A DNA stretch of 64,000 nt from Thermococcus chitonophagus (GTDB lineage: Archaea; Methanobacteriota_B; Thermococci; Thermococcales; Thermococcaceae): assembly GCF_002214605.1 (NCBI RefSeq), contig NZ_CP015193.1:248001-312000 (forward strand), written 5' to 3'. The notes under the pieces are model-generated. The model had not been told where the DNA came from. It worked only from the letters and a program-made list of their open reading frames with translations, and searched no databases. The position numbers and the translations under genes were made by a program. Below, piece by piece: positions 1-64,000 of this stretch (its first letter is position 1; every line of letters starts with the position of its first letter).

Positions 1-46
1 TTATCGGATTGTATCCCTCCCTCGTGTACATTGGCCTTATAAAGTA

Positions 47-60
47 GTTCCACAGGAAAT
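47..60. promoter_or_regulatory. mini-ORB-like element upstream of nucS
   Basis: The 14-mer gttccacaggaaat matches the mini-ORB core seen at oriC (6396-6410) and at the polD large-subunit start (10005-10019). It lies about 70 bases before nucS. Whether Orc1 binds this isolated copy is inference. Confidence 0.4.
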
Positions 61-127
61 CGTGAAGGCTGAACATTTAAGCACCCCCACCTAACATCAA
101 CAATTCCTTTTTAATGGTTGTTGGAGA

Positions 128-886
128 GTGTCGAATGTGAGAAAGGTAATAGTCAGGGAAAAACCCACAGTAGAAGATGTGAAAGAGCTACTTGAATTCG
201 CCGAGAAGCACAATGGTATGGTTACAATATTCGCCAGATGTAGGGTTTATTACGAGGGGAGGGCAAAAAGCGAGCTTGGAGAGGGGGACAGGATTATTAT
301 AATAAAGCCAGATGGAAGCTTTCTGATACACCAGAACAAGAAGAGGGAACCGGTCAACTGGCAACCTCCCGGAAGCGTGGTGAGGGTGGAGGGAAACAAG
401 GTCATCAGCATAAGAAGGAAGCCCAGGGAGAAGTTAGAGGTCGAGTTAATAGAGAGCTACGCAATTACCGTTTTTCTAGCTGAGGACTATGAGGAGCTCT
501 CGCTAACGGGAAGCGAGGCGGAGATGGCTAAGCTGATATTTGAAAAGCCCGAAGTAATAGAGGAAGGGTTCAAGCCAATGTTCAAAGAGAAGCCAATAAA
601 GCATGGGATAGTTGACATCCTGGGGATAGACCGGGAGGGAAACGTGGTGGTCTTAGAACTCAAGAGGAGAAGGGCAGATTTACACGCTGTAAGTCAGTTA
701 AAGAGGTATGTTGATGCACTAAAGGAGGAGTACGGGGAGAGGGTAAGGGGAATACTCGTTGCGCCCTCCCTAACAGAAGGAGCAAGAAAACTCCTTGAAA
801 AGGAAGGACTAGAATTTAAAAAGCTTGAACCACCAAAGAGGGAAAGCAGAAAGAAGTCAAAGCAGAGAACGCTGGATTTCTTTTAG
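128..886 (+). CDS. nucS: Endonuclease NucS
   Basis: This is the 252-residue ssDNA/mismatch endonuclease NucS, a RecB-like nuclease that works with PCNA in DNA repair. The N-terminal half is the ssDNA-binding/dimerisation domain. The C-terminal half carries the nuclease signature, with Asp near residue 163 (GIVDILG) and Glu177-Leu-Lys179. The tail QRTLDFF is a textbook PCNA-interacting (PIP) motif. The start is a GTG at 128; GTG 137 is an alternative that would give the usual family numbering. The gene converges on the next one with a 4-base overlap. Its position in a replication-gene neighbourhood fits its role. Confidence 0.92.
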   Translation: MSNVRKVIVREKPTVEDVKELLEFAEKHNGMVTIFARCRVYYEGRAKSELGEGDRIIIIKPDGSFLIHQNKKREPVNWQPPGSVVRVEGNKVISIRRKPREKLEVELIESYAITVFLAEDYEELSLTGSEAEMAKLIFEKPEVIEEGFKPMFKEKPIKHGIVDILGIDREGNVVVLELKRRRADLHAVSQLKRYVDALKEEYGERVRGILVAPSLTEGARKLLEKEGLEFKKLEPPKRESRKKSKQRTLDFF

Positions 887-1263
887 CCCATGCTAATCTC
901 GTGGTGCATCATCTCCCTAACCTTAACGAACACTATTCCATCTTTCTCTTCCACATCAATTATCCTCCCAAGGCCAACAAGCCTCAGCTGAACCCTGCAA
1001 ACGCTTACTTCCCTCTCGTCACTCTCCTCCCAAGGAACCCTCTGGAACATCCTCTCAATCTTAACGACCCTCGCAACAATACCCTCTGTCCCCCTAGTTA
1101 CGTCTTCAAGCGATTCGTAGGTGAGGAATACTAAGTCACCCTCCTTTACCCTCTCCAGTACGATGTAGTTTCTGGCGCTCCTTATCTCCAACGTCCGAAA
1201 GGGGTTTCTCAGGAGGGCGTCCAAAGCCCTCCTCGCTATTCCGGAGAGAAGGGGAAGCTCCAT
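883..1263 (-). CDS. DUF473 family protein
   Basis: A 126-residue protein of a conserved archaeal family (DUF473 by my recognition). It looks soluble and beta-rich: a short N-terminal helix is followed by strands such as GDLVFLTYES and DGIVFVKVRE. No catalytic motif is visible. It lies 9 bases downstream of pbaB on the same strand, so the two probably form an operon and this gene may share a proteostasis context. Function is unknown. Confidence 0.75.
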   Translation of the reverse strand: MELPLLSGIARRALDALLRNPFRTLEIRSARNYIVLERVKEGDLVFLTYESLEDVTRGTEGIVARVVKIERMFQRVPWEESDEREVSVCRVQLRLVGLGRIIDVEEKDGIVFVKVREMMHHEISMG

Positions 1264-1272
1264 AATCCCACC

Positions 1273-2001
1273 TCACAGGTACATCGTCTCATACTGCTTC
1301 TCCACCTTTCTCCTCGCCTCTTCCATCTGCTCATGCATTCTTCTCAGTTGCTCTTCGATCATCTCGGCCTCCTTGATTAGTGGTTCAGTCGAAACATCTA
1401 TGTTGAGCATCTTCTTCAGGACTTCAACGACGTTAGCTGCAGCCCTTGGATCAGGCCTGTCTCCAAAAGTCTCTCCCAGGAGAACGTAGCTCTTCAGTCC
1501 AGCCCTCGAAGCTTCCCAAAGCAACTTACCGCTCATCCCACTTATCGAGCCGAACTTCAGAATTTTAACTCCAAGGTTTTCAAGCTCCTTGTTCTCCTCT
1601 TCTGTGCCACCTACGCCCCACACTTCAAACTTTTCCTTGAACATTCCTATGCCCATCCCTCCCAGAGATATCACTTTACTCGCGTTCACTGACTTAAGGT
1701 AGTTGGCCATCTCCCTTGCTATCTCGTTTATCAGAGTTGGGGGAAGATAAATGTCTGCAACCGCTATTATTATGTTATCCTTGCCATAGAACCTCAGGGG
1801 AGGATTTGGTTTGCCTTCAAGAATTAAAGTCATCGGTGGAATGAAGGAGCTCTCAACGTAGCCTATCATCTCCATCCCGAGCTCTTTAGCTAAGAAATTG
1901 GCAGCTATGTGGCCAACAAGTCCAATTCCTGGGTAACCCTCTATTAGCACCGCCCCCTCAACCTTTGGAAGAATTAGTTCAACAGGTTTATTCTCTGCCA
2001 T
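1273..2001 (-). CDS. pbaB: Proteasome assembly chaperone PbaB (PAC2 family)
   Basis: A 242-residue PAC2-family protein. The N-terminal PAC2 fold has the glycine-rich signature EGYPGIGLVGH near residues 21-31 and a GGMGIGMF segment near residues 113-120. A charged helical tail follows (about 205-240). The protein ends in Met-Tyr-Leu, which fits the HbYX pattern (hydrophobic, Tyr, any) that docks into the 20S proteasome alpha ring. The homologue in P. furiosus is described as a 20S assembly or activating factor. The gene lies just upstream of the DUF473 gene and is divergent from the ATPase gene at 2117. The AAA partner PAN, also HbYX-tailed, is at 49.8-51.0 kb. Confidence 0.82.
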   Translation of the reverse strand: MAENKPVELILPKVEGAVLIEGYPGIGLVGHIAANFLAKELGMEMIGYVESSFIPPMTLILEGKPNPPLRFYGKDNIIIAVADIYLPPTLINEIAREMANYLKSVNASKVISLGGMGIGMFKEKFEVWGVGGTEEENKELENLGVKILKFGSISGMSGKLLWEASRAGLKSYVLLGETFGDRPDPRAAANVVEVLKKMLNIDVSTEPLIKEAEMIEEQLRRMHEQMEEARRKVEKQYETMYL

Positions 2002-2063
2002 CGCTACACCTCAGAACTATTTAACTTGGGGAGTATTAAGCTTTGATCCTAGAAACGTTATTG

Positions 2064-2116
2064 AGTATCGGTGTTATTAAGTATCGGCACCGATACTAAG
2101 TATCGGGGGTGATACT
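2064..2116. promoter_or_regulatory. Repeated operator-like element upstream of the ATPase gene
   Basis: The octamer AGTATCGG occurs at 2064-2071, 2080-2087 and 2099-2106, and its complement CCGATACT at 2090-2097. The second copy and the inverted copy form a perfect 8-base inverted repeat with a 2-base spacer. A further GTATC/GATAC pair lies just before the start codon at 2117. The array sits where TATA box and transcription start should be, so it probably binds a repressor. The regulator is not known. Confidence 0.6.
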
Positions 2117-3166
2117 TTGTTGTTCGATCCGAGGCCCAAGGAGAAAAAAGAAGAACTGTTTGACAGAGAAAAAGAACTCTTCGAGCTCATGCACTCCGTA
2201 GTTAACTATCCCATAACGGTACTGCTTGGAATAAGGAGGACAGGGAAGTCCTCAATAATTAAGGTTTCGCTAAACGAGAGTGATGTGACAGGAATTTACA
2301 TCGACGTGAGGAGGGCCATGAGAGGAGGTAGAATTTCAGATGAGAAACTTAAGACCCAACTCCTGGGCAATCTCAGAAGGATAAAGATAAAGGAGCTTGG
2401 AATTAAGCTTGAACCAACATCAATTGATTTAACCGATATCTTTGATGTGTTAAACTCATATGGCAAGAAAAGGAAGAGAATAGTTGTTTTGGCCTTCGAT
2501 GAGGCTCAATACTTCAGGTTTTATGGGGCAAGAGGTGGCAAGGACTTTCTATTGGCTGTTGCATATTCCTATGACAATCATGAGTGGCTTAGGTTCCTCT
2601 TTTCAGGATCCGAGGTAGGTTTGTTGCATGATTTTCTAGGATTCGAAGACTCTAAGGCCCCCCTCTTTGGAAGGATATACAACGAGATAACACTAGAGCC
2701 CTTCCCCAGAGATCTCTCAGTTGAATTCTTGAAGGAGGGCTTTAGAGAAGTCAAAATCGATGTTCCCCAAGAGCACCTTGAAGAAGCCGTCAACAACTTA
2801 GACGGGATCCCAGGATGGCTAGTCGAATACGGCTACCACTACATCCACACCAGAGATCATAGAAAAGCGTTGGAGAGAACCTTTCAGAGTGCACAATCCC
2901 TAATAAGATCGGAGCTAGCAGAGTTAGAGAAGAGGAGTGAGAGGTACTTAGAGATACTGAAGGCAATATCTCTGGGCATAAACAGGTGGTCAAAGATAAA
3001 GGAGTACGTTGAAACTAAGGAAGGCCACATAACAAACGCTAGGTTTTCATCCTTACTCAAGAACCTTGGGAGGATGAGCTGGATAAAAGCAGAACTCCAT
3101 AACGGGAAGAAAACTTACAAGATAGTAGATCCCGTTGTTGAGAAAGTCATTAGAGGGCTCTTGTAA
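2117..3166 (+). CDS. Archaeal AAA/STAND-type ATPase with C-terminal winged helix
   Basis: A 349-residue member of the archaeal ATPase family (Arch_ATPase). The Walker A is GIRRTGKSS near residue 40 and the Walker B is VVLAFDEAQ near residue 120. The helical lid around 190-240 contains the usual DGIPGWL motif. The last 80 residues look like a winged-helix domain (ETKEGHITNARFSSLLKNL). Unlike the gene at 16556-17950 it has no C-terminal nuclease-like DUF234 domain. The start begins immediately at the end of the repeat array, suggesting tight autoregulation. The physiological target is unknown; such ATPases are abundant in Thermococcales and often turn over. Confidence 0.8.
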   Translation: MLFDPRPKEKKEELFDREKELFELMHSVVNYPITVLLGIRRTGKSSIIKVSLNESDVTGIYIDVRRAMRGGRISDEKLKTQLLGNLRRIKIKELGIKLEPTSIDLTDIFDVLNSYGKKRKRIVVLAFDEAQYFRFYGARGGKDFLLAVAYSYDNHEWLRFLFSGSEVGLLHDFLGFEDSKAPLFGRIYNEITLEPFPRDLSVEFLKEGFREVKIDVPQEHLEEAVNNLDGIPGWLVEYGYHYIHTRDHRKALERTFQSAQSLIRSELAELEKRSERYLEILKAISLGINRWSKIKEYVETKEGHITNARFSSLLKNLGRMSWIKAELHNGKKTYKIVDPVVEKVIRGLL

Positions 3167-3254
3167 TGGGAAAGGCAAAAAATTACCTCAGATACAAAGG
3201 GATGAACCGAGTTCTCATGAGATGACTGAAAGGACAAAAAAGGAAGTTCTAGCC

Positions 3255-3578
3255 TTCCAGATACTCAATCTTTGGAAAATAGGAAAATCATTATTATCAA
3301 CCCAAAGCCCAGGTTTTTCAAGAATTACGAATTTCTTAAAAGCTAATGGATCCAGATGATGCAAAATTTTTCAACGTTGCGTATTCCGCCAACGCTGAAT
3401 ATATTACACCAGAAAACACAAAGCATACCATCCAAATAAGGGATGAAAAAAACTAAAACATACAGCTTTAAGGGAAGAATACTCAAAATACTAAGGGCAA
3501 GAGAGTTTATAGAAGGGCTTTCCTTGAGACAAAATAACAATCTCGAGGCGCTGAAAATCAGTCTGCAGAGAACTTAGC
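3255..3578 (+). pseudogene. Remnant of a PIN-domain (VapC-like) toxin gene
   Basis: No intact ORF covers this stretch, but pieces in different frames look like a PIN-domain protein. IIIINPKPRFFKNYEFLKS is readable around 3281-3340. DPDDAKFFNVAYSANAEYI at 3351-3407 resembles the acidic middle of PIN toxins. KTYSFKGRILKILRAREFIEGL follows from about 3452. Stops and frame changes separate them. The similarity is by eye only. No antitoxin gene is visible. The rest of 3167-3574 shows nothing else. Confidence 0.4.
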
Positions 3579-5069
3579 TTAAATTTAGATCCTCGAGCTT
3601 GAGCATTTTAACACCTTCTTTCCTACATAATTCCTTGGCCTTCTGAGTAAAGCCAGATTTTGAGAAGAACATCATTGCAGATCCAAACCCCTCTCTAACC
3701 TTCTTAACGAACTTCTCAACATCCCTATAGGTTGCTGGTTTACTCTTCTACTTAACCTCAAGCACATAAACCTTATCTCAAAAAGCGACACCATCAAACT
3801 CAATATCACCCCTCCGGTAAGGCTTAAAATCTATTCCTAAAATTTCCCTTATTTTCTCCCTGATCACGGCCTTCTTCGCAACTCCCAGCCCCTCTTCACC
3901 CTAAGATACTTCTCCTCCAATTCTCTAATTAATTCCTCCAAAAATTTCTCCCGCTTAAGTTCTAACTCAGTGATGCCGAGATATGTCTTTGCAAGCCAAA
4001 AACGCATAAGTTTATCTGCTCTGCAAAGTAGTATCTACCATTCCGCCTCACAATTAAATCCGTCCTCAAGAGGAACTTCAAATAGTTTGACACCTCACCA
4101 GTAGGCTTGCTCAAACGTTTGGCAATCTCTGAAAGCCTCAGTCCCTATTCTTGAGCCAATATGAGCGGGATCTGCCTGTGCACTGGTCCCTTATAAGCCC
4201 TTGAAAGGGACTCATTGAAGACGTATTCAAGGTGCATGTAGAGGTCACCCTTCAGTGAGGAGTTCGGTGAGAAAAGCATAGGAAACATTTCTTCTAGTAA
4301 CCTTTTCAAAGCTCTCCTCAATCAATCGCCTACACACAGCTAGAACATAAAACGGATGTCTCTGAGTGAGCTTATAAATTAATTCAAGTGCCGACCGAGT
4401 TACCTTAACCCCAGCCCTCTCCAATATCACTTCTGCTAGCTCTATTGCATATTCTTTTGGCAAACCTTTCAGATAAACCCGTCTAAACTGGCCAAAGAAG
4501 GGATTCTTTGGAGATAAGATTTTCTCCATCATTCTTACAGCAGAGCCGGAAATAAAGTATGCAACGTTTCTTTGCTTTTCTGTAATGGCACGCATTGTAT
4601 CTAAGAAGCCCTTGAAATTAAGAACTTCCTGAAATTCATCGAGAATAAAAACGGCCTTTTGTCCCGTTTTCTCCAAAATTAACTCCTGCATCTCAAAGAG
4701 AATTCCAAGGTTACCATCTTTGATTGCTCTAACTTCCCTGTCAATGCCAAGCTTTGCGGAAATAATCAGTAAATCATCCCAAGTTAAGAGCTCACTCCTC
4801 TCCACTTTCATTCCCAACTACCTTTGCAATTTCATAGAGGAGTTCTCTCGCGTATGCGAAGATAAATGATTCTAAAAGCTCCCAATACGCTGTAAGTTTA
4901 AGTACGGAATCACTCCTCTGGCTTCCTCCTTAAATTTTGAGGAGGAGTTCAGTTTTCCAATCCTCCTTGGCCCAAGGATTGCGATGTTAATTTTCTCCCC
5001 TCTTTTTAATAACTCATAAGCAGAGTGTAGCACTCTCAACTCCACTCTTCTGTTAAAACTATAATACAC
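3575..5069 (-). pseudogene. Decayed archaeal ATPase gene with DUF234-type C-terminus
   Basis: Read on the minus strand, this is a broken homologue of the ATPase at 16556-17950. The N-terminal piece (5069-4872) contains GPRRIGK. Right after it, one A appears missing and one added, so the Walker A reads correctly only through compensating shifts (GKTELLLKF). The central piece (4817-4245) has the Walker B FILDEFQE and the sensor-like FISGSAVR. The C-terminal piece (about 3820-3577) reads EFDGVAF-stop-DKVYVLEVK-stop and then a nuclease-like tail ending KLEDLNLS. At least four disruptions make it non-functional, unless they are sequence errors. Confidence 0.8.
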
Positions 5070-5107
5070 TTAGTTTAATACATTTTTGGCAAATTAGACC
5101 AGCCATG

Positions 5108-5121
5108 ATTTCCACTGGAAA
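5108..5121. promoter_or_regulatory. ORB-like element in the mtnP promoter
   Basis: The sequence atttccactggaaa is identical to the oriC core and lies about 10 bases before the probable TATA box (cttatatgc, 5129-5137) of mtnP. Bound Orc1 could affect mtnP transcription; that is inference. Confidence 0.5.
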
Positions 5122-5167
5122 AGCAACTCTTATATGCACAACGAGATCACTCTAAACGGTGGTTGCC

Positions 5168-5941
5168 ATGCCCAAGATAGGGATAATAGGCGGTTCTGGT
5201 GTTTATGGGGTCTTCGAGCCAAAGGAAACCGTGAAGGTGCACACGCCATATGGAAGGCCTTCAGCTCCAGTGGAAATAGGGGAGATAGAGGGAGTTGAAG
5301 TTGCATTCATCCCAAGGCACGGGAAGTACCATGAGTTTCCCCCGCATGAAGTTCCCTACCGGGCAAACATATGGGCCCTTAAGGAGCTCGGGGTTGAGAG
5401 GGTAATAGGAATAAACGCAGTCGGCTCCCTTAAGGAGGAGTACAAGCCTGGGGACATCGTGATAATTGACCAGTTCATAGACTTCACGAAGAAGAGGGAG
5501 TACACCTTCTACAACGGCCCAAGGGTTGCTCATATAAGCATGGCCGATCCCTTCTGCCCAGAGCTCAGGAGGATATTCATAGAAACGGCAAAGGAGCTAA
5601 ACCTACCGGTGCACGAGAAGGGAACGTACATATGCATTGAAGGACCGAGGTTCTCAACGAGGGCAGAATCGAGGATGTTCAGGCAGTTTGCAGACGTCAT
5701 AGGAATGACCCTCGTTCCAGAAGTGAACCTCGCGAGAGAGTTAGGAATGTGCTACGTTAACATTTCAACTGTCACCGACTACGACGTCTGGGCTGAGAAG
5801 CCGGTGGATGCTCAAGAAGTCATTAGAGTCATGAAGGAGAACGAAGAGAAAGTACAGAGGCTCCTCAGGAAAGCAATTCCAAAGATACCTGAAGAGAGGA
5901 AGTGCGGATGTGCTGATGTCCTAAAGACAGCCTTTGTCTGA
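5168..5941 (+). CDS. mtnP: S-methyl-5'-thioadenosine / purine nucleoside phosphorylase
   Basis: A 257-residue phosphorylase that cleaves methylthioadenosine (and other purine nucleosides) with phosphate, recycling the by-product of polyamine synthesis. The N-terminus [12 protein letters not shown], the phosphate-binding [21 protein letters not shown] stretch and the substrate loop [15 protein letters not shown] with GMTLVPE are all family signatures. The C-terminal Cys-Gly-Cys matches the CxC motif of the hyperthermophilic enzymes. ATG 5168 is preferred over GTG 5159 because GGTGG sits directly before it. The partner enzyme gene speE lies at 61.4 kb. The gene borders oriC, as in other Pyrococcus. 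Confidence 0.93.
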
Positions 5942-5960
5942 ACGTTTCTATTTTTATCTT

Positions 5961-5991
5961 AAAACCCCCAGAGTTTCATTTCCACTGGAAC
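5961..5991 (-). repeat. ORB element, left copy
   Basis: Read on the minus strand, it has the core gttccactggaaatgaaa followed by actctgggggtttt. This is the consensus archaeal origin recognition box with a G-string. It is the inverted partner of 6260-6290. Confidence 0.9.
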
Positions 5992-6259
5992 TTCTCTGGG
6001 AAGGTATCTACCAAAAATTTTCCCAGGGGTTCAGGTGTTTACAAACTCACAGTATATGACACATGTCATCTTTACATTGATCAATAACCATTTGTTTATT
6101 TAATGTACGTTTTTGTACATCCAAATTATCCACTTTTTCATTAGAAACATTACCTTGCTTATAAAATGTTCAAAGAAAATTATTTAAATAGAAGATTGAG
6201 CTAATATGGGAGAGTGTTTGTAAGGGATAAAAATTAATTATTCTGGTGTTTGCCAGTGA

Positions 6260-6290
6260 GTTCCACTGGAAATGAAACTCTGGGGGGTTT
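6260..6290 (+). repeat. ORB element, right copy
   Basis: The core gttccactggaaatgaaa is followed by actctggggggttt, identical to the left copy except for one extra G. The G-strings of the two copies point away from the AT-rich stretch between them, consistent with two oriented Orc1 molecules flanking the unwinding region. Confidence 0.9.
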
Positions 6291-6395
6291 CACTTCTGTT
6301 TAACTTTGACTGAACTTTTAATCAAACATGCTTAACAAAATTGGGCAAAAGTGTGTAAAGATGTCTCAGTTTTCATGTACAAATCTGTTCATTGG

Positions 6396-6740
6396 ATTTC
6401 CACAGGAAATTTTCTTGTACATTGCTCTTTGTAAATCCTGTCACATGAAGCATCCTGGGGCTCCTGAGGAATTTCCTGTGAAAGTCTTTCATATGAAATA
6501 TATTTCAAATCTTGTTTTGACATGCATGTGTATAAGCAAAGCATAAAAACTCCGAGTGAAAGATAACCGTTGCTTTCCACTGGTTCGTGTGCTTCCTGTG
6601 GAAATAATACTCATGATGTGATAGTTCCACCTGAAAATCATGTCTTAATGTCATACTCATTTAAAGTTAGTTAACAAAATGAGTTCCATTTCCAGTGGAA
6701 ATGGAGGTCATGTCATTAAAAAGCATGATTTCCAATGGAG
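6396..6740. repeat. Mini-ORB cluster before orc1
   Basis: Seven short copies or variants of the core ttccactggaaa: 6396 (atttccacaggaaat), 6470 (inverted form, atttcctgtgaaa), 6573, 6592, 6623 (gttccacctgaaaa), 6686-6704 (a perfect 9-base inverted repeat around one centre base) and 6728. The last two are immediately upstream of the orc1 start, and the 6728 copy runs into its ribosome binding site, so initiator binding could repress its own gene. Confidence 0.75.
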
Positions 6741-6748
6741 GGACACCG

Positions 6749-8008
6749 ATGGACAAAGGTGAGCAGTTACACTTGGATAAGCTCTTCGAGAAGTTGCTCA
6801 AGGCTAGAAAGATCTTCAAGAACAAGGAGGTGCTCAGGCATAGCTACACCCCTAAGGATCTACCTCACAGGCATGAGCAGATAGAAACCCTTGCTCAAAT
6901 CTTAGTTCCAGTTCTGAGGGGTGAAACTCCCTCAAACATCTTCGTGTATGGAAAGACCGGAACCGGAAAGACCGTAACTGTAAAGTTCGTTACCGAGGAG
7001 CTGAAGAAGATCTCCAAGAAGTACAACATCCCCGTTGATGTTATCTACATCAACTGTGAAATCACCGACACTCACTACAGGGTTCTTGCAAACATCGTTA
7101 ACCACTTCAAGCATGAAACGGGGATAGAGGTGCCCTTGGTTGGGTGGCCCACGGATGAGGTCTACGCGAAGCTCAAGCAGGTAATAGATATGAAGGAGAG
7201 GTTCGTGATAATAGTCCTTGACGAGATAGATAAACTCGTGAAGAAGAGTGGTGATGAAGTCCTCTACTCCCTCACGAGGATAAACACCGAGCTTAAGAGG
7301 GCCAAGGTCAGCGTTATAGGGATATCAAACGATCTGAAGTTCAAAGAGTACCTTGACCCGAGGGTTCTTTCGAGCCTGAGTGAGGAAGAGGTTGTCTTCC
7401 CGCCGTACGATGCAAACCAGCTCAGGGATATCCTCATGCAGAGGGCTGAGGAGGCCTTCTATCCTGGGGTTCTAGACGAGGGTGTAATTCCTTTATGTGC
7501 CGCTTTAGCTGCAAGGGAGCATGGGGACGCTAGAAAGGCCCTTGACCTGTTGAGGGTTGCTGGGGAGATCGCTGAGAGAGAAGGTGCAGACAAGGTAACT
7601 GAAAGCCACGTATGGAAGGCCCAGGAGAAGATAGAGCAGGACATGATGGAGGAGGTAATAAAAACTCTACCCCTTCAATCTAAGGTTCTCCTGTACGCAA
7701 TAGTTCTTTTAGATGAAAATGGGGATCTGCCAGCGAATACGGGTGAAGTCTATTCCGTTTACAGGGATCTGTGTGAGTACATAGACCTCGAGCCCCTCAC
7801 CCAGAGGAGGATAAGCGATCTCATAAACGAGCTTGACATGCTCGGCATAATTAACGCGAAGGTCGTCAGTAAGGGGAGGTATGGTAGGACAAAAGAAATA
7901 AGGCTTAATGTTACCCCATATAAGATCAGGAATGTGTTCAGGTACGACTACACGATACAGCCTCTCTTGGCCATTTCTCTTAAAAGCGAGCAGCGGAGGC
8001 TGATTTGA
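6749..8008 (+). CDS. cdc6: Origin-binding initiator Orc1/Cdc6
   Basis: A 419-residue AAA+ initiator that binds ORB elements and recruits MCM. The Walker A GKTGTGKT is at about residues 67-74, the Walker B VLDEID near 155, and sensor-1 GISND near 190. A winged-helix DNA-binding domain fills the last 90 residues (LTQRRISDLINELDMLGII). The start ATG 6749 was chosen because ggaggga sits 6 bases upstream and MDKGEQLHLDKLFEKLL aligns with known Pyrococcus Cdc6 N-termini; upstream in-frame starts (6695) would run through the mini-ORBs. The stop overlaps the polD small-subunit start (TGATG), so the three replication genes form one operon. Confidence 0.95.
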   Translation: MDKGEQLHLDKLFEKLLKARKIFKNKEVLRHSYTPKDLPHRHEQIETLAQILVPVLRGETPSNIFVYGKTGTGKTVTVKFVTEELKKISKKYNIPVDVIYINCEITDTHYRVLANIVNHFKHETGIEVPLVGWPTDEVYAKLKQVIDMKERFVIIVLDEIDKLVKKSGDEVLYSLTRINTELKRAKVSVIGISNDLKFKEYLDPRVLSSLSEEEVVFPPYDANQLRDILMQRAEEAFYPGVLDEGVIPLCAALAAREHGDARKALDLLRVAGEIAEREGADKVTESHVWKAQEKIEQDMMEEVIKTLPLQSKVLLYAIVLLDENGDLPANTGEVYSVYRDLCEYIDLEPLTQRRISDLINELDMLGIINAKVVSKGRYGRTKEIRLNVTPYKIRNVFRYDYTIQPLLAISLKSEQRRLI

Positions 8009-9999
8009 TGGATGAGTTCGTTAAAGGCCTAATCAAGAACAATTACCTCTTAACTCCTGCAGCCTACTACATCCTCGTTGAACATTTTAAGCGGGGAGAA
8101 TTCTCGTTGGCGGAGCTGATAAAGTTTGCAAAGTCCCGGGGAACCTTCATAATTGATGATGGAATTGCGAGTGACTTCTTGAAGGTAAAGGGCCTCGAGG
8201 CTCCAGTGGAAGAAAAGGTGGGTTTTATTTCCACTGGAGAGGTCGGGCAGGAAGTGGTTGAATCCCGTGAAGAACAAATAATTGCAGAGGAAACCCAGGA
8301 AAAAGGGCAACCCTCTGCTGAAATTGTGGAAGAGGGTAAGATGAGTGGAGAAAGTGTTTCAGTTGAAGAGAGTTTTATTTCCACTGGAACTCCCAATGAA
8401 ACTCTGTCCTCTTCATCCTTTGATGTTCTAGAAGAAGGAATCATGGGGGAGATTTCTGAGGGGGAGAGTTCTATTTCCACTGGAAATGGGACCCAGGAAT
8501 TTGAAGTTCCAGAAGACGTTTTTGATGTGATTGAAGAGCAGCAAGGGCCCCTTTCTAATGGAAATGAAGAGGAGAACGGTAATGGTGAAACTGTTGTGCT
8601 CACAAAATACGGCCTCCCCATGGTCTATGGTCCGGAGGAAATAATCGAGGAGAAGGAGTACTCCGTTTACGAGGACTTCATACTCGAGCCAAATCCCAAC
8701 TTTACGTACGCTCAAATAGAGCCCGACTATGAGGTTAAATTCGACGTGAGGCACGTGAAGCTGAAACCTCCAAAGCCCAAGAACGCTAACGGTAAAGAGG
8801 GCGAGATAATAGTGGAGGCCTACGCCTCCCTCTTCAGGAGCAGGCTCAAAAAGTTGAGGAGAATTCTAAGGGAGAATCCCGAAATAAAGACTGTGGTTGA
8901 TATAGCTAAGCTGAAGTACGTTAAGGGAGATGAGGAGGTAACGATAATAGGCCTAGTCAACGACAAAAGAGAGACGAACAAGGGGTTGATATTTGAGATT
9001 GAGGATCAAACTGGCAGGGTTAAGGTGTTTCTGCCCAAGGATTCTGAAGATTATCGCGATGCCTTCAAGGTTCTTCCTGATGCAGTCGTTGCATTTAGGG
9101 GGTTCTATTCAAAGAAGGGCATATTCTTTGCCAACAAGTTCTACCTTCCGGATGTCCCACTCTACAGGAAGCAGAAGCCTCCACTGGAAGAAAAAGTCTA
9201 CGCTATACTCATAAGCGACATCCACGTTGGTAGCAAAGAGTTCTGTGAGAAGGCCTTCATGAAGTTCTTAGAGTGGCTGAATGGTTATGTTGAGACCAAG
9301 GAAGAGGAGGAAATAGTGAGCAGGACGAAGTACCTCATAATAGCTGGTGACGTCGTGGATGGCATAGGCGTATACCCCGGCCAGTACTCTGACTTAGTAA
9401 TTCCCGATATATTCGATCAGTACGAGGCCTTAGCGAACCTCCTTGTAAACGTTCCAAAGCATATAACCATGTTTATCGGCCCAGGAAACCACGATGCCGC
9501 AAGGCCCGCAGTTCCCCAACCAGAATTTTATGAGGAATATGCCAAGCCCCTTTACAAGCTAAAGAACGCCGTAATAATAAGCAATCCTGCGGTGATAAGG
9601 CTACACGGCAGGGACTTCCTAATAGCCCATGGCAGGGGAATTGAGGATGTAGTGTCCTTTGTTCCTGGGCTAACTCACCACAAGCCCGGCTTACCAATGG
9701 TTGAATTGCTAAAGATGAGGCACCTTGCCCCAACCTTTGGCGGAAAGGTTCCCATAGCTCCAGACCCTGAAGATCTGCTCGTTATAGAGGAAGTTCCGGA
9801 TTTGGTTCAGATGGGTCACGTTCATGTTTATGATGCCGTAGTTTACAGGGGGATTCAGCTCGTTAACTCCGCAACCTGGCAGGCTCAGACCGAGTTCCAG
9901 AAGATGGTGAACATAGTCCCCACCCCAGGAAAGGTTCCCGTTGTGGATGTTGAGAGCGCGAAAGTTGTGAAAGTTCTTGACTTTAGCAGGTGGTGCTGA
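8008..9999 (+). CDS. polB: DNA polymerase D small subunit (DP1), Mre11-like 3'-5' exonuclease
   Basis: A 663-residue proofreading subunit of PolD. An N-terminal helical domain (1-70) is followed by an acidic, low-complexity linker (about 70-205). An OB fold follows at about 310-357 (VTIIGLVNDKRETNKGLIF). The calcineurin-like phosphoesterase motifs are complete: ISDIHVG (about 401), AGDVVDG (446), GPGNHD (490), IAHGRG (538) and GHVHVYD (602). The linker is unusual: it contains three ISTG tetrapeptides, each encoded by an ORB-like tttccactgga, and appears longer than the P. furiosus linker I recall. The gene starts within the orc1 stop and ends within the DP2 start (TGATG at both junctions), indicating translational coupling. 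Confidence 0.95.
   Translation: MDEFVKGLIKNNYLLTPAAYYILVEHFKRGEFSLAELIKFAKSRGTFIIDDGIASDFLKVKGLEAPVEEKVGFISTGEVGQEVVESREEQIIAEETQEKGQPSAEIVEEGKMSGESVSVEESFISTGTPNETLSSSSFDVLEEGIMGEISEGESSISTGNGTQEFEVPEDVFDVIEEQQGPLSNGNEEENGNGETVVLTKYGLPMVYGPEEIIEEKEYSVYEDFILEPNPNFTYAQIEPDYEVKFDVRHVKLKPPKPKNANGKEGEIIVEAYASLFRSRLKKLRRILRENPEIKTVVDIAKLKYVKGDEEVTIIGLVNDKRETNKGLIFEIEDQTGRVKVFLPKDSEDYRDAFKVLPDAVVAFRGFYSKKGIFFANKFYLPDVPLYRKQKPPLEEKVYAILISDIHVGSKEFCEKAFMKFLEWLNGYVETKEEEEIVSRTKYLIIAGDVVDGIGVYPGQYSDLVIPDIFDQYEALANLLVNVPKHITMFIGPGNHDAARPAVPQPEFYEEYAKPLYKLKNAVIISNPAVIRLHGRDFLIAHGRGIEDVVSFVPGLTHHKPGLPMVELLKMRHLAPTFGGKVPIAPDPEDLLVIEEVPDLVQMGHVHVYDAVVYRGIQLVNSATWQAQTEFQKMVNIVPTPGKVPVVDVESAKVVKVLDFSRWC
8199..8489. 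repeat. ORB-like elements inside the polB coding sequence
   Basis: Core copies occur at 8199-8212 (ctccagtggaa), 8227-8239, 8377-8390 and 8473-8489 (atttccactggaaatgg). The copy at 8379-8389 is followed, after six inserted bases, by atgaaactctg (8396-8406), the same flank as in the two full ORBs of oriC. This looks like a split ORB whose insert keeps the reading frame. The encoded residues (ISTG) lie in a non-conserved acidic linker. Confidence 0.65.
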
Positions 10000-12900
10000 T
10001 GGAGCTTCCACAGGAAATGAAGGAGTACTTCGAGATGCTTCAGCGTGAGATCGATAGGGCTTATGAAATAGCTAAAAAGGCGAGGGCCCAGGGTAAGGAT
10101 CCCTCAACCGATGTAGAGATACCTCAAGCAACTGACATGGCCGGAAGAGTTGAGAGCTTGGTTGGTCCTCCTGGCGTTGCTGAGAGAATTAGGGAGCTCG
10201 TTAAGGAGTACGGTAAGGAGATCGCTGCATTAAAGATTGTTGATGAGATAATTGAGGGTAAATTTGGGGACTTCGGGAGTAAGGAGAAGTACGCTGAACA
10301 GGCTGTGAGAACGGCCTTAGCAATACTTACCGAGGGAATAGTTTCCGCTCCCATAGAGGGAATAGCTGATGTTAAAATAAAGAGGAACACCTGGGCCGAT
10401 AACAGTGAGTATCTAGCTTTGTACTACGCCGGCCCCATAAGGAGTTCCGGTGGAACCGCTCAGGCTTTAAGCGTCCTCGTCGGTGACTACGTCAGGAGGA
10501 AACTCGGTTTAGATAGGTTTAAGCCGAGTGAAAAGCACATAGAGAGGATGGTTGAGGAAGTTGACCTTTATCACAGAGCCGTAACGAGGTTGCAGTACCA
10601 TCCATCTCCAGAGGAAGTCAGGCTGGCGATGAAGAACATTCCCATAGAAATCACGGGTGAAGCCACCGATGACGTTGAGGTTTCTCACAGGGATGTTCCT
10701 GGGGTTGAGACGAACCAGCTGAGGGGTGGAGCAATACTCGTTTTAGCCGAAGGTGTCCTCCAGAAGGCTAAGAAGTTGGTTAAGTACATAGATAAGATGG
10801 GTATTGAGGGCTGGGATTGGCTAAAGGAATTCGTTGAGGCTAAGGAGAAAGGTGAATCAAAAGATGTGGAGAAGGAAGAGAAAGCCCAGGAAACTGCCGT
10901 TGAGGAAGTTAAAGTTAAGGTTGAGAAGGGCTTCTACTACGAGCTCTACGAGAGGTTCAGGGCAGAGATAGCCCCAAGCGATAAATATGCCAAGGAGATT
11001 ATAGGTGGAAGGCCATTATTTTCGCAGCCCTCGACAAATGGTGGCTTCAGGCTACGCTATGGGAGGAGCAGGGTCAGTGGTTTCGCCACTTGGAGCATAA
11101 ATCCAGCAACAATGATTCTCGTTGACGAGTTCCTCGCTATAGGAACGCAGATGAAAACCGAAAGGCCGGGGAAGGGAGCGGTTGTAACTCCGGCAACTAC
11201 GGCTGAAGGGCCGATAGTGAAGCTGAAGGACGGTAGCGTCCTCAGGGTTGATGATTATCAGCTGGCCCTCAGGATTAGGGATCAGGTCGAGGAGATCCTT
11301 TACCTGGGCGATGCTATAATAGCCTTTGGAGACTTCGTCGAAAACAACCAAACCCTACTACCCGCAAACTACGTTGAGGAGTGGTGGATCCAGGAGTTCG
11401 TTAAGGCAGTTAACGAGGTTTATGAGGTTGAACTAAAACCCTTCAATGAAAATCCAAGGGATGTCGTTGAGGAAGCAGCTGAATACTTGGAAGTTGATCC
11501 CGACTTTCTTGCAAGAATGCTCTATGATCCATTGAGAGTTAAGCCGCCCGTTGAGCTTGCCATTCACTTCTCTGAGATACTTGAGATACCTCTCCATCCC
11601 TACTATACCCTTTACTGGAACACTTTAAAGCCGGAAGAAGCTGAAGAGCTCTGGAAAGTTCTCAAAGAGAATGCCAAAATCGAGTGGGACAGCTTTAGGG
11701 GGATAAAGTTTGCGAGGATAGTTGAGATACCACTAGAAGCTCTTGGTAGTGTAAAGAGGCACCTTGAGCTCTTAGGCCTCCCCCACATCGTTAAGGAGGG
11801 TAAGGTAATAGTGGAGTATCCCTGGGCTGCCGCCCTGTTAACTCCCTTGGGCAACTTGGAGTGGGAGTTCAAGGCCAAGCCCCTATTCACGGTAATTGAC
11901 ATAATAAACGAGAATAACCAGATTAAGCTTAGGGACAGGGGGATAAGCTGGATTGGAGCGAGAATGGGAAGGCCTGAAAAGGCCAAGGAGAGAAAGATGA
12001 AACCTCCAGTTCAAATCTTGTTCCCAATTGGCCTTGCTGGAGGCTCTTCAAGAGACATAAAGAAGGCCGCTGAAGAGGGTAAAATTGCTGAGGTTGAAAT
12101 AGCGTTCTTTAAGTGTCCTAAGTGCGGCCATACTGGCCCCGAACACCTCTGTCCAAACTGCGGAACTAGGAAAGAGCTGATATGGATCTGCCCCAAGTGC
12201 AACGCTGAATATCCGGAGAGCCAGGCACAGGGCTATGACTACACGTGTCCGAAGTGCAACATTAAGCTTAGGCCTTTCACGAAGAGAAAGATCAAGCCCT
12301 CCGAACTGTTAAACAGGGCTATGGAGAACGTAAAAGTTTACGGAATTGACAAGCTGAAAGGCGTCATGGGAATGACATCGGGCTGGAAGATGGCAGAGCC
12401 GCTCGAGAAGGGCCTGTTGAGGGCCAAGAATGATGTTTACGTGTTCAAGGATGGCACGATAAGGTTCGATGCTACTGATGCTCCAATAACTCACTTCAGG
12501 CCCAGGGAAATAGGTGTTAGCGTTGAGAAGCTTAGGGAGCTCGGTTACACCCACGACTTTGAAGGGAAGCCGCTGGTTAGTGAAGATCAAATAGTCGAGC
12601 TCAAGCCCCAGGATGTAATACTCTCCAAGGAGGCCGGCAAGTACCTTTTGAAGGTTGCTAGGTTCGTTGATGACCTACTTGAGAAGTTCTATGGATTGCC
12701 CAGGTTCTACAATGCGGAGAAAATGGAGGACTTAATTGGCCACCTTGTCATAGGTCTGGCTCCCCACACCTCCGCGGGAATTGTGGGCAGGATAATAGGC
12801 TTTGTCGATGCTCTAGTTGGCTACGCTCATCCCTACTTCCACGCCGCAAAGAGGAGAAACTGCTTCCCTGGGGACACAACGATACTTGTGCAGATCGACG

Positions 12901-15215
12901 GAAAGCCAGCGAGAATAACCTTGAAGGAGTTGTATGAGTTCTTCGATGGGGAGAGTTATGAGAACATGGTGTACGTTAGGAGGAAACCTAAGGCTGACAT
13001 CAAGGTTTATTCCCTTGATCCTGAAACTGGAAAAGTTGTTCTGACGGACATTGAAGACGTTATAAAGGCTCCGGCGACGGATCATCTGATAAGGTTTGAG
13101 CTGGAACTCGGGAGGAGCTTTGAAACTACTCCCGATCACCCCGTTTTGGTGTATGAGAACGGAAAGTTCGTGAAGAAGAGGGCGTTTGAGGTTAGGGAGG
13201 GTGATAGAATACTTGTTCCAAAGGTTGAATTCGAAGAGGTTTCCCTTGAGCATCTTGACTTATTAGAAGAGTTCGCTAATGAGAAGTTCAAGTCTCTTTG
13301 GAACTCCATAATGGTTCGTGGACTCTCGAGCTGGCTTTCTTCGATTGGAGCTAAAGTCAAGTATGATTACCTTCGCAGAGACTCCGTACCGCTTTCCATA
13401 CTACTTAGTATTCTCAAGGAAAGGGGTTTGTCAATTAAAGATGTTCCTGATTGTAAGCTTGCCTTCAAGAGGGATAGAGTGACAGTAAATCGTTTTGTCC
13501 CAATAAAACCCTTAATGAGGGTTTTGGGTTATTACCTTGCTGAGGGCTATGCAAGAAAGAGTGAAAGCGTTTACCAAATAAGCTTCTCTATAGCTGACGA
13601 GGAAGTTCGTGAGGATCTTAAGAAGGCATTGAGGGAAGCCTTTGGCGATGGCTTTGGGATATATGAGAACAGAGAAAAGGTTACAATTGGCTCACGTATT
13701 CTTTATCTGCTATTTACCGAAGTTCTTAGTGCTGGAAGGAACGCCTATACAAAGCGCATTCCTCAGCTGGTTTATATACTACCAAAAGACGCTGTTGCAG
13801 AGATGTTGAGGGCATATTTTGAGGGTAATGGAAGTGCACTTAGAACAGTTCCAAGAGTCGTGGCGTATAGTGTTAATAAAGTTCTTCTCCAAGACATTGA
13901 AACGTTACTAATCTCGAAATTTGGAATCAGAGGTTATTACACTCTTGATAAGAACGCTAATAGAGGAAACGCTCGGGGTAGGCTCTACCATGTAGAACGT
14001 GGAAACGAGGTTCCGGTTTCTCCTGTTTACGCACTGAATATTGCAGGTGAGCACTATCATAGGTTCTTCCGTGAGATTGGGTTCATTAGCAGGCGTAAAA
14101 ACTCAGTCTATTCGAAGTATGCTAATGAATTGCCGAAGAATGATGGGTATTTCCATAATGTTGGTTGGCTTGTTAAAGTCAGAAGTATCAAGTATCTTAA
14201 GCCTAATGAAGATTTTGTGTTCTCTTTAAATGCCAAAAATTATCATAGTGTTATAATAAATGAAAATATTGTAACACACCAATGTGATGGCGACGAGGAT
14301 GCTGTTATGCTACTCCTCGATGCACTCCTTAACTTCTCCCGCTACTACCTCCCAGAGAAGAGAGGAGGAAAGATGGATGCTCCACTTGTAATTACCACCC
14401 GTCTAGACCCCAGGGAAGTTGACAGCGAAGTACACAATATGGACATAGTCCGCTACTATCCCCTTGAATTCTATGAGGCAACTTATGAACTTAAATCCCC
14501 GAAGGAGTTGGTTGGTGTTATAGAGAGGGTTGAAGATAGGCTAGGAAAGCCCGAAATGTACTACGGGATAAAGTTTACCCACGATACGGATGACATAGCT
14601 TTGGGCCCCAAGCTCAGCCTGTACAAACAGTTGGGAGATATGGAGGAGAAAGTTAGGAGACAGTTGGAGGTTGCCAAGAGAATAAGGGCTGTTGATGAAC
14701 ACTATGTAGCCGAAACGATCCTCAATTCTCACTTAATTCCAGACCTGAGAGGCAACTTGAGGAGCTTCACGAGACAAGAGTTCCGCTGTGTTAAGTGCAA
14801 CACGAAGTTTAGAAGGCCTCCTATGGATGGCAAGTGCCCCGTTTGTGGAGGGAAGATAGTTCTAACTGTCAGCAAAGGTGCGATAGAGAAGTACCTTGGA
14901 ACGGCCAAGATGCTCGTTACCGAATATAACGTTAAGGACTATACAAGACAGAGGATATGCCTAACGGAGAGGGACATAGATTCCCTCTTTGAGTATCTAT
15001 TCCCCGAGACGCAACTCACGCTCCTAATAAATCCAAACGATATCTGTCAGAAAATGGTTAAGGCAAGGACTGGTCACGTTAAATCTGGCGGGCTATTGGA
15101 GAACTTCAAATCAAACGGGGAAAGGAAAGAAACTAAGAGGCAGGAGAAAAAGGTGAAAGAAAAGCCCAAGAAGAAAAAAGTGATAAGCCTAGAAGACTTT
15201 TTCTCTAAGAAATAA
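9999..15215 (+). CDS. polC: DNA polymerase D large subunit (DP2), intein-containing precursor
   Basis: A 1738-residue precursor; removing the 474-residue intein leaves a 1264-residue catalytic subunit. PolD is the main replicative polymerase of Thermococcales. Zinc ribbons are visible near residues 705-722 (CPKC...CPNC), 730-755 (CPKC...CPKC) and 1596-1616 (CVKC...CPVC). The catalytic double-psi barrel motif is split by the intein: RRN ends the N-extein and CDGDED, with the metal-binding aspartates, begins the C-extein. The C-terminal ISLEDFFSKK is a PIP-type motif for PCNA. The start ATG 9999 overlaps the DP1 stop; a mini-ORB (10005-10019) lies in the first codons. Confidence 0.96.
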   Translation: MELPQEMKEYFEMLQREIDRAYEIAKKARAQGKDPSTDVEIPQATDMAGRVESLVGPPGVAERIRELVKEYGKEIAALKIVDEIIEGKFGDFGSKEKYAEQAVRTALAILTEGIVSAPIEGIADVKIKRNTWADNSEYLALYYAGPIRSSGGTAQALSVLVGDYVRRKLGLDRFKPSEKHIERMVEEVDLYHRAVTRLQYHPSPEEVRLAMKNIPIEITGEATDDVEVSHRDVPGVETNQLRGGAILVLAEGVLQKAKKLVKYIDKMGIEGWDWLKEFVEAKEKGESKDVEKEEKAQETAVEEVKVKVEKGFYYELYERFRAEIAPSDKYAKEIIGGRPLFSQPSTNGGFRLRYGRSRVSGFATWSINPATMILVDEFLAIGTQMKTERPGKGAVVTPATTAEGPIVKLKDGSVLRVDDYQLALRIRDQVEEILYLGDAIIAFGDFVENNQTLLPANYVEEWWIQEFVKAVNEVYEVELKPFNENPRDVVEEAAEYLEVDPDFLARMLYDPLRVKPPVELAIHFSEILEIPLHPYYTLYWNTLKPEEAEELWKVLKENAKIEWDSFRGIKFARIVEIPLEALGSVKRHLELLGLPHIVKEGKVIVEYPWAAALLTPLGNLEWEFKAKPLFTVIDIINENNQIKLRDRGISWIGARMGRPEKAKERKMKPPVQILFPIGLAGGSSRDIKKAAEEGKIAEVEIAFFKCPKCGHTGPEHLCPNCGTRKELIWICPKCNAEYPESQAQGYDYTCPKCNIKLRPFTKRKIKPSELLNRAMENVKVYGIDKLKGVMGMTSGWKMAEPLEKGLLRAKNDVYVFKDGTIRFDATDAPITHFRPREIGVSVEKLRELGYTHDFEGKPLVSEDQIVELKPQDVILSKEAGKYLLKVARFVDDLLEKFYGLPRFYNAEKMEDLIGHLVIGLAPHTSAGIVGRIIGFVDALVGYAHPYFHAAKRRNCFPGDTTILVQIDGKPARITLKELYEFFDGESYENMVYVRRKPKADIKVYSLDPETGKVVLTDIEDVIKAPATDHLIRFELELGRSFETTPDHPVLVYENGKFVKKRAFEVREGDRILVPKVEFEEVSLEHLDLLEEFANEKFKSLWNSIMVRGLSSWLSSIGAKVKYDYLRRDSVPLSILLSILKERGLSIKDVPDCKLAFKRDRVTVNRFVPIKPLMRVLGYYLAEGYARKSESVYQISFSIADEEVREDLKKALREAFGDGFGIYENREKVTIGSRILYLLFTEVLSAGRNAYTKRIPQLVYILPKDAVAEMLRAYFEGNGSALRTVPRVVAYSVNKVLLQDIETLLISKFGIRGYYTLDKNANRGNARGRLYHVERGNEVPVSPVYALNIAGEHYHRFFREIGFISRRKNSVYSKYANELPKNDGYFHNVGWLVKVRSIKYLKPNEDFVFSLNAKNYHSVIINENIVTHQCDGDEDAVMLLLDALLNFSRYYLPEKRGGKMDAPLVITTRLDPREVDSEVHNMDIVRYYPLEFYEATYELKSPKELVGVIERVEDRLGKPEMYYGIKFTHDTDDIALGPKLSLYKQLGDMEEKVRRQLEVAKRIRAVDEHYVAETILNSHLIPDLRGNLRSFTRQEFRCVKCNTKFRRPPMDGKCPVCGGKIVLTVSKGAIEKYLGTAKMLVTEYNVKDYTRQRICLTERDIDSLFEYLFPETQLTLLINPNDICQKMVKARTGHVKSGGLLENFKSNGERKETKRQEKKVKEKPKKKKVISLEDFFSKK
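12861..14282 (+). mobile_element. Intein in DP2 with LAGLIDADG-type endonuclease
   Basis: The intein is 474 residues, precursor residues 955-1428. It begins with Cys (CFPGDTTIL) and block B is FETTPDHPVLV. It ends ENIVTH-Gln, followed by Cys as the first C-extein residue. A C-terminal Gln instead of Asn is unusual but is known for the P. abyssi PolII intein. Dodecapeptide-like motifs of the homing endonuclease are VLGYYLAEGYA and MLRAYFEGNGSA, each with Glu in the acidic position. Activity of the endonuclease cannot be judged. The PolII inteins I recall from other Pyrococcus lack most of the endonuclease, so this larger form may be ancestral. Confidence 0.92.
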
Positions 15216-15266
15216 CCACAACTTTTAAGTTATCTCTCGAGAATAAATTCCCCGGAGGCTTGGCCA

Positions 15267-15899
15267 ATGAAGATAGTCTGGTATGGTCATGCATGCTTTC
15301 TCGTGAAGACTAAAGGTGTGAGCATTTTGATAGACCCTTATCCTGATGTAGATGAGGACAAAATGGAGAAAGTCGATTATATCCTCATAACCCACGAGCA
15401 CATGGATCACTACGGCAAAACCCCCCTAATAGCGAGGCTGAATGACGCTGAGGTCATAGGGCCGAAAACTGTTTATCTCATGGCAATAAGCGATGGCCTC
15501 ACGAAGGTCAGGGAAGTTGAGGCGGGCCAGACCTTTGACATTGGAGGGGTTGAAGTTGAGGCCTTCTATACTGAGCACCCAACGAGCCAGTACCCCTTGG
15601 GCTACCTCATAAAGGGTGAAAAGAGCGTTGCGCACCTTGGGGATACGTACTACAGTCCTACCTTTAAAGAGTTAAGGGGTAGGGTTGATGTGTTATTGGT
15701 TCCAATAGGGGGGAGATCCACTGCGAGCGAGAGGGAGGCCGTGGATATAATTGACATAATAAGGCCAAGGATCGTCGTTCCAATGCACTACGGAACTTAT
15801 GGCCCGGGAAACGTTGAAGGCTTTAAGCAGGAATTAGTTAAGAGGCGCGTTTGGGTTCTCGTAAAGGATCTCAAGCCCTATGAGGGCTTTGAGGTATGA
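15267..15899 (+). CDS. UPF0173 metal-dependent hydrolase (metallo-beta-lactamase fold)
   Basis: A 210-residue protein with the metallo-beta-lactamase signature THEHMDH near residues 52-58, an upstream [11 protein letters not shown] strand, a second metal-ligand GD (HLGDTYY) near 125 and the late PMHYGTYG motif. The family (UPF0173) has no firmly assigned substrate. It sits between polC and radB, overlapping the region of the radB start, so the genes are probably co-transcribed with the replication operon or from a weak internal promoter in 15216-15266. Confidence 0.88.
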
Positions 15900-15909
15900 G
15901 GTCTCGGAG

Positions 15910-16566
15910 ATGCTGACTACCGGCGTTAGGGCCCTAGATGAGTTGCTCGGGGGAGGCGTAGCTAGGGGAGTTATCCTGCAGGTCTACGGTGCTTTTGCCA
16001 CTGGAAAAACGACTTTTGCAATGCAGGTTGGCCTTTTAAATGGGGGAAAGGTTGCCTACGTTGACACCGAAGGGGGCTTCTCTCCCGAGAGATTGAAGCA
16101 GATGGCCGAGAGCAGGGGATTAGACCCACAGAGGGCTTTAGAGAAGTTCATACTCTTTGAGCCTCTGGATTTTAAGGAGCAGAGGCAGGTGATATCTAAG
16201 CTCAAGACGGTCGTTAATGAGAAGTTCTCTCTTGTTGTTGTTGATTCAATTACTGCTCACTACAGATCGGAGGGTAGTAAAGATCACGGCGAGTTGGCTA
16301 AGCAACTTCAAGTCCTTCAGTGGCTTGCCAGAAGGAAGAACGTTGCGGTAATTGTTGTAAATCAAGTGTACTACGACTCCAACTCCAATTCTTTGAGGCC
16401 TATAGCTGAGCACACCCTGGGCTACAAGACAAAGGACATAGTGAGGTTCGAGAGGCTGAGGGTTGGAGTAAGGGTTGCCGTTCTCGAGAGGCACAGGTTT
16501 AAGCCCGAGGGGACCATGGTCTACTTCAAAATTACCGATAAAGGAATAGAGGATGTTAGCGAATAA
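15910..16566 (+). CDS. radB: DNA repair and recombination protein RadB
   Basis: A 218-residue RecA-superfamily paralogue of RadA without the N-terminal HhH domain. The Walker A is GAFATGKTT near residues 27-35 and the Walker B is LVVVDSITA near 105-113. The protein starts LTTGVRALDELLGGGVARG, the usual RadB beginning. ATG 15910 is preferred over the upstream ATG 15880, which lies inside the hydrolase gene; GGTCTCGGAG precedes it. RadB is known as a recombination mediator that binds ssDNA and interacts with PolD subunit DP1 in Pyrococcus, which fits the operon. Confidence 0.95.
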   Translation: MLTTGVRALDELLGGGVARGVILQVYGAFATGKTTFAMQVGLLNGGKVAYVDTEGGFSPERLKQMAESRGLDPQRALEKFILFEPLDFKEQRQVISKLKTVVNEKFSLVVVDSITAHYRSEGSKDHGELAKQLQVLQWLARRKNVAVIVVNQVYYDSNSNSLRPIAEHTLGYKTKDIVRFERLRVGVRVAVLERHRFKPEGTMVYFKITDKGIEDVSE

Positions 16567-17950
16567 TATCTTTAAGGTCAAAGGCTAGGAACCCCTCTTC
16601 CCTCAGCTCTTCCTTGTCCTCGATACTTCTTGCTATTATTCCAAATTTGTACCTACCCTTAAGTGAAAGTAATTCTGCTTTCCTTTCCAGCTCTCTTAAA
16701 ATCCTTTTTGCGTCTTTTAGGCTTAGGTTACTCCACTTCACCTCAAATAACGCAACATTGCTCCTGTTATAGGCTACAATGTCTACTTCCTCTCCCTTGC
16801 GCCACCATCGGCCAACGCGTTCTGGTTTAAAGCCAAGATCAAGTTTTTCCACGAATTCTTGGGCTATCTTCTCATAGGTTTTTCCCACAAAGGGCCTGAA
16901 TTCAGCCTTAAATTTCTCAAAGACTTTTTCAGGATTTTCCTCTAGCATCGTGTAGTTATGATAGATGAACCTAAACCAGAAGTTGAAGAACTCATCCTTT
17001 ATTCTGTATGCGACTCTCCTTGTTTTCACTGGATTTTCCGTGACGGGAACTTCTCTTGCTAGGTATTCGTAGTTGTTAGTCAGCTCGCTTAGGTACTTTC
17101 CAACGGTTAGAATTTTCATTCCAGTCTTGTCACTTATCTCCTTAGGCGTGACATAACCAAGGCTTACGGCCTCAAGAATTGAAAAGTATGCCCTATAAAA
17201 CCTTCCAAACTCTAATTTGAGGACGTTTAGGCCTTCTTCCCTGAGTGGAGCAAATTCATCAAAAAATAGAGCCTTTAACGTTTCGAGTGCATTCCCTTTA
17301 TGATAGCGCGGAAGGTAGAGGAGATACTTCGGCATTCCGCCCAGTGCTGAATACAATTCAACGAAGTCTTCAGGGCTTATCTCGATGCGTGACCGCACAA
17401 AGGTCCAAGAATTCCAAAAGTCGAAGGGCTTAAGCTTTATCAACTCGTCAACTCTACCAAAGAGTGGCTCTTTTCTGTCCATAAAGATGCGCTTAATCAT
17501 GCCTACGTATGAACCAACAGCTATTAACATCAAGTTTGAGCTTTCCTTCTTTTCGTCCCAGAGTTTTTGAAGTGATGAGAATAGAGAAGGTTTCACTGTC
17601 TTAAAGTTTTGAAACTCATCAAAAACAACTACGAGCTTTTTCTCTTGTGAAAATTCAAGTAGGAACTCGATTATTTCCTCTAGCGATGTGAACTTCATTT
17701 TTATGTACCGTGGGATGTGGTGGGAAAGTTTGTCCTCAATCTCTTGAATGTATTCCTCGAGAAGTAGAGTTTCATCTTTTTCACTAACGAAGAAGTATAG
17801 GCCGAGCTTGTCTTTTAAGAATTCTTTAACGAGGGCAGTTTTTCCTACCCTTCTCCTTCCGTAGATTACCACAAATGTTGAACCTGGGAAAGAATAGATT
17901 TCGTTGAGCTTTTCGAGCTCGCGCTCCCTATCGTGGAACATATTACCCAT
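16556..17950 (-). CDS. Archaeal ATPase with C-terminal DUF234 nuclease-like domain
   Basis: A 464-residue intact relative of the pseudogene at 3.6-5.1 kb. The Walker A is YGRRRVGKTALVKEF near residue 30, the Walker B VVFDEFQNF near 106 and the sensor MLIAVGSYVGM near 143. A winged helix (TPKEISDKTGMKILTVGKYL) follows. The C-terminus has FEVKWSNL, reminiscent of restriction-endonuclease-like folds. ATG 17950 is chosen because a TATA-like ttaaatatta (17971-17980) is about 25 bases upstream, implying a leaderless mRNA; an in-frame TTG at 17965 is less likely. The gene converges with radB, overlapping 11 bases. Confidence 0.82.
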   Translation of the reverse strand: MGNMFHDRERELEKLNEIYSFPGSTFVVIYGRRRVGKTALVKEFLKDKLGLYFFVSEKDETLLLEEYIQEIEDKLSHHIPRYIKMKFTSLEEIIEFLLEFSQEKKLVVVFDEFQNFKTVKPSLFSSLQKLWDEKKESSNLMLIAVGSYVGMIKRIFMDRKEPLFGRVDELIKLKPFDFWNSWTFVRSRIEISPEDFVELYSALGGMPKYLLYLPRYHKGNALETLKALFFDEFAPLREEGLNVLKLEFGRFYRAYFSILEAVSLGYVTPKEISDKTGMKILTVGKYLSELTNNYEYLAREVPVTENPVKTRRVAYRIKDEFFNFWFRFIYHNYTMLEENPEKVFEKFKAEFRPFVGKTYEKIAQEFVEKLDLGFKPERVGRWWRKGEEVDIVAYNRSNVALFEVKWSNLSLKDAKRILRELERKAELLSLKGRYKFGIIARSIEDKEELREEGFLAFDLKDIIR

Positions 17951-17976
17951 CAAGTATATTACCAAATTAGTAATAT
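17941..17976. promoter_or_regulatory. Inverted and direct repeats at the ATPase promoter
   Basis: ATATTAC (17956-17962) and GTAATAT (17970-17976) form a perfect 7-base inverted repeat with a 7-base spacer over the TATA region. TATTACC also repeats directly at 17941 and 17957, 16 bases apart, the same spacing as two copies in the array before the other ATPase (2064 and 2080). Probable operator; binding protein unknown. Confidence 0.5.
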
Positions 17977-18004
17977 TTAAGGTTTATCAAAAATATAAGG
18001 AAAG

Positions 18005-19423
18005 TCAGATCCTGTCGAAGACTTCCTGGGTTATCTTCAGAACGGCCTTGTATAGCCTCTCGCTTATTATCCCGTCATCGTAGTGCTCTTTAAGCTTGTC
18101 TTTGTCGATTATCTCCTTCTTTCCATCGGGCCACCTGACGATGTCAACTTCAAGGTCAATGTACCTTGCCTTGTCCGGATAAATCTCAACTGGAGTGTTT
18201 ATGTTATAGAATTCTCCCTTCAAATTGCCCTCCTTATCATAGTACCTGTGCACAAACCACCACTTTCCAGCCTCTATCTCAGTTATTGCATAGTCTCCAT
18301 GTTCTATCGGTATCTCAAGGCCATCATAGAACTTTCCGGGCCTGAGGAACCTCTTCATCTTCACCTTAAGCGGGTTCGTTGAAACCTCTATTATCTCTCC
18401 TGGGCCTATCTTTATCACCTGGCCATCCGGCTTAACGTGATTCAGCGTGAAGAGCCAGCCAACTTTTGGTCCCTTATTCATGACAACGGCCTCTATGAAG
18501 CCCTCGCTAACCTTCTGCCTTTGAGAAGGCATCTTTGCAAGTATCCCCTCGGCAACCTCAACGGCTAAGGTGAACTCGGGATCGTAAGACTTGAACTGGT
18601 GGTGCCCCTCGATGGTTGGAACTACCTTGTGCCTTATCTCATCGAGCTTCTTCTTCGTTCCTCCCCCGAACTCCACATCATAGATCTCCCTTCCCTCTAT
18701 GATCTCGGCCGGCGCAGAGTACTTGTCTGCTTCCTTAAGCCTGTCGGCTATCTTTGACAGCCTTACGAGCTCATCTCTTAAGGTGTTCCAGTCCTTGTAG
18801 GCTGCCGCCGTTCTCCAGAGAACTCCCCACTCACCGAGATCAACGCTCAGACCGAGTATCCTAAGCCTCTCCCTTTCCTCAGGATCCTTTATTTTTCTCG
18901 AGATCTTTACGTGCCTCTGAACTCCTATAGGCTTTGGAATCAACACCGCGTAGTCCCCAGGAATCGTTATGAGAACGCTGAGGTGGGGGAGAACATTGTG
19001 CTTCTTGACCTGAACCACAACTTCGTCTCCTTCCGTGGCATCCGGTAGCTCTTCTATCAGAACAGTTCCTATGGCATTTCCTATGTCGACGTAAACGTAC
19101 CTATCGTCCCTCTTTACAACTATTCCCTTGTATATTCCGTAGAGCTTGTAGGGGAGCTTCCTGAAGAATACGTCGATGAACTCTTCCTCTAAAACCTTCT
19201 TAACTTCCTCAACCTTCGTTCCGACGATTGTAATCCCGTGGTTCTTGTCGTATATGTCCACGTCAAAGTCCTCATAGCTCTTTTCGATGCCGAGCCTTTC
19301 GGCAATAACATCGCTCGGCTGGACTATCTTAAACCCCCTGTCAAGGAACAGCTTTGTTAGGGCCGTGCTATAAATTCCCCTAATCCTCACCGCTATCTCT
19401 GACTCTGTAGACACTTTCACCAC
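18005..19423 (-). CDS. RNA-binding protein / RNase E/G-like FAU-1
   Basis: A 472-residue protein recognisable as FAU-1, described in P. furiosus as an AU-rich-RNA-binding protein with RNase E/G-like activity. The N-terminal third includes an S1-like segment ([27 protein letters not shown], written here in name only as residues about 113-140). The C-terminal region with [20 protein letters not shown] is a DUF402 domain. The start is one of two adjacent GTG codons (19423 or 19420) after an AGAGG site. Its start overlaps the 3' end of the upstream gene by 44 bases, so the two are co-transcribed. Confidence 0.9.
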
Positions 19424-20066
19424 CTCTTTCCATTCTCTCCGTTATCCCAATGAGCGTTAGTGCTTCCAGTATATCTTGAATTTCATCTCTCGGAATTCCA
19501 GTCTCCCGCTCTAAATGCCTCACTTCAACCCACTTAAGCCCCTGAGCATTCAGCGTCCTCAGCAAGAATTCCACCTTAAAGATGTCTGAGGGCCTATCAT
19601 AGAGAAGCCTTAAGAACTTTATCAAGAGGGTGAAATCCTTAACAATTTTCTCTGCCTTTGAGATTCTCTCCATAAAGTGAGAGGGAACACCCCCTTTATC
19701 CATTATCTCCATGAATTCGGCATAGGTAATCATGGAGTTGAGGTTTTCAGTCAGTATGTAATCGTAGTTCCTGTTGAACTGGATAATTTTTCTTATTGAA
19801 AACTCCAATCTGTCCCTCTCGTTGAAGGTCGCCAATGCATCCTCAATTAGCCCCTTCATCTGCACAACGAGTCTCAGAGTTTCTTGAACGTACCTCTCAA
19901 ACTCCCTCCCCAGCTTAAAGGCCTCGTCGCTGATCTCTGACAAAATCTGTATTTCCCTGTTTAGAATTTGATAGCATTCGCTCAGCGCCTGAAAGTCCCT
20001 CAACAGCGGTAGTTTATCCTCAAAGTCCCTGTGAAGTGTCCTTAGATGCTTCAACTTTTCGATCAA
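19380..20066 (-). CDS. Helical protein with C-terminal winged-helix-like domain, function unknown
   Basis: A 228-residue, charged, mostly helical protein. Long heptad-like stretches fill residues 1-130. The last 60 residues ([30 protein letters not shown]) look like a winged helix. No catalytic motif is visible. The start is probably TTG 20066, preceded by AGGGGGT. It overlaps the start of FAU-1 by 44 bases and is divergent from the DUF835 gene with about 55 bases between starts, so the two probably share a promoter region. I do not recognise a named family. Confidence 0.7.
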
Positions 20067-20120
20067 AATGACCCCCTATTTATATTTCGACGGTCATCTA
20101 TATCAATTTTCTTCCCAAAA

Positions 20121-21933
<1,813 letters not shown>

Positions 21934-21980
21934 CGCAAACGCTTATTTTTATCATTCCGCATGTCATCTTGGAGGTTGCA

Positions 21981-22901
21981 ATGCTGATAGACAGGTTTGG
22001 AAGGCCCGTGACAAACTTAAGAATCTCACTAACGAAAGAGTGCAACCTAAACTGCTTCTACTGCCACAGGGAAGGTCAGCTTGACGGAGAGCGAAGGATG
22101 ACTCCCGAGGAGATAGAGAGGATAGTTAAGATAGCATCTCGCTTGGGAATTAAAAAGGTCAAGCTCACGGGAGGGGAGCCCACGATAAGGCCGGACATCG
22201 TGGAGATCGTCAGGAGGATCAGGCCCTACGTCGTTGATCTCTCTTTAACCACGAACGGAACAACCCTCTACACCCTTGCGGAAAAGCTCAAGGAGGCCGG
22301 CCTTGATAGGGTGAACGTGAGCCTCGACACGCTTGACAGGAAGAAGTATAAGATGATCACCGGCTTTGACGTCCTCGATCAGGTTTTAAAGGGAATAAGA
22401 AAGGCTACAAAGCTTTTCCACCCCGTAAAGCTCAATATGGTGGTTATGAGGGGAATAAATGATGACGAGATATGGGACATGATAAGGTTCGCCGGAGAAG
22501 TCGGGGCGATCCTTCAGCTGATAGAGATAGAAGTCCCCAGGGAGATGGAAGATTCCCAATTCTTCAAGGACTTCTTCTATCCCCTAAAGCCCTTGGAGGA
22601 AGAGTTCGAGAAATTGGCTGTAGAGATAAGGGAGAGGAGGATGCATAGGAGAAGGAAGTACTTCCTCCCAGTTGATGGTAAAATCGTTGAGGTTGAAGTT
22701 GTACGGTCGATGCACAACACCATATTCTGCATGAACTGTACGAGGCTAAGGTTGACGGCCGATGGCTACCTTAAGACCTGCCTGCTTAGGAAAGATGACT
22801 TAATAGATATCCTGGGGCTCATGAGGGAAGGTGCCAGTGATGAAGAGCTGGTGGAGGTATTCAGGAAGGCAGTTCTGCTGAGGGAGCCCTACTGGAAATA
22901 A
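21981..22901 (+). CDS. moaA: GTP 3',8-cyclase MoaA
   Basis: A 306-residue radical-SAM enzyme that performs the first step of molybdopterin (here probably tungstopterin) cofactor synthesis from GTP. The N-terminal cluster motif CNLNCFYC (Cys at about 21, 25 and 28) is complete, followed by [10 protein letters not shown]. The second cluster ligands are in the C-terminus ([20 protein letters not shown]). ATG 21981 follows GGAGGT at 21971. moaE, another gene of the same pathway, is at 37.4 kb. Downstream 22902-22903 meets the broken gene on the other strand. Confidence 0.94.
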
Positions 22902-22903
22902 CT

Positions 22904-23162
22904 TTAAGCACTCACCTCAGTTCTTAGCGATCTCACGCTCTCTCCAACTGCCACTGCCAGCAGTGCTACAAGGCCTGCAACAACTGAACCTCACCGTCAG
23001 CTGAGAAACTACCGTTGAAATTATCACAAATCCAATCTCGAACAGCGCCCACCGAATCTTTGAACCATTGTACACCTTAAAGCTTCCATAAAGGAGAAGT
23101 GCGGCTAAGGCAAAGAGCATGATCATGACTCCCAGGTGCTTTACGTTGACATGTGACACCAA
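22904..23162 (-). pseudogene. Frameshifted small membrane-protein gene
   Basis: On the minus strand, the first 58 residues from 23162 (MVSHVNVKHLGVMIMLFALA...VVSQLTVR) carry two membrane helices. The continuing helix GSVVAGLVALLAVAVGESVRSL followed by a stop is found in another frame, so one base change near 22990 splits the gene. A joined product would be about 84 residues with three helices. The family is unknown. A sequence error is also possible. It faces moaA and lies next to the ABC-2 permease. Confidence 0.5.
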
Positions 23163-23268
23163 AACGATTGCATAGATGGGGGTTGCTGATGCCAGCGCAG
23201 TGCCCTTCCTATTTGTGTTTAAAAATTTATTTTAAATGTTGCTTTGTAAATATTGTCGTGAATTCACA

Positions 23269-24240
23269 TCAGCGGATGTCCATTTTCAGGAACCTGTAGT
23301 ACACGAGTGCCATTGGAATTAGAAACATAACACTCAATGCTACAATGTTCCTCATTGCCAGCCCTAGGCTTTCACTGAGAGATCTCTCCTCGACCACGCT
23401 CTGCTCATATGCAAACGAGGAGATCACTTCACTTATCTGGGGCTTTCCTCCAAAGATCAGCCTGACGATTTCTTGGTAGTGGTAATTTGGAGAGATAGAG
23501 AGGATCTTTTCTGCTGTGGTGGTTAACTTGGTGAGCCATGCCTGGTATTCTGGATCCTTCAGGAATAGATCTTGGAGTTGCTCTTCAGTCAGGTTCGTGG
23601 CGTTCTCCAGTATGTTGGGAATTGGGGGCAGGCCAGCTACAGCGAAGGCTATAATCCCAGCTATTATCGAAAGGAGAAAGCCGAAGAATACGAACACGAA
23701 TATACCCATTATGAGCGCGTTCTTGGATCTCTTTATGAATGTGGAAATTAGGAGCCCAATGCTGAGGAAGACCAGGCCGTAGAGAACGCTGAAGGGAAGT
23801 GTTGCCAGGAACTTTACTGCGTCGTCCTCGGTTATGGGGACTCCCAAGATGAGTGCGAAGGCAACTGTTAGGATATAGAATAGCGCCAAGCTAACTCCTA
23901 TCGTTGCAAGCCCTCCTAGTAGTTTGCCCATGAGTATTTCGTCTCTGTGGGTTGGTTTTGATGCTATTAGCTTAAGGGTTCCCTTTTCGATTTCCTCGCT
24001 TATTGAAGTTGCCCCAAGGAGGATTCCCAAGAGGGCTATAGAGTAGTTGAATGCGTTAGAGAAGCTTGAGAGAAAGAGCATTTGGAAAGGCGTTTTATAC
24101 AAGCCCTCACTTATGCCGAGCCTCTTTGAGTAATAAACTATTCCTAGTGAAATTATTGCAAAGATGGCTATTATTATTTGAAATTTTCTTGTTCTAATGC
24201 CAACTTCGAAATCCTTAATGGCTATATTGATTGTTTTCAC
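23269..24240 (-). CDS. ABC-2 type transporter permease
   Basis: A 323-residue membrane protein. An N-terminal cytosolic stretch (TINIAIKDFEVGIRTRKF) and a first helix are followed by the ABC-2 signature SEEIEKGTLKLIASKPTHRDEILMGKLLGG near residues 80-109. Four to five further helices and a large extracellular loop (about 200-275) come after. It resembles NosY/NatB-type permeases. GTG 24240 is chosen because GGTGGTGAG precedes it; the open frame extends to 24345. No ATP-binding gene lies beside it. It is divergent from the small-peptide cluster, so it may export or give resistance to those products; that is inference. Confidence 0.8.
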   Translation of the reverse strand: MKTINIAIKDFEVGIRTRKFQIIIAIFAIISLGIVYYSKRLGISEGLYKTPFQMLFLSSFSNAFNYSIALLGILLGATSISEEIEKGTLKLIASKPTHRDEILMGKLLGGLATIGVSLALFYILTVAFALILGVPITEDDAVKFLATLPFSVLYGLVFLSIGLLISTFIKRSKNALIMGIFVFVFFGFLLSIIAGIIAFAVAGLPPIPNILENATNLTEEQLQDLFLKDPEYQAWLTKLTTTAEKILSISPNYHYQEIVRLIFGGKPQISEVISSFAYEQSVVEERSLSESLGLAMRNIVALSVMFLIPMALVYYRFLKMDIR

Positions 24241-24366
24241 ACTCACCACCAGCCCCTGAATGACAATTAATTTACTTAAAACAATTACCTTTTGAACATT
24301 ATCTCCTATTTGAGTAAAATTATAAAGGAAAAAACATTGTGACAATAACTATCAAGAAAACTTTAA

Positions 24367-24413
24367 GTAGTATTTATAACATTCATTTCATGAGAACTTA
24401 GAGGTGAATCAAA
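24367..24413 (+). promoter_or_regulatory. Promoter of the small-peptide cluster
   Basis: A TATA-like box tatttataa at 24371-24379 is followed by gaggtga (24401-24407) directly before the ATG at 24414. The two features place a transcription start near 24400. Confidence 0.5.
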
Positions 24414-24689
24414 ATGTGGAAGAAGGCCCTAGTATTGGGGCTGGTGTTAATGGCCATAGGGATGGTAGTAGGGGGAGTAGCAGTAGAGAAGGCAGAAATA
24501 GGATTAGTACTTGCAAAGGATCACCTGGTAGATAGAGGCGCAAAAGCGGCTGGGGCTGGAAGTGCGCTTGCAACTGCAGGTGGAGTTGTATATGGTATGG
24601 TGAAGACGGGATTAGTAGCAAAATTTGCTTTGGGATGTGCAGTAGCAGGATTAGGAGTAGCTGCTATTGGAGTAGGAGTGGTATTGTAA
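24414..24689 (+). CDS. Small hydrophobic Gly/Ala-rich peptide, candidate bacteriocin-like precursor
   Basis: A 91-residue peptide. Residues 1-30 (MWKKALVLGLVLMAIGMVV...) look like a signal or leader with Trp-Lys-Lys at the front. Residues 34-91 are a charged turn (AKDHLVDRGAKAAG) and two very hydrophobic glycine/alanine helices ending GVAAIGVGVVL. The overall plan, a hydrophobic leader of about 30 and a helical mature part of about 58, resembles circular bacteriocin precursors such as AS-48, though sequence identity cannot be claimed. Its neighbours (SpoIIM/DUF95 protein, small membrane proteins) support this. It has a strong ribosome site and its own promoter. A broken paralogue lies at 25610. 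Confidence 0.55.
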   Translation: MWKKALVLGLVLMAIGMVVGGVAVEKAEIGLVLAKDHLVDRGAKAAGAGSALATAGGVVYGMVKTGLVAKFALGCAVAGLGVAAIGVGVVL

Positions 24690-24711
24690 ATTAGTTACGT
24701 GAGGTGAGAAA

Positions 24712-25029
24712 ATGGAAAATATGATTGTCTTTAATTTATTTTTAGTTTTTTCTTGTGGAGTCCTAATGGCAACTTATATGAACACTAAGAGGATAGTTGT
24801 TAAACCACTCATTTTCTCCATTCTGGTTTCTGGAATTGTTGAAATTCTCTTGGTTAAGCTTAAATCCCCCTTCGTGGAGTATGGAACTTTTGCAATATTT
24901 CTTTGCACGCTATTATGGGCGTATAAAGATTTTATTTTTGAAAAGTCACATTTGATAAACAGGATATGGAGCTTATTATCCATACTAAACTTCATCTTAT
25001 TCATCATCGTGCTATTAAACTCTATATGA
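24712..25029 (+). CDS. Small four-helix membrane protein in the bacteriocin-like cluster
   Basis: A 105-residue protein, nearly all membrane: helices at about 4-22, 31-50, 57-72 and 84-104, with a short basic loop (NTKRIVVK). It starts after gaggtgag, 22 bases downstream of the precursor-like gene and 17 bases before the SpoIIM gene, so it belongs to the same operon. I recognise no family. A role in immunity or export is suggested only by position. Confidence 0.65.
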   Translation: MENMIVFNLFLVFSCGVLMATYMNTKRIVVKPLIFSILVSGIVEILLVKLKSPFVEYGTFAIFLCTLLWAYKDFIFEKSHLINRIWSLLSILNFILFIIVLLNSI

Positions 25030-25046
25030 CTTGGGGGGATAAAAAT

Positions 25047-25604
25047 ATGAAACACCATTTAATTCTATTTTCATTTTTGCTGTTCTTCATCGGTTTCATT
25101 TTTGGAGTTTCTCTATCATCCCAGTATAGTGTTCCTGAAAATGTAAATTTCAAACCAATCTTAGAGCTCTTAAGACAGAAGTTCAGCGAAGAAAGCTTAT
25201 GTTTTATACACATCTTCACTACCAATCTCAAGGTAGCTCTTCTTCTCTCCTTCGGTGGAGTCTTGACCTTTGGTGGCTTAACGATTCTGAACTTAATTAT
25301 CAACAGCGTGAATTTAGGAATGCTATTTTATGACTCTCTGCTCTTGGGGGAGCTTAAAACATTTTTCCTCTTAATTCTTCCTCACGGCATCTTTGAAATT
25401 CCTGCTATCATCATTGCAGGGGCGGCAGGTTTTAAGATCCCTTATGAACTGTTAAGATATGCTCTGGGCAGGAAGGAAGAAATAATCACGGAGGAAGATG
25501 CCAAAGAATTCTTTAAACTTGTAGCAATCTCGATAGTTCTAATTCTCATTGCTGCTCTAATTGAGAGCACAATAACACCTAAAATAGCCAAAAGTTTGGG
25601 GTGA
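25047..25604 (+). CDS. SpoIIM / DUF95 family membrane protein, copy 1
   Basis: A 185-residue membrane protein with the stage II sporulation protein M family signature ILPHGIFEIPAIIIAGAAG near residues 112-130, an N-terminal helix, a middle pair of helices (LLLSFGGVLTFGGLTILNLIIN) and a last helix (FFKLVAISIVLILIAALIE). ATG 25047 follows ggggggat, so the longer open frame from 24966 is rejected. DUF95 proteins accompany circular bacteriocins (AS-48C, UclB type) but also occur alone in archaea. The second copy is at 26905-27444; a 42-base stretch (25472-25513) is almost identical in DNA between them, showing duplication or gene conversion. Confidence 0.85.
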   Translation: MKHHLILFSFLLFFIGFIFGVSLSSQYSVPENVNFKPILELLRQKFSEESLCFIHIFTTNLKVALLLSFGGVLTFGGLTILNLIINSVNLGMLFYDSLLLGELKTFFLLILPHGIFEIPAIIIAGAAGFKIPYELLRYALGRKEEIITEEDAKEFFKLVAISIVLILIAALIESTITPKIAKSLG

Positions 25605-25609
25605 TTAGA

Positions 25610-25857
25610 ATGTGGAAGAAGGCCTTAGTTATAGGATCTGTGTTAATGGCCCCAGGGATGGTGACAGAAGGAGATGTTAGACATGAAAGCTTTATAGTAT
25701 ATTAAGGTTACAAAGTTAGAAGCCCTGGGAGCTTCGGCTACAGGAGCTTCTGGGGCCATAATAGCTACTGTCATTACTAAGAGCAGTCTTGCCGGTCTTG
25801 CATTGCTTGGAGCAGTTGTCTGGAGGTATTGTAGTAGCTGTAGTCGTTGGATTTTAG
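25610..25857 (+). pseudogene. Frameshifted paralogue of the bacteriocin-like precursor
   Basis: It begins MWKKALVIGSVLMAPGMV, clearly the same leader as the gene at 24414. A stop follows after 31 residues. The rest is in other frames: KVTKLEALGASATGASG then IIATVITKSSLAGLALLGAVV (about 25706-25820), then GGIVVAVVVGF and a stop at 25855. At least two frameshifts break it. The continuation keeps the same Gly/Ala helical style as the intact copy, so it was once a full precursor of about 85 residues. Confidence 0.65.
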
Positions 25858-25893
25858 ATATAATCCTAACCCATTAATTTCGAGGTGATGGAG

Positions 25894-26142
25894 ATGGTTG
25901 AAAACAACTGGGAAAAAATGAGCAAGGAGAAGAGAGCAGTATTAGTGCTTTACACGATTTGCATAATTATGGCGATAGGTATTTTTCTGTACTTAACAAG
26001 GGTCAAGGGTTATACCCCTGATAATCTGCTGAAATTGGCTTTAATGGATCTTTTGCCAGTTTTGGCCGTCTACTTTATCGGTGCAATAATCATATGGAAA
26101 CGTTATGGAAGCAAACTGGAGGAAGCACACTTAAAAGTATAG
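25894..26142 (+). CDS. Small two-helix membrane protein, possible immunity protein
   Basis: An 82-residue protein: charged N-terminus (NNWEKMSKEKR), helix (AVLVLYTICIIMAIGIFLYL), a conserved loop TRVKGYTPDNL, a second helix (LPVLAVYFIGAIIIW) and a basic tail KRYGSK. ATG 25894 is chosen with gaggtg 6 bases upstream. Two damaged paralogues of the same gene lie at 26158 and 28272, sharing the YLTK.KGYTP and LLPVL segments. Size and topology resemble bacteriocin immunity proteins; function is not shown. Confidence 0.65.
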   Translation: MVENNWEKMSKEKRAVLVLYTICIIMAIGIFLYLTRVKGYTPDNLLKLALMDLLPVLAVYFIGAIIIWKRYGSKLEEAHLKV

Positions 26143-26157
26143 GGGGTGAAGGTCACT

Positions 26158-26376
26158 GAATGAAGAGAAAAAGGCAATACTTGTACTTTACTTTGTTAGT
26201 TTAATTTTGGCACAATAGTGACCTTCCTATACTTAACGAAGGTCAAGGGCTACACCCCAGACGACCTGCAGAAAATGATTTTAATGCACCTCCTGCCAAT
26301 TTTGGCCTTTACAGCTCTCGGCTCAATAATAATACTGAAACATTATGGAAGTAAACCCAAGGAAACTCACTCATAA
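26158..26376 (+). pseudogene. Frameshifted second copy of the two-helix protein gene
   Basis: NEEKKAILVLYFVSLILAQ reads in one frame and stops. GTIVTFLYLTKVKGYTPDDL, then ILMHLLPILAFTALGSIIILKHYGSK, reads in another. Together they align end to end with the intact 82-residue protein at 25894. One frameshift or small deletion near 26210 breaks it, and it has no start codon in the first frame. Confidence 0.75.
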
Positions 26377-26614
26377 TGCAAAAGAGCCATCCTCTACATC
26401 AAAGTTCTCCAGATGGAAATTAAGGGGAGAGCCAATAGGGGAAAGAATACGAAGTAGAGTGTTGCTAGTATTAGTGCTAAAAACTTTTGAAGTAACAAGT
26501 GCGTGGGCAGCAGCAAAGATCGGAACCAGTATTGGAAGTAGAATTGGAACCGTAGTTGGAGGTGTGCTCAGAACTGCTATCGGGGCAATTGCTGGGGTAG
26601 CAATTGGTCATTAG
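26345..26614 (+). CDS. Possible second bacteriocin-like peptide
   Basis: An 89-residue ORF. Its first 25 residues overlap the pseudogene at 26158-26376 in another frame and are probably not the real beginning. The last 55 residues are the interesting part: RVLLVLVLKTFEV, then WAAAKIGTSIGSRIGTVVGG, then VLRTAIGAIAGVAIGH. This is a glycine-zipper-rich pair of helices like small pore-forming or bacteriocin peptides. No good ribosome site is seen for an internal start, so it may be decayed at its 5' end. Confidence 0.4.
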   Translation: MEVNPRKLTHNAKEPSSTSKFSRWKLRGEPIGERIRSRVLLVLVLKTFEVTSAWAAAKIGTSIGSRIGTVVGGVLRTAIGAIAGVAIGH

Positions 26615-26671
26615 ATTTGGAAATAAATAATCTCCTTAATTGACACAAATGACAGTCAGGGGGTAGCAAAA

Positions 26672-26908
26672 ATGGAAAACAAGTTACAAGAGAGCATTGT
26701 TTCAGCATCACTATTTATTGTAATTTCAGGCGGACCTTTATTTATTTCTCTATTAACAAATAGTTGGCAGGTAGCAGGATTAGCAGCCGGTGTTGCGGCT
26801 GCGATTGCTCATAGTAATCGCAAAAACCTCAGCGTAAGCACTTTACTAAAACTACTGGTCATGTATATTGTTATAGGTCTATTTTTTAAATTGGGGGGAC
26901 TTCAATGA
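26672..26908 (+). CDS. Small membrane protein in the bacteriocin-like cluster
   Basis: A 78-residue protein with a helix (IVSASLFIVISGGPLFISLL), an alanine-rich helix (WQVAGLAAGVAAAIAHS), a short basic loop (NRKNLS) and a third helix (LLVMYIVIGLFFKLGG). It follows a clear gggggt ribosome site and overlaps the next SpoIIM gene by 4 bases (ATGA), so the two are translated together. The family is unknown. Confidence 0.65.
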   Translation: MENKLQESIVSASLFIVISGGPLFISLLTNSWQVAGLAAGVAAAIAHSNRKNLSVSTLLKLLVMYIVIGLFFKLGGLQ

Positions 26909-27444
26909 GTATTATGTCTAAATCTCCCTTATATTTTTTCTACTTTTATTTTCCTTTTTGGCTTAGTTCTCGGCTTTTCTTAGCACTCAGGCATGACTAT
27001 TCTGCTTATTTTGGCTTTAATCCTTTTGATAATTCCAATCCGTGGTTTTTGTTCTTTTTCAAACACAACATTAAAGTTGCCCTCATATTCTGGAGTGAAG
27101 CAATAACATTCGGAGCCACCACACTCTTGAACTTAACCTTCAATGGCATGATTTTGGGTTCAGCAGTTAAAACTACTGCCACTCAAATTGGACTGTTAAG
27201 AACCCTCCTCATACTCCCTCACGGCATCTTTGAGATTCCGGGAATGATAATTGCTGGAGCTGCTGGCCTCAAAATCCCTTACGAAATTTTAAGGTATGCC
27301 TTAGGTAGAAAGGAAGAAATAATCACGGGAGAAGATGCCAAAGAATTCTTCAAACTCGTAATGATTTCAATAGTTTTGATTTTTATAGCTGCAATAGTTG
27401 AAAGCACAATAACTCTTAAAATGGCAAAAAATTTAGGTGATTAG
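26905..27444 (+). CDS. SpoIIM / DUF95 family membrane protein, copy 2
   Basis: A 179-residue paralogue of the protein at 25047 with the same signature ILPHGIFEIPGMIIAGAAG and the same final helix (FFKLVMISIVLIFIAAIVE). The N-terminal 40 residues do not resemble copy 1. In a different frame, FIFLFGLVLGFS can be read there, which does match copy 1, so an N-terminal frameshift or sequence error is possible. Both SpoIIM genes are followed by gtgattagaatg, the beginning of a precursor-like gene in the first case. Confidence 0.7.
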   Translation: MSIMSKSPLYFFYFYFPFWLSSRLFLALRHDYSAYFGFNPFDNSNPWFLFFFKHNIKVALIFWSEAITFGATTLLNLTFNGMILGSAVKTTATQIGLLRTLLILPHGIFEIPGMIIAGAAGLKIPYEILRYALGRKEEIITGEDAKEFFKLVMISIVLIFIAAIVESTITLKMAKNLGD

Positions 27445-27843
27445 AATGCGGGAAAACTCTCGGAATTGGGAGTTATTATAAGGCGTACGGCTAAGAGCAC
27501 AATAAGAGAGGAAAGGATGTGAAGTGGGATGTTGCCAGTATAATTGCCTATACTTGGCCTACTGCTAATAGCGAGGATAACTCAAAAAGTCCACTATTCA
27601 TAGTTGTTTCGGGCCTTACATTGGGGGAGCTTCGTGGCACCAGCTAAACATCCACGTACAAGGCTCATAGGGACAGTTACAATAGGGTACTCTCTAATCC
27701 CAAAATACTGGCACAGTTCATGAACTAACTTGGATTGAAGTTGGCCGAGGAATAAACTTGAAATGAAAATGGTTGCTAGGGGCACATTACTGAGATGGAG
27801 GTTAATTGGACAAGGAAAATATGCCTTGGGTGAATGTGAGGTG
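27445..27843. other. Degenerate sequence downstream of the second SpoIIM gene
   Basis: After the shared junction gtgattagaatg there is no long open frame on the plus strand. The 85-residue minus-strand ORF at 27594-27851 has no family features or good ribosome site and looks accidental. The position suggests a third, unrecognisable precursor-like gene; I see nothing certain. Confidence 0.35.
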
Positions 27844-28018
27844 ATGCCCATGAAAAATCATACTTTCCGATTTATTCCTAATTTCGCTTTTGCCAAGCTT
27901 AGGATTAGCTCTCGCTGGTATTACAACTGAAAATCCCGAATTGTTGGCTGTTGCCTTGATCAATGTGCTTATCTGGACTCTCGTGCTGTACTGGGGGAGG
28001 ATTGAAAATGGTGTCTAA
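27844..28018 (+). pseudogene. Broken two-helix peptide gene
   Basis: ATG 27850 begins M-K and runs into a run of five A. With one A fewer, the frame continues KIILSDLFLISLLPSLGLAL, then AGITTENPELLAVALINVLI, then WTLVLYWGRIENGV and a stop at 28016-28018. That would be a 55-residue membrane peptide. As written, the ATG frame stops after about 25 residues. A single homopolymer error or a real frameshift are equally possible. It is preceded by gaggtgatg. Confidence 0.5.
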
Positions 28019-28042
28019 AAAGGATTACATCAATTGCAGTAA

Positions 28043-28193
28043 CCTGGGGGAATTATCTGGCTAATTGCAGGGATAAAGGCTTTAGAAAATCTCTAGCAGG
28101 ATGTAACTCCCTGGGTCGTGGGGCGGATTTATTATCGTACTATCTGGGGCACTATTCGCACAACTCGCGAGTAAGTCCTCAACTGTCACGTAA
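28043..28193 (+). pseudogene. Broken two-helix peptide gene
   Basis: PGGIIWLIAGIKALENL, a stop, and QDVTPWVVG read in one frame; GFIIVLSGALFAQLASKSS and a stop at 28191 read in the next. One stop and one frameshift separate them. The joined peptide would be about 50 residues with two helices. It is consistent with the decaying small membrane-protein genes around it. Confidence 0.4.
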
Positions 28194-28271
28194 AGCACGT
28201 GGGGGATATTATGGATCCGAAATCCCCAAAGGCAGGATTATTTGATTTATTCACTTTTTTATCAACTAATA

Positions 28272-28412
28272 ATGGCAGTGCTGATATTCCCATATCTAAC
28301 AAAACTCAAGGGATGCACTCCAGAGGATATCACAGAAGTTGCCCTTATGGTCCTCCTGCCAGTTTTGACATTTCACTTCCTTGATGGAGTGGTTCTAAGG
28401 ATAAATAAGTAG
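28272..28412 (+). pseudogene. Truncated third copy of the two-helix protein gene
   Basis: A 46-codon frame reads MAVLIFPYLTKLKGCTPED, then ITEVALMVLLPVLTFHFLDG. It aligns with residues about 26-80 of the protein at 25894 (FLYLTRVKGYTPD...LLPVL). The N-terminal charged part is missing or in another frame (upstream YSLFYQLI). It converges on rfcL and ends 7 bases before that gene's stop. Confidence 0.65.
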
Positions 28413-28418
28413 AAAAAA

Positions 28419-29858
28419 CTACTTCTTCCCCAGGAAGTCGAAGAGCGTGGCCTGCTTCCCTTTCCTCTTCTCCTTGGGCTTCTCTTCTTCTTTCTTCTCT
28501 TCTTCCTCCTTTATTTCTTCTTCGGCCTCTTCTTCAACTTCTTCCTCAACTTCTTCCTCTATTTCCTCTTCCACCTTTTCTTCCACTTTCTCCTCTTCCC
28601 TCTTGGTGAGCTTGAGCTTCCTCCTCAATGCTAAGGCCTTCCCCCATATTGTCCCCGCGTTCTCCTTCCCCGCTAGGAACTCAACCTCCTTCTCGCTCAA
28701 TCCCAAGAATACCGTGAAGTGTGCCGCTAAATCTAGATTGTTCTCGAAGATCGTCCTGATGATCTTCATGGTCTCTATGGCTTCAAGTTTGCTCATGTGC
28801 ATCTCTCTCATTATCTTCTTTATAATTGAATCTCTAAGCGATCTTTCCTCCTTGCTTTCAGCCAGCATCTTTAGGGTGTTTGGTGGGTAGAACTTGGCGA
28901 AGCCTCTCTTTTTCGTTCCTGCCACTGCAACTCCAGCGGTCATCATGTCTATAGCGTACTTCCACAGTGAATAGTTCCCCGTTCTTTGGGCCCTGCCTAG
29001 ATAAATGTCGGCCCTGCTTATGGCCTCGTAAGCTTTGGCCATCTCCTCCGGCTTTAGGTACATGTGGGGGATGTTCTCATCTACCCACAGCAGGAACTCA
29101 TCTGGCGTCATGTCCAAATTCCACGTGGCCATCTTCGCCCTCTTCGCGTTGTCGCTCCCAAACACCAAACCCAACGCCTGGAACACCGTCTTCTCTACAT
29201 CTCTGTACGCTAAAACCTGCTTTGCATCCTCGTAGCCTCCAACCACGACTGTTTGCAGGTCGTTTATCGCAGCTCTTAAATCACCACTTGATCTCTTGGC
29301 TATCTCGTACAGGATGTCCTTTGGTACGGTAATCCCTTCCCTCTTTAGGATCCTTATAAGGGCGTTCATTACGTCCCTAACGCTGAGCCTCCTGTACTCC
29401 ACTAGCTCCGCCTTGTCCCTTATCTCCTTTGGAACCTCCCAGTACTTGTTCGCCGCCATTATTATCGGGTTCCTTGCCCTGTCTATCAGCTTTGCAATTT
29501 CCTTTGCTCCGCTGGGCTCTATGTTGTCCGCCTCGTCAAGAAATATCAGCTTCCTCCTCTTCCCCAGGATGTCCATCGTGTATGCTGCCTGCACGTACCT
29601 CGCTATCTTCTCGTAAGTCCTCTCATCGCTCGCGTTCAGCTCGATTACCTCGAAGTTGTATTCATTCGCCAGCGCATATACCGTAGTAGTTTTGCCGCTT
29701 CCTGGGGGTCCTGCCAGCAGTAGGGCCTTTTTCTTCGGCGGATTACCGTGGAGCCACTTCTCTATCCACGACTTTACTTTCTCAATCGCATCCTCCTGAT
29801 TAACTATCTCGCTCAGCCTTCTCGGCCTGTACTTCTCAACCCAGGGAAGCTCTGGCAT
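28419..29858 (-). CDS. rfcL: Replication factor C large subunit
   Basis: A 479-residue clamp-loader subunit that, with RfcS, loads PCNA on DNA. The AAA+ Walker [10 protein letters not shown] is at residues 48-56 and the Walker B IFLDEADN near 104. The arginine-rich [10 protein letters not shown] region and the collar domain follow. After residue 420 comes a long acidic run of EEEVEEE type, then lysines and the C-terminal PIP motif [11 protein letters not shown]. Downstream of rfcS with 6 bases between, so both are one operon. The acidic tail makes long antisense ORFs that are not genes. Confidence 0.96.
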
Positions 29859-29864
29859 CTTCCA

Positions 29865-32156
29865 TCACTTCTTGCCTATTAGGGTGAACTGGGCAAGCAG
29901 GGCCTCGAGCTGAATCATTTCATTTGCTCCCTCAACCAAGCGGAAGTTGTACTCGCCTATCTTGTCAGCTAATTGGACCTTCTTCGGCTCACTTATCGGC
30001 AGGTTGAAGACTTCCTTGTGCATCTGAACTAGAACGTCTTCTCCGCTCAGCCCCTGCTTCAGGAGGATCTCCCTCAGCTTCTCCCTAGCCTTGAGGAAGT
30101 TGCCTTCTAGTGCTAGGAGCATCATCTCCCTGATGTCTTCCGGTCTGGCCCTGCTGGCCACCATGAATACGTTCTCATCTGTTATCTTCTTGTCCAAGGC
30201 TGCTGCCGCCTGCAGGATATTTATCGCCCTTCTCATGTCGCCTTCAGCGATGTAGAGGATCGCCTGCAGGCCTTCCTCGGTCAGCTCTAATCCTTCGTTT
30301 TCGGCTATAAACCTTAATCTTTTTGCTATATCCTCATCGCGCAATGGTCTGAACCTGAATATAGCACATCTTGACTGGATGGGCTCGATTATCTTGCTGC
30401 TATAATTACAGGATAAGATAAAGCGAACGTTGCTCGAAAACATCTCCATTGTTCTCCTTAAGGCCTGCTGGGCGTCTTGGGTCAGGGCATCTGCCTCATC
30501 AAGGAATATTATCTTGAAACTCGCTCCTCCTATGGGCTTTGTCCTTGCAAACTCCTTCACCTTCTCCCTAATGACGTTTATGCCTCTCTCGTCTGAGTTG
30601 TGAAGGAGAACCGGTATTTCGCCTGCAAAGAACATCTCGTTTCCTGGGACGCTAACATCGTAAACGAAGTCGTTGTACTCAACTAGTTCAATCTTCTTCA
30701 CCATTAGGGCGTGTAGATCTGTGTAGGCAAGCTTCTTCAGGGTTTCGAGAATTCCCCTCTCGCCCTCGTTCAGTTTGTCCTCGTTTATCATGTCTATGAT
30801 TTTTCTTAGTGTTTCCTTCCTGACTCTCTTCTTCCGCTCATAGAGCTGATGCCTAAGCTCGTAGCGCCAGTTGCCCTCTATCGCATGTTCTATTTTCTTG
30901 AGCATCTTAACTATCGGCTCCGCTGGGAGCAACTCTGCCTTTGCCCACTTCATGCCTCCCTTCCATATCAGCCTGGCCTCACGCTCGAATATGCTTGCTT
31001 CTATTCCAGAAATCCTCGCGAGCCACACGACGTCTATTAGCATGTCCCTTGAAACTGAAGATATTCTGATTACACTCTCCCACTCTCCACTTCCATCGCC
31101 ATCTGCGAGCCCTCTCAGGAATGCTATTCTCTCATGAACTGGGAACTCGAATATGAACCCAGGAACTCTCTTATTTTCTGCCCTCCTTCCTTCTCCGTCG
31201 TAGAAGCTCTGTTCAAAGAACTTCGCCAGTTGCGTGTTTAGGAGCCTAACTTGGTAGGCAGTTTTCCTTGATCTATCAAACCCTGAGGAGATGTAGTTCT
31301 CGTAGACGCTGATTCCTAGCCTTTCTGCGAAGTTCCTCACTCTGTCTATTAGTTCTTTTTCGTGGGCTCCGAGGGTGTAAATAACTTGGCCCGAGGTTTC
31401 TCCTTTGAATCCGATGGCACCTTCAGCCGCGTAGAGACCCAGCATGTAGGAGATTTCTTCATCAACCGATAGCTCACTGAATACCCTTGTCCTTGGCGTT
31501 TCCCTCACGCTGTACCCGGTAAGGTCGAGGATATCCAAGAAGCCCTCGAGGTTTGTCGTGAAGCTTAGCAGTATTGAGCCCTCTTTAAGCTCGCTCGCCT
31601 TTATTGTTTCGAGGCCATTCTCAGTGAGAACGATAACTGAGTGATTTCCAGTTAGTTCAAGCTTTCCTCCTCCCTCCAAGTGCACTCTGAGAATTGCTGG
31701 AACGCGGTGGCGGATTACCTTGCTGACCTTGGCCCATCTGACGCGATAGTTTTCATCGACGGTCAACACTTCAAGGTTATCAACGTCCTTGTACGACACT
31801 TCTCCATCGTCATCGTCAAAGTACATCTTATCAAGTTCCGCAAATGTTGTCCTCAAAATCCTGCCGTTTATCCTAACCAGTATGGGGGTGTCTTTTGAAA
31901 CTGAGGCATTTAATTCAAGGAAATTGTGTCTCCAGTTTTCTCCGAAGAGTTCTCGGGCTAAAGCTAGCGCACTGGTCGTTTTTCCCGTGCCAGGAGGCCC
32001 AGCGAAGAGTAGATGCGGCATTGAGCCCGTTTTAACATAGTGTTTTAGCCTTTTAACGATATGCTCCTGCCCAACGATGTCATCAAGCTTTTGAGGCCTG
32101 TACTTTTCAACCCAAGGCTTTTCAAGAACTTTTACTTCCCTGACCTCTTCGGCCAT
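29865..32156 (-). CDS. rfcS: Replication factor C small subunit, intein-containing precursor
   Basis: A 763-residue precursor; the spliced protein is 327 residues. The Walker [12 protein letters not shown] is at residues 52-62, just before the intein, and the Walker [11 protein letters not shown] is in the C-extein. The SRC motif of clamp loaders ([10 protein letters not shown]) and the collar domain are intact. The intein interrupts [11 protein letters not shown], a known RFC insertion site in Pyrococcus. The start ATG lies 140 bases from the divergent DUF457 gene. First gene of the rfcS-rfcL operon. Confidence 0.96.
30597..31904 (-). mobile_element. Intein in RfcS with LAGLIDADG-type endonuclease
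   Basis: The intein is 436 residues, precursor residues 85-520. It begins with Ser ([10 protein letters not shown]) and ends VLLHN, followed by Ser. Block B is [10 protein letters not shown]. Endonuclease-type motifs are [12 protein letters not shown] and [14 protein letters not shown], both with an acidic residue in the catalytic position. It sits right after the P-loop region of the ATPase, so an unspliced protein would be inactive. Confidence 0.92.
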
Positions 32157-32295
32157 CTTTCACGCACCTAAGGTAAAGAACAATTTTGCAGCTTAAAACC
32201 GTTTCCTCTCGCACTGATTTCTGTTATCAGCCGTATATAGGCTAGCTCTCTTCCTAAGGCTTAATGCTTATAAGCCAACCGGGAAATTTGAGAAC

Positions 32296-32751
32296 ATGGA
32301 TCCGATTGAGCATGCCTCGATTCCAGCTATAGCCTATCTTTCTTTCTCAAATCCAGATCCGATTAACTTGATGATGTTCATACTTGGCTCGGTATTTCCC
32401 GATTTTGATGTTTTCGCTAAGGAGCACCGCTCTTACCTTCATTCTCTCTTCTTTCTAGTTCCCCTGGCACTTTTGTCAACTCTTCTCCCATGGCTAAAGA
32501 TGTTTGCTGTTGGCGTTGCTTTCCATCTGGCCTTGGATGCCTTTTCAGGTGTTGTTCCCTTCCTGTATCCGTGGAAAAGGAAGGGGTATGGCCTTGAGCT
32601 CATCGTAAAGATGAAGGACTCCCAAATTTCAATAAGTGCAAGAATAGTTAGTGGTTACCCGACTCCAAAAATTGAAAGGACTTTAAAGCTAAACAGAAGC
32701 ATTCCCTTAGGTCTGTTGACCTTAGCATTAATAATAAAAAGTTTCAGCTGA
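32296..32751 (+). CDS. DUF457-like membrane-bound metal-dependent hydrolase
   Basis: A 151-residue protein with the acidic/His pattern of the YdjM-type family: MDPIEHASI at the start, GSVFPDFD near residues 31-38, HRSYLHSLFF near 44-53 and FHLALDAFSG near 79-88. Three hydrophobic segments make it a membrane protein. The substrate is unknown. A second member is at the right end of the window. The gene converges with pdo, overlapping by 8 bases. Confidence 0.75.
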   Translation: MDPIEHASIPAIAYLSFSNPDPINLMMFILGSVFPDFDVFAKEHRSYLHSLFFLVPLALLSTLLPWLKMFAVGVAFHLALDAFSGVVPFLYPWKRKGYGLELIVKMKDSQISISARIVSGYPTPKIERTLKLNRSIPLGLLTLALIIKSFS

Positions 32752-33424
32752 GGGCGGCAAGGAGCTTCTCGAGGAACATCTTCTCCGGATAAGCTCCTTC
32801 GAACTGAACTTTGTCTTCTCCGTTTACCTGGATGACTATCTTTGGAACTGCCATCACGTTGTACTGGTCGGCCCACTCTGGGTACTCAATTGCCTCCACC
32901 ATATCTCCAAGTATCTTGCCCTTTCCTGCCTTTGTGTTTTCTATTGCGAACTTGTGGGCCATCCTAACTGCCAGTGGGCAGTATGGGCATGTTGGGGTTA
33001 CGAAGACGAGTATCCTAACGTCCTTGTCGATCTTTGCAAGCTCTTCCTTGCTCTCTGGCATTAGGTCTGTTTGTGCATTGCTCACATCCACTATGTCCTC
33101 TAGGAATGCCGCAAACTCATGGCCTGCTGGAAGGCCGAAGTACCTGACCCCGAAGTCTTTTCCATCTTGGGTTATGGTCGTTGCTGGTGCCCTGTCGATC
33201 CTGTACTTCTTGGCCAGCTCCTGACCCTCTGGCGTGTCGAAGTCCACTATCTCGTAGCTTAACTTATCTGTTAACTCTGAAAGTTCCTGAACGAGCTGTT
33301 TTAGCTGATCACAGTACTGGCAGTGCTCCTTTCCTATGAAGACGATGAGCTTAACGGGATTAGTCATTTTTGAAAAGAACTCTTCCTTAATTACCTTCTT
33401 GTCAGCGTCACTAATCAGTCCCAT
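32744..33424 (-). CDS. pdo: Protein disulfide oxidoreductase (glutaredoxin-like PDO)
   Basis: A 226-residue protein made of two thioredoxin folds. Active sites are CQYC (about residues 35-38) and CPYC (about 146-149), with cis-proline loops RAPATT and AVPKIV. It makes and shuffles disulfides in the cytosol of hyperthermophiles and is reduced by a thioredoxin-reductase-like enzyme. ATG 33424 follows GGGGTGAGAGAA; the open frame extends 15 bases further. It is divergent from surR with a SurR operator between them; in P. furiosus this gene is a SurR target. Confidence 0.95.
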   Translation of the reverse strand: MGLISDADKKVIKEEFFSKMTNPVKLIVFIGKEHCQYCDQLKQLVQELSELTDKLSYEIVDFDTPEGQELAKKYRIDRAPATTITQDGKDFGVRYFGLPAGHEFAAFLEDIVDVSNAQTDLMPESKEELAKIDKDVRILVFVTPTCPYCPLAVRMAHKFAIENTKAGKGKILGDMVEAIEYPEWADQYNVMAVPKIVIQVNGEDKVQFEGAYPEKMFLEKLLAALS

Positions 33425-33442
33425 TTCTCTCACCCCCATCTA

Positions 33443-33524
33443 AACGTTTATAACGCCAATTAGCAAACCTAAAGTTGGCTTCAATCAAGGTTGTCAACCG
33501 AAGGTTGAATGCACAATATATAAG
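33443..33524. promoter_or_regulatory. Divergent pdo/surR promoter region with SurR operator
   Basis: The SurR consensus GTTn3AACn5GTT occurs exactly: GTTGTCAAC at 33490-33498, five bases, then GTT at 33504-33506. The pdo TATA box (minus strand, ttataaac) is near 33450; the surR TATA box (aatatataag) is at 33515-33524. The operator lies upstream of both boxes, consistent with activation of pdo and control of surR by sulfur-sensitive SurR. Confidence 0.85.
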
Positions 33525-33556
33525 CTTTGCGCCACACATATGGGTAGGTGGTGAAT

Positions 33557-34273
33557 ATGGAACCTGACGTATTTTACATCCTGGGGAACAAGGTTAGGAG
33601 GGATTTGCTGTCTCACTTAACGTGTACCGAATGTTACTTCAGCCTCCTCAGCAGTAGGGTTACCGTTTCCTCAACCGCGGTAGCTAAGCACCTCAAGATA
33701 ATGGAGAGGGAGGGTATTCTGCAGTCGTACGAGAAGGAGGAGAGGTTTATAGGGCCGACCAAGAAGTACTACCGGATTTCAATAGCGAAGTCATACGTTC
33801 TAACACTAACTCCTGACATGTTCTGGTATAAGGGATTCGACCTGGATGGGGCTGAGCTTAAGGACGTTCATGTGAACTTGTCCTCCTTGAAGGAAGATCC
33901 CCAGGGATTAAATGAAATGCTCTCTGAGTTTTTAAAGGCTAACAGGGAACTTGGGAAAGTTTTAGAGGCTTTCAGGGCCGTTGAGGCCTACAGAAATAAG
34001 CTAATTAAGATGATAAAGGAGGAGTATTTGAAGACTATTGGCGACATGACCCAGCTTGCGATCTTGCATTATCTCCTCCTGAATGGTGAGGCTACAATAG
34101 AGGAGCTTAGCGATAGGTTGAACCTTAAAGAAAGAGAAGTTCGGGAGAAAATCGAGGAGATGTCTCGGTTCATCCCAGTAAAAATGATAAATGATGGCAG
34201 GGTTCTTCTCGATGAGGCAAAGATCATCGAGGGTGGTAGCGATGGGGAAGAAAATCCTGGTAAAGGTAAATGA
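33557..34273 (+). CDS. surR: Sulfur-responsive redox regulator SurR
   Basis: A 238-residue ArsR-type winged-helix regulator. The N-terminal domain has the redox switch Cys23-Thr-Glu-Cys26 (CxxC), followed by the recognition helix region VSSTAVAKHLKIMEREGIL. The C-terminal half has a second winged-helix-like domain (ATIEELSDRLNLKEREVREKI). In P. furiosus, reduced SurR activates hydrogenase genes and represses sulfur-metabolism genes, and oxidation of the CxxC by sulfur releases it from DNA. ATG 33557 is chosen over the two upstream GTG codons by comparison with the known N-terminus. Its 3' end overlaps the ferredoxin gene by 32 bases. Confidence 0.96.
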   Translation: MEPDVFYILGNKVRRDLLSHLTCTECYFSLLSSRVTVSSTAVAKHLKIMEREGILQSYEKEERFIGPTKKYYRISIAKSYVLTLTPDMFWYKGFDLDGAELKDVHVNLSSLKEDPQGLNEMLSEFLKANRELGKVLEAFRAVEAYRNKLIKMIKEEYLKTIGDMTQLAILHYLLLNGEATIEELSDRLNLKEREVREKIEEMSRFIPVKMINDGRVLLDEAKIIEGGSDGEENPGKGK

Positions 34274-34436
34274 AGATAAATGCTACCTTTGCGGTGGTTG
34301 TGCTGGCGTTTGCCCGACCCTTGCAATTGAAGTCGCCTCTTCTTGGCATTTTCTTGGGGATAAATGTATCTCGTGCATGATATGCATTAAAGCGTGTCCC
34401 GTGGGGGCCTTAAGCTACGAGGAGGTGTCACAATGA
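34242..34436 (+). CDS. Ferredoxin-like 2[4Fe-4S] protein
   Basis: A 64-residue protein with two CxxCxxCxxxCP motifs ([24 protein letters not shown]). It starts at ATG 34242 inside surR and ends overlapping the reductase start (ATGA). Because it is directly coupled to the geranylgeranyl reductase, it probably delivers electrons to that enzyme, as proposed for archaeal relatives. Confidence 0.9.
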
Positions 34437-35614
34437 AGTACGATGTCGTCGTCGTTGGTTCGGGCGTTGCCGGTCCCATCGTTGCTAGGAACGTGGCTAA
34501 AGCTGGTTTCTCCGTTCTCTTGGTCGATAAAAAGCCTGCGATTGGAACCCCGAAGCAGTGTGCTGAGGGAATAAACGTTAACATCTTTAAAGAGTTCGAC
34601 ATCCCCTACGATAGGAGGTTCATCAATAGGGAGATTTATGGGGCAAGAATTTACTCTCCAAGCGGCTACACCGCGGAGCTTAGGTACAAAGAGGTCAGTG
34701 GGGTTATACTTGAGAGGAAGGTTTTTGACAAGATGCTCGCTTATTATGCGGCCAAGGCTGGTGCTGAGGTTCTCGCTAGAACCGAGGTAGTTGACGTTCT
34801 GAGGGATGGCGGTAGGATAGTTGGCGTGAAAGCCAAGCATGAGGGCGAGCCCTTGGAGATTAAAGCAGATGTAATAGTTGCAGCTGACGGCGTTGAGAGT
34901 ACCGTGGCGAGAAAGGCTGGAATAAACACATACGCTCCTCCACACGAGTTCGATTCCGCCTACGAATACGAAATGCTGATAGAGGGCTACGACCCCGACC
35001 TCATACACCTCTGGTTCGGCAACGAGATAGCCCCGAGAGGTTACGTCTGGGTCTTCCCCAAGGACGAAGATAGGGCCAATGTAGGCATTGGCATAAACTC
35101 GGACAATGAGAAAACTGCAAAGTACTACCTTGACAAGTGGCTTAAGGAGAACAACATCCCCAGGAACAAGATCCTTGAGGTCAACGTTGGCCTAGTTCCA
35201 GTTGGGGGATTTGTTAGGGAGTTAGTTAAAGACAATGTTCTCGTGGTTGGGGATGCGGCGAGGCAGGTAAATCCCGTCCACGGTGGCGGGATGTATGAGG
35301 CAATGAAGGCCGCAACTATAGCGGCAAAGTGGATCGTTGAGGCTTTAAAGGAGGAGAACATGGAGTTGCTCAAGAACTACACGAAGGAGTGGTGGGAGAC
35401 AGAGGGGCCGAAGATGGAGAAGTTGCTAAGGCTTAGGAGGGCAATGGAGAAGCTTACGGATGAGGACATAGACGTGTTCGTTCAGCTGCTGGGCGGAACT
35501 GATTTAGAAAAGCTAGCTAGCGGAAACTACTTCGAGGTTGTTAAGGCCTTAATGAAGCATCCAAAAGTGTTAATGAGCAAGAGAAGGCTGGAAATCCTCA
35601 AGGCTCTAATATGA
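34433..35614 (+). CDS. Geranylgeranyl reductase (digeranylgeranylglycerophospholipid reductase family)
   Basis: A 393-residue FAD-dependent enzyme that saturates isoprenoid chains of archaeal membrane lipids. The dinucleotide-binding N-terminus is [16 protein letters not shown]. The family motif around CAEGIN near residue 46 and the FAD-binding [16 protein letters not shown] near 275 are present. ATG 34433 follows gaggaggtg. The last 17 bases overlap nadE on the other strand. Confidence 0.9.
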
Positions 35615-36371
35615 GATCTTCGAAGCTTGGCCCCTGGGGTAGCCTTCTCTTGTGCTCGCTGCCCTTTACAAGTTTTTCCACATGCTCTACCCTTTCCACA
35701 GGGATGCTGAGCTCATTCGCAATTTCTTCTTTTGGCATTTTCAGATCAACTAATCTCCAGAGGATCTCATCTAGAAGTTTGTAGCTTATTCCGAGCTCTC
35801 CCTCATCCGTTTGTCCCTCCCAAAGTCCGGCCGTTGGCTTTTTCTTGACTATCCTTTCGGGGACACCGATTCTCTTGGCTATTTGCCAGACTTCAGTTTT
35901 GTATAGGTTTATGAGCGGAGCATAATCGCTGGCTCCATCTCCCCACTTCGTGAAGTAACCAGTTAGGAATTCGCTCCTATTGCTCGTTCCTAGGACTATC
36001 CTACCCAGGGAGTTTGCGTGTGCGTACAGTATTATCATTCTCGTCCTGGCCATTATGTTGCCCAGGGATTTCCTATCGAGATCGATGTTTAGGGAGTTCT
36101 GAAAGGCATCTACAATGCTCTTAATGTTAATGATCTTGTACTCTATCCCAAGGGACTCGGTAACCAGCTTTGCGTCCTCAACATCTTGGTTTTCATAGTA
36201 TGGCATTATTAGGCCTAGAACCTTCTCTTTCCCTAAGGCCTTTACGGCAAGGTATGCTGTTGTAGCACTGTCAACTCCTCCGCTTATTCCTATAACTACC
36301 CCTGGGCTGGCCTTCTCTTTGATGAACTGGACTATCCTATCTATCGCGGCATTATAGTTTAGTGCCCTCAT
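35598..36371 (-). CDS. nadE: NH3-dependent NAD+ synthetase
   Basis: A 257-residue N-type ATP pyrophosphatase. The P-loop SGGVDSATT is near residues 29-37, GTSNRSE near 129 and the substrate loop [18 protein letters not shown] near 176-193. It converts deamido-NAD to NAD with ammonia. There is no glutaminase domain. It overlaps the TPR-protein stop by 4 bases (ATGA), indicating coupled translation. Confidence 0.95.
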
Positions 36372-37318
36372 AGCTCAGCCTCCCCCAGGAATTCTAGAAT
36401 GGAAACTAGCCTTTCATCTTTCACCTTGGTTATTATCTCGCTTACCTCTTCCCTTCCTACTTTTCCGTCCTTGTACAAGGCTATTCTCCTAACCCCTTCA
36501 AAGAAGTCTTCAAACTCTGGAATTGCGGCCTTGAACATGGGCATGGAATTGTATATCTCCTCAAAGTCATCCTCCAGCATGAGTTGCCAGATTAAATCTA
36601 TGAGGCCGTCGAAAGCGACATCAAAGAAGTCCGTCCCTTTGGCCTCTAAAAGGGCATATAAGCACTCCTGCATTGCGGCTTCATAGTTTTCTTCGTCCTC
36701 AAATATCTCCTCAAAGGCTAGGTGAATCTGAGATTTTAATTCCCCCTTTGGGACTTCTGGTAATAACCTTGCGAGCCTCTCTTTGGCTTTAACCTTGTCT
36801 CCCGCTTCAAAAGTTAAGTAGCCTTCATAGATTTTAGCCCTGAGTAGCTTTTCCCTGTTGTTGGCTTTCTCAAGATTCTCAATGGCCTTTTTTATGACCT
36901 CTAGGGCCTTGTCATATTCTTGGAGCTCTTCATGAATCGTTGCAATCCCAAAGTATGCTTCTCCGAGCTTTTCTGGGTCAGTTTCTTCTTCAATGGCCTC
37001 TCTGTAAATATCTAGGGCCTTCTCTGGAAAGCCCAGCAGACTATAGAGATCTGCAAGTTCAAGTAATCCTTCAAAACCCTTCTTTCTTGCGAGATCCTCG
37101 AATTCTGCAATCTTATCAACTCCAAGGAACTCCGCATAATAATATACCACGATTTTGTATAACTCTAGGTCTTCGTATTCCCTTGCCTTCCTTTCTGCCA
37201 CCTCTAACACTTCTTTTAGCTCCTCATCGCTAAGCACATCTATTTTTTTGGTTAGCAGGGCTTTTGCCTCCTCTAATCTTCCCTCTTTCAATGCTTCCAC
37301 TATTTTCTCGGCTTCCAT
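36368..37318 (-). CDS. TPR-repeat protein, function unknown
   Basis: A 316-residue, acidic, all-helical protein with several tetratricopeptide-like repeats, best seen at [20 protein letters not shown] and [27 protein letters not shown] 37318 ([11 protein letters not shown]) follows ggggagaat; the longer open frame from 37480 would run through the moaE promoter. It shares a short divergent promoter region with moaE and is upstream of nadE in the same operon. Confidence 0.82.
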
Positions 37319-37370
37319 TATTCTCCCCAAACAATTTTTAAATTCCAAGCTTAAATACGTTGGGATCTGT

Positions 37371-37817
37371 ATGGGGGAGAAAGTGGGCCTATTCAAAAAG
37401 CCCAAAGATTTCAGCTTGGAAGAGGCCATTAATTTAGTATCTTCACCGGAAAGTGGTGGGATAGTGATGTTCCTTGGCAAGGTTAGGAATGAGAACCATG
37501 GAAGAAAAGTCTTGAAGTTGATTTATGAAGCCTACGATGATATGGCCTTGAAGGAGATGGCCAGAATTAGAGAGGAAGCAATCTCAAGGTTCCCAATAAC
37601 CGATGCCCTAATATGGCATAGAGTTGGAGAGCTTGAGGTTGGGGAGAACACAATACTGGTTGTGACGGCCGGTAAGCACAGAAAAGAGGCTTTTGACGCC
37701 TGTATGTGGATTGTTAATGAAGTCAAGAAGAGGGTTCCCATATGGAAGAGGGAAGTTACCGAGGAAGGTGAATTCTGGATTGAGGGTAATAAGCTTATCC
37801 CCGTGTCAAAGGAATAA
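37371..37817 (+). CDS. moaE: Molybdopterin synthase catalytic subunit MoaE
   Basis: A 148-residue protein that converts precursor Z to molybdopterin with the thiocarboxylated MoaD. Signatures are GGIVMFLGKVRNENHGRKV, LIYEAYDDMA, the histidine/lysine active-site region IWHRVGELEVGE, and AGKHRKEAFDACMWIVNEVKKRVPIWK near the C-terminus. ATG 37371 is chosen; the upstream in-frame part lies inside the TPR gene on the other strand. A TATA-like gcttaaatac is about 25-30 bases upstream. Confidence 0.94.
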   Translation: MGEKVGLFKKPKDFSLEEAINLVSSPESGGIVMFLGKVRNENHGRKVLKLIYEAYDDMALKEMARIREEAISRFPITDALIWHRVGELEVGENTILVVTAGKHRKEAFDACMWIVNEVKKRVPIWKREVTEEGEFWIEGNKLIPVSKE

Positions 37818-37921
37818 GTGCTCTCGTCACTTTTTTACATACTATCGTTGGTAGTGTGCAAAATCGGTATAGAAAAGGTTAATATAAATGTTGTGTACTT
37901 TATATTTTTCGGTGAGTTGAT

Positions 37922-38836
37922 ATGGAGAAAACAAAGGCTCTTATGTATGAAATCCCTGTGGGTAGGGCGAGAATAACGGCAATAGCTAAGCCACCATGGA
38001 CTGTAGTCCCCCATACTGGAGCCCTCGAAAGGTTAATTCTCATGATAGGTCGGGGAAAGGGTGTTTTTTCTGAGGTATCTTTCATACCGAGAAGCCTTGG
38101 TTGTATTGGAAATAACAGGCTTGTACTGTATAGGGATCCCCTCCCACTTAAGAAGTTTAGAAAGGTCATTGACGAATTCAAAAGTATCGCTAAAGAGGGT
38201 GAAGTGTACATAACAAACTACGACACCATTGAAGATGCTATAGAACTTGCTAATTATGCTGCCTCTAAAGGTCTTGAAACGTACGTGACAGCTTTAAGTG
38301 AGGATTGGGACAGGATTCCCGGAAACAGGGAGTTTAAGGTGATAGGGGAAGTACTTTACAATGAAATCAAAAGTATTGACAACTTGGATAAGGTTGATAT
38401 CCTTTTAGTTATGGTGACTTATCCTCAGTACAGGGAGCTTTTAAGGGAAGGCATAGATTTTGGGGGAGAAGTATGGGTTGATATATTATATCCTGGTTCC
38501 TTAAGAGCTCTGAATTTTAACCCTCTAGATGTCAGAAAGGTTGTCAATCCAACCTCGATAACTTATAATAACTGTATGTCTGGTTTGGTTGCAGTGACAC
38601 CTGAAGGGTTCGTCACTCCGTGTCCACTTCTCAGGAAGTTTATCGTAGGGGATGTGAGTAGGGAAAGCCTGAGAAGTATAGTGAAGAAGCAGAGATTAAA
38701 GAAATTCTGGAAATTAACTAAGGATAACATAGATCCATGCAAGACCTGTTCATTGAGATATGTTTGCCATGACTGCAGAGCGTTGGAGTACCAAGCTACT
38801 GGAGACATATTCGGTATGGAATTTTGTCCATTATAA
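37922..38836 (+). CDS. SPASM-domain-like cysteine protein lacking a radical-SAM motif
   Basis: A 304-residue protein. The C-terminal third has the cysteine pattern of a SPASM cluster-binding domain: NNCMSG, PEGFVTPCPLL, then CKTCSLRYVCHDC and a final FCPL. Residues 1-200 have no CxxxCxxC radical-SAM motif but do look like an alpha/beta fold (EVYITNYDTIEDAIELANYAA). It could bind iron-sulfur clusters without radical chemistry. Two KaiC-like ATPase genes follow, 125 bases downstream. A TATA-like aatataaat lies about 35 bases before ATG 37922. Function unknown. Confidence 0.65.
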   Translation: MEKTKALMYEIPVGRARITAIAKPPWTVVPHTGALERLILMIGRGKGVFSEVSFIPRSLGCIGNNRLVLYRDPLPLKKFRKVIDEFKSIAKEGEVYITNYDTIEDAIELANYAASKGLETYVTALSEDWDRIPGNREFKVIGEVLYNEIKSIDNLDKVDILLVMVTYPQYRELLREGIDFGGEVWVDILYPGSLRALNFNPLDVRKVVNPTSITYNNCMSGLVAVTPEGFVTPCPLLRKFIVGDVSRESLRSIVKKQRLKKFWKLTKDNIDPCKTCSLRYVCHDCRALEYQATGDIFGMEFCPL

Positions 38837-38961
38837 CTTGTTCAATCTCTTCCTAATTTTGCTAAGACATCTATGATTATTTCAGCCTGTTATGGCAAAA
38901 CCTTTATATTTTTACGTCCAAGAACTATCGAATAAGTCAGGATTATCTTGGGGTGATGATA

Positions 38962-39708
38962 ATGGGTTATCAACCTATCCGGAGAGTTAAAAGTGGTATC
39001 CCTGGCTTTGATGAGCTCATTGAGGGGGGGTTTCCAGAGGGTACTACCGTCCTTCTCACTGGTGGTACTGGAACGGGTAAAACAACGTTTGCAGCCCAGT
39101 TTATCTACAAAGGGGCCGAAGAATATGGAGAGCCTGGGGTATTCGTTACGCTAGAGGAGAGGGCTAAGGATCTCAGAAGAGAAATGGCTGCCTTTGGATG
39201 GGATTTCGAGAAGTATGAGAAAGAAGGGATGATCGCGATAGTTGATGGTGTTAGCGCTACTGCTGGCTTGCCGAGCGAAGAGAGATTTGTCCTTGAGGAT
39301 AGGTTTAACATAGATAACTTCCTGAGGTATATTTATAGGGTAGTCAAGGCTATAAATGCTAAGAGACTTGTTATCGATTCAATACCATCAATTGCTCTCA
39401 GATTAGAAGAAGAAAGAAAAATTAGAGAGGTTTTGCTAAAATTGAACACTATTCTTCTCGAGATGGGTGTCACAACTATACTTACAACTGAAGCTCCGGA
39501 TCCGCAGCATGGTAAAATAAGCAGGTATGGAATAGAGGAATTCATTGCTAGGGGAGTTATAGTGTTAGATCTTCAAGAGAGAAACATAGAGCTAAAGAGA
39601 TATATCCTAATTAGGAAGATGCGTGAGACGAGGCATTCAATGAAGAAGTATCCGTTCGAAATTGGTCCTAATGGAGTCGTTGTCTACCCAAGCGGAGAAA
39701 TCTATTGA
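38962..39708 (+). CDS. KaiC-like RecA-superfamily ATPase
   Basis: A 248-residue single-domain KaiC-type ATPase. It starts RVKSGIPGFDELIEGGFPEGTTVLLTGG, with Walker A GGTGTGKTTF near residue 32, the catalytic Glu pair region VTLEERAKDL near 65 and the Walker B RLVIDSIPSI near 130. ATG 38962 is preceded by ggggtga. Archaeal homologues often act as signalling or DNA-associated switches; the target here is unknown. Followed 13 bases later by a related gene. Confidence 0.85.
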   Translation: MGYQPIRRVKSGIPGFDELIEGGFPEGTTVLLTGGTGTGKTTFAAQFIYKGAEEYGEPGVFVTLEERAKDLRREMAAFGWDFEKYEKEGMIAIVDGVSATAGLPSEERFVLEDRFNIDNFLRYIYRVVKAINAKRLVIDSIPSIALRLEEERKIREVLLKLNTILLEMGVTTILTTEAPDPQHGKISRYGIEEFIARGVIVLDLQERNIELKRYILIRKMRETRHSMKKYPFEIGPNGVVVYPSGEIY

Positions 39709-39721
39709 GCGGGGGAGTTCA

Positions 39722-40477
39722 ATGTTCGAGAATGGGGAAGAGAAAATTGAAAAGGTAGTTGAGAGAATCCCTACTGGAATAATAGATGATTTGATAAGTG
39801 GTGGTATACCGAGGGGGAGTGTTGTTCTTTTGATAGGAGATCCTAAGGCCGGTAAAAGTACTTTCTTAACGCAATTTGCTTTTAACCAACTTAAGGCAGG
39901 CATACCTGTAATTGGAGTTTTAATTGACGTGTCAAAATATGAATTCATAAGCAATGCTCTCGACTTTGGCTGGGAGTTCATGCCCTTCTTGGATGAAAAG
40001 ATGATACTTCTTGATGCATATAGTCAAAGGTTGAGAAAGGCTCCTAAATTTTCATTTGATGAGACTGTGATAGCCGATCTAAGCGACACTACCAGACTGC
40101 TTGATGCAATCAAAGATACAACGCTCAAGATACTTTCAACTACACATGCGGATAAGATAGTGGGGTTTATATCTTCCATGACGCCTGTTTTCTTTGAAAC
40201 TTCAAGAAAAGAAATATACAAATTCTTAGAAGAGTTGAGGGAGTTCGCTCACAGAAATAGACAAGTTTGGGTTCTCGAAATGAATTCTGGAATTGAGGAA
40301 CCATATGTTGAGATGATGGTTAAGGCAATAGTTGATGGGATTATCGAGCTTAAACTAATGGAGGAGGGTAAGACTCTGAGGAGATATCTTAGGATTTATG
40401 GGATGAGGAGAACGGCTCATAGGCTTGATTGGATCGAGTATAATATAACCTCGGAAGGTATTAAATTATTACCATAA
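39722..40477 (+). CDS. Second KaiC-like ATPase
   Basis: A 251-residue relative of the preceding protein. It starts VERIPTGIIDDLISGGIPRGSVVLLIG, with Walker A GDPKAGKSTFL near residues 39-49 and a divergent Walker B region (KIVGFISSMTPVFF). The usual Glu pair is less clear (GVLIDVSKYEF), so it may be a regulatory partner of the first protein. ATG 39722 follows gggggag; the longer frame from 39662 overlaps the upstream gene. Confidence 0.78.
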   Translation: MFENGEEKIEKVVERIPTGIIDDLISGGIPRGSVVLLIGDPKAGKSTFLTQFAFNQLKAGIPVIGVLIDVSKYEFISNALDFGWEFMPFLDEKMILLDAYSQRLRKAPKFSFDETVIADLSDTTRLLDAIKDTTLKILSTTHADKIVGFISSMTPVFFETSRKEIYKFLEELREFAHRNRQVWVLEMNSGIEEPYVEMMVKAIVDGIIELKLMEEGKTLRRYLRIYGMRRTAHRLDWIEYNITSEGIKLLP

Positions 40478-40514
40478 AATAAAGGTATTTAAATGTCGTT
40501 TCAAAGGGTAATAT

Positions 40515-41666
40515 ATGCGACCACTTAACATTGCACTAGTATTAGCGAGTTTAGCGTTCTTGGGCCTTGCCAATATAGTCTCAAACGTAGAACCTGTTGA
40601 CATAATGGAAGCGGAGGAGGGTAAACTAGTTGAGTTTACTGGCGTCTGTGCATATTCCTCTGATGGATTTAGCATATTAACCGATGGAAAGTTCTCAGTC
40701 CCCGTTTTTTCTGATCTTGAAGTTGGAGAAGTATATAGGGTTATTGGAGTGTACAGGGGACGCGGGATAAAGCCCAGGAGAATAGAGAGTGGTGATATGG
40801 AGCTCGAGGAGATTGAAGGAGCATATTGGGTTGATTACTATCCTTCAATTCTAACTCCGAAGAAAATTAAGCTTAAATTTGAGCTTTCTGGAGTAGAACA
40901 GGGTGAAATTGTTAGGGTTAGAGGGGTTTTCTTTGGAAGCAAACTTGTCCCAGTTGAATACCGTGTAGTTGGGAATTTAACATACCCAAAGGATGGCTAT
41001 CCCTTCAAGTTTAGGGGCGTCGTTCTATATGGAGGTAACCCTGGGGTGATATTGTGGAAAAATAGGAGTGTGAGGGTATATCTGAAGGACAATTTCACAT
41101 TAATCCCCGGGAGAGTCGTTGAAGTTTTTGGGATAACTAGGGTTGCAGGCGGGATAATAGTGTATGCTTCCCATTTCAGGGACACTGGAAGTGCTAATGT
41201 TTCAGAAAAGCCCAACATAGGAGAAATTGCGGAGAGTGAATGTAGGATAATTCAGAAACTGGAAAATAGAGTCAAGCTAGAGTGTCTAGATTTACCGCTT
41301 TCTAACGTTACGGGGAGAATAGGGGATAAAGTAAAGTTCAAGGCCCTAAGGAGGTTCTCTGACTATTTGTGCTTGGATTGTACCCTATATCCTAGGGAAG
41401 ACCTTGGCAACATGATATGTAGCCCTGAGGTTGGAAAAGCTGGAAAGGTTTCTGGAGTCGTTGAGAGTGTAAAAGAAGTTAGGGGAAGAATAATAGCTCA
41501 AGTTAGGCATGGGGATTGCAAAATACTCCTTAAATTAAAGCCAGATGTTAAGGTTAAGGTCGGGGATGAGGTTGAAGCGTTTGGCGTGTTTTCTACCTAT
41601 TACAGGAAGCCAATACTGGTAGTTGAGGGGGAGGAAGATATATGCTTGAACTCTTCCTGCAGATGA
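40515..41666 (+). CDS. Exported or membrane-anchored OB-fold repeat protein
   Basis: A 383-residue protein. The first 25 residues (RPLNIALVLASLAFLGLANIV) are a signal anchor. The rest consists of beta-rich repeats resembling nucleic-acid-type OB folds: EGKLVEFTGVCAYSSDGFSIL, PGRVVEVFGITRVAGGIIVYA and KVSGVVESVKEVRGRIIAQV. Two cysteine pairs occur late (LCLDC; ICLNSSC). A TATA-like tatttaaat lies 25-30 bases before ATG 40515. The 3' end overlaps the next gene by 25 bases. Function unknown. Confidence 0.7.
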   Translation: MRPLNIALVLASLAFLGLANIVSNVEPVDIMEAEEGKLVEFTGVCAYSSDGFSILTDGKFSVPVFSDLEVGEVYRVIGVYRGRGIKPRRIESGDMELEEIEGAYWVDYYPSILTPKKIKLKFELSGVEQGEIVRVRGVFFGSKLVPVEYRVVGNLTYPKDGYPFKFRGVVLYGGNPGVILWKNRSVRVYLKDNFTLIPGRVVEVFGITRVAGGIIVYASHFRDTGSANVSEKPNIGEIAESECRIIQKLENRVKLECLDLPLSNVTGRIGDKVKFKALRRFSDYLCLDCTLYPREDLGNMICSPEVGKAGKVSGVVESVKEVRGRIIAQVRHGDCKILLKLKPDVKVKVGDEVEAFGVFSTYYRKPILVVEGEEDICLNSSCR

Positions 41667-42766
41667 TAAAAGGGGTTGCATTTGGCACCCTCACTGGTTT
41701 GACGCCCGGGTTGCATGTTAACTCCCTGAGCAGATTATCCCTTCCAGTCCCTACATTATTCGTGATGGGCTTGGTTCACACATTTCTTGATTCAATTCCT
41801 TCAGCACTATTTGGTGTCCCGGATGGTGACGACACTGTTCCTTCTCTCCTACCTTCTCACAGGATTGTCCTTCAAGGGAGGTTTGGAGAGCTGGTTAGAC
41901 TGTCCATTACCGCAAGTACAATAGCCCTAATACTTGCGGTTTTAACTTATCCTCTATATTCGCTCGTCGCTCCTCTCTATAGGTTTGAGGTTGGATTAGT
42001 CTTTATAGTGTTCCTTTCCATCTTTCTCATTTTCTCTCAGAGGAACAAGATTGGTGCTCTCATGATATTTCTCTTCTCGGGGTTTCTGGGTTATTGTGCA
42101 TTCAACATGCCCATTAGGGATCCATTTTATCCACTCTTTACCGGGCTTTTCGCACTTCCCCTCCTAATCGAGTCCTACTTAAATCCTCCAAAGGAGATAA
42201 AGGTTGAGGACTCAGATCTAAGTATTGGAATCCTGAGGGTGCTAAAATTCAGTGCTCTCGGAACTTTCTTTGGGTCTCTTGCTTCCCTTCTCCCCACGCT
42301 GACTGCCGGCCAAGCCTCACTTCTTGGATCTAAGCTGACGGAGGATGACCTTGACTATCTCACGATAATATACTCCACGAATACCGCAGCTTATGCCTTC
42401 TCACTTGCGAACCTCGCCCTCACAGGCAAGACCAGGAATGGTGTTATGGTGGCGATTGGTGAAGTATCAACTTCGGAGCTCCCCTACTTGTACCTCCTCG
42501 GGATTTCAGCGGCTCTGCTGGTTATGGTATTTGCCCCCAGGGTAGCAATTCTCTTGGGAAAGGTTGCGTTTAGGTTTTATAGGAAGGTCATCATAGCTAT
42601 AATTCTTTTCTTGTTCGCCTTGGGCTACCTCTACAATGGACTTCCCGGGGTATTCCTAATGCTTTCATCGATGTTCCTGGGATTCCTTGCCCCAAGGTGG
42701 CAGGTTTTTAGGGTAACCTATATGGGAGTTCTCATGCTCCCCGTGCTCGTGGAAAGTGTTATTTAG
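41642..42766 (+). CDS. TctA/DUF112-family integral membrane protein
   Basis: A 374-residue protein with about nine to ten membrane helices. The N-terminal GTLTGLTPGLHVNSL and the repeated-half motif GTFFGSLASLLPTLTAGQAS are the inverted-repeat signatures of the archaeal TctA-like (tripartite tricarboxylate transporter) family. No TctB or TctC partner is present, so its substrate cannot be inferred. It overlaps the OB-fold protein gene by 25 bases, suggesting they function or are at least made together. Confidence 0.8.
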   Translation: MLELFLQMIKGVAFGTLTGLTPGLHVNSLSRLSLPVPTLFVMGLVHTFLDSIPSALFGVPDGDDTVPSLLPSHRIVLQGRFGELVRLSITASTIALILAVLTYPLYSLVAPLYRFEVGLVFIVFLSIFLIFSQRNKIGALMIFLFSGFLGYCAFNMPIRDPFYPLFTGLFALPLLIESYLNPPKEIKVEDSDLSIGILRVLKFSALGTFFGSLASLLPTLTAGQASLLGSKLTEDDLDYLTIIYSTNTAAYAFSLANLALTGKTRNGVMVAIGEVSTSELPYLYLLGISAALLVMVFAPRVAILLGKVAFRFYRKVIIAIILFLFALGYLYNGLPGVFLMLSSMFLGFLAPRWQVFRVTYMGVLMLPVLVESVI

Positions 42767-42798
42767 GCCTTTAGGGTAGCTCGATAAAGGGGAAGGAA

Positions 42799-43383
42799 AT
42801 GGATGTCTACGAACCGATAATGGGGGCTTTTCCAATAGCCAAGAAGCTCTGGAGGAAAATAATTGAGAACAAAGGTCTTCCATCTCCTGACGCTGTAGGC
42901 AAGATGCTGGAGAGTATAGGGTTGGAGAAGCTGTTTCTGGGGAAAGGATTGGGAGTTTTTAGGAACAACTTCGTTATAGCCCTTTTAATTCCCAGGGAGA
43001 ACATGATAGCTGTTGACTTCGTATCCGCCACGGGGGATTTAAGCGATGCCCTCGAGTTAATAGCATATTATGACCGGGAGATAGATTGTTATGTGGTTGA
43101 GATAATCCCTGCAAATGAGCTCGAGTACGAAGAAAACCTCGGAGTTGAACCCGTTATAATTGACGCGAAAACCTTCGAGCTTAAGAGCTACCCGGTGCTC
43201 GGTGAGTTCAAGCAGGGGAAGAAGACCATAATCCTAAAGGTTGACAGCGAAACTTACAAGCTCTGGAAGGAAAGCGGGAAGCTCAACGTCTGCCCTGTGT
43301 GCGGTGGGGAGCTTAGGTGGAGGGGGAAGAGAGCTGTCTGCACAGACTGCGGTATAGAGGTGGTTGTCGATGAGGAACGTTAA
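42799..43383 (+). CDS. Conserved protein with C-terminal zinc ribbon
   Basis: A 194-residue protein. The last 35 residues are a zinc ribbon (CPVCGGEL...AVCTDCGIEV). The first 150 residues form a soluble mixed alpha/beta region without a motif I recognise (FVSATGDLSDALELIAYYDREIDCYVVE). It overlaps the aldolase gene by 14 bases. Function unknown; the ribbon could bind nucleic acid or protein. Confidence 0.7.
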   Translation: MDVYEPIMGAFPIAKKLWRKIIENKGLPSPDAVGKMLESIGLEKLFLGKGLGVFRNNFVIALLIPRENMIAVDFVSATGDLSDALELIAYYDREIDCYVVEIIPANELEYEENLGVEPVIIDAKTFELKSYPVLGEFKQGKKTIILKVDSETYKLWKESGKLNVCPVCGGELRWRGKRAVCTDCGIEVVVDEER

Positions 43384-43933
43384 AGCTAAGCTCGTCTATT
43401 ACTCAAGGCTTGCCCACAAGAAGGGGTTGACTGGCTCTTTTGGAGGAAATATAAGCGTTAAGGTCAAAGATTACATCTTCATCAAGGCAACTGGTTCCGT
43501 GATGGAGGAAATGAGCTATTCTCAAGTTGCTGTAATGAAAATTGATGGTTCCATTGTTTCGGCTATACGACCTTCATCCGAGTACAGGCTCCACCTTAGT
43601 GTCTATAGGAACAGGGAAGATGTAAGGGCCGTCGTTCACCTTCATCCTCCTTACTCTATTACCCTCTCCATGTTCGAGAGGGAAGTTCCCATGCTGACTC
43701 CGGAGGCCCAGCTTTACCTTTCAAAGGTTCCAGTTCTGCCTTTCAAACCTGCGGGCAGTGAAGACCTCGCTAGGCAGGTAAGTGAGGCCATGAAGAATTA
43801 TGATGCTGTAGTCCTCGAAAGGCACGGGATAGTTACCGTGGGTAGAACTTTGAGGGAGGCCTTTTACAAGGCGGAGCTCGTCGAGGAAGTTTCAAGGCTG
43901 TGGTACCAAAAGTTTATAGCCTCTCGAGAGTAA
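43370..43933 (+). CDS. Class II aldolase (L-fuculose-1-phosphate aldolase-like)
   Basis: A 187-residue zinc-dependent aldolase of the class II aldolase/adducin family. The phosphate-binding GSFGGNISVK and TGSVMEEM, the acidic SSEYRLHL with the catalytic Glu, the metal ligands HLHPP near residues 86-90 and the third ligand ERHG near 147 are all present. ATG 43370 is inside the zinc-ribbon gene. The exact sugar phosphate is not determinable. It is followed directly by RNase P RNA on the same strand. Confidence 0.88.
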   Translation: MRNVKAKLVYYSRLAHKKGLTGSFGGNISVKVKDYIFIKATGSVMEEMSYSQVAVMKIDGSIVSAIRPSSEYRLHLSVYRNREDVRAVVHLHPPYSITLSMFEREVPMLTPEAQLYLSKVPVLPFKPAGSEDLARQVSEAMKNYDAVVLERHGIVTVGRTLREAFYKAELVEEVSRLWYQKFIASRE

Positions 43934-43938
43934 AGGGG

Positions 43939-44272
43939 AGCAGGCGAGGGGGCTGGGGGCTGTCGGGCTCGTACCCGAGGAAGTTCCGCCCACCGCACCG
44001 GGGCCGCGGTGCCGCAAGGCACCTCCCGAGAGGGAGGGCAACGGCACAGAAACGACACGTCCCTCGGGAGATGTGGATGAAAGCGGCGAAGGCTCCCGGC
44101 GACGGGAGCCGAGTTAACCCGCAGACAATCCCGAGGGGAGCGGTGAAACGGCCGTCCCGCGGGGTGCAAGGCCGAGAAAGGGCCGATGAGTTCCCGGTGT
44201 GAGGCCCGTGGTAGGCCGCTTAGTCGAATGCCCCCGGAGGTACAGAAGGCGGGCTATAGCCCCCTCGCCTCA
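43939..44272 (+). ncRNA. rnpB: RNase P RNA (archaeal type A)
   Basis: A GC-rich 330-base element between the aldolase and primase genes. The 5' strand of P1 (ggcgagggggc) pairs with the 3' strand (gccccctcgcc) at 44259-44269. Universal core segments are present: gaggaagttccgccca (P4 5' side and CR-I) near 43978, acagaaa near 44045, and the 3' core with gaggcccgtggtaggccg and cttagtcgaatgcccccgg near 44201-44237. The ribozyme removes tRNA 5' leaders. The ends are estimates of a few bases. Its last 19 bases overlap the end of priS on the other strand. Confidence 0.95.
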
Positions 44273-45306
44273 TCTAACTCTTCCCACCACTTCTTGTAAG
44301 CTTCTCTTACTTCTTTCTTCCTGAATTTTGGAACGGCATGTCTAAAAGGATTGAATTTCATAACCTCTCTTTCAGTTGTCCCTACGTACTTCGCAATTAA
44401 TCCTACTTTGGAGTGCAGAGTTGAGGGTAGTCTTAGTATCCTCTTTATATCAACCGTAACCCTCCCATCGAAGTATGCTTTTGAGAACCTCGTTGAGAGC
44501 GCAAAGAGCTTTGCCAGAGTTTCAACTCCAACTCCCTCAGGGAATGAAGCTAGAATAGCGTTTCGGACGAATCCTCTATAAATCTCCTCTTTTGAGTTGA
44601 TTATTTTCTCAGCAATGTCCCTTCTAATTCCTATGTTCCTAAGGTGTGGGAACTTCACTCTTAATATGAAGTATCCGAACCTGAGCCTGAAAACCCTGGG
44701 ATAGGAATGGTTTAGGACGAACCATCCCCTCTTTTCAATCAAAAGTTTTCTGAATTCTGATGCATCCTCAATTTCGCTGGCAGAAACGAAGGCTAATATC
44801 CTCTCCCTTGCCTTTGAGTCAAGCTTCATCGCCCACTCATCGAGAACCCTTATGTGATATCCCCTCCCGGAGTACACAACGTGGACATTTTCGAACCCTA
44901 ATTCTTCTTTTAATATAATAAGGGTATCCTTAGCGAGCTCTTTTGCATCGTTGAGGCATATAGGACAGACAGTCCCAGGTTCATGATCGCACCTTTTTAG
45001 TGGTAGGTCTTTTGCGTCTATATCGAACACAACTTCCGCTCCAAGCCATCCCTCCATTTTTTCAGGTTTTTCGTATAGGGCCACGCTGGAGTAGATAGCG
45101 TAGGGTGAGGTTGCCTTGATATAGTCTTCTAAGTCTCTTAAGTCAAAATACCTGTTCTTTCTATCGCTGGGACCTTCTCCGGTATGGTCAAATCCAAATT
45201 CTCTATATTCCAGAGTATTCATTATGAAATCTGGTATATCTTTGGCATTCCACTCCTCTTTATAGAATCTACTCCTCTCTTCCTTTGTTACCTCCCTTAG
45301 GAGCAT
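44254..45306 (-). CDS. priS: DNA primase small (catalytic) subunit PriS
   Basis: A 350-residue archaeo-eukaryotic primase. The catalytic VVFDIDAKD (metal-binding Asp pair) is near residues 92-100. The zinc motif is [12 protein letters not shown] near 106-117. The [11 protein letters not shown] phosphate-binding/His motif is near 145-155. It makes RNA/DNA primers with PriL. The C-terminus lies within the 3' strand of rnpB helix P1 on the opposite strand, so the stop codon and the RNA end constrain each other. It overlaps priL by 38 bases and is downstream of it. Confidence 0.96.
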
Positions 45307-46438
45307 TCTTCTTACCCTCCATGTAGAGTCTTCTGAGATAATAAGTTAGGGGATTCCTGATGTACTTGCAGTGCTTGTCCGGAGTGCAGAGTTGCGGTGC
45401 ATTTGCCCTTATCTTTTCGCAGTTTGGTGGGAAGTACCACGTTGAATTTCCGCTGTCCTCGAGGGTTGGGTTAGCTGTGTACCCGAAGCCCAGGTGGTAC
45501 CATATGTTCTTAATTTCATTTGGTTGATCTTCGAAGAATGGAGGGGAACAACGGTTCGCCGCCTCTATTATCATGGGGAGTATTTCTTCTTTTATTACTT
45601 TTAGATCGTCTATGCAGTCTCTAATCCTTATATTTCTCTTAGGAGGGTTAGGACATATCCTTGCATAGCTTAAAAAGCTTGTAAGTAAGACTGTTATGGC
45701 ATAGTTCCTGAGTCCCTGGGGTACACCCCTGAGAGCGTTCTTCACGCAGGGTGGGAATAGCTCGGGCTTTAGAATCCCTGACTTAACGTCTCTAAATCTG
45801 GTCTTGAACTCTTCTTCTGCAAAGTTCCTTATTTCACCCAGTAGTTCGGTATAAAATTCTGGAAGATCGTCTCTAATCTCATAGAGTAAGTTGACCGCTT
45901 TCTCAATATTTCTCTCAAATGCCATCTCCCAGATCTTCATTAGGTCTTCCTTTTTTAGGTACACAAGCCCCTTGTAAATGTAGTAGTTGGAAAGCTTTTC
46001 CCCAGGTAAGAGCTCCAGGAACTCTGAAATCTTAATAGTGTACTGTGGTAGTCCCCTAAAAACTCTCTCGAGAACCTTAATATCATTGACTGGGAACTCT
46101 ACTGCCAGCTGAATTGGAAGGCTGATCTCTTCAGGCCTGATTTTCTCGGCCCTCCTAATTCTCTCCGAGTAAATTATCAAGTTGGCCTTCTTTACGAGCT
46201 CCAACTCTAAACCATAGGGAGAGAACGCTAATGCCCCGAGTAAGGCATAGAACTGGGCAAGATCCCTTATATCTTGAACATCCATAAATTTGTTGGTGTT
46301 TTCCTTATACTTGATAACCTTTAGTCTTCCAACAACTTCTTCGATTGTAACGATATTAGGTATAGCGTTCATAAATTCATTTATGGATCCGAATTCTTTT
46401 AGTAGGTCTTTCGCTCTCTCACTGAATGGGTCAAGCAT
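45269..46438 (-). CDS. priL: DNA primase large subunit PriL
   Basis: A 389-residue partner of PriS that sets product length and stability. The N-terminal two thirds are helical. The C-terminal domain has the four conserved cysteines for a [4Fe-4S] cluster: C in [10 protein letters not shown] in [13 protein letters not shown] and C in [16 protein letters not shown]. First gene of the priL-priS operon. It is divergent from the polynucleotide kinase gene with a short AT-rich promoter region between. Confidence 0.95.
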
Positions 46439-46484
46439 GCTGATAGATAATACCCCTGCGATAAAATATTAACGGGTGGTATGG

Positions 46485-47543
46485 ATGGATGTCAATAAGG
46501 CGTCTTTTACGAGGGAAGTTCCAGAGGACAGGCAGATTGCTTTAAAAAAGATACTATCACTGCGAAAACCTGCCAAAATAATGATAATCGGGGACGTTGA
46601 TACGGGAAAGACGACATTGGCTGTTTATTTGGCAAATGAACTGATATCTAACGGTTTAAAGGTAGCAATAATCGATTCTGACGTTGGGCAGAAAGGCATA
46701 CTGCCTCCCGGAACCATAAGTCTAGCTCTAGTTGATTCTTATTTCTCATCCATGGAAGACCTCAAGCCTTATGCTCACTACTTTGTTGGTAGCATAACTC
46801 CGACTCAGTTTTTTGGGGAGATGGTTGTGGGGGTGAGCAAGTTAAGTGAAGTCGCTACGAGGCTTGCGGACGTGGTTCTTATAGACACAACGGGGATGAT
46901 TTATGGTTCTGGGGTTGACTTGAAAAGGATGAAGATTGAGGCCGTTAAGCCAGACTTAATTTTGGCACTAGGACGGGAAAATGAACTTGAACCAATTCTA
47001 AGGGGGTATGAGGAAATAACGATGGAGCTTCAAGTTAGCGAGCAGGCAAGGGACTTCTCAAGAGCGGAGAGGCGAGCCATAAGGAGGGAAAAATGGAGGA
47101 AATATTTTGAGAACGCAAAGTTGAGGGTGTTTGAGCTTTCAAACGTTGTCGTTACGGGAACATCTCTATTCCAAGGTAAACCAATAAGCGATGGGGAGAA
47201 ATCTCTGCTAGAGAAGCTTTTTAAATGGGTAGTTATCCACGGTAGGAAAATTGGTGATAAATATTTTGTAGTTAAGGCTGACGTAGTTGAAGGTCCCAGG
47301 AATATTGACAAAAATGTCTTGAGGTTCCTTGACTTTACAAAGCTAAGCAATATCCTTGTTGGACTAATCGATAGGGAAGGCTTTTGCTTGGGAGTGGGAA
47401 TCTTAAAGGGTATAAACTTTGCTGAGGGGAAAATCGAACTCTTAACTCCTGTTGAGGAGCCCGTTGCTGAGCTCAGGTTTGGCAGGATCAGGGTTAGAGA
47501 AGATGGTGAAGAGCTCGGAATACTTGACAGAGATGCCCTTTAG
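46485..47543 (+). CDS. Polynucleotide 5'-hydroxyl kinase (Clp1/Grc3-like)
   Basis: A 352-residue P-loop kinase that phosphorylates RNA/DNA 5'-OH ends, related to eukaryotic Clp1 and Nol9/Grc3. The Walker A is GDVDTGKTTL near residues 36-45, the Walker B-like IIDSDVGQKGILPPGT near 65-80, and the lid/base region VLIDTTGMIYG near 130-140. A C-terminal beta domain follows. ATG 46485 is chosen after GGTGGT; an ataaaatatt TATA box is 15-20 bases upstream. A nearly identical family member in P. horikoshii has been shown to be such a kinase. Confidence 0.88.
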   Translation: MDVNKASFTREVPEDRQIALKKILSLRKPAKIMIIGDVDTGKTTLAVYLANELISNGLKVAIIDSDVGQKGILPPGTISLALVDSYFSSMEDLKPYAHYFVGSITPTQFFGEMVVGVSKLSEVATRLADVVLIDTTGMIYGSGVDLKRMKIEAVKPDLILALGRENELEPILRGYEEITMELQVSEQARDFSRAERRAIRREKWRKYFENAKLRVFELSNVVVTGTSLFQGKPISDGEKSLLEKLFKWVVIHGRKIGDKYFVVKADVVEGPRNIDKNVLRFLDFTKLSNILVGLIDREGFCLGVGILKGINFAEGKIELLTPVEEPVAELRFGRIRVREDGEELGILDRDAL

Positions 47544-47606
47544 CCAAAAAATTTATGAAACCTGTAAAGGAGTTAAGTTTGTAAAGTTCAAGGATGGTGT
47601 AGCTCT

Positions 47607-48074
47607 ATGACAAGGGAAAAAATCGAGCTCACCAATAGACAGGTTGAACTTTTAAGGAAGCTTTACAGAGAAGGGAAAACGATAGAAGTTCATACAGTTG
47701 AAAAGACCCAGGATGAACTTGCCGAAGAGCTTGGAATTACGAGGCAAGCACTGAGTAATCACTTAAAAGTTCTGAAGGAGCTGGGATACATTAGGAAGGG
47801 TAGGGGTTTTATAGATCTAACTGAAAAAGCTCTTGAGCTTTTAGGAGAGAAAAGAGGAGATGTCTTTATCTTTGTTAAAATAGAACCAACAAAGAGGAAG
47901 CATGTTTATGATGCAATAAAGAAGCTTAGGGTGAAGAAGATTTACCGTGTAACTGGAGATATAGACTTAATAATAGAAGCAGATAAGAGTAGGCTTGATG
48001 AAATACTAGAGGAAATTGCTGCTTTGGATGGTGTTAAGGAAACAATTACTCATGTTGTTCTTGGCATCCTTTAG
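47607..48074 (+). CDS. HTH regulator with Lrp/AsnC-type ligand domain
   Basis: A 155-residue protein. The N-terminal winged helix (TQDELAEELGITRQALSNHLKVLKELGYI cut in two parts: residues 29-45 and 46-57) is followed by a C-terminal RAM-like alpha/beta domain (VYRVTGDIDLIIEADKSRLDEIL style) as in Lrp proteins. The order and spacing are those of compact archaeal Lrp relatives. The effector and targets are unknown. It converges with engB, overlapping 29 bases. Confidence 0.8.
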   Translation: MTREKIELTNRQVELLRKLYREGKTIEVHTVEKTQDELAEELGITRQALSNHLKVLKELGYIRKGRGFIDLTEKALELLGEKRGDVFIFVKIEPTKRKHVYDAIKKLRVKKIYRVTGDIDLIIEADKSRLDEILEEIAALDGVKETITHVVLGIL

Positions 48075-48624
48075 ATCTTAGCTTTTCATTAATTTTCCTC
48101 TTTAACAGATCGATGTTGTCCCCAAACTTTGCGGAAATTGGGACGAAAATATCATTAATTCTATCCCATGGTACTCCGAATTTGTCTGCAAGGAAGTACA
48201 GAGTTTTTTGAACGTTTTTTATCTTGTCCAACTTGTTCACCGCTACTAATGTGGGTATATTGAGCTCAGTAAGGAACTGATAAAATTCGACGTCAATCGG
48301 TATTTCTCCTCTTTTCTCCCATCGCTCAATTATTTCAGGGGCAGCTTTGCCATCAACAACAAGAATAGCCAGATCTATTTTATCTGCGTTATCCTCTATG
48401 AAGTGCACGATCTCATCCTTTATCCTTTCTTGAACCTCCTTGGGTAGCCCAGCCATGAATCCAAATCCTGGCATGTCTATGATCTTGTGTCCCTTCCACT
48501 CTATCTCAATTATCTTCCTTGTAACTCCGGGCCTCTTCCCTCGCCTAACCTTTTTACCTGTAAGCTGATATATTAGGGTGCTTTTACCAACGTTTGACCT
48601 TCCCACGAATATTATCGTCGCCAT
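48046..48624 (-). CDS. engB: GTP-binding protein EngB
   Basis: A 192-residue TRAFAC-class GTPase. The G1 motif is GRSNVGKST, G2/G3 region is GKRPGVTRK and DMPGFGF, G4 is NKLDK, and G5 is PISAK. In bacteria YsxC/EngB acts in large-subunit ribosome assembly; the archaeal role is inferred to be similar. ATG 48624 (MATIIFVGRSN) is preferred over the upstream 48636. It is divergent from the MFS gene. Confidence 0.92.
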   Translation of the reverse strand: MATIIFVGRSNVGKSTLIYQLTGKKVRRGKRPGVTRKIIEIEWKGHKIIDMPGFGFMAGLPKEVQERIKDEIVHFIEDNADKIDLAILVVDGKAAPEIIERWEKRGEIPIDVEFYQFLTELNIPTLVAVNKLDKIKNVQKTLYFLADKFGVPWDRINDIFVPISAKFGDNIDLLKRKINEKLRSKGCQEQHE

Positions 48625-48673
48625 CACAACATCCACATCCGCTATTCTTATAAATTCAACTGTATTCTGCGGG

Positions 48674-49819
48674 ATGATGTCATACAGGTTTCATAAAGAT
48701 GCGTATCTCCTGGTTATCTATTATTTCATAGCTTGGTTAGGTGGCACTATGGCATGGTTCGTTCAGCCCTTCTATTTCCAGTCCCTTGGGTATAGTTATG
48801 AGGATCTTGGAGTTATATTTTCGGTAATATTCGTGACCCAAGCCTTTGCCTTAATCTTTACCGGTCCTTTTACCGCGAAGTTTGGGTACAGGAGGAGTAT
48901 ATTCCTAGCAGTGCTGTTCTTTATGATAACGAGGGCAATTCACGTTCTCTTCCCTATATATCCTCTCCTTATCTTTGCCTCGGTAAGCTTCGGTATTGGA
49001 ATGGCCCTTGAGTATCCAGCTTTAATGAGTCTCCTCTCCGAGAGCGTTGAGGAGGAGAGAAGGAACTACATATTCTCACTTAACTGGGGACTGGCAACAG
49101 TTGGTGGTGGCCTTGGGACGCTTTTTGGTGGGTATTTGTCCTCTCTTTTGGGGTATAGGATTACCCTCGCTATAGCTTCACTCTTCGTCCCGCTTCAGGG
49201 TATGATAATGGTTCTAGTTACTCCGGTTAGGGAGAGAGTTGAAGAGGATATTCACTTAGAGTGTTTGATTTTAGTAAAGATAGCAAAGCTTTCCATCCCC
49301 ATAGCCGTCATTGGGGTTGCAGGTGGGATAACGATGAACTATATGGGACCGTGGTTTAGGGATTACTTCGGCATAAACGTTGAGAAAATTGGGTGGATAT
49401 TCACATTTTTCATGATATTTACGGGCCTTGGAACGTTGCTCTCCCCATACCTAGCTGAAAAATTCTCCAACTACTGGATAATCCTTACATTCACGCTCTT
49501 AAGTGGCTTTTCAACATTCCTGCTTCCCCTCGATGGTCTGTTTTTGGCCATAGCTCTGCATACTCTTAGAATGCTCCTAATAAATATGGAAACCCCTATA
49601 TGGGATTCCCTATATGTTAGCTACTTTGCAGAAAATAATAGATCAACAGCACTTGCCTTGAAGAGCTTTGCGTGGACAGTCTCCTATGGAGTGAGCCAGT
49701 ACATTGGAGGCTGGCTCTTTAACAAGTCCTTGACATGGCCTTTTTATGTGAGTGGAGTTATCTACATGCTATCGGCTTTACTCTTCGTGGAAATATACAA
49801 GAAGAGGAATCAACCATAG
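48674..49819 (+). CDS. MFS transporter
   Basis: A 381-residue protein with 11-12 membrane helices. The loop between helices 2 and 3 has [13 protein letters not shown], close to the MFS signature GxxxDRxGRR. The second half repeats the pattern. The substrate is unknown. It starts at one of two adjacent ATG codons (48674/48677). The open frame upstream overlaps engB and is not used. Convergent with pan by 10 bases. Confidence 0.85.
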
Positions 49820-51000
49820 ATGACCTCATGCGACAATATCTGCTGGATTAGCTTCCTCTCGTTTCCTAGGACTTTGTCTATTGCCTTTAGGAAGTCCTCC
49901 TGGGTTACGTACGTCCTTCTATCTCTAATTGCAAACATTCCTGCCTCAGTTGCGATTGCCTTTAGATCAGCTCCACTCGCCCCTTCAGTCATCTCTGCTA
50001 TTATCCTTAGGTCTACTCCTCTCATTTTCATTTTTCTCGTGTGGACCTTTAAAATCTCAAGTCTGCCCTCGAAGTCTGGTAGAGGCACCTCAATTAGCCT
50101 ATCAAATCTTCCTGGTCTGAGCAGTGCTGGGTCAAGTATGTCTGGTCTGTTTGTTGCTGCTATAACCTTCACGTTGCCCCTCGGATCGAATCCATCCATC
50201 TCAGCTAATAACTGCATCAGAGTTCTGTTGACTTCTCTCTCGCCACCGGTTGTTTCATCCATCCTCTTTGCTCCAATGGCATCAATCTCGTCAATGAATA
50301 TAATTGTTGGAGCTTTCTCCTTTGCCAGCTCGAAGAGCTCATGGACGAGCCTCGCTCCTTCACCGATGTACTTCCTCACGAGCTCACTTCCAACGACCCT
50401 GATGAAGGTCGCATTAACCTCATGCGCTAGGGCTTTGGCCATTAAAGTTTTACCGCATCCTGGAGGCCCGTACAGGAGGACACCTTTTGGTGGATCTATG
50501 CCAACTTCTTCGAATAACTCTGGATGCTTGAGTGGCAGCTCAATGGCTTCTCTCAGTTCTTGTAGTTGCTTCTTTAGGCCTCCAATATCATTATACGTTA
50601 CATTCGGTCTCTCTATAACTTCAAACCCTAAAACTGCTGGATCTTTTGATGTTGGTAGCACCTCAACTACTGCCATTGTTCTCTGATCTAAAGCAACTCT
50701 TGCTCCTGGCCTTAGTTTGCTCCTATCAATCCATGGTGCAATTCTCACGACGAACCTGGGCCCATTATAGTTCTGTACTATTGCCCTGTCGTCATCTAAC
50801 ACTTCAATTACAGTACCCGCAAATGCTGGCGGTTGTCTTAGCCTCGACATCTCACTCCTTAACCTAGAAAGCTCTCTCTCAAGTCTCTCCTTATCAGCTT
50901 CAAGCATTCTCACTTGAAGTTCAAGCTGTCTTATCCTTCTTTTGAGGTACGTTATGTAATCATCGTAATTTCCTTGAAATTGAACCTCATCTCCACTCAT
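49810..51000 (-). CDS. pan: Proteasome-activating nucleotidase PAN
   Basis: A 396-residue AAA+ ATPase that unfolds proteins for the 20S proteasome. A coiled coil (about 12-55), an OB domain (about 70-125) and the AAA domain are visible. The Walker A GPPGCGKT is near residue 180, the Walker [12 protein letters not shown] near 235 and the second region of homology [20 protein letters not shown] near 290. The C-terminal Ile-Tyr-Gly is an HbYX motif for opening the 20S gate. ATG 51000 (MSGDEVQFQ) follows gaggtgg. The assembly factor PbaB in this window ends in the same type of motif. Confidence 0.97.
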
Positions 51001-51091
51001 AATTTCCACCTCTCGCTTAGGTATCACTCTAAATGAAGCTACTTCTTACTCCTTTATAAAGGTTTGTTCAAAAATGAAAGAAATTTTGGCC

Positions 51092-52180
51092 TTATTCGGC
51101 CAAAAACTCTAAGGCCTTTTCGGTTTTCTTATCAAAAAGAACGAGAAGGTCTTCCTTGACTTTAATGGTTACCTTTTCTCCGAAGTTGAAGTGCTCTCCT
51201 TCTGGCGCGAATACCTTGACTATTGAGTTGTTAATTGATATCGTTACTATTTGCTCCCTTCCGAGGGGCTCAAATGAGTAAACTTCTCCGACTATTCCCT
51301 GTGATATCCCCTTTTCAACTTCGGCGTCATGAGGTCTGAATCCTATATAAACCTCCTTTACGCCGGTTTTCTCTATTATTCCTCTGTACTGTCTTGGAAT
51401 TGGAATAGAACTCTCCTCTGTTATGACTAACTTTCCGTCTTCGACCTTTGCCTCTAGGAAGTTCATAGGTGGATTGCCCAGGAATCCTCCCACGAACTTG
51501 TACTTGGGCTTGTAATAGACCTCATCTGGCGTTCCAACTTGGAGTATCCTCCCCTCTTTAATTACGGCAATTCTATCGGCCATAGCTAGTGCTTCAGCCT
51601 GATCGTGGGTAACGTAAACGGCTGTAATTCCCAGCTCCTTCTGCAATCTTTTCAATTCTGCCCTAACTTCGAGCCTTAGAAGGGCGTCCAAGTTGCTTAG
51701 GGGTTCATCCAAGAGGAGGACATCTGGTTCTTTTACTAGAGCCCTTGCTATCGCAACCCTCTGTTGCTGTCCCCCGCTGAGTTGCCACGGATACCTGTCA
51801 AGGAGCTTGTCAATGTGGAGCATCCTGGCTACTTCCCTAACTTTCTTGTCAATTTCTTCCCTGGGGACCTTTCTAAGCTCTAGGGGGAATGCTATGTTTT
51901 TGTACACTGTCATGTGTGGGTAGAGGGCCCAGTTCTGGAAGACAAGGCCCACATTTCTGTCTTTGGGTGGTAGCTCGGTAACATCCCTATCATCAAAGTA
52001 CACCTTCCCAGAAGTTGGCTTGTATATCCCCGCTATGGTGTATAAGAGTGTTGATTTTCCACTTCCCGACGGCCCCAGGAGCGCCATAAACTCTCTGTCT
52101 TTTATCTCAAGATTAACGTTATCTAGAGCCGTAAAATTCCCAAACTTCTTAACTATATTCTCTAATCTCACGCTAACCAT
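51092..52180 (-). CDS. Sugar-type ABC transporter ATP-binding protein (MalK-like)
   Basis: A 362-residue ATPase. Walker A is GPSGSGKST near 36-44, the signature LSGGQQQRVAIARAL near 133-147, Walker B LLLDEPLSNLD near 155-165 and the H-loop His 192-ish (YVTHDQAEA). A C-terminal TOBE/MalK-type regulatory domain follows (YIGFRPHDAEV). Last gene of the four-gene operon 55619-51092. The family imports carbohydrates; the substrate here is not determinable. Confidence 0.93.
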   Translation of the reverse strand: MVSVRLENIVKKFGNFTALDNVNLEIKDREFMALLGPSGSGKSTLLYTIAGIYKPTSGKVYFDDRDVTELPPKDRNVGLVFQNWALYPHMTVYKNIAFPLELRKVPREEIDKKVREVARMLHIDKLLDRYPWQLSGGQQQRVAIARALVKEPDVLLLDEPLSNLDALLRLEVRAELKRLQKELGITAVYVTHDQAEALAMADRIAVIKEGRILQVGTPDEVYYKPKYKFVGGFLGNPPMNFLEAKVEDGKLVITEESSIPIPRQYRGIIEKTGVKEVYIGFRPHDAEVEKGISQGIVGEVYSFEPLGREQIVTISINNSIVKVFAPEGEHFNFGEKVTIKVKEDLLVLFDKKTEKALEFLAE

Positions 52181-52184
52181 GCTA

Positions 52185-53054
52185 TCACCCCTTAATTCCT
52201 CCCGAGTACCCTCTCAGGAGGATTTGCTGAGCTGTAAGGAAAAATATTATCGTTGGAAGCAGGTAGAGGGTTCCAGCTGCCGCAATTAATGGCATGTGAG
52301 TATACTCTGCTTCTATGTTCGCTTCAATGAAAGTTGCAAGTGTTTGATCAATAAGGAAAGTTCTCACATAGATAATGTCCTGCCACCCGGCTAGGAATGA
52401 AAATAGTGCAACCGCAAGTATTCCGGGTTTTATTAGGGGCAGCATGATCTTTCTCCAAACCGTTATCCTCGATGCTCCATCGATGATACCGCTCCATTCA
52501 AACTCCCAAGGAATTGTATCGAAGAACCCCTTCATCAGCCAGACAGACATAGGAACCTCTAATGCAGCTCTTGCAAATATTACGTAGATGAAGGAATAGA
52601 GTCTAACCCAGTCTTGTCCCTGAGGGAACGAGATTCTGTACAGTAGGTAAACTCCAACGATTAACGCCACCCCAGGAAATGCGTGAAGTAGCATAAGCGA
52701 GACTATCATCCACTTCCTTCCCTTAAAGTCCATCCTCGAGAGAGCGTAGCCTGACATTACGCTAACAAGGGTTACCAATCCCGAGACTCCCAGGGCTACG
52801 ATTAAAGTATTTAGAACAATTCTAATCATGTTAACCCTAACGCCGCCTGTTATTGCCAGCTTTCCCCTGAACACGTTGATCCAGTTCTCGAGAGTTGGAT
52901 GGAAGCTCTTAAAGTTAAAGTTAGTAACCATATCCTTACTGAAGCTTGAGATTATCAGCAGGGAAAACCCTATGAGGAGAGGAAGTGTTGCTAGGAATAT
53001 TGCCAGTATCAAAATCCCTTCGTACTTCCTGGGCCTTGTTTCGACGTCTTTCAT
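52185..53054 (-). CDS. ABC transporter permease (MalG-like)
   Basis: A 289-residue permease with six helices and the EAA-loop DGASRITVWRKIMLPLIKPGI near residues 205-225. It lies 4 bases upstream of the ATPase gene and overlaps the other permease gene by one base, so all are co-transcribed. Confidence 0.9.
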   Translation of the reverse strand: MKDVETRPRKYEGILILAIFLATLPLLIGFSLLIISSFSKDMVTNFNFKSFHPTLENWINVFRGKLAITGGVRVNMIRIVLNTLIVALGVSGLVTLVSVMSGYALSRMDFKGRKWMIVSLMLLHAFPGVALIVGVYLLYRISFPQGQDWVRLYSFIYVIFARAALEVPMSVWLMKGFFDTIPWEFEWSGIIDGASRITVWRKIMLPLIKPGILAVALFSFLAGWQDIIYVRTFLIDQTLATFIEANIEAEYTHMPLIAAAGTLYLLPTIIFFLTAQQILLRGYSGGIKG

Positions 53055-53992
53055 TAGAGATCACCCCTTGGCCTTTTGATCATCTTTTCAAATTGAAGAA
53101 CCTTCAGCGTAATCAGCCCCCCAATGATCCCCAATATCGAGAGAACAACGGCGGCTGCAGCCGCTAGCCCCTGGTCCTGCTCTCCTCTGCCAAAGGCCGT
53201 ATTGAACACATACAGTGCTAGCGTCGTTCCATAGTCCCTATCCACGAGGTCCCATTCGACCAGTAAGAACAGGTGGGGGTACGTTGTTAGTAGGCTTAGG
53301 AACTGCCAAGTCAGAACATAGAGGAAGTGCCACTTCATTAGGGGTAGGAGTATTCTCCTTGAGATCTCCCAAGCTGAAGCTCCATCAACCCTTGCGGCTA
53401 TCACCAGTTCCTTGGGAATTTGGTTTAGTGCTGAGGTAAACACTATCATACCAAAACTTACCCCAACTAATCCATTCACGAATATTATAACGCTCCATGC
53501 ACCCCAGGGGATTATTTGACCCCAGGGAATAGGTTGATTAATTATCCCCAATTTCATGAGTATCGAATTTAGTGTTCCAATCGAGCTCCCGTGGAAGAAA
53601 TAATACCAAACTAAACTGTAAACAGCTATTGGGGACATCCTGGGCAAGAGCCAGAGAAGCCTAAAAGCTGAAGCTGGCTTTTCACGCATAAAGAACGTGG
53701 CGAGTGCTAAGCCTAAACCTCCCAGGACGTTAATTATGAGCGTTATCCCAACGAACACAACGGTTGTCAAAAGTACAGCCTTAAAAGTGGGATCATACCT
53801 AAACATGTGGAAGAGCCTCTCATAATTGTAGAAACCAACAACCTGGTGGAGGTACCTATCAACGTTCCAGTTCCTCATACCAGTGAAGCTTATGTAGACC
53901 GTAAGCACGAGGGGGATTATGTAGAATAATACGACCATAAACACCATAGGAAAAAGAAAAAAGGAGAGATCCCTAAGCTTTTCGTTTCTCAT
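53054..53992 (-). CDS. ABC transporter permease (MalF-like)
   Basis: A 312-residue permease with six helices and the EAA-loop DGASAWEISRRILLPLMKWHF near residues 198-218. It starts 4 bases after the binding-protein gene stop. With the second permease it should form the membrane heterodimer of the transporter. Confidence 0.9.
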   Translation of the reverse strand: MRNEKLRDLSFFLFPMVFMVVLFYIIPLVLTVYISFTGMRNWNVDRYLHQVVGFYNYERLFHMFRYDPTFKAVLLTTVVFVGITLIINVLGGLGLALATFFMREKPASAFRLLWLLPRMSPIAVYSLVWYYFFHGSSIGTLNSILMKLGIINQPIPWGQIIPWGAWSVIIFVNGLVGVSFGMIVFTSALNQIPKELVIAARVDGASAWEISRRILLPLMKWHFLYVLTWQFLSLLTTYPHLFLLVEWDLVDRDYGTTLALYVFNTAFGRGEQDQGLAAAAAVVLSILGIIGGLITLKVLQFEKMIKRPRGDL

Positions 53993-53996
53993 TCAA

Positions 53997-55619
53997 TCAC
54001 CCCTGGGGGAACTTCCAGTCCTTTGGAATCTCTCCTACTATCTCAACATTATCCGCTAGTTCTTTGTCGGCTTTAATCTTCTCCTCTATGAACTTAACTG
54101 CCTCCTCTGGAGTCATCTCTCCCCTAAGCACCTTGTCAACGGCCTCCTTGAATATATCAGCTAAGGCTGGATACTTCGGGTGTGCTGGGGCTAGGTGAGT
54201 GTACTCAAGCATGTAACTTACGTCAGCTAAGAACTGAGCATTGATTGGATTAACTGTCTTTTCAACTATGTCCTTTATATTGTCCTTGACTTCTGGAGCT
54301 AGGTCTAAGTCGAGGTTCTTGAGCTTGTTAAGCCAGTTCTCATCCTTAATTAACTTGGCTGCCTCTTTTCTAACTGGTAAGTGGGCTGAGATAACGCTGT
54401 GAATGGCGTTGATTTCGGGATCGCTAGCTTTTATTATCATTAAAAACGCTAGGGCATGATACACATCTTTGAGTTCCTCATACTTAGGATTCAGTTGACC
54501 TGCCTTTGAGTTAATCATCCATATAAATGGCTGGCTAAGAGTCACTGGTTTGTCTCCCTTCTCCCCTGCTGGGAATAATGTGTATGCAAACCACTTCTTA
54601 ACTTCCTCTGGCGTGAGTGGTCTACCATGGTAATACTGCTTGGTCTGCCACTCTGTCCAGTACCAAGTACCTCCAATATCGAAGAGGGTCTTCCCTTCTA
54701 CTATCGTTGGGTGTATCTGCTTGGCCCAGTCCCAGCTCATAATGTCCTTTGGCAACAATCCGTCCTGGGCAAACTTCCACTCGACATATAGCCACTTGTA
54801 TACCGCTGGAACATCAAGTACTAGCTTCCCTGTCTTTGGATCGTAGAGTTTACCATTGAATGCGAAGATGAACTGAATGAGGTCTGGATGAGCTGAACCT
54901 TTCCTGTGAATTAGACCCCACTCAGCACATCCCTTCTCTTTGGCCTTCTTAGCCCAATAATAAACGTCGCTCCAGGTAAACTCCCCGGCTTTGACTTTCT
55001 CTGGAAGCGTTGTTACGTCAAGGCCTGCGCACTCTGCAACATCTTTCCTGACGTATAGAGGCCTTGCTTCGGTGTCTTGGGGTAAACCGTACAATTTACC
55101 CTTATACTTTGCAGCTTCCAGCAGATTTGGATAAAAATCGTTTATCACGTTCTGATAGGCTTTTGCGTAGTTAGTTATGTCAAGTATGTAACCCTCTTCG
55201 GCCAATGTTGGAAGGAATGCATAACTATTTACAAAGAAATCACCTGCTTGGCCAAGGGGTTGCTTGCTTAGGAATTCCTGATATTGGTCCTTGAAGCTCT
55301 GATCGTACTTTGTGGTAACAGTTATTTTGACATTGATCCCATTCTGCTTCCATATTCTGTTTATCTTGTATGCGGTATCTACTATCCCATAAACCCTCAT
55401 TACACTGTTAGGATCTCCAGAACCCCAAGCTGAGAATTTGACTTCAGTTATCCCGTTTTTCTCTAGGATTTTTCCTATCTCTATGACGTCCTTGTTGAAG
55501 TCTCCTGTTAGTGTTACTTTTGTAGTTTCAGTTTTAGTCTCTTGAGTGCCTCCTATACATCCACTAGCAACGACGGCGAAGACCAGAATAGCCATCAATA
55601 GAGTGGCCTTCCATTTCAT
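53997..55619 (-). CDS. ABC transporter substrate-binding lipoprotein
   Basis: A 540-residue extracellular binding protein. The N-terminus is a lipoprotein signal: MKWKATLLMAILVFAVVASGC with Cys at residue 21 as the lipid anchor (lipobox ASGC). A Thr-rich linker follows, then a periplasmic-type solute-binding fold (SAWGSGDPNSVMRVYGIV, DTEARPLYVRKDVAE, DIGGTWYWTEW). The Trp-rich region is typical of carbohydrate binding. Long for a sugar-binding protein (usually about 450). First gene of the operon; gaggtgat before ATG. Confidence 0.9.
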   Translation of the reverse strand: MKWKATLLMAILVFAVVASGCIGGTQETKTETTKVTLTGDFNKDVIEIGKILEKNGITEVKFSAWGSGDPNSVMRVYGIVDTAYKINRIWKQNGINVKITVTTKYDQSFKDQYQEFLSKQPLGQAGDFFVNSYAFLPTLAEEGYILDITNYAKAYQNVINDFYPNLLEAAKYKGKLYGLPQDTEARPLYVRKDVAECAGLDVTTLPEKVKAGEFTWSDVYYWAKKAKEKGCAEWGLIHRKGSAHPDLIQFIFAFNGKLYDPKTGKLVLDVPAVYKWLYVEWKFAQDGLLPKDIMSWDWAKQIHPTIVEGKTLFDIGGTWYWTEWQTKQYYHGRPLTPEEVKKWFAYTLFPAGEKGDKPVTLSQPFIWMINSKAGQLNPKYEELKDVYHALAFLMIIKASDPEINAIHSVISAHLPVRKEAAKLIKDENWLNKLKNLDLDLAPEVKDNIKDIVEKTVNPINAQFLADVSYMLEYTHLAPAHPKYPALADIFKEAVDKVLRGEMTPEEAVKFIEEKIKADKELADNVEIVGEIPKDWKFPQG

Positions 55620-55750
55620 TGTATATCACCTCTTGACGCTTTCAAATTAAAGGAGTACAAAACAAAGGAAATATTCTGGAACAAAATTCACCAATATTCC
55701 TAAAAAGAGTTTCGGTTACATAAAATATTTTAAGAGAACAATAACGGCTT

Positions 55751-56992
55751 TTATAGCTCCTCTTTAATTGTCTCAGCTAACCTCTTTACTCCCTCCCTTA
55801 TCTTGTCTTCGTCAACATATGTAAAGTTCAGTCTCATTGTGTTCTTTACATCTCTGTACGCGTAAAATGCTTCTCCTGGGACGTATGCAACTCCTCTCTT
55901 TACTGCCTTCTCAAGCATGAGCTTTGTATCTACTCTATCGGGTAACGTGACCCAGACAAACATCCCCCCATCTGGCTTTGTCCACTTAACTCCTTCTGGC
56001 ATGTACTCTTCCAAGGCTTCAAGCATTGCATCTCTCCTAGGCTTGTAGAACTCAATTATCTTTGGAATGTGCTCTTCTAGGTAGCCTCCTTCGAGGTATT
56101 TCCATGCAACTACCTGGCCAAAGGCATTCGTACAGAGGTCGACGCTCTGCTTGGCTATCTCTAGCTTTCTTATGAAATGGGGCTCTCCAGCAATCCATCC
56201 AAGCCTAAATCCTGGGGCAAGTATCTTCGAGAACGTTCCCAAGTAAAGGACTCTGCCTTCCGTGTCTAGGGCTTTTATCTTCGGAACGGGTTTTCCGGAG
56301 TACCTGAGCTCTCCGTAAGGATCATCCTCCACTATTATGAAATCGTACTCGCTTGCAAGCTCAAGCAAATGTTTTCTTCTCTCTTCGGTCATTGTAACTC
56401 CTGCAGGGTTTTGGAATGTTGGAACGGTATAAACGAGCTTAACTTTCTTCCCTTCTGCCTTAAGTTCTCTTAACTTCTCCTCCAGCAGGTCAGTCCTCAT
56501 ACCCTCGTCGTCAAGGGGTATCTGGATATAGTTGGGCTCATAGAAGCTGAACGCCTGAAGTGCTGCAAGGTATGTTGGGGCTTCAACAACCACGATATCC
56601 CCAGGATTTATGAAGACCCTACCTATTAGATCGAGGGCCTGTTGGGAACCACTCGTTACCATTATATCTACCTTTGATGTTGGAATGCTGTACCTCTTTC
56701 TCAGCCATTCAGCGATGGCCAACCTTAAAGGTGTGAACCCTTTTGTTGTTCCATATTGTAAAGCTTTATCAGCATGCTCCCTAATAACTTCATCTAGGAT
56801 CTTATCAATGATATCAACTGGGAATGTCTTAGGATTTGGTAATCCTCCAGCAAGGCTTATAACATCACTGGTCTCAACAAGCTTGAGTAGCTCTCTTATT
56901 TCTGAAGCTTTCATCTTCAAAGCTTTCTCGGAAAAGTAAGCCTCAAAGTTAAGTGGGCCTTTCTCAAATTTCTTCTTAAGAGCTTCTTCCAT
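55751..56992 (-). CDS. PLP-dependent class I aminotransferase
   Basis: A 413-residue fold-type I aminotransferase. SLAGGLPNPKTFP near residues 45-57, VTSGSQQALDLIG near 109-121, EDDPYGELRY near 215 and the PLP-lysine motif LGTFSKILAPGFRLGW near 246-261 are all present. It resembles the Pyrococcus aromatic/alpha-aminoadipate (KAT II-like) enzyme, with broad aromatic and 2-oxoglutarate use expected. ATG 56992 follows ggaggtgtgaggg. Confidence 0.9.
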   Translation of the reverse strand: MEEALKKKFEKGPLNFEAYFSEKALKMKASEIRELLKLVETSDVISLAGGLPNPKTFPVDIIDKILDEVIREHADKALQYGTTKGFTPLRLAIAEWLRKRYSIPTSKVDIMVTSGSQQALDLIGRVFINPGDIVVVEAPTYLAALQAFSFYEPNYIQIPLDDEGMRTDLLEEKLRELKAEGKKVKLVYTVPTFQNPAGVTMTEERRKHLLELASEYDFIIVEDDPYGELRYSGKPVPKIKALDTEGRVLYLGTFSKILAPGFRLGWIAGEPHFIRKLEIAKQSVDLCTNAFGQVVAWKYLEGGYLEEHIPKIIEFYKPRRDAMLEALEEYMPEGVKWTKPDGGMFVWVTLPDRVDTKLMLEKAVKRGVAYVPGEAFYAYRDVKNTMRLNFTYVDEDKIREGVKRLAETIKEEL

Positions 56993-57202
56993 ACCCTCAC
57001 ACCTCCGAATGAACAAATATGATCATCTGAACATCTTTATGCATTAGATGTTTTTGGCTTATTAAATATAAAGCTTTCGGCATTGGACGAAATTGTCCTT
57101 TACGTTCGTAAAGTTAATGTATCTACTTTTGCCCTAGGTTATCAAGTTAATGTGCAATGAACTTAAATGTCTTTCGGAAATCATGATGGGACAATAGTGT
57201 GC

Positions 57203-57272
57203 AAAAAAGCGGGGGTATAACCCGCCCAAGTTCATCGACTCCGCCTTCGGCGGTACTCCCCGGGCTATATAA
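57203..57272 (-). ncRNA. Candidate structured small RNA
   Basis: A GC-rich island in an AT-rich gap. On the minus strand, a TATA-like cttatatag (about 57264-57272) precedes ccgcc-gaa-ggcgg (hairpin, 57241-57253), then agtcgatgaacttgg, then a second hairpin gcggg...cccgc (57209-57225), ending in six T (57203-57208), a terminator-like run. GATGAA between the hairpins could be a kink-turn or box C-like element, but no box D is evident. It resembles in style the GC-rich Hgc/H/ACA RNAs of Pyrococcus; the class is not established. Nothing else is seen in 56993-57292. Confidence 0.45.
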
Positions 57273-57292
57273 GACTTAAAGCTCTGCATATA

Positions 57293-58650
<1,358 letters not shown>

Positions 58651-58768
58651 AATTATCACGCACGTGTTTATTGTTATGGTTTATCACTTTAGTAGTTCAC
58701 ACCTCTAAAACCTTTTATAGATATATAACTCCATATACCACCAAGGATGAAACCTGGGAGGTAGCGAG

Positions 58769-59794
58769 ATGATAGAGGATGAGATAATTCAGAAGCTCCA
58801 AAAGTTTGGTCTAACTAAATATGAGAGTTTGGCATATATAACCCTCCTCAAATTAGGACCAAGTAAAGCTACTGATGTAACGAGGGAAAGTGGAATTCCT
58901 CACACACGGATTTATGATGTATTAAGCTCGCTATCGAAGAAAGGGTTTGTCGATGTAATGCATGGCACTCCTAGGCTTTATGCTCCGGTAAATCCAGAGA
59001 TTGTCTTAGAAAGGCTCAAGAAGGAGCTTATAGAGGACATTGAAAACTTGAAGAAGGCTTTTGAGGATCTCTATAAAGAAACTCATGGTGAAGAATTGCC
59101 AGAAATATGGACTATCCACGGCTTTGAGAACACAATTGAAAGGGCAGAATATATAATAAGAAGTGCTAAACATGAGATCCTAATTAATACTCCATTTGAG
59201 TTTCTTAGACAATTAAGGGATGCTATAGAGAAAAGAGATGACGCACTAATGATCATAGTGAGTAACTTTTCTGAAATTCCTAGATGGCTGAAGGAAAAGG
59301 ATAATGCTATCTTGGCAAAAAGTGGGGAAGCTCCGTGGCTTATGGGAACTTGGGTCATTGGAGACATTGACTATGCTCTGTTCTTTGGAACGTTACCAGA
59401 AAATAAAGGGAAGGAAAGGTTTTACTCCTTCTGGGCCAAGTCTGCTAAGCTAATTCAAAACTATGTCCATTGGTTCTACACTATGTATTTTGATAATAGC
59501 ACAAAGATTAAAGAGCTTAATTATGAAAAACTAAGCAAACCAATTGTTCTAACCCATATAAGGACTGTGATAACTGTGCTAAAGAATATTGGTGTTAATA
59601 GGAAAATTGAAGTCATTGGAAGGCTTCTCAAAGATAAACAGCAAGTAAAGATATCTGGAAAGGTTCTGGAATATGAGTACACACCATTAACTGCAAATAT
59701 CACGATTGAAACAGATAATGGAGAAAAGTTGAAAGTTGGAGGTCTCGGTAGCTATCTTGAAGATATCGAGGGTGAAGTTTTCCTACTCTATTAA
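58769..59794 (+). CDS. trmBL1: TrmB-family transcription regulator TrmBL1
   Basis: A 341-residue regulator. The N-terminal winged helix (FGLTKYESLAYITLLKLG; GIPHTRIYDVLSSLSKKGFV) is followed by a coiled coil (about 77-100) and the sugar-binding C-terminal domain with the IWTIHGFENTIERAEYII segment. In P. furiosus TrmBL1 represses sugar-uptake genes and activates gluconeogenesis through the TATCACn5GTGATA motif. I did not find an exact copy of that motif in front of the ABC operon here. Confidence 0.9.
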   Translation: MIEDEIIQKLQKFGLTKYESLAYITLLKLGPSKATDVTRESGIPHTRIYDVLSSLSKKGFVDVMHGTPRLYAPVNPEIVLERLKKELIEDIENLKKAFEDLYKETHGEELPEIWTIHGFENTIERAEYIIRSAKHEILINTPFEFLRQLRDAIEKRDDALMIIVSNFSEIPRWLKEKDNAILAKSGEAPWLMGTWVIGDIDYALFFGTLPENKGKERFYSFWAKSAKLIQNYVHWFYTMYFDNSTKIKELNYEKLSKPIVLTHIRTVITVLKNIGVNRKIEVIGRLLKDKQQVKISGKVLEYEYTPLTANITIETDNGEKLKVGGLGSYLEDIEGEVFLLY

Positions 59795-59796
59795 TC

Positions 59797-60009
59797 CTAC
59801 TTTTTATTTGTAGCCTCTACAAGTATTATATCTCCGACTGCAGTAACCCTTTCGTAGGGAACCCCTACTCTCTCCCCTGGAAGTGCCAGTATAAGCACCT
59901 TTCCGTACCTTTCTCCAATGTCAATTATTACTTCATCTACTTCGCCAACATATTTACCCTTCGTGTTGTAGATTTTCTTCTTGTAGAGCTTTGATAACTT
60001 CATGACCAT
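59797..60009 (-). CDS. PRC-barrel domain protein
   Basis: A 70-residue beta-barrel of the PRC type: KIYNTKGKYVGEVDEVIID, followed by GKVLILALPGERVGVPYERV and VGDIILVE. These small barrels are widespread in archaea and have been linked to RNA or cell division roles, not shown here. ATG 60009 follows gaggtgacgaa; the ORF opens upstream at 60039. Confidence 0.8.
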   Translation of the reverse strand: MVMKLSKLYKKKIYNTKGKYVGEVDEVIIDIGERYGKVLILALPGERVGVPYERVTAVGDIILVEATNKK

Positions 60010-60121
60010 TTTCGTCACCTCTTGAGAGTTTTTGGGCATTGTGCTTTAAAAATGTTGGCTATGCTCAATGCAAATTTTTATAAAAGCCCATTTTCAAACA
60101 TCCCCTTCGTAGTGGTGGGAT

Positions 60122-61456
60122 ATGGTAGTGTTTAGGATTCCGAAAGGTAGTGCGAAAGTTAAAGTTGAGAGAGCGGATCCTAAAGTTTACTTTCAGATTT
60201 ACAACCTATTATCCTTCGGGAAGGATTTTGGGAAGTGGGACAGGGCTGAGAGCTTATATGACCCCTATACAAACACTTTTCCTGTAGGTCTTCTCCCAAG
60301 AGTGAAGAAATTCCTCAACTCAAAGGGATATAGAGTAAGAATTAAGGATGAGAGGGTCGTGGAAGGAGATCCCCTGAATTCGATATGGAACGAGAAGTAC
60401 AAGCTCAGACGGTATCAGAAGAAGGCTGTTAAACTTGCCATAAGAGAAAAAATGGGTGTTTTAGCACTGCCCGTTGGTAGCGGGAAGACAATTGTGGGCC
60501 TTAGGATAATCCATGAGATAGATAAATCCGCCTTAATAATAGTTCACACGAAAGAGCTACTCTACCAGTGGGCCGAAAAAGTTGAGGAAGTTTTAGGTGT
60601 AAAGGCTGGAATAGTCGGTGATAATAAGTGGCAGGAAGGTCCAGTTACAGTGGCAATGATTCAAACACTATTATCGAGAGGTGTTGATAAGTTAGAAAAT
60701 AAGTATGCAGTTGTTCTATTCGATGAATGTCATAGAACTTCTGCAGCTGAAAAGTTTTATCAGGTAGGCATGAGCCTACCTCAAGTATACAGATTTGGAT
60801 TATCGGCTACTCCGTGGAGGAGGCTGAGAGGAGAGGAAATGAAAATTGAAGGAGTAGTCGGCCCAATAATCTACGAGGTAAAGGCTGAGGATCTCATAAA
60901 GGAAGGCTTTCTTGCAAAGCCAAAGTTTGAGGTCATAGAGTATGAATCAAACATGCCTGCTTTGGCTGACAAGTATAAGGAGTTATATGAAGAGGCAATT
61001 ATGGAGAATGAGGAGAGAAATAGGGCTATAGTTGAAAAAGCCGTTGAGCTAGCAAGGCAGGGACACAGGGTTCTGATAGATGTCAAGAGGATAGATCATG
61101 GTGAAATCCTCGTAAAGATGTTGCGGGAGAGGGGGATAAATGCTGAATTCTTAAGTTCACAAAGTCCTAACAGATGGGAGATACTTGAAAAGTTCAAGAC
61201 TGGTGAGATACCAGTTCTAGTTTCCACACTCCTTAAGGAGGGCGTTGATATTCCAGAAATCTCAGCAATAATACTTGCAGGTGGTGGAAAGAGCGACGTA
61301 ATGACCATACAAACAATAGGTAGGGCATTGAGACCAAAGGCAGGGGGAGAGGCAGTAATAGTGGATGTAAAAGACACAGATCCCCTGCTTTTTACGCACT
61401 TCCTGGAAAGGCAAAAGGCATTAAAACAATACTATGGGAAATATTATAATCTCTGA
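60122..61456 (+). CDS. XPB-like superfamily 2 DNA helicase
   Basis: A 444-residue helicase. An N-terminal damage-recognition-like domain (1-90) is followed by the helicase core: Q-motif/[10 protein letters not shown], Walker [12 protein letters not shown] near 116, DECH box ([12 protein letters not shown]) near 200, motif [11 protein letters not shown] near 226, and motifs V-VI ([23 protein letters not shown]) near 365-410. In archaea XPB acts in repair or transcription with the Bax1 nuclease; no Bax1 gene is adjacent. Convergent with speE, overlapping 13 bases. Confidence 0.88.
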
Positions 61457-62286
61457 AGTTCTTCCCTAATATATTTGGGCATTTGGAATAAGCTTTTATG
61501 GTTCTCTGGATCGTAATACTCTAACTTTAGACGCTTTGCCCTATCAATGTCCACCTCTTCAAAATCTACATCCCCTTTAACTCCAACTAAGAATGCCCAA
61601 GGTGAAGCATATCCTATGACTGGGAAGCTATAATAATATACATTGTCGAAGACTCGTTTCATTCTTTTATAGGCTCCAGTCAGCTCATCCGTGAATAGAT
61701 AGACACTTCCCGCCTGGGTGACATATATCCCAGGACTGTTTAATGCCTCATATGCCATCCTGTAAAATTCTTCACTAAAGAGCATCTCTGCTGGTCCAAC
61801 GGGATCCGTTGAGTCCACAATTATAACGTCAAATCCCTTGTTTTGTTTAAGAAATTCAACTCCATCCCCAATTATCAACTTTGCTCTTTCGCACTCTCCT
61901 TTCATTAGCTTCTTAAGTAATCCCTCATCTATCCCAATATACTCTGCTGACACTTCAATTACTTTCTTGTCTATCTCGACCATTATGGCCTCTTCAACTT
62001 CTTCGTGCCTCAGGACCTCCCTTAGCGTTCCTCCATCACCTCCTCCTATTACAAGGATCCTCCTGGGATTAGGATGGGCAAGCATTACAGGATGAACGAG
62101 AGGTTCATGATAGCTTTTCTCTCCCTCTGTAACAAGCTGAACGGTTCCATCTAAAGCTAATAGCTTTCCAAATCCCTCAGTCTCGTACACTTCAATTTTC
62201 TGATACTGGGATTGTTCTTCCAGTATCTTCCTTTTTACTCTAAACGCGACACCATACCCCCTGGGGTACCATTCGATGAACTCCAT
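61444..62286 (-). CDS. speE: Polyamine aminopropyltransferase (spermidine synthase)
   Basis: A 280-residue enzyme that transfers the aminopropyl group of decarboxylated SAM to polyamines, releasing methylthioadenosine (which MtnP at 5.2 kb recycles). Family motifs are [10 protein letters not shown] near 45, [14 protein letters not shown] near 58, [16 protein letters not shown] near 80-95 and [23 protein letters not shown] near 150. ATG 62286 ([12 protein letters not shown]) is preferred; the open frame reaches 62295. Confidence 0.95.
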
Positions 62287-62359
62287 GATTGCCACCTGCC
62301 TCTCAGTTGGTATATAAAGTTTTATAAGAATGCCGCAATATCCAATTGGAGGGACGGCA

Positions 62360-63544
62360 ATGGAAGGTGCACTTCGCGTTTACGCTTCTCCTTCCTACGA
62401 AGTATATGGTCTTTCGAGAAATCCATTCATAGAGTTGGCGAGCGAGGGAATAGAGGATATAGAATCCATTCACGTTTACCAAGAGATTGACATGAAAATT
62501 TCCTCTTTACTATCTGATGTCATCGGGAACAAAAGCTCAATAACGTTTTCAATTGTTGGCCCACTAGGAATGGGGAAGACCCAGAGGCTGAAAAGCGTGG
62601 CTAGGGTCATAGAAGAAAAAGGGGGCAAGGTGATATACGTTAAAGTTGATACAACAGATATTCTGAAGATAACTAGGGATATTTTTAGTGCACTGAAGCC
62701 ACCGAAAAACAGAACAAACATATTCCTGGAGAACTTATCTAGGAAACTTGGCTTTATAAATAGGCTTGAGAAAATGCTATCTTCCATAAACGAGTATAAG
62801 AGCAGGGATATAGCTGAAATGCTAACACAAGAGCTTTCTAAATACCCCTACTCCGCTCTGCTATTGGACGAACTTGAGAATATGCAAGGTGCAAATGAAA
62901 AAGAAAAAATCCTGTTTTTTGAAATGCTGAGGCACTTTATCAGTAACATGCCCCCAGGGAGTGTTTTTGCCTTTGCTTGCATACCTGAAGCCTATGAGGA
63001 ATACTCAAACTTATTCCCTGCATTCTTCATGAGACTCCACTATGAGTTCAAACTGCGCCCAATGAGCTATGAGGAGGTAGTAGAGCTAGTTAAGAAGAGA
63101 CTTGCAAAAGTCAGAATAAGGGACACTGCCGATCCAATATATCCTTTTACTGAAGACGCAATAAGATTAATTCATGAGCTAGGCAAAGGAAATCCAAGAC
63201 AAATCCTTAGATTGCTTAACTATGTGCTTAGTGAGGCAGTTAAGCACAAGTTTGATCCGATAAATGAGTATGTTGTAACGACAATATTAGAAGAACCAAA
63301 GTCACTAGAAGAATACCTAACGAGGATACCAACTGAATTTAAGCCCCTCGTTGAAGTCATAGTAAACAAATTCAAAGGTGGGCCTGTAAGCTACATAGAG
63401 GTTGCAAAGGAACTTAAAATACCTGGAACTGAGGCTTACGAAAAGCTTGAGCACCTAGTAAGCTTGGGCTTTTTAGTAGGGGATCCAAGAGGCAACTACA
63501 AGGTTCCAGACTATGTGAGGAAATTCATGGAGGAGGAGAAATGA
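62360..63544 (+). CDS. Orc1/Cdc6-like AAA ATPase with winged helix
   Basis: A 394-residue AAA+ protein. Walker [11 protein letters not shown] is near residue 70, Walker [10 protein letters not shown] near 175, and the sensor [10 protein letters not shown] near 210. The winged-helix-like C-terminus ([23 protein letters not shown]) follows. The Walker A is atypical (GMGKT without a preceding second Gly pair). ATG 62360 follows ggaggga. It resembles archaeal initiator relatives but is not the origin-linked cdc6; function unknown. Overlaps the next gene by 4 bases. Confidence 0.8.
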
Positions 63545-64000
63545 ATTATGAGGAGCATGTCCTGGCAGGGTTAATAACTTATCCTCTCTTTGTTGCCCTT
63601 CTTTATTACCTGAAGGATACATTCCACATTAGTCTCACGTTCCTTTCCCTTGCTTTGGGATATGCATTTTACGTCTTGGGAAGCGACCTCCCAGATATTG
63701 ATCATCCGGACTCATTGATCCATAGGGGAGTCAAGCCCATATTCTCCGTAATTTTTGGTAGTATTGTTGCCTATAGAATCCATAACTTTCTCCCTGGAGA
63801 GTACTCCTTGATCTACGCTTGGGGAATTGGTGCCATAGCTGCCGTCGTTGGTTGGTATCTATTCACTCTAATAATGCCAAGGCACAGGGGAATAGTTCAC
63901 TCAATATTCTTTGCCCTCCTATATGCCCTTATATCGTTCCTTGGTGTAAGGTATGGTCTGTCTCTTTCAACAGGTGAAAGTTATGTAATTGGTTTAGCGG
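63541..64000 (+). CDS. DUF457-like membrane-bound metal-dependent hydrolase (partial)
   Basis: The first 153 codons of a gene cut by the window end. It begins [21 protein letters not shown], then GSDLPDIDHPDSLIHRG near residues 47-63 and PRHRGIVHSIFFALLY near 115-130, the His/Asp pattern of the family, with several membrane helices. It overlaps the preceding ATPase stop (ATGA), so the two are co-translated. A smaller relative is at 32296. Confidence 0.78.
   Translation, partial: MNYEEHVLAGLITYPLFVALLYYLKDTFHISLTFLSLALGYAFYVLGSDLPDIDHPDSLIHRGVKPIFSVIFGSIVAYRIHNFLPGEYSLIYAWGIGAIAAVVGWYLFTLIMPRHRGIVHSIFFALLYALISFLGVRYGLSLSTGESYVIGLA

Follow-up and report, generated by a model that had tools for sequence, protein, structure and literature searches.

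What does the run of small membrane-protein genes between moaA and rfcL in Thermococcus chitonophagus encode? In a 64,000-nucleotide stretch of this genome (NZ_CP015193.1, positions 248,001 to 312,000; referred to here as the window), a first-pass annotation read short hydrophobic peptides, two SpoIIM/DUF95 proteins and a divergent ABC-2 permease as an archaeal counterpart of circular bacteriocin loci. In bacteria, such clusters require a precursor, a DUF95 protein and an ATPase (PMC8534725), as well as an immunity protein that is small, cationic and hydrophobic (PMC6131525).

The genes form a 5.5-kb island (22902..28418) flanked by moaA, which ends at 22901, and rfcL, which starts at 28419; six further genomes from the genus (L258-L263) have these two genes side by side, ~100 bp apart. 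By gene order, the island is an insertion between moaA and rfcL without counterpart in the sister genomes. Relics span 22917 to 28412, and the feature is thus wider than the bounds first given. Because no relatives of the accessory SpoIIM were detected in IMG/VR viral contigs or PLSDB plasmids, no carrier element was found for the island. Positions 24414-25604 are one intact cassette, and its downstream neighbours are decayed cassettes (Table 1).

Table 1 Features of the island (window positions)
Feature	Position	Strand	Evidence or relatives
Relic, F3a-type immunity-like gene, left island edge	22917..23126	-	cf. L076:7415
Divergent ABC-2 permease, F4 orthogroup	23269..24240	-	PF12679, 3e-37
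Precursor upstream region: promoter-like element AAAACTTTAAG..., ribosome-binding site GAGGTGA	24357..24407	+	
Bacteriocin-type precursor, 91 aa	24414..24689	+	leader profile match; core type common to L081, L072, L074
Precursor leader, 24 aa, MWKKALVLGLVLMAIGMVVGGVAV	24414-24485	+	putative cleavage site
Precursor core, 67 aa, Gly/Ala-rich, C-terminus ...GVAAIGVGVVL	24486-24686	+	
Small cationic 3-4-TM protein, 105 aa, pI 9.1, family F18	24712..25029	+	putative cognate immunity protein
Accessory SpoIIM/DUF95 protein, intact, 185 aa	25047..25604	+	PF01944, 5e-34
Degenerate precursor, 'WKITHSE'-type core frameshifted behind a family leader	25610..25860	+	cf. L078:7656, L072:8403
Intact immunity-like 2-TM protein, 'LYLTRxKGYTPED' family	25885..26142 (start 25885 or 25894)	+	
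Truncated second copy of 'LYLTRxKGYTPED' immunity-like family	26218..26376	+	
Leaderless core fragment, ~46 aa, C-terminal part of 26345 ORF	26474..26614	+	resembles L087/L089/L079 cores
Small membrane protein, 78 aa, between core fragment and second SpoIIM	26672..26908	+	no family match in profile search
Second accessory SpoIIM, N-terminus diverged	26905..27444	+	PF01944, 2.7e-26, profile positions 39-162
Frameshifted relic, F14-type immunity-like gene (FIVVSGLTLGEL... / ...KHPRTRLIGTVTIGYSLIPK)	27560..27720	+	cf. L087:8448
Relic, F36-type immunity-like gene	27890..28018	+	cf. L072:14050
Relic, 'LYLTRxKGYTPED' immunity-like family	28242..28412	+	

The precursor at 24414 has the hydrophobic, leader-like N-terminus and Gly/Ala-rich C-terminal part first ascribed to it, and intact genes at 86% and 81% identity occur in two genomes from a different genus. 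Elements equivalent to its promoter-like element (AAAACTTTTTAT / AAAACTTTAAAT) also lie upstream of other Thermococcales precursors. The F18 protein encoded behind the precursor has relatives in L081, L072 and L074, always next to this core type and nowhere else. Because precursor, middle gene and SpoIIM recur jointly in many genomes, the cassette is not a product of chance. The two SpoIIM genes, the permease and several small membrane proteins (1-4 TM) are likewise present as annotated, whereas the supposed three precursors reduce to one intact gene and relics. The 25610 peptide is no second working precursor: it retains the leader, but its frame is broken after codon 31, with the remaining core in another frame; the 26345 frame lacks the leader-like N-terminus attributed to it, and only its C-terminal ~46 aa resemble the family. 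The 'LYLTRxKGYTPED' protein ending at 26142 is the partner of the preceding degenerate precursor, the same family and core type being paired in L078 and L072. A YIP1 identity for this protein was dropped because its Yip1 match is weak (E 0.0015) and below the cut-off.

A scan of genome contigs with the window precursor as the single query gave no match, probably because of leader and core variability, and relatives were found instead via the SpoIIM alignment. Conservation beyond this genome was confirmed, with precursors in 17/94 Thermococcaceae genomes. Precursor matches in G012 and G059 were discarded as ~400-aa secreted proteins with only the signal peptide in common (L069, L070). Class III signal peptides carry a charged-Gly/Ala-Gln motif ahead of the hydrophobic stretch; the leader has no such motif, and a type IV pilin-like identity was also discarded. 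Among 26 Thermococcales precursors, mean identity is 0.72 for the leader versus 0.24 for the core. This constant leader and variable core are accompanied by a matching partner: 22 of the 24 middle-similar pairs were also core-similar (permuted mean 2.6, maximum 11), a count reached in 0/20,000 permutations. In these comparisons middle gene and core type segregate together; part of the correlation reflects shared descent, because cassettes are inherited as linked units.

The middle proteins have a median length of 95 aa, and 94% of them are cationic (n=69). We suggest that these small cationic multi-TM proteins would shield the producer against its own core, which would be membrane-active and kill cells lacking the matching partner. 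Polymorphism with a matched partner could also be expected if the peptides were signals or kin-recognition factors (quorum, self/non-self) and the middle protein their receptor, and the 2014 paper discussed below raises quorum sensing or conflict as the role of further variable proteins that Thermococcus secretes (PMC4158269). We consider signalling distinctly improbable: the middle proteins are small TM proteins in which no regulator, kinase or DNA-binding domain was found, no recurring regulator adjoins the cassettes in the loci compared, and rows of orphan middle-gene families that lack precursors (L076, L077) are easier to explain by immunity than by reception.

As first proposed, the precursors keep company with SpoIIM. 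None of the 17 precursor-bearing Thermococcaceae genomes lacks the DUF95 neighbour: each carries one or more extra SpoIIM genes adjoining precursors, and three other genomes have an extra copy (Fisher 5e-16); the additional match in G019 was not counted as a cassette, since it falls in a 540-aa frame. Accessory SpoIIM proteins form order-specific clades separate from the housekeeping copies, and by clade membership the SpoIIM type tracks order rather than core. The F4 permease orthogroup is found in 15/17 precursor genomes versus 0/77 others, unlinked cases included (Fisher 1.5e-15). Within the window the permease has no ABC ATPase as a neighbour. An ATPase is adjacent in L063, L073, L078, L079 and L090 and in Methanococcales; the probable partner of the window permease is the ATPase encoded by a paralogous operon in another part of the genome (G000:C1:1251215-1256324). 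In our working model, accessory SpoIIM/DUF95 and the ABC transporter would receive the leader-bearing precursor, mature it and export the peptide.

The same architecture with different leaders is present in Methanococcales (15/36 genomes) and Archaeoglobales (21/57 genomes), and YIP1 accompanies SpoIIM in both orders; the methanococcal arrays terminate in YIP1, a CARDB protein, an ABC ATPase and an FtsX-type permease, and YIP1, ATPase and FtsX-type permease are likewise seen in a bacterial circular-bacteriocin cluster. Despite unrelated leaders, matched pairs of core and middle protein are, at the level of sequence, common to different orders: an Archaeoglobus locus (L117) and one from the window's genus (L074) gave z 10.6-12.6 for the core and ~11.8 for the middle protein, L120 and L241 gave 27.7 and 10.4, and L239 and L248 gave 13.0 and 17.4. 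The number of such cross-order pairs was reached by 0/5,000 within-order permutations. By these alignments, a kit with exchanged cores recurs in three archaeal orders.

These loci have been published before. Excerpts of Makarova et al. (2014, PMC4158269; 2015, PMC5898192) describe arCOG01996 (SpoIIM/DUF95) cassettes in Archaeoglobi, Methanococci and Thermococci that comprise SpoIIM, small diverged membrane proteins, YIP1 and a SalXY-type ABC transporter and correspond to the loci studied here; the precursor, its leader/core structure and the core-immunity pairing are not described in those excerpts. There, the loci were interpreted in 2014 as membrane-associated defence systems and in 2015, for cassettes with YIP1, as membrane remodelling. 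A membrane-remodelling or vesicle-forming complex would accommodate the shared loci and lineages and the YIP1 and SpoIIM domains, but it leaves unexplained the constant leader with its hypervariable core, the joint replacement of core and middle gene, the decayed arrays, the patchy presence and an island missing from sister genomes. Moreover, the housekeeping SpoIIM falls in a clade of its own and the window's genome has no YIP1 above the curated cut-off to join with SpoIIM, and we regard this proposal as very unlikely. We think equally little of an intracellular toxin-antitoxin-like or abortive-defence module whose hydrophobic peptide hits its own cell. The decaying islands, the 2014 defence label and VapBC-like genes inside some arrays (L074, L066) could be accounted for in this way, but a leader, a SpoIIM protein and a transporter devoted to the system argue for export, and the cassette contains neither nuclease nor sensor.

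With moderate confidence, we read the locus as part of a polymorphic system of archaeal bacteriocins (archaeocins) that would work like bacterial circular bacteriocins, in which each precursor would join an order-specific hydrophobic leader to a highly variable, Gly/Ala-rich, membrane-active core. The original proposal of an archaeal counterpart thus gains from the leader/core pattern, the core-middle pairing, the co-occurrence of SpoIIM and ABC genes and the two further orders, and loses on the number of intact precursors and on homology: 23 precursors gave no match to PF09221, PF12173 or TIGR03651 (Pfam, NCBIfam, E<=1), nor did any precursor match PDB families of circular bacteriocins. Without such a match they cannot be filed under an existing subgroup; a family match is no requirement for a new subgroup of circular bacteriocins. 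AlphaFold (AF2) models of two cores, built from shallow alignments, were helical at a confidence too low to speak for or against a saposin-like bundle (pLDDT 51.1 and 53.8, pTM 0.21 and 0.32), and a Foldseek search with these models returned no PDB match.

Would the mature peptide be a ring? The cores (n=66) have a median length of 66 aa (range 45-102 aa), their last residue is hydrophobic or small in 65/66, and 7 have a charged residue within the last 8 positions, compared with 39.6 expected. These lengths and hydrophobic C-termini match the circular class and speak against a linear product, and we know of no described linear bacteriocin class that uses SpoIIM. Because SpoIIM is described as the family defining circular bacteriocins (PMC13289728), we favour head-to-tail cyclisation as the likelier fate of the core. 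In the same toxin-immunity system, the peptide could stay linear if signal peptidase cut a Sec-type leader and SpoIIM and the ABC transporter served only export or insertion. The leader looks Sec-like in its n-region (W-K/R-K), its hydrophobic stretch and the small residues close to where it ends, unrelated secreted Thermococcaceae proteins (L069, L070) start similarly, and the cassette has no ligase or protease. Also, in one bacterial system the knock-out of DUF95 blocked secretion and not ring closure, circular peptide building up inside the cells, so that SpoIIM may export rather than cyclise (PMC6131525). Against the class-defining role of SpoIIM and the features of the cores, we judge a linear product unlikely, if clearly less so than signalling.

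Peptide warfare is almost unknown in hyperthermophilic archaea. We tentatively entertain, a little short of believing it, that these would be the first archaeal circular-peptide antibiotics, in which case a SpoIIM-dependent pathway for ring closing and export would be common to bacteria and archaea and core-immunity modules would cross orders. No circular archaeocin was found described in the literature searched; part of the present reading may already stand in the 2019 survey of archaeal antimicrobial peptides by Makarova et al. (mBio 10:e00715-19). The loci of the 2014-2015 defence and membrane-remodelling papers can now be re-read as bacteriocin-immunity cassettes, and dozens of exact precursor sequences with predicted immunity partners are available. 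The natural swap, with the same core behind a different leader, opens both the role of SpoIIM/DUF95 in ring formation or export and the way in which the leader is recognised to testing, and peptides built for survival near 100 C are possible practical scaffolds.

Compared with circular bacteriocins from Bacillota such as enterocin AS-48, circularin A and cerecyclin, the archaeal loci have in common a leader followed by a hydrophobic core of ~60-70 aa, SpoIIM/DUF95, putative ABC transport and a small cationic membrane protein with a putative immunity role; with 24 + 67 aa, the window precursor lies within the pattern of circular clusters (leader 2-48 aa, core ~60-70 aa). The cerecyclin cluster contains YIP1, as do the Methanococcales and Archaeoglobales versions; the window's genome has none above the cut-off. 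The archaeal precursors show no sequence similarity to known families; their leader is constant and order-specific, their cores are interchangeable, the cassettes form arrays and the Thermococcales ABC-2 permease is often unlinked from an ATPase. The cores are also less uniform than characterised ones in Cys (present in 20/66), length and charge, which is net negative in many. The known archaeocins (halocins, halocin C8, archaeal lanthipeptides) are archaeal antimicrobial peptides that lose a leader and are secreted, as predicted for the products of our loci; no family match to them was found, and the maturation genes differ, SpoIIM being the one used here. With polymorphic toxin-immunity systems, the loci share a constant N-terminal part, a variable part and a specific downstream gene, and, as in bacteriocin arrays too, orphan immunity-like genes, decay and exchange; they differ in that the peptides are very small and hydrophobic and SpoIIM takes the place of a large trafficking domain.

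In the 1,961,979-bp Thermococcaceae source genome (window at 248001-312000), a 5.5-kb island is flanked by a MoaA-type radical SAM gene and the gene for the replication factor C (RFC) large subunit. Because these two genes lie ~100 bp apart, with no intervening gene, in six other genomes of the same genus (L258-L263), the island was either inserted here or lost there. The genes behind its one intact cassette are leftovers of other cassettes. The first-pass annotation had listed three leader-bearing peptides, at 24414, 25610 and 26345; the first is the sole credible working precursor, and because the rear part of the island consists of such leftovers, the others are decay products, namely an out-of-frame core and a leaderless core fragment. 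Downstream, the RFC small-subunit gene (29865-32156; 763 aa in total) is interrupted in frame by a long, intein-type insertion.

Features of the island and its flanks (window positions)
Feature	Position	Remarks
MoaA-type radical SAM gene	21981-22901	left flank
Immunity-like relic	22917-23126	left island edge
ABC-2 permease	23269-24240	intact; divergent orientation (minus strand)
Precursor	24414-24689	intact; 91 aa
Cationic 3-4-TM protein	24712-25029	intact; 105 aa
SpoIIM/DUF95 protein	25047-25604	intact; PF01944, E 5e-34
Degenerate precursor	25610-25860	family leader kept; core out of frame
Immunity-like gene	25894-26142	intact; type matching the degenerate precursor
Immunity-like gene, truncated	26218-26376	copy of 25894-26142
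Core fragment	26474-26614	no leader
Second SpoIIM	26905-27444	start diverged
Relics of three more immunity-like genes	27560-28412	
RFC large-subunit gene	28419-29858	right flank

Precursor matches were found in 19 of the 94 Thermococcaceae genomes searched; those in G012 and G059 are long secreted proteins that have only the signal peptide in common and were discarded, leaving 17 genomes. All 17 carry at least one SpoIIM gene beyond the near-universal single copy of the family, whereas just three of the remaining genomes show an additional SpoIIM match. In the fetched loci, the order precursor, small multi-TM protein (hereafter middle gene) and SpoIIM is repeated, solitary or in tandem, with up to five cassettes on a single contig (L072). 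Among the precursors, the first 24 residues hardly vary (mean identity 0.72; consensus MWRKALALGLVLMAxGVVVGGAVE), the remainder, or core, is variable (0.24), and SpoIIM is similar throughout, unlike cores and middle genes. Upstream of otherwise differing precursors in L072, L081-L084 and L087-L089, the promoter and 5' region are very highly conserved (GTGGTAATCAA ... AAAAACTTTTTAT ... GGTGGTAAT), which suggests common regulation. Several arrays also contain genes or gene fragments for VapBC-like antitoxins and PIN toxins (L074:7205-7813, L066:4931-5543, L075:5592-6141), and HicAB-like and PIN genes occur in arrays of Methanococcales and Archaeoglobales.

The middle genes belong to many unrelated families, each associated with one core type. 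Among 29 cassettes, compared only between genomes, cores were similar in 42 pairs, middle genes in 24 and both in 22, versus a mean of 2.6 and a maximum of 11 pairs with both similar in 20,000 label permutations. Linked inheritance accounts for part of this correlation; it does not explain why leader and SpoIIM, on either side, stay constant while exactly core and middle gene change in concert. In L076 and L077, middle genes stand in rows with no precursor and look like immunity genes retained against other strains. In one middle family (L064:7546-7740, L083:10010-10207, L088:6653-6790), a TM segment is joined to a stretch resembling part of the partner's core (KYHxYMELYRxAL...KSYAEEY), as if immunity were conferred by mimicry.

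Scanning with a SpoIIM alignment revealed loci of the same architecture with different leaders in Methanococcales (MKFLxxxVYKIFGAxVLVSMIGALVAEPVxLGD) and Archaeoglobales (MYAVRRWDExxVIKWLAVAMVLAMVGLAVMPA), and order-wide searches found such precursors, frequently arrayed, in 15 of 36 and 21 of 57 genomes, respectively. Despite unrelated leaders, core and middle gene are common to different orders in L117/L074, L120/L241 and L239/L248, a number unmatched in 5,000 within-order permutations. On L120 (DQSS01000334.1), a contig labelled Arcobacter and probably misbinned, an accessory SpoIIM occurs together with two precursors whose leaders are of the Archaeoglobales type. Each of the three orders has its own clade of accessory SpoIIM proteins (Thermococcales 20/20, support 0.998; Methanococcales 26/26, 0.967; Archaeoglobales 19/19, 0.877), separate from the Thermococcaceae housekeeping SpoIIM (0.992); the node uniting the three is poorly supported (0.27). 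Two proteins labelled accessory (L067, L071) lie outside the clade and are housekeeping copies. Because SpoIIM clades are order-specific and cores are shared across orders with their middle genes, leader and SpoIIM follow the host lineage, and core and middle gene each other, as expected if local maturation machinery reads the leader and protection from the core comes from the middle gene.

Most fetched Methanococcales arrays are followed by a fixed set encoding a YIP1 protein (PF04893, 8e-29 in L244), a CARDB-containing secreted protein, a MacB/SalX-type ABC ATPase and an FtsX-like permease; in several Archaeoglobales genomes, the YIP1 and CARDB proteins, ATPase and permease lie within or near the locus. 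In the Methanococcales arrays of L236-L238, cassettes are flanked or separated by genes for P-loop ATPases (~340-365 aa) that look archaeal ATPase_2-like by eye.

No ATPase gene adjoins the window permease. Its orthogroup, F4 (at least 62% identity), is absent from all 77 genomes lacking precursors and present in 15 of the 17 that have them (Fisher's test, 1.5e-15, uncorrected for relatedness), with a fragment of ~80% identity left in a sixteenth; presence and absence inside several genera are consistent with this co-occurrence. A family-wide Thermococcaceae operon encodes permease A, an ATPase, a ~720-aa secreted protein and permease B (L093-L099). In one genus, F4 is mostly unlinked to precursors and replaces the first permease of this operon (L093-L099), an exchange seen only in precursor genomes (L093-L105, L063, L073, L078, L079, L090); cassettes adjoin the operon in L063, L073, L078, L079 and L090. 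L090, with F4 and a truncated ATPase preceding the standard operon, is likely an intermediate in the exchange. In the genus of the window, F4 stands alone beside cassettes and the standard operon is located elsewhere (L092, L104, L105), with an ATPase ~80% identical to the others; we infer that the lone permease borrows this distant ATPase.

In 2014, Makarova and colleagues described these SpoIIM (arCOG01996) cassettes of Archaeoglobi, Methanococci and Thermococci as defence systems associated with the membrane and equipped with SalXY-type transporters (PMC4158269), and in 2015, because YIP1 is present, as membrane-remodelling or vesicle-forming complexes (PMC5898192). Precursors, leaders and core-immunity pairing are unrecognised in the available portions of both; an archaeal antimicrobial peptide survey from 2019 (mBio 10:e00715-19) may anticipate part of the present reading. 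Genome mining reported circular bacteriocins from Firmicutes, Actinobacteria and Thermotogae only (PMC8534725), and the available text of a 2025 BAGEL-based archaeal search does not mention circular types (PMC12352652).

We propose that the leader would direct the precursor to the membrane, where SpoIIM and the ABC transporter would remove the leader or assist its removal, probably join the core ends and export the core, and that the peptide would permeabilise the membranes of those neighbouring archaea that are without the matching small protein. A bacteriocin-type function is quite probable; for a ring form of the mature peptide, we see roughly even chances.

According to reviews, what circular bacteriocin clusters have in common is a precursor, DUF95, an ABC transporter and an immunity protein that is small, cationic and hydrophobic (PMC6131525); precursor, DUF95 and an ATP-binding protein are present in all known clusters, joined in the cerecyclin cluster by YIP1 and by an ABC transporter encoded by three genes (PMC8534725). 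SpoIIM has been termed class-defining (PMC13289728). In L126 (JAJYQA010000028.1, 5016-6294), labelled Actinomycetes, a SpoIIM gene directly behind an ABC ATPase gene encodes a protein whose best segment shows 52% identity to the accessory SpoIIM of archaea, a possible bacterial bridge to these clusters. AlphaFold gave no trustworthy core fold. The cores fit the circular bacteriocins, to which the locus was initially likened, in size (median 66 aa) and in their nearly charge-free C-termini: charged residues occur among the final eight positions of 7 of 66 cores, versus 39.6 expected from whole-core composition, and the last residue is mostly Leu or Ala. A sequence match of the cores to described circular families was not found. 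We conclude that the system is real, broad and well-structured and is best described as one that works like the circular bacteriocins rather than as a confirmed representative of that class.
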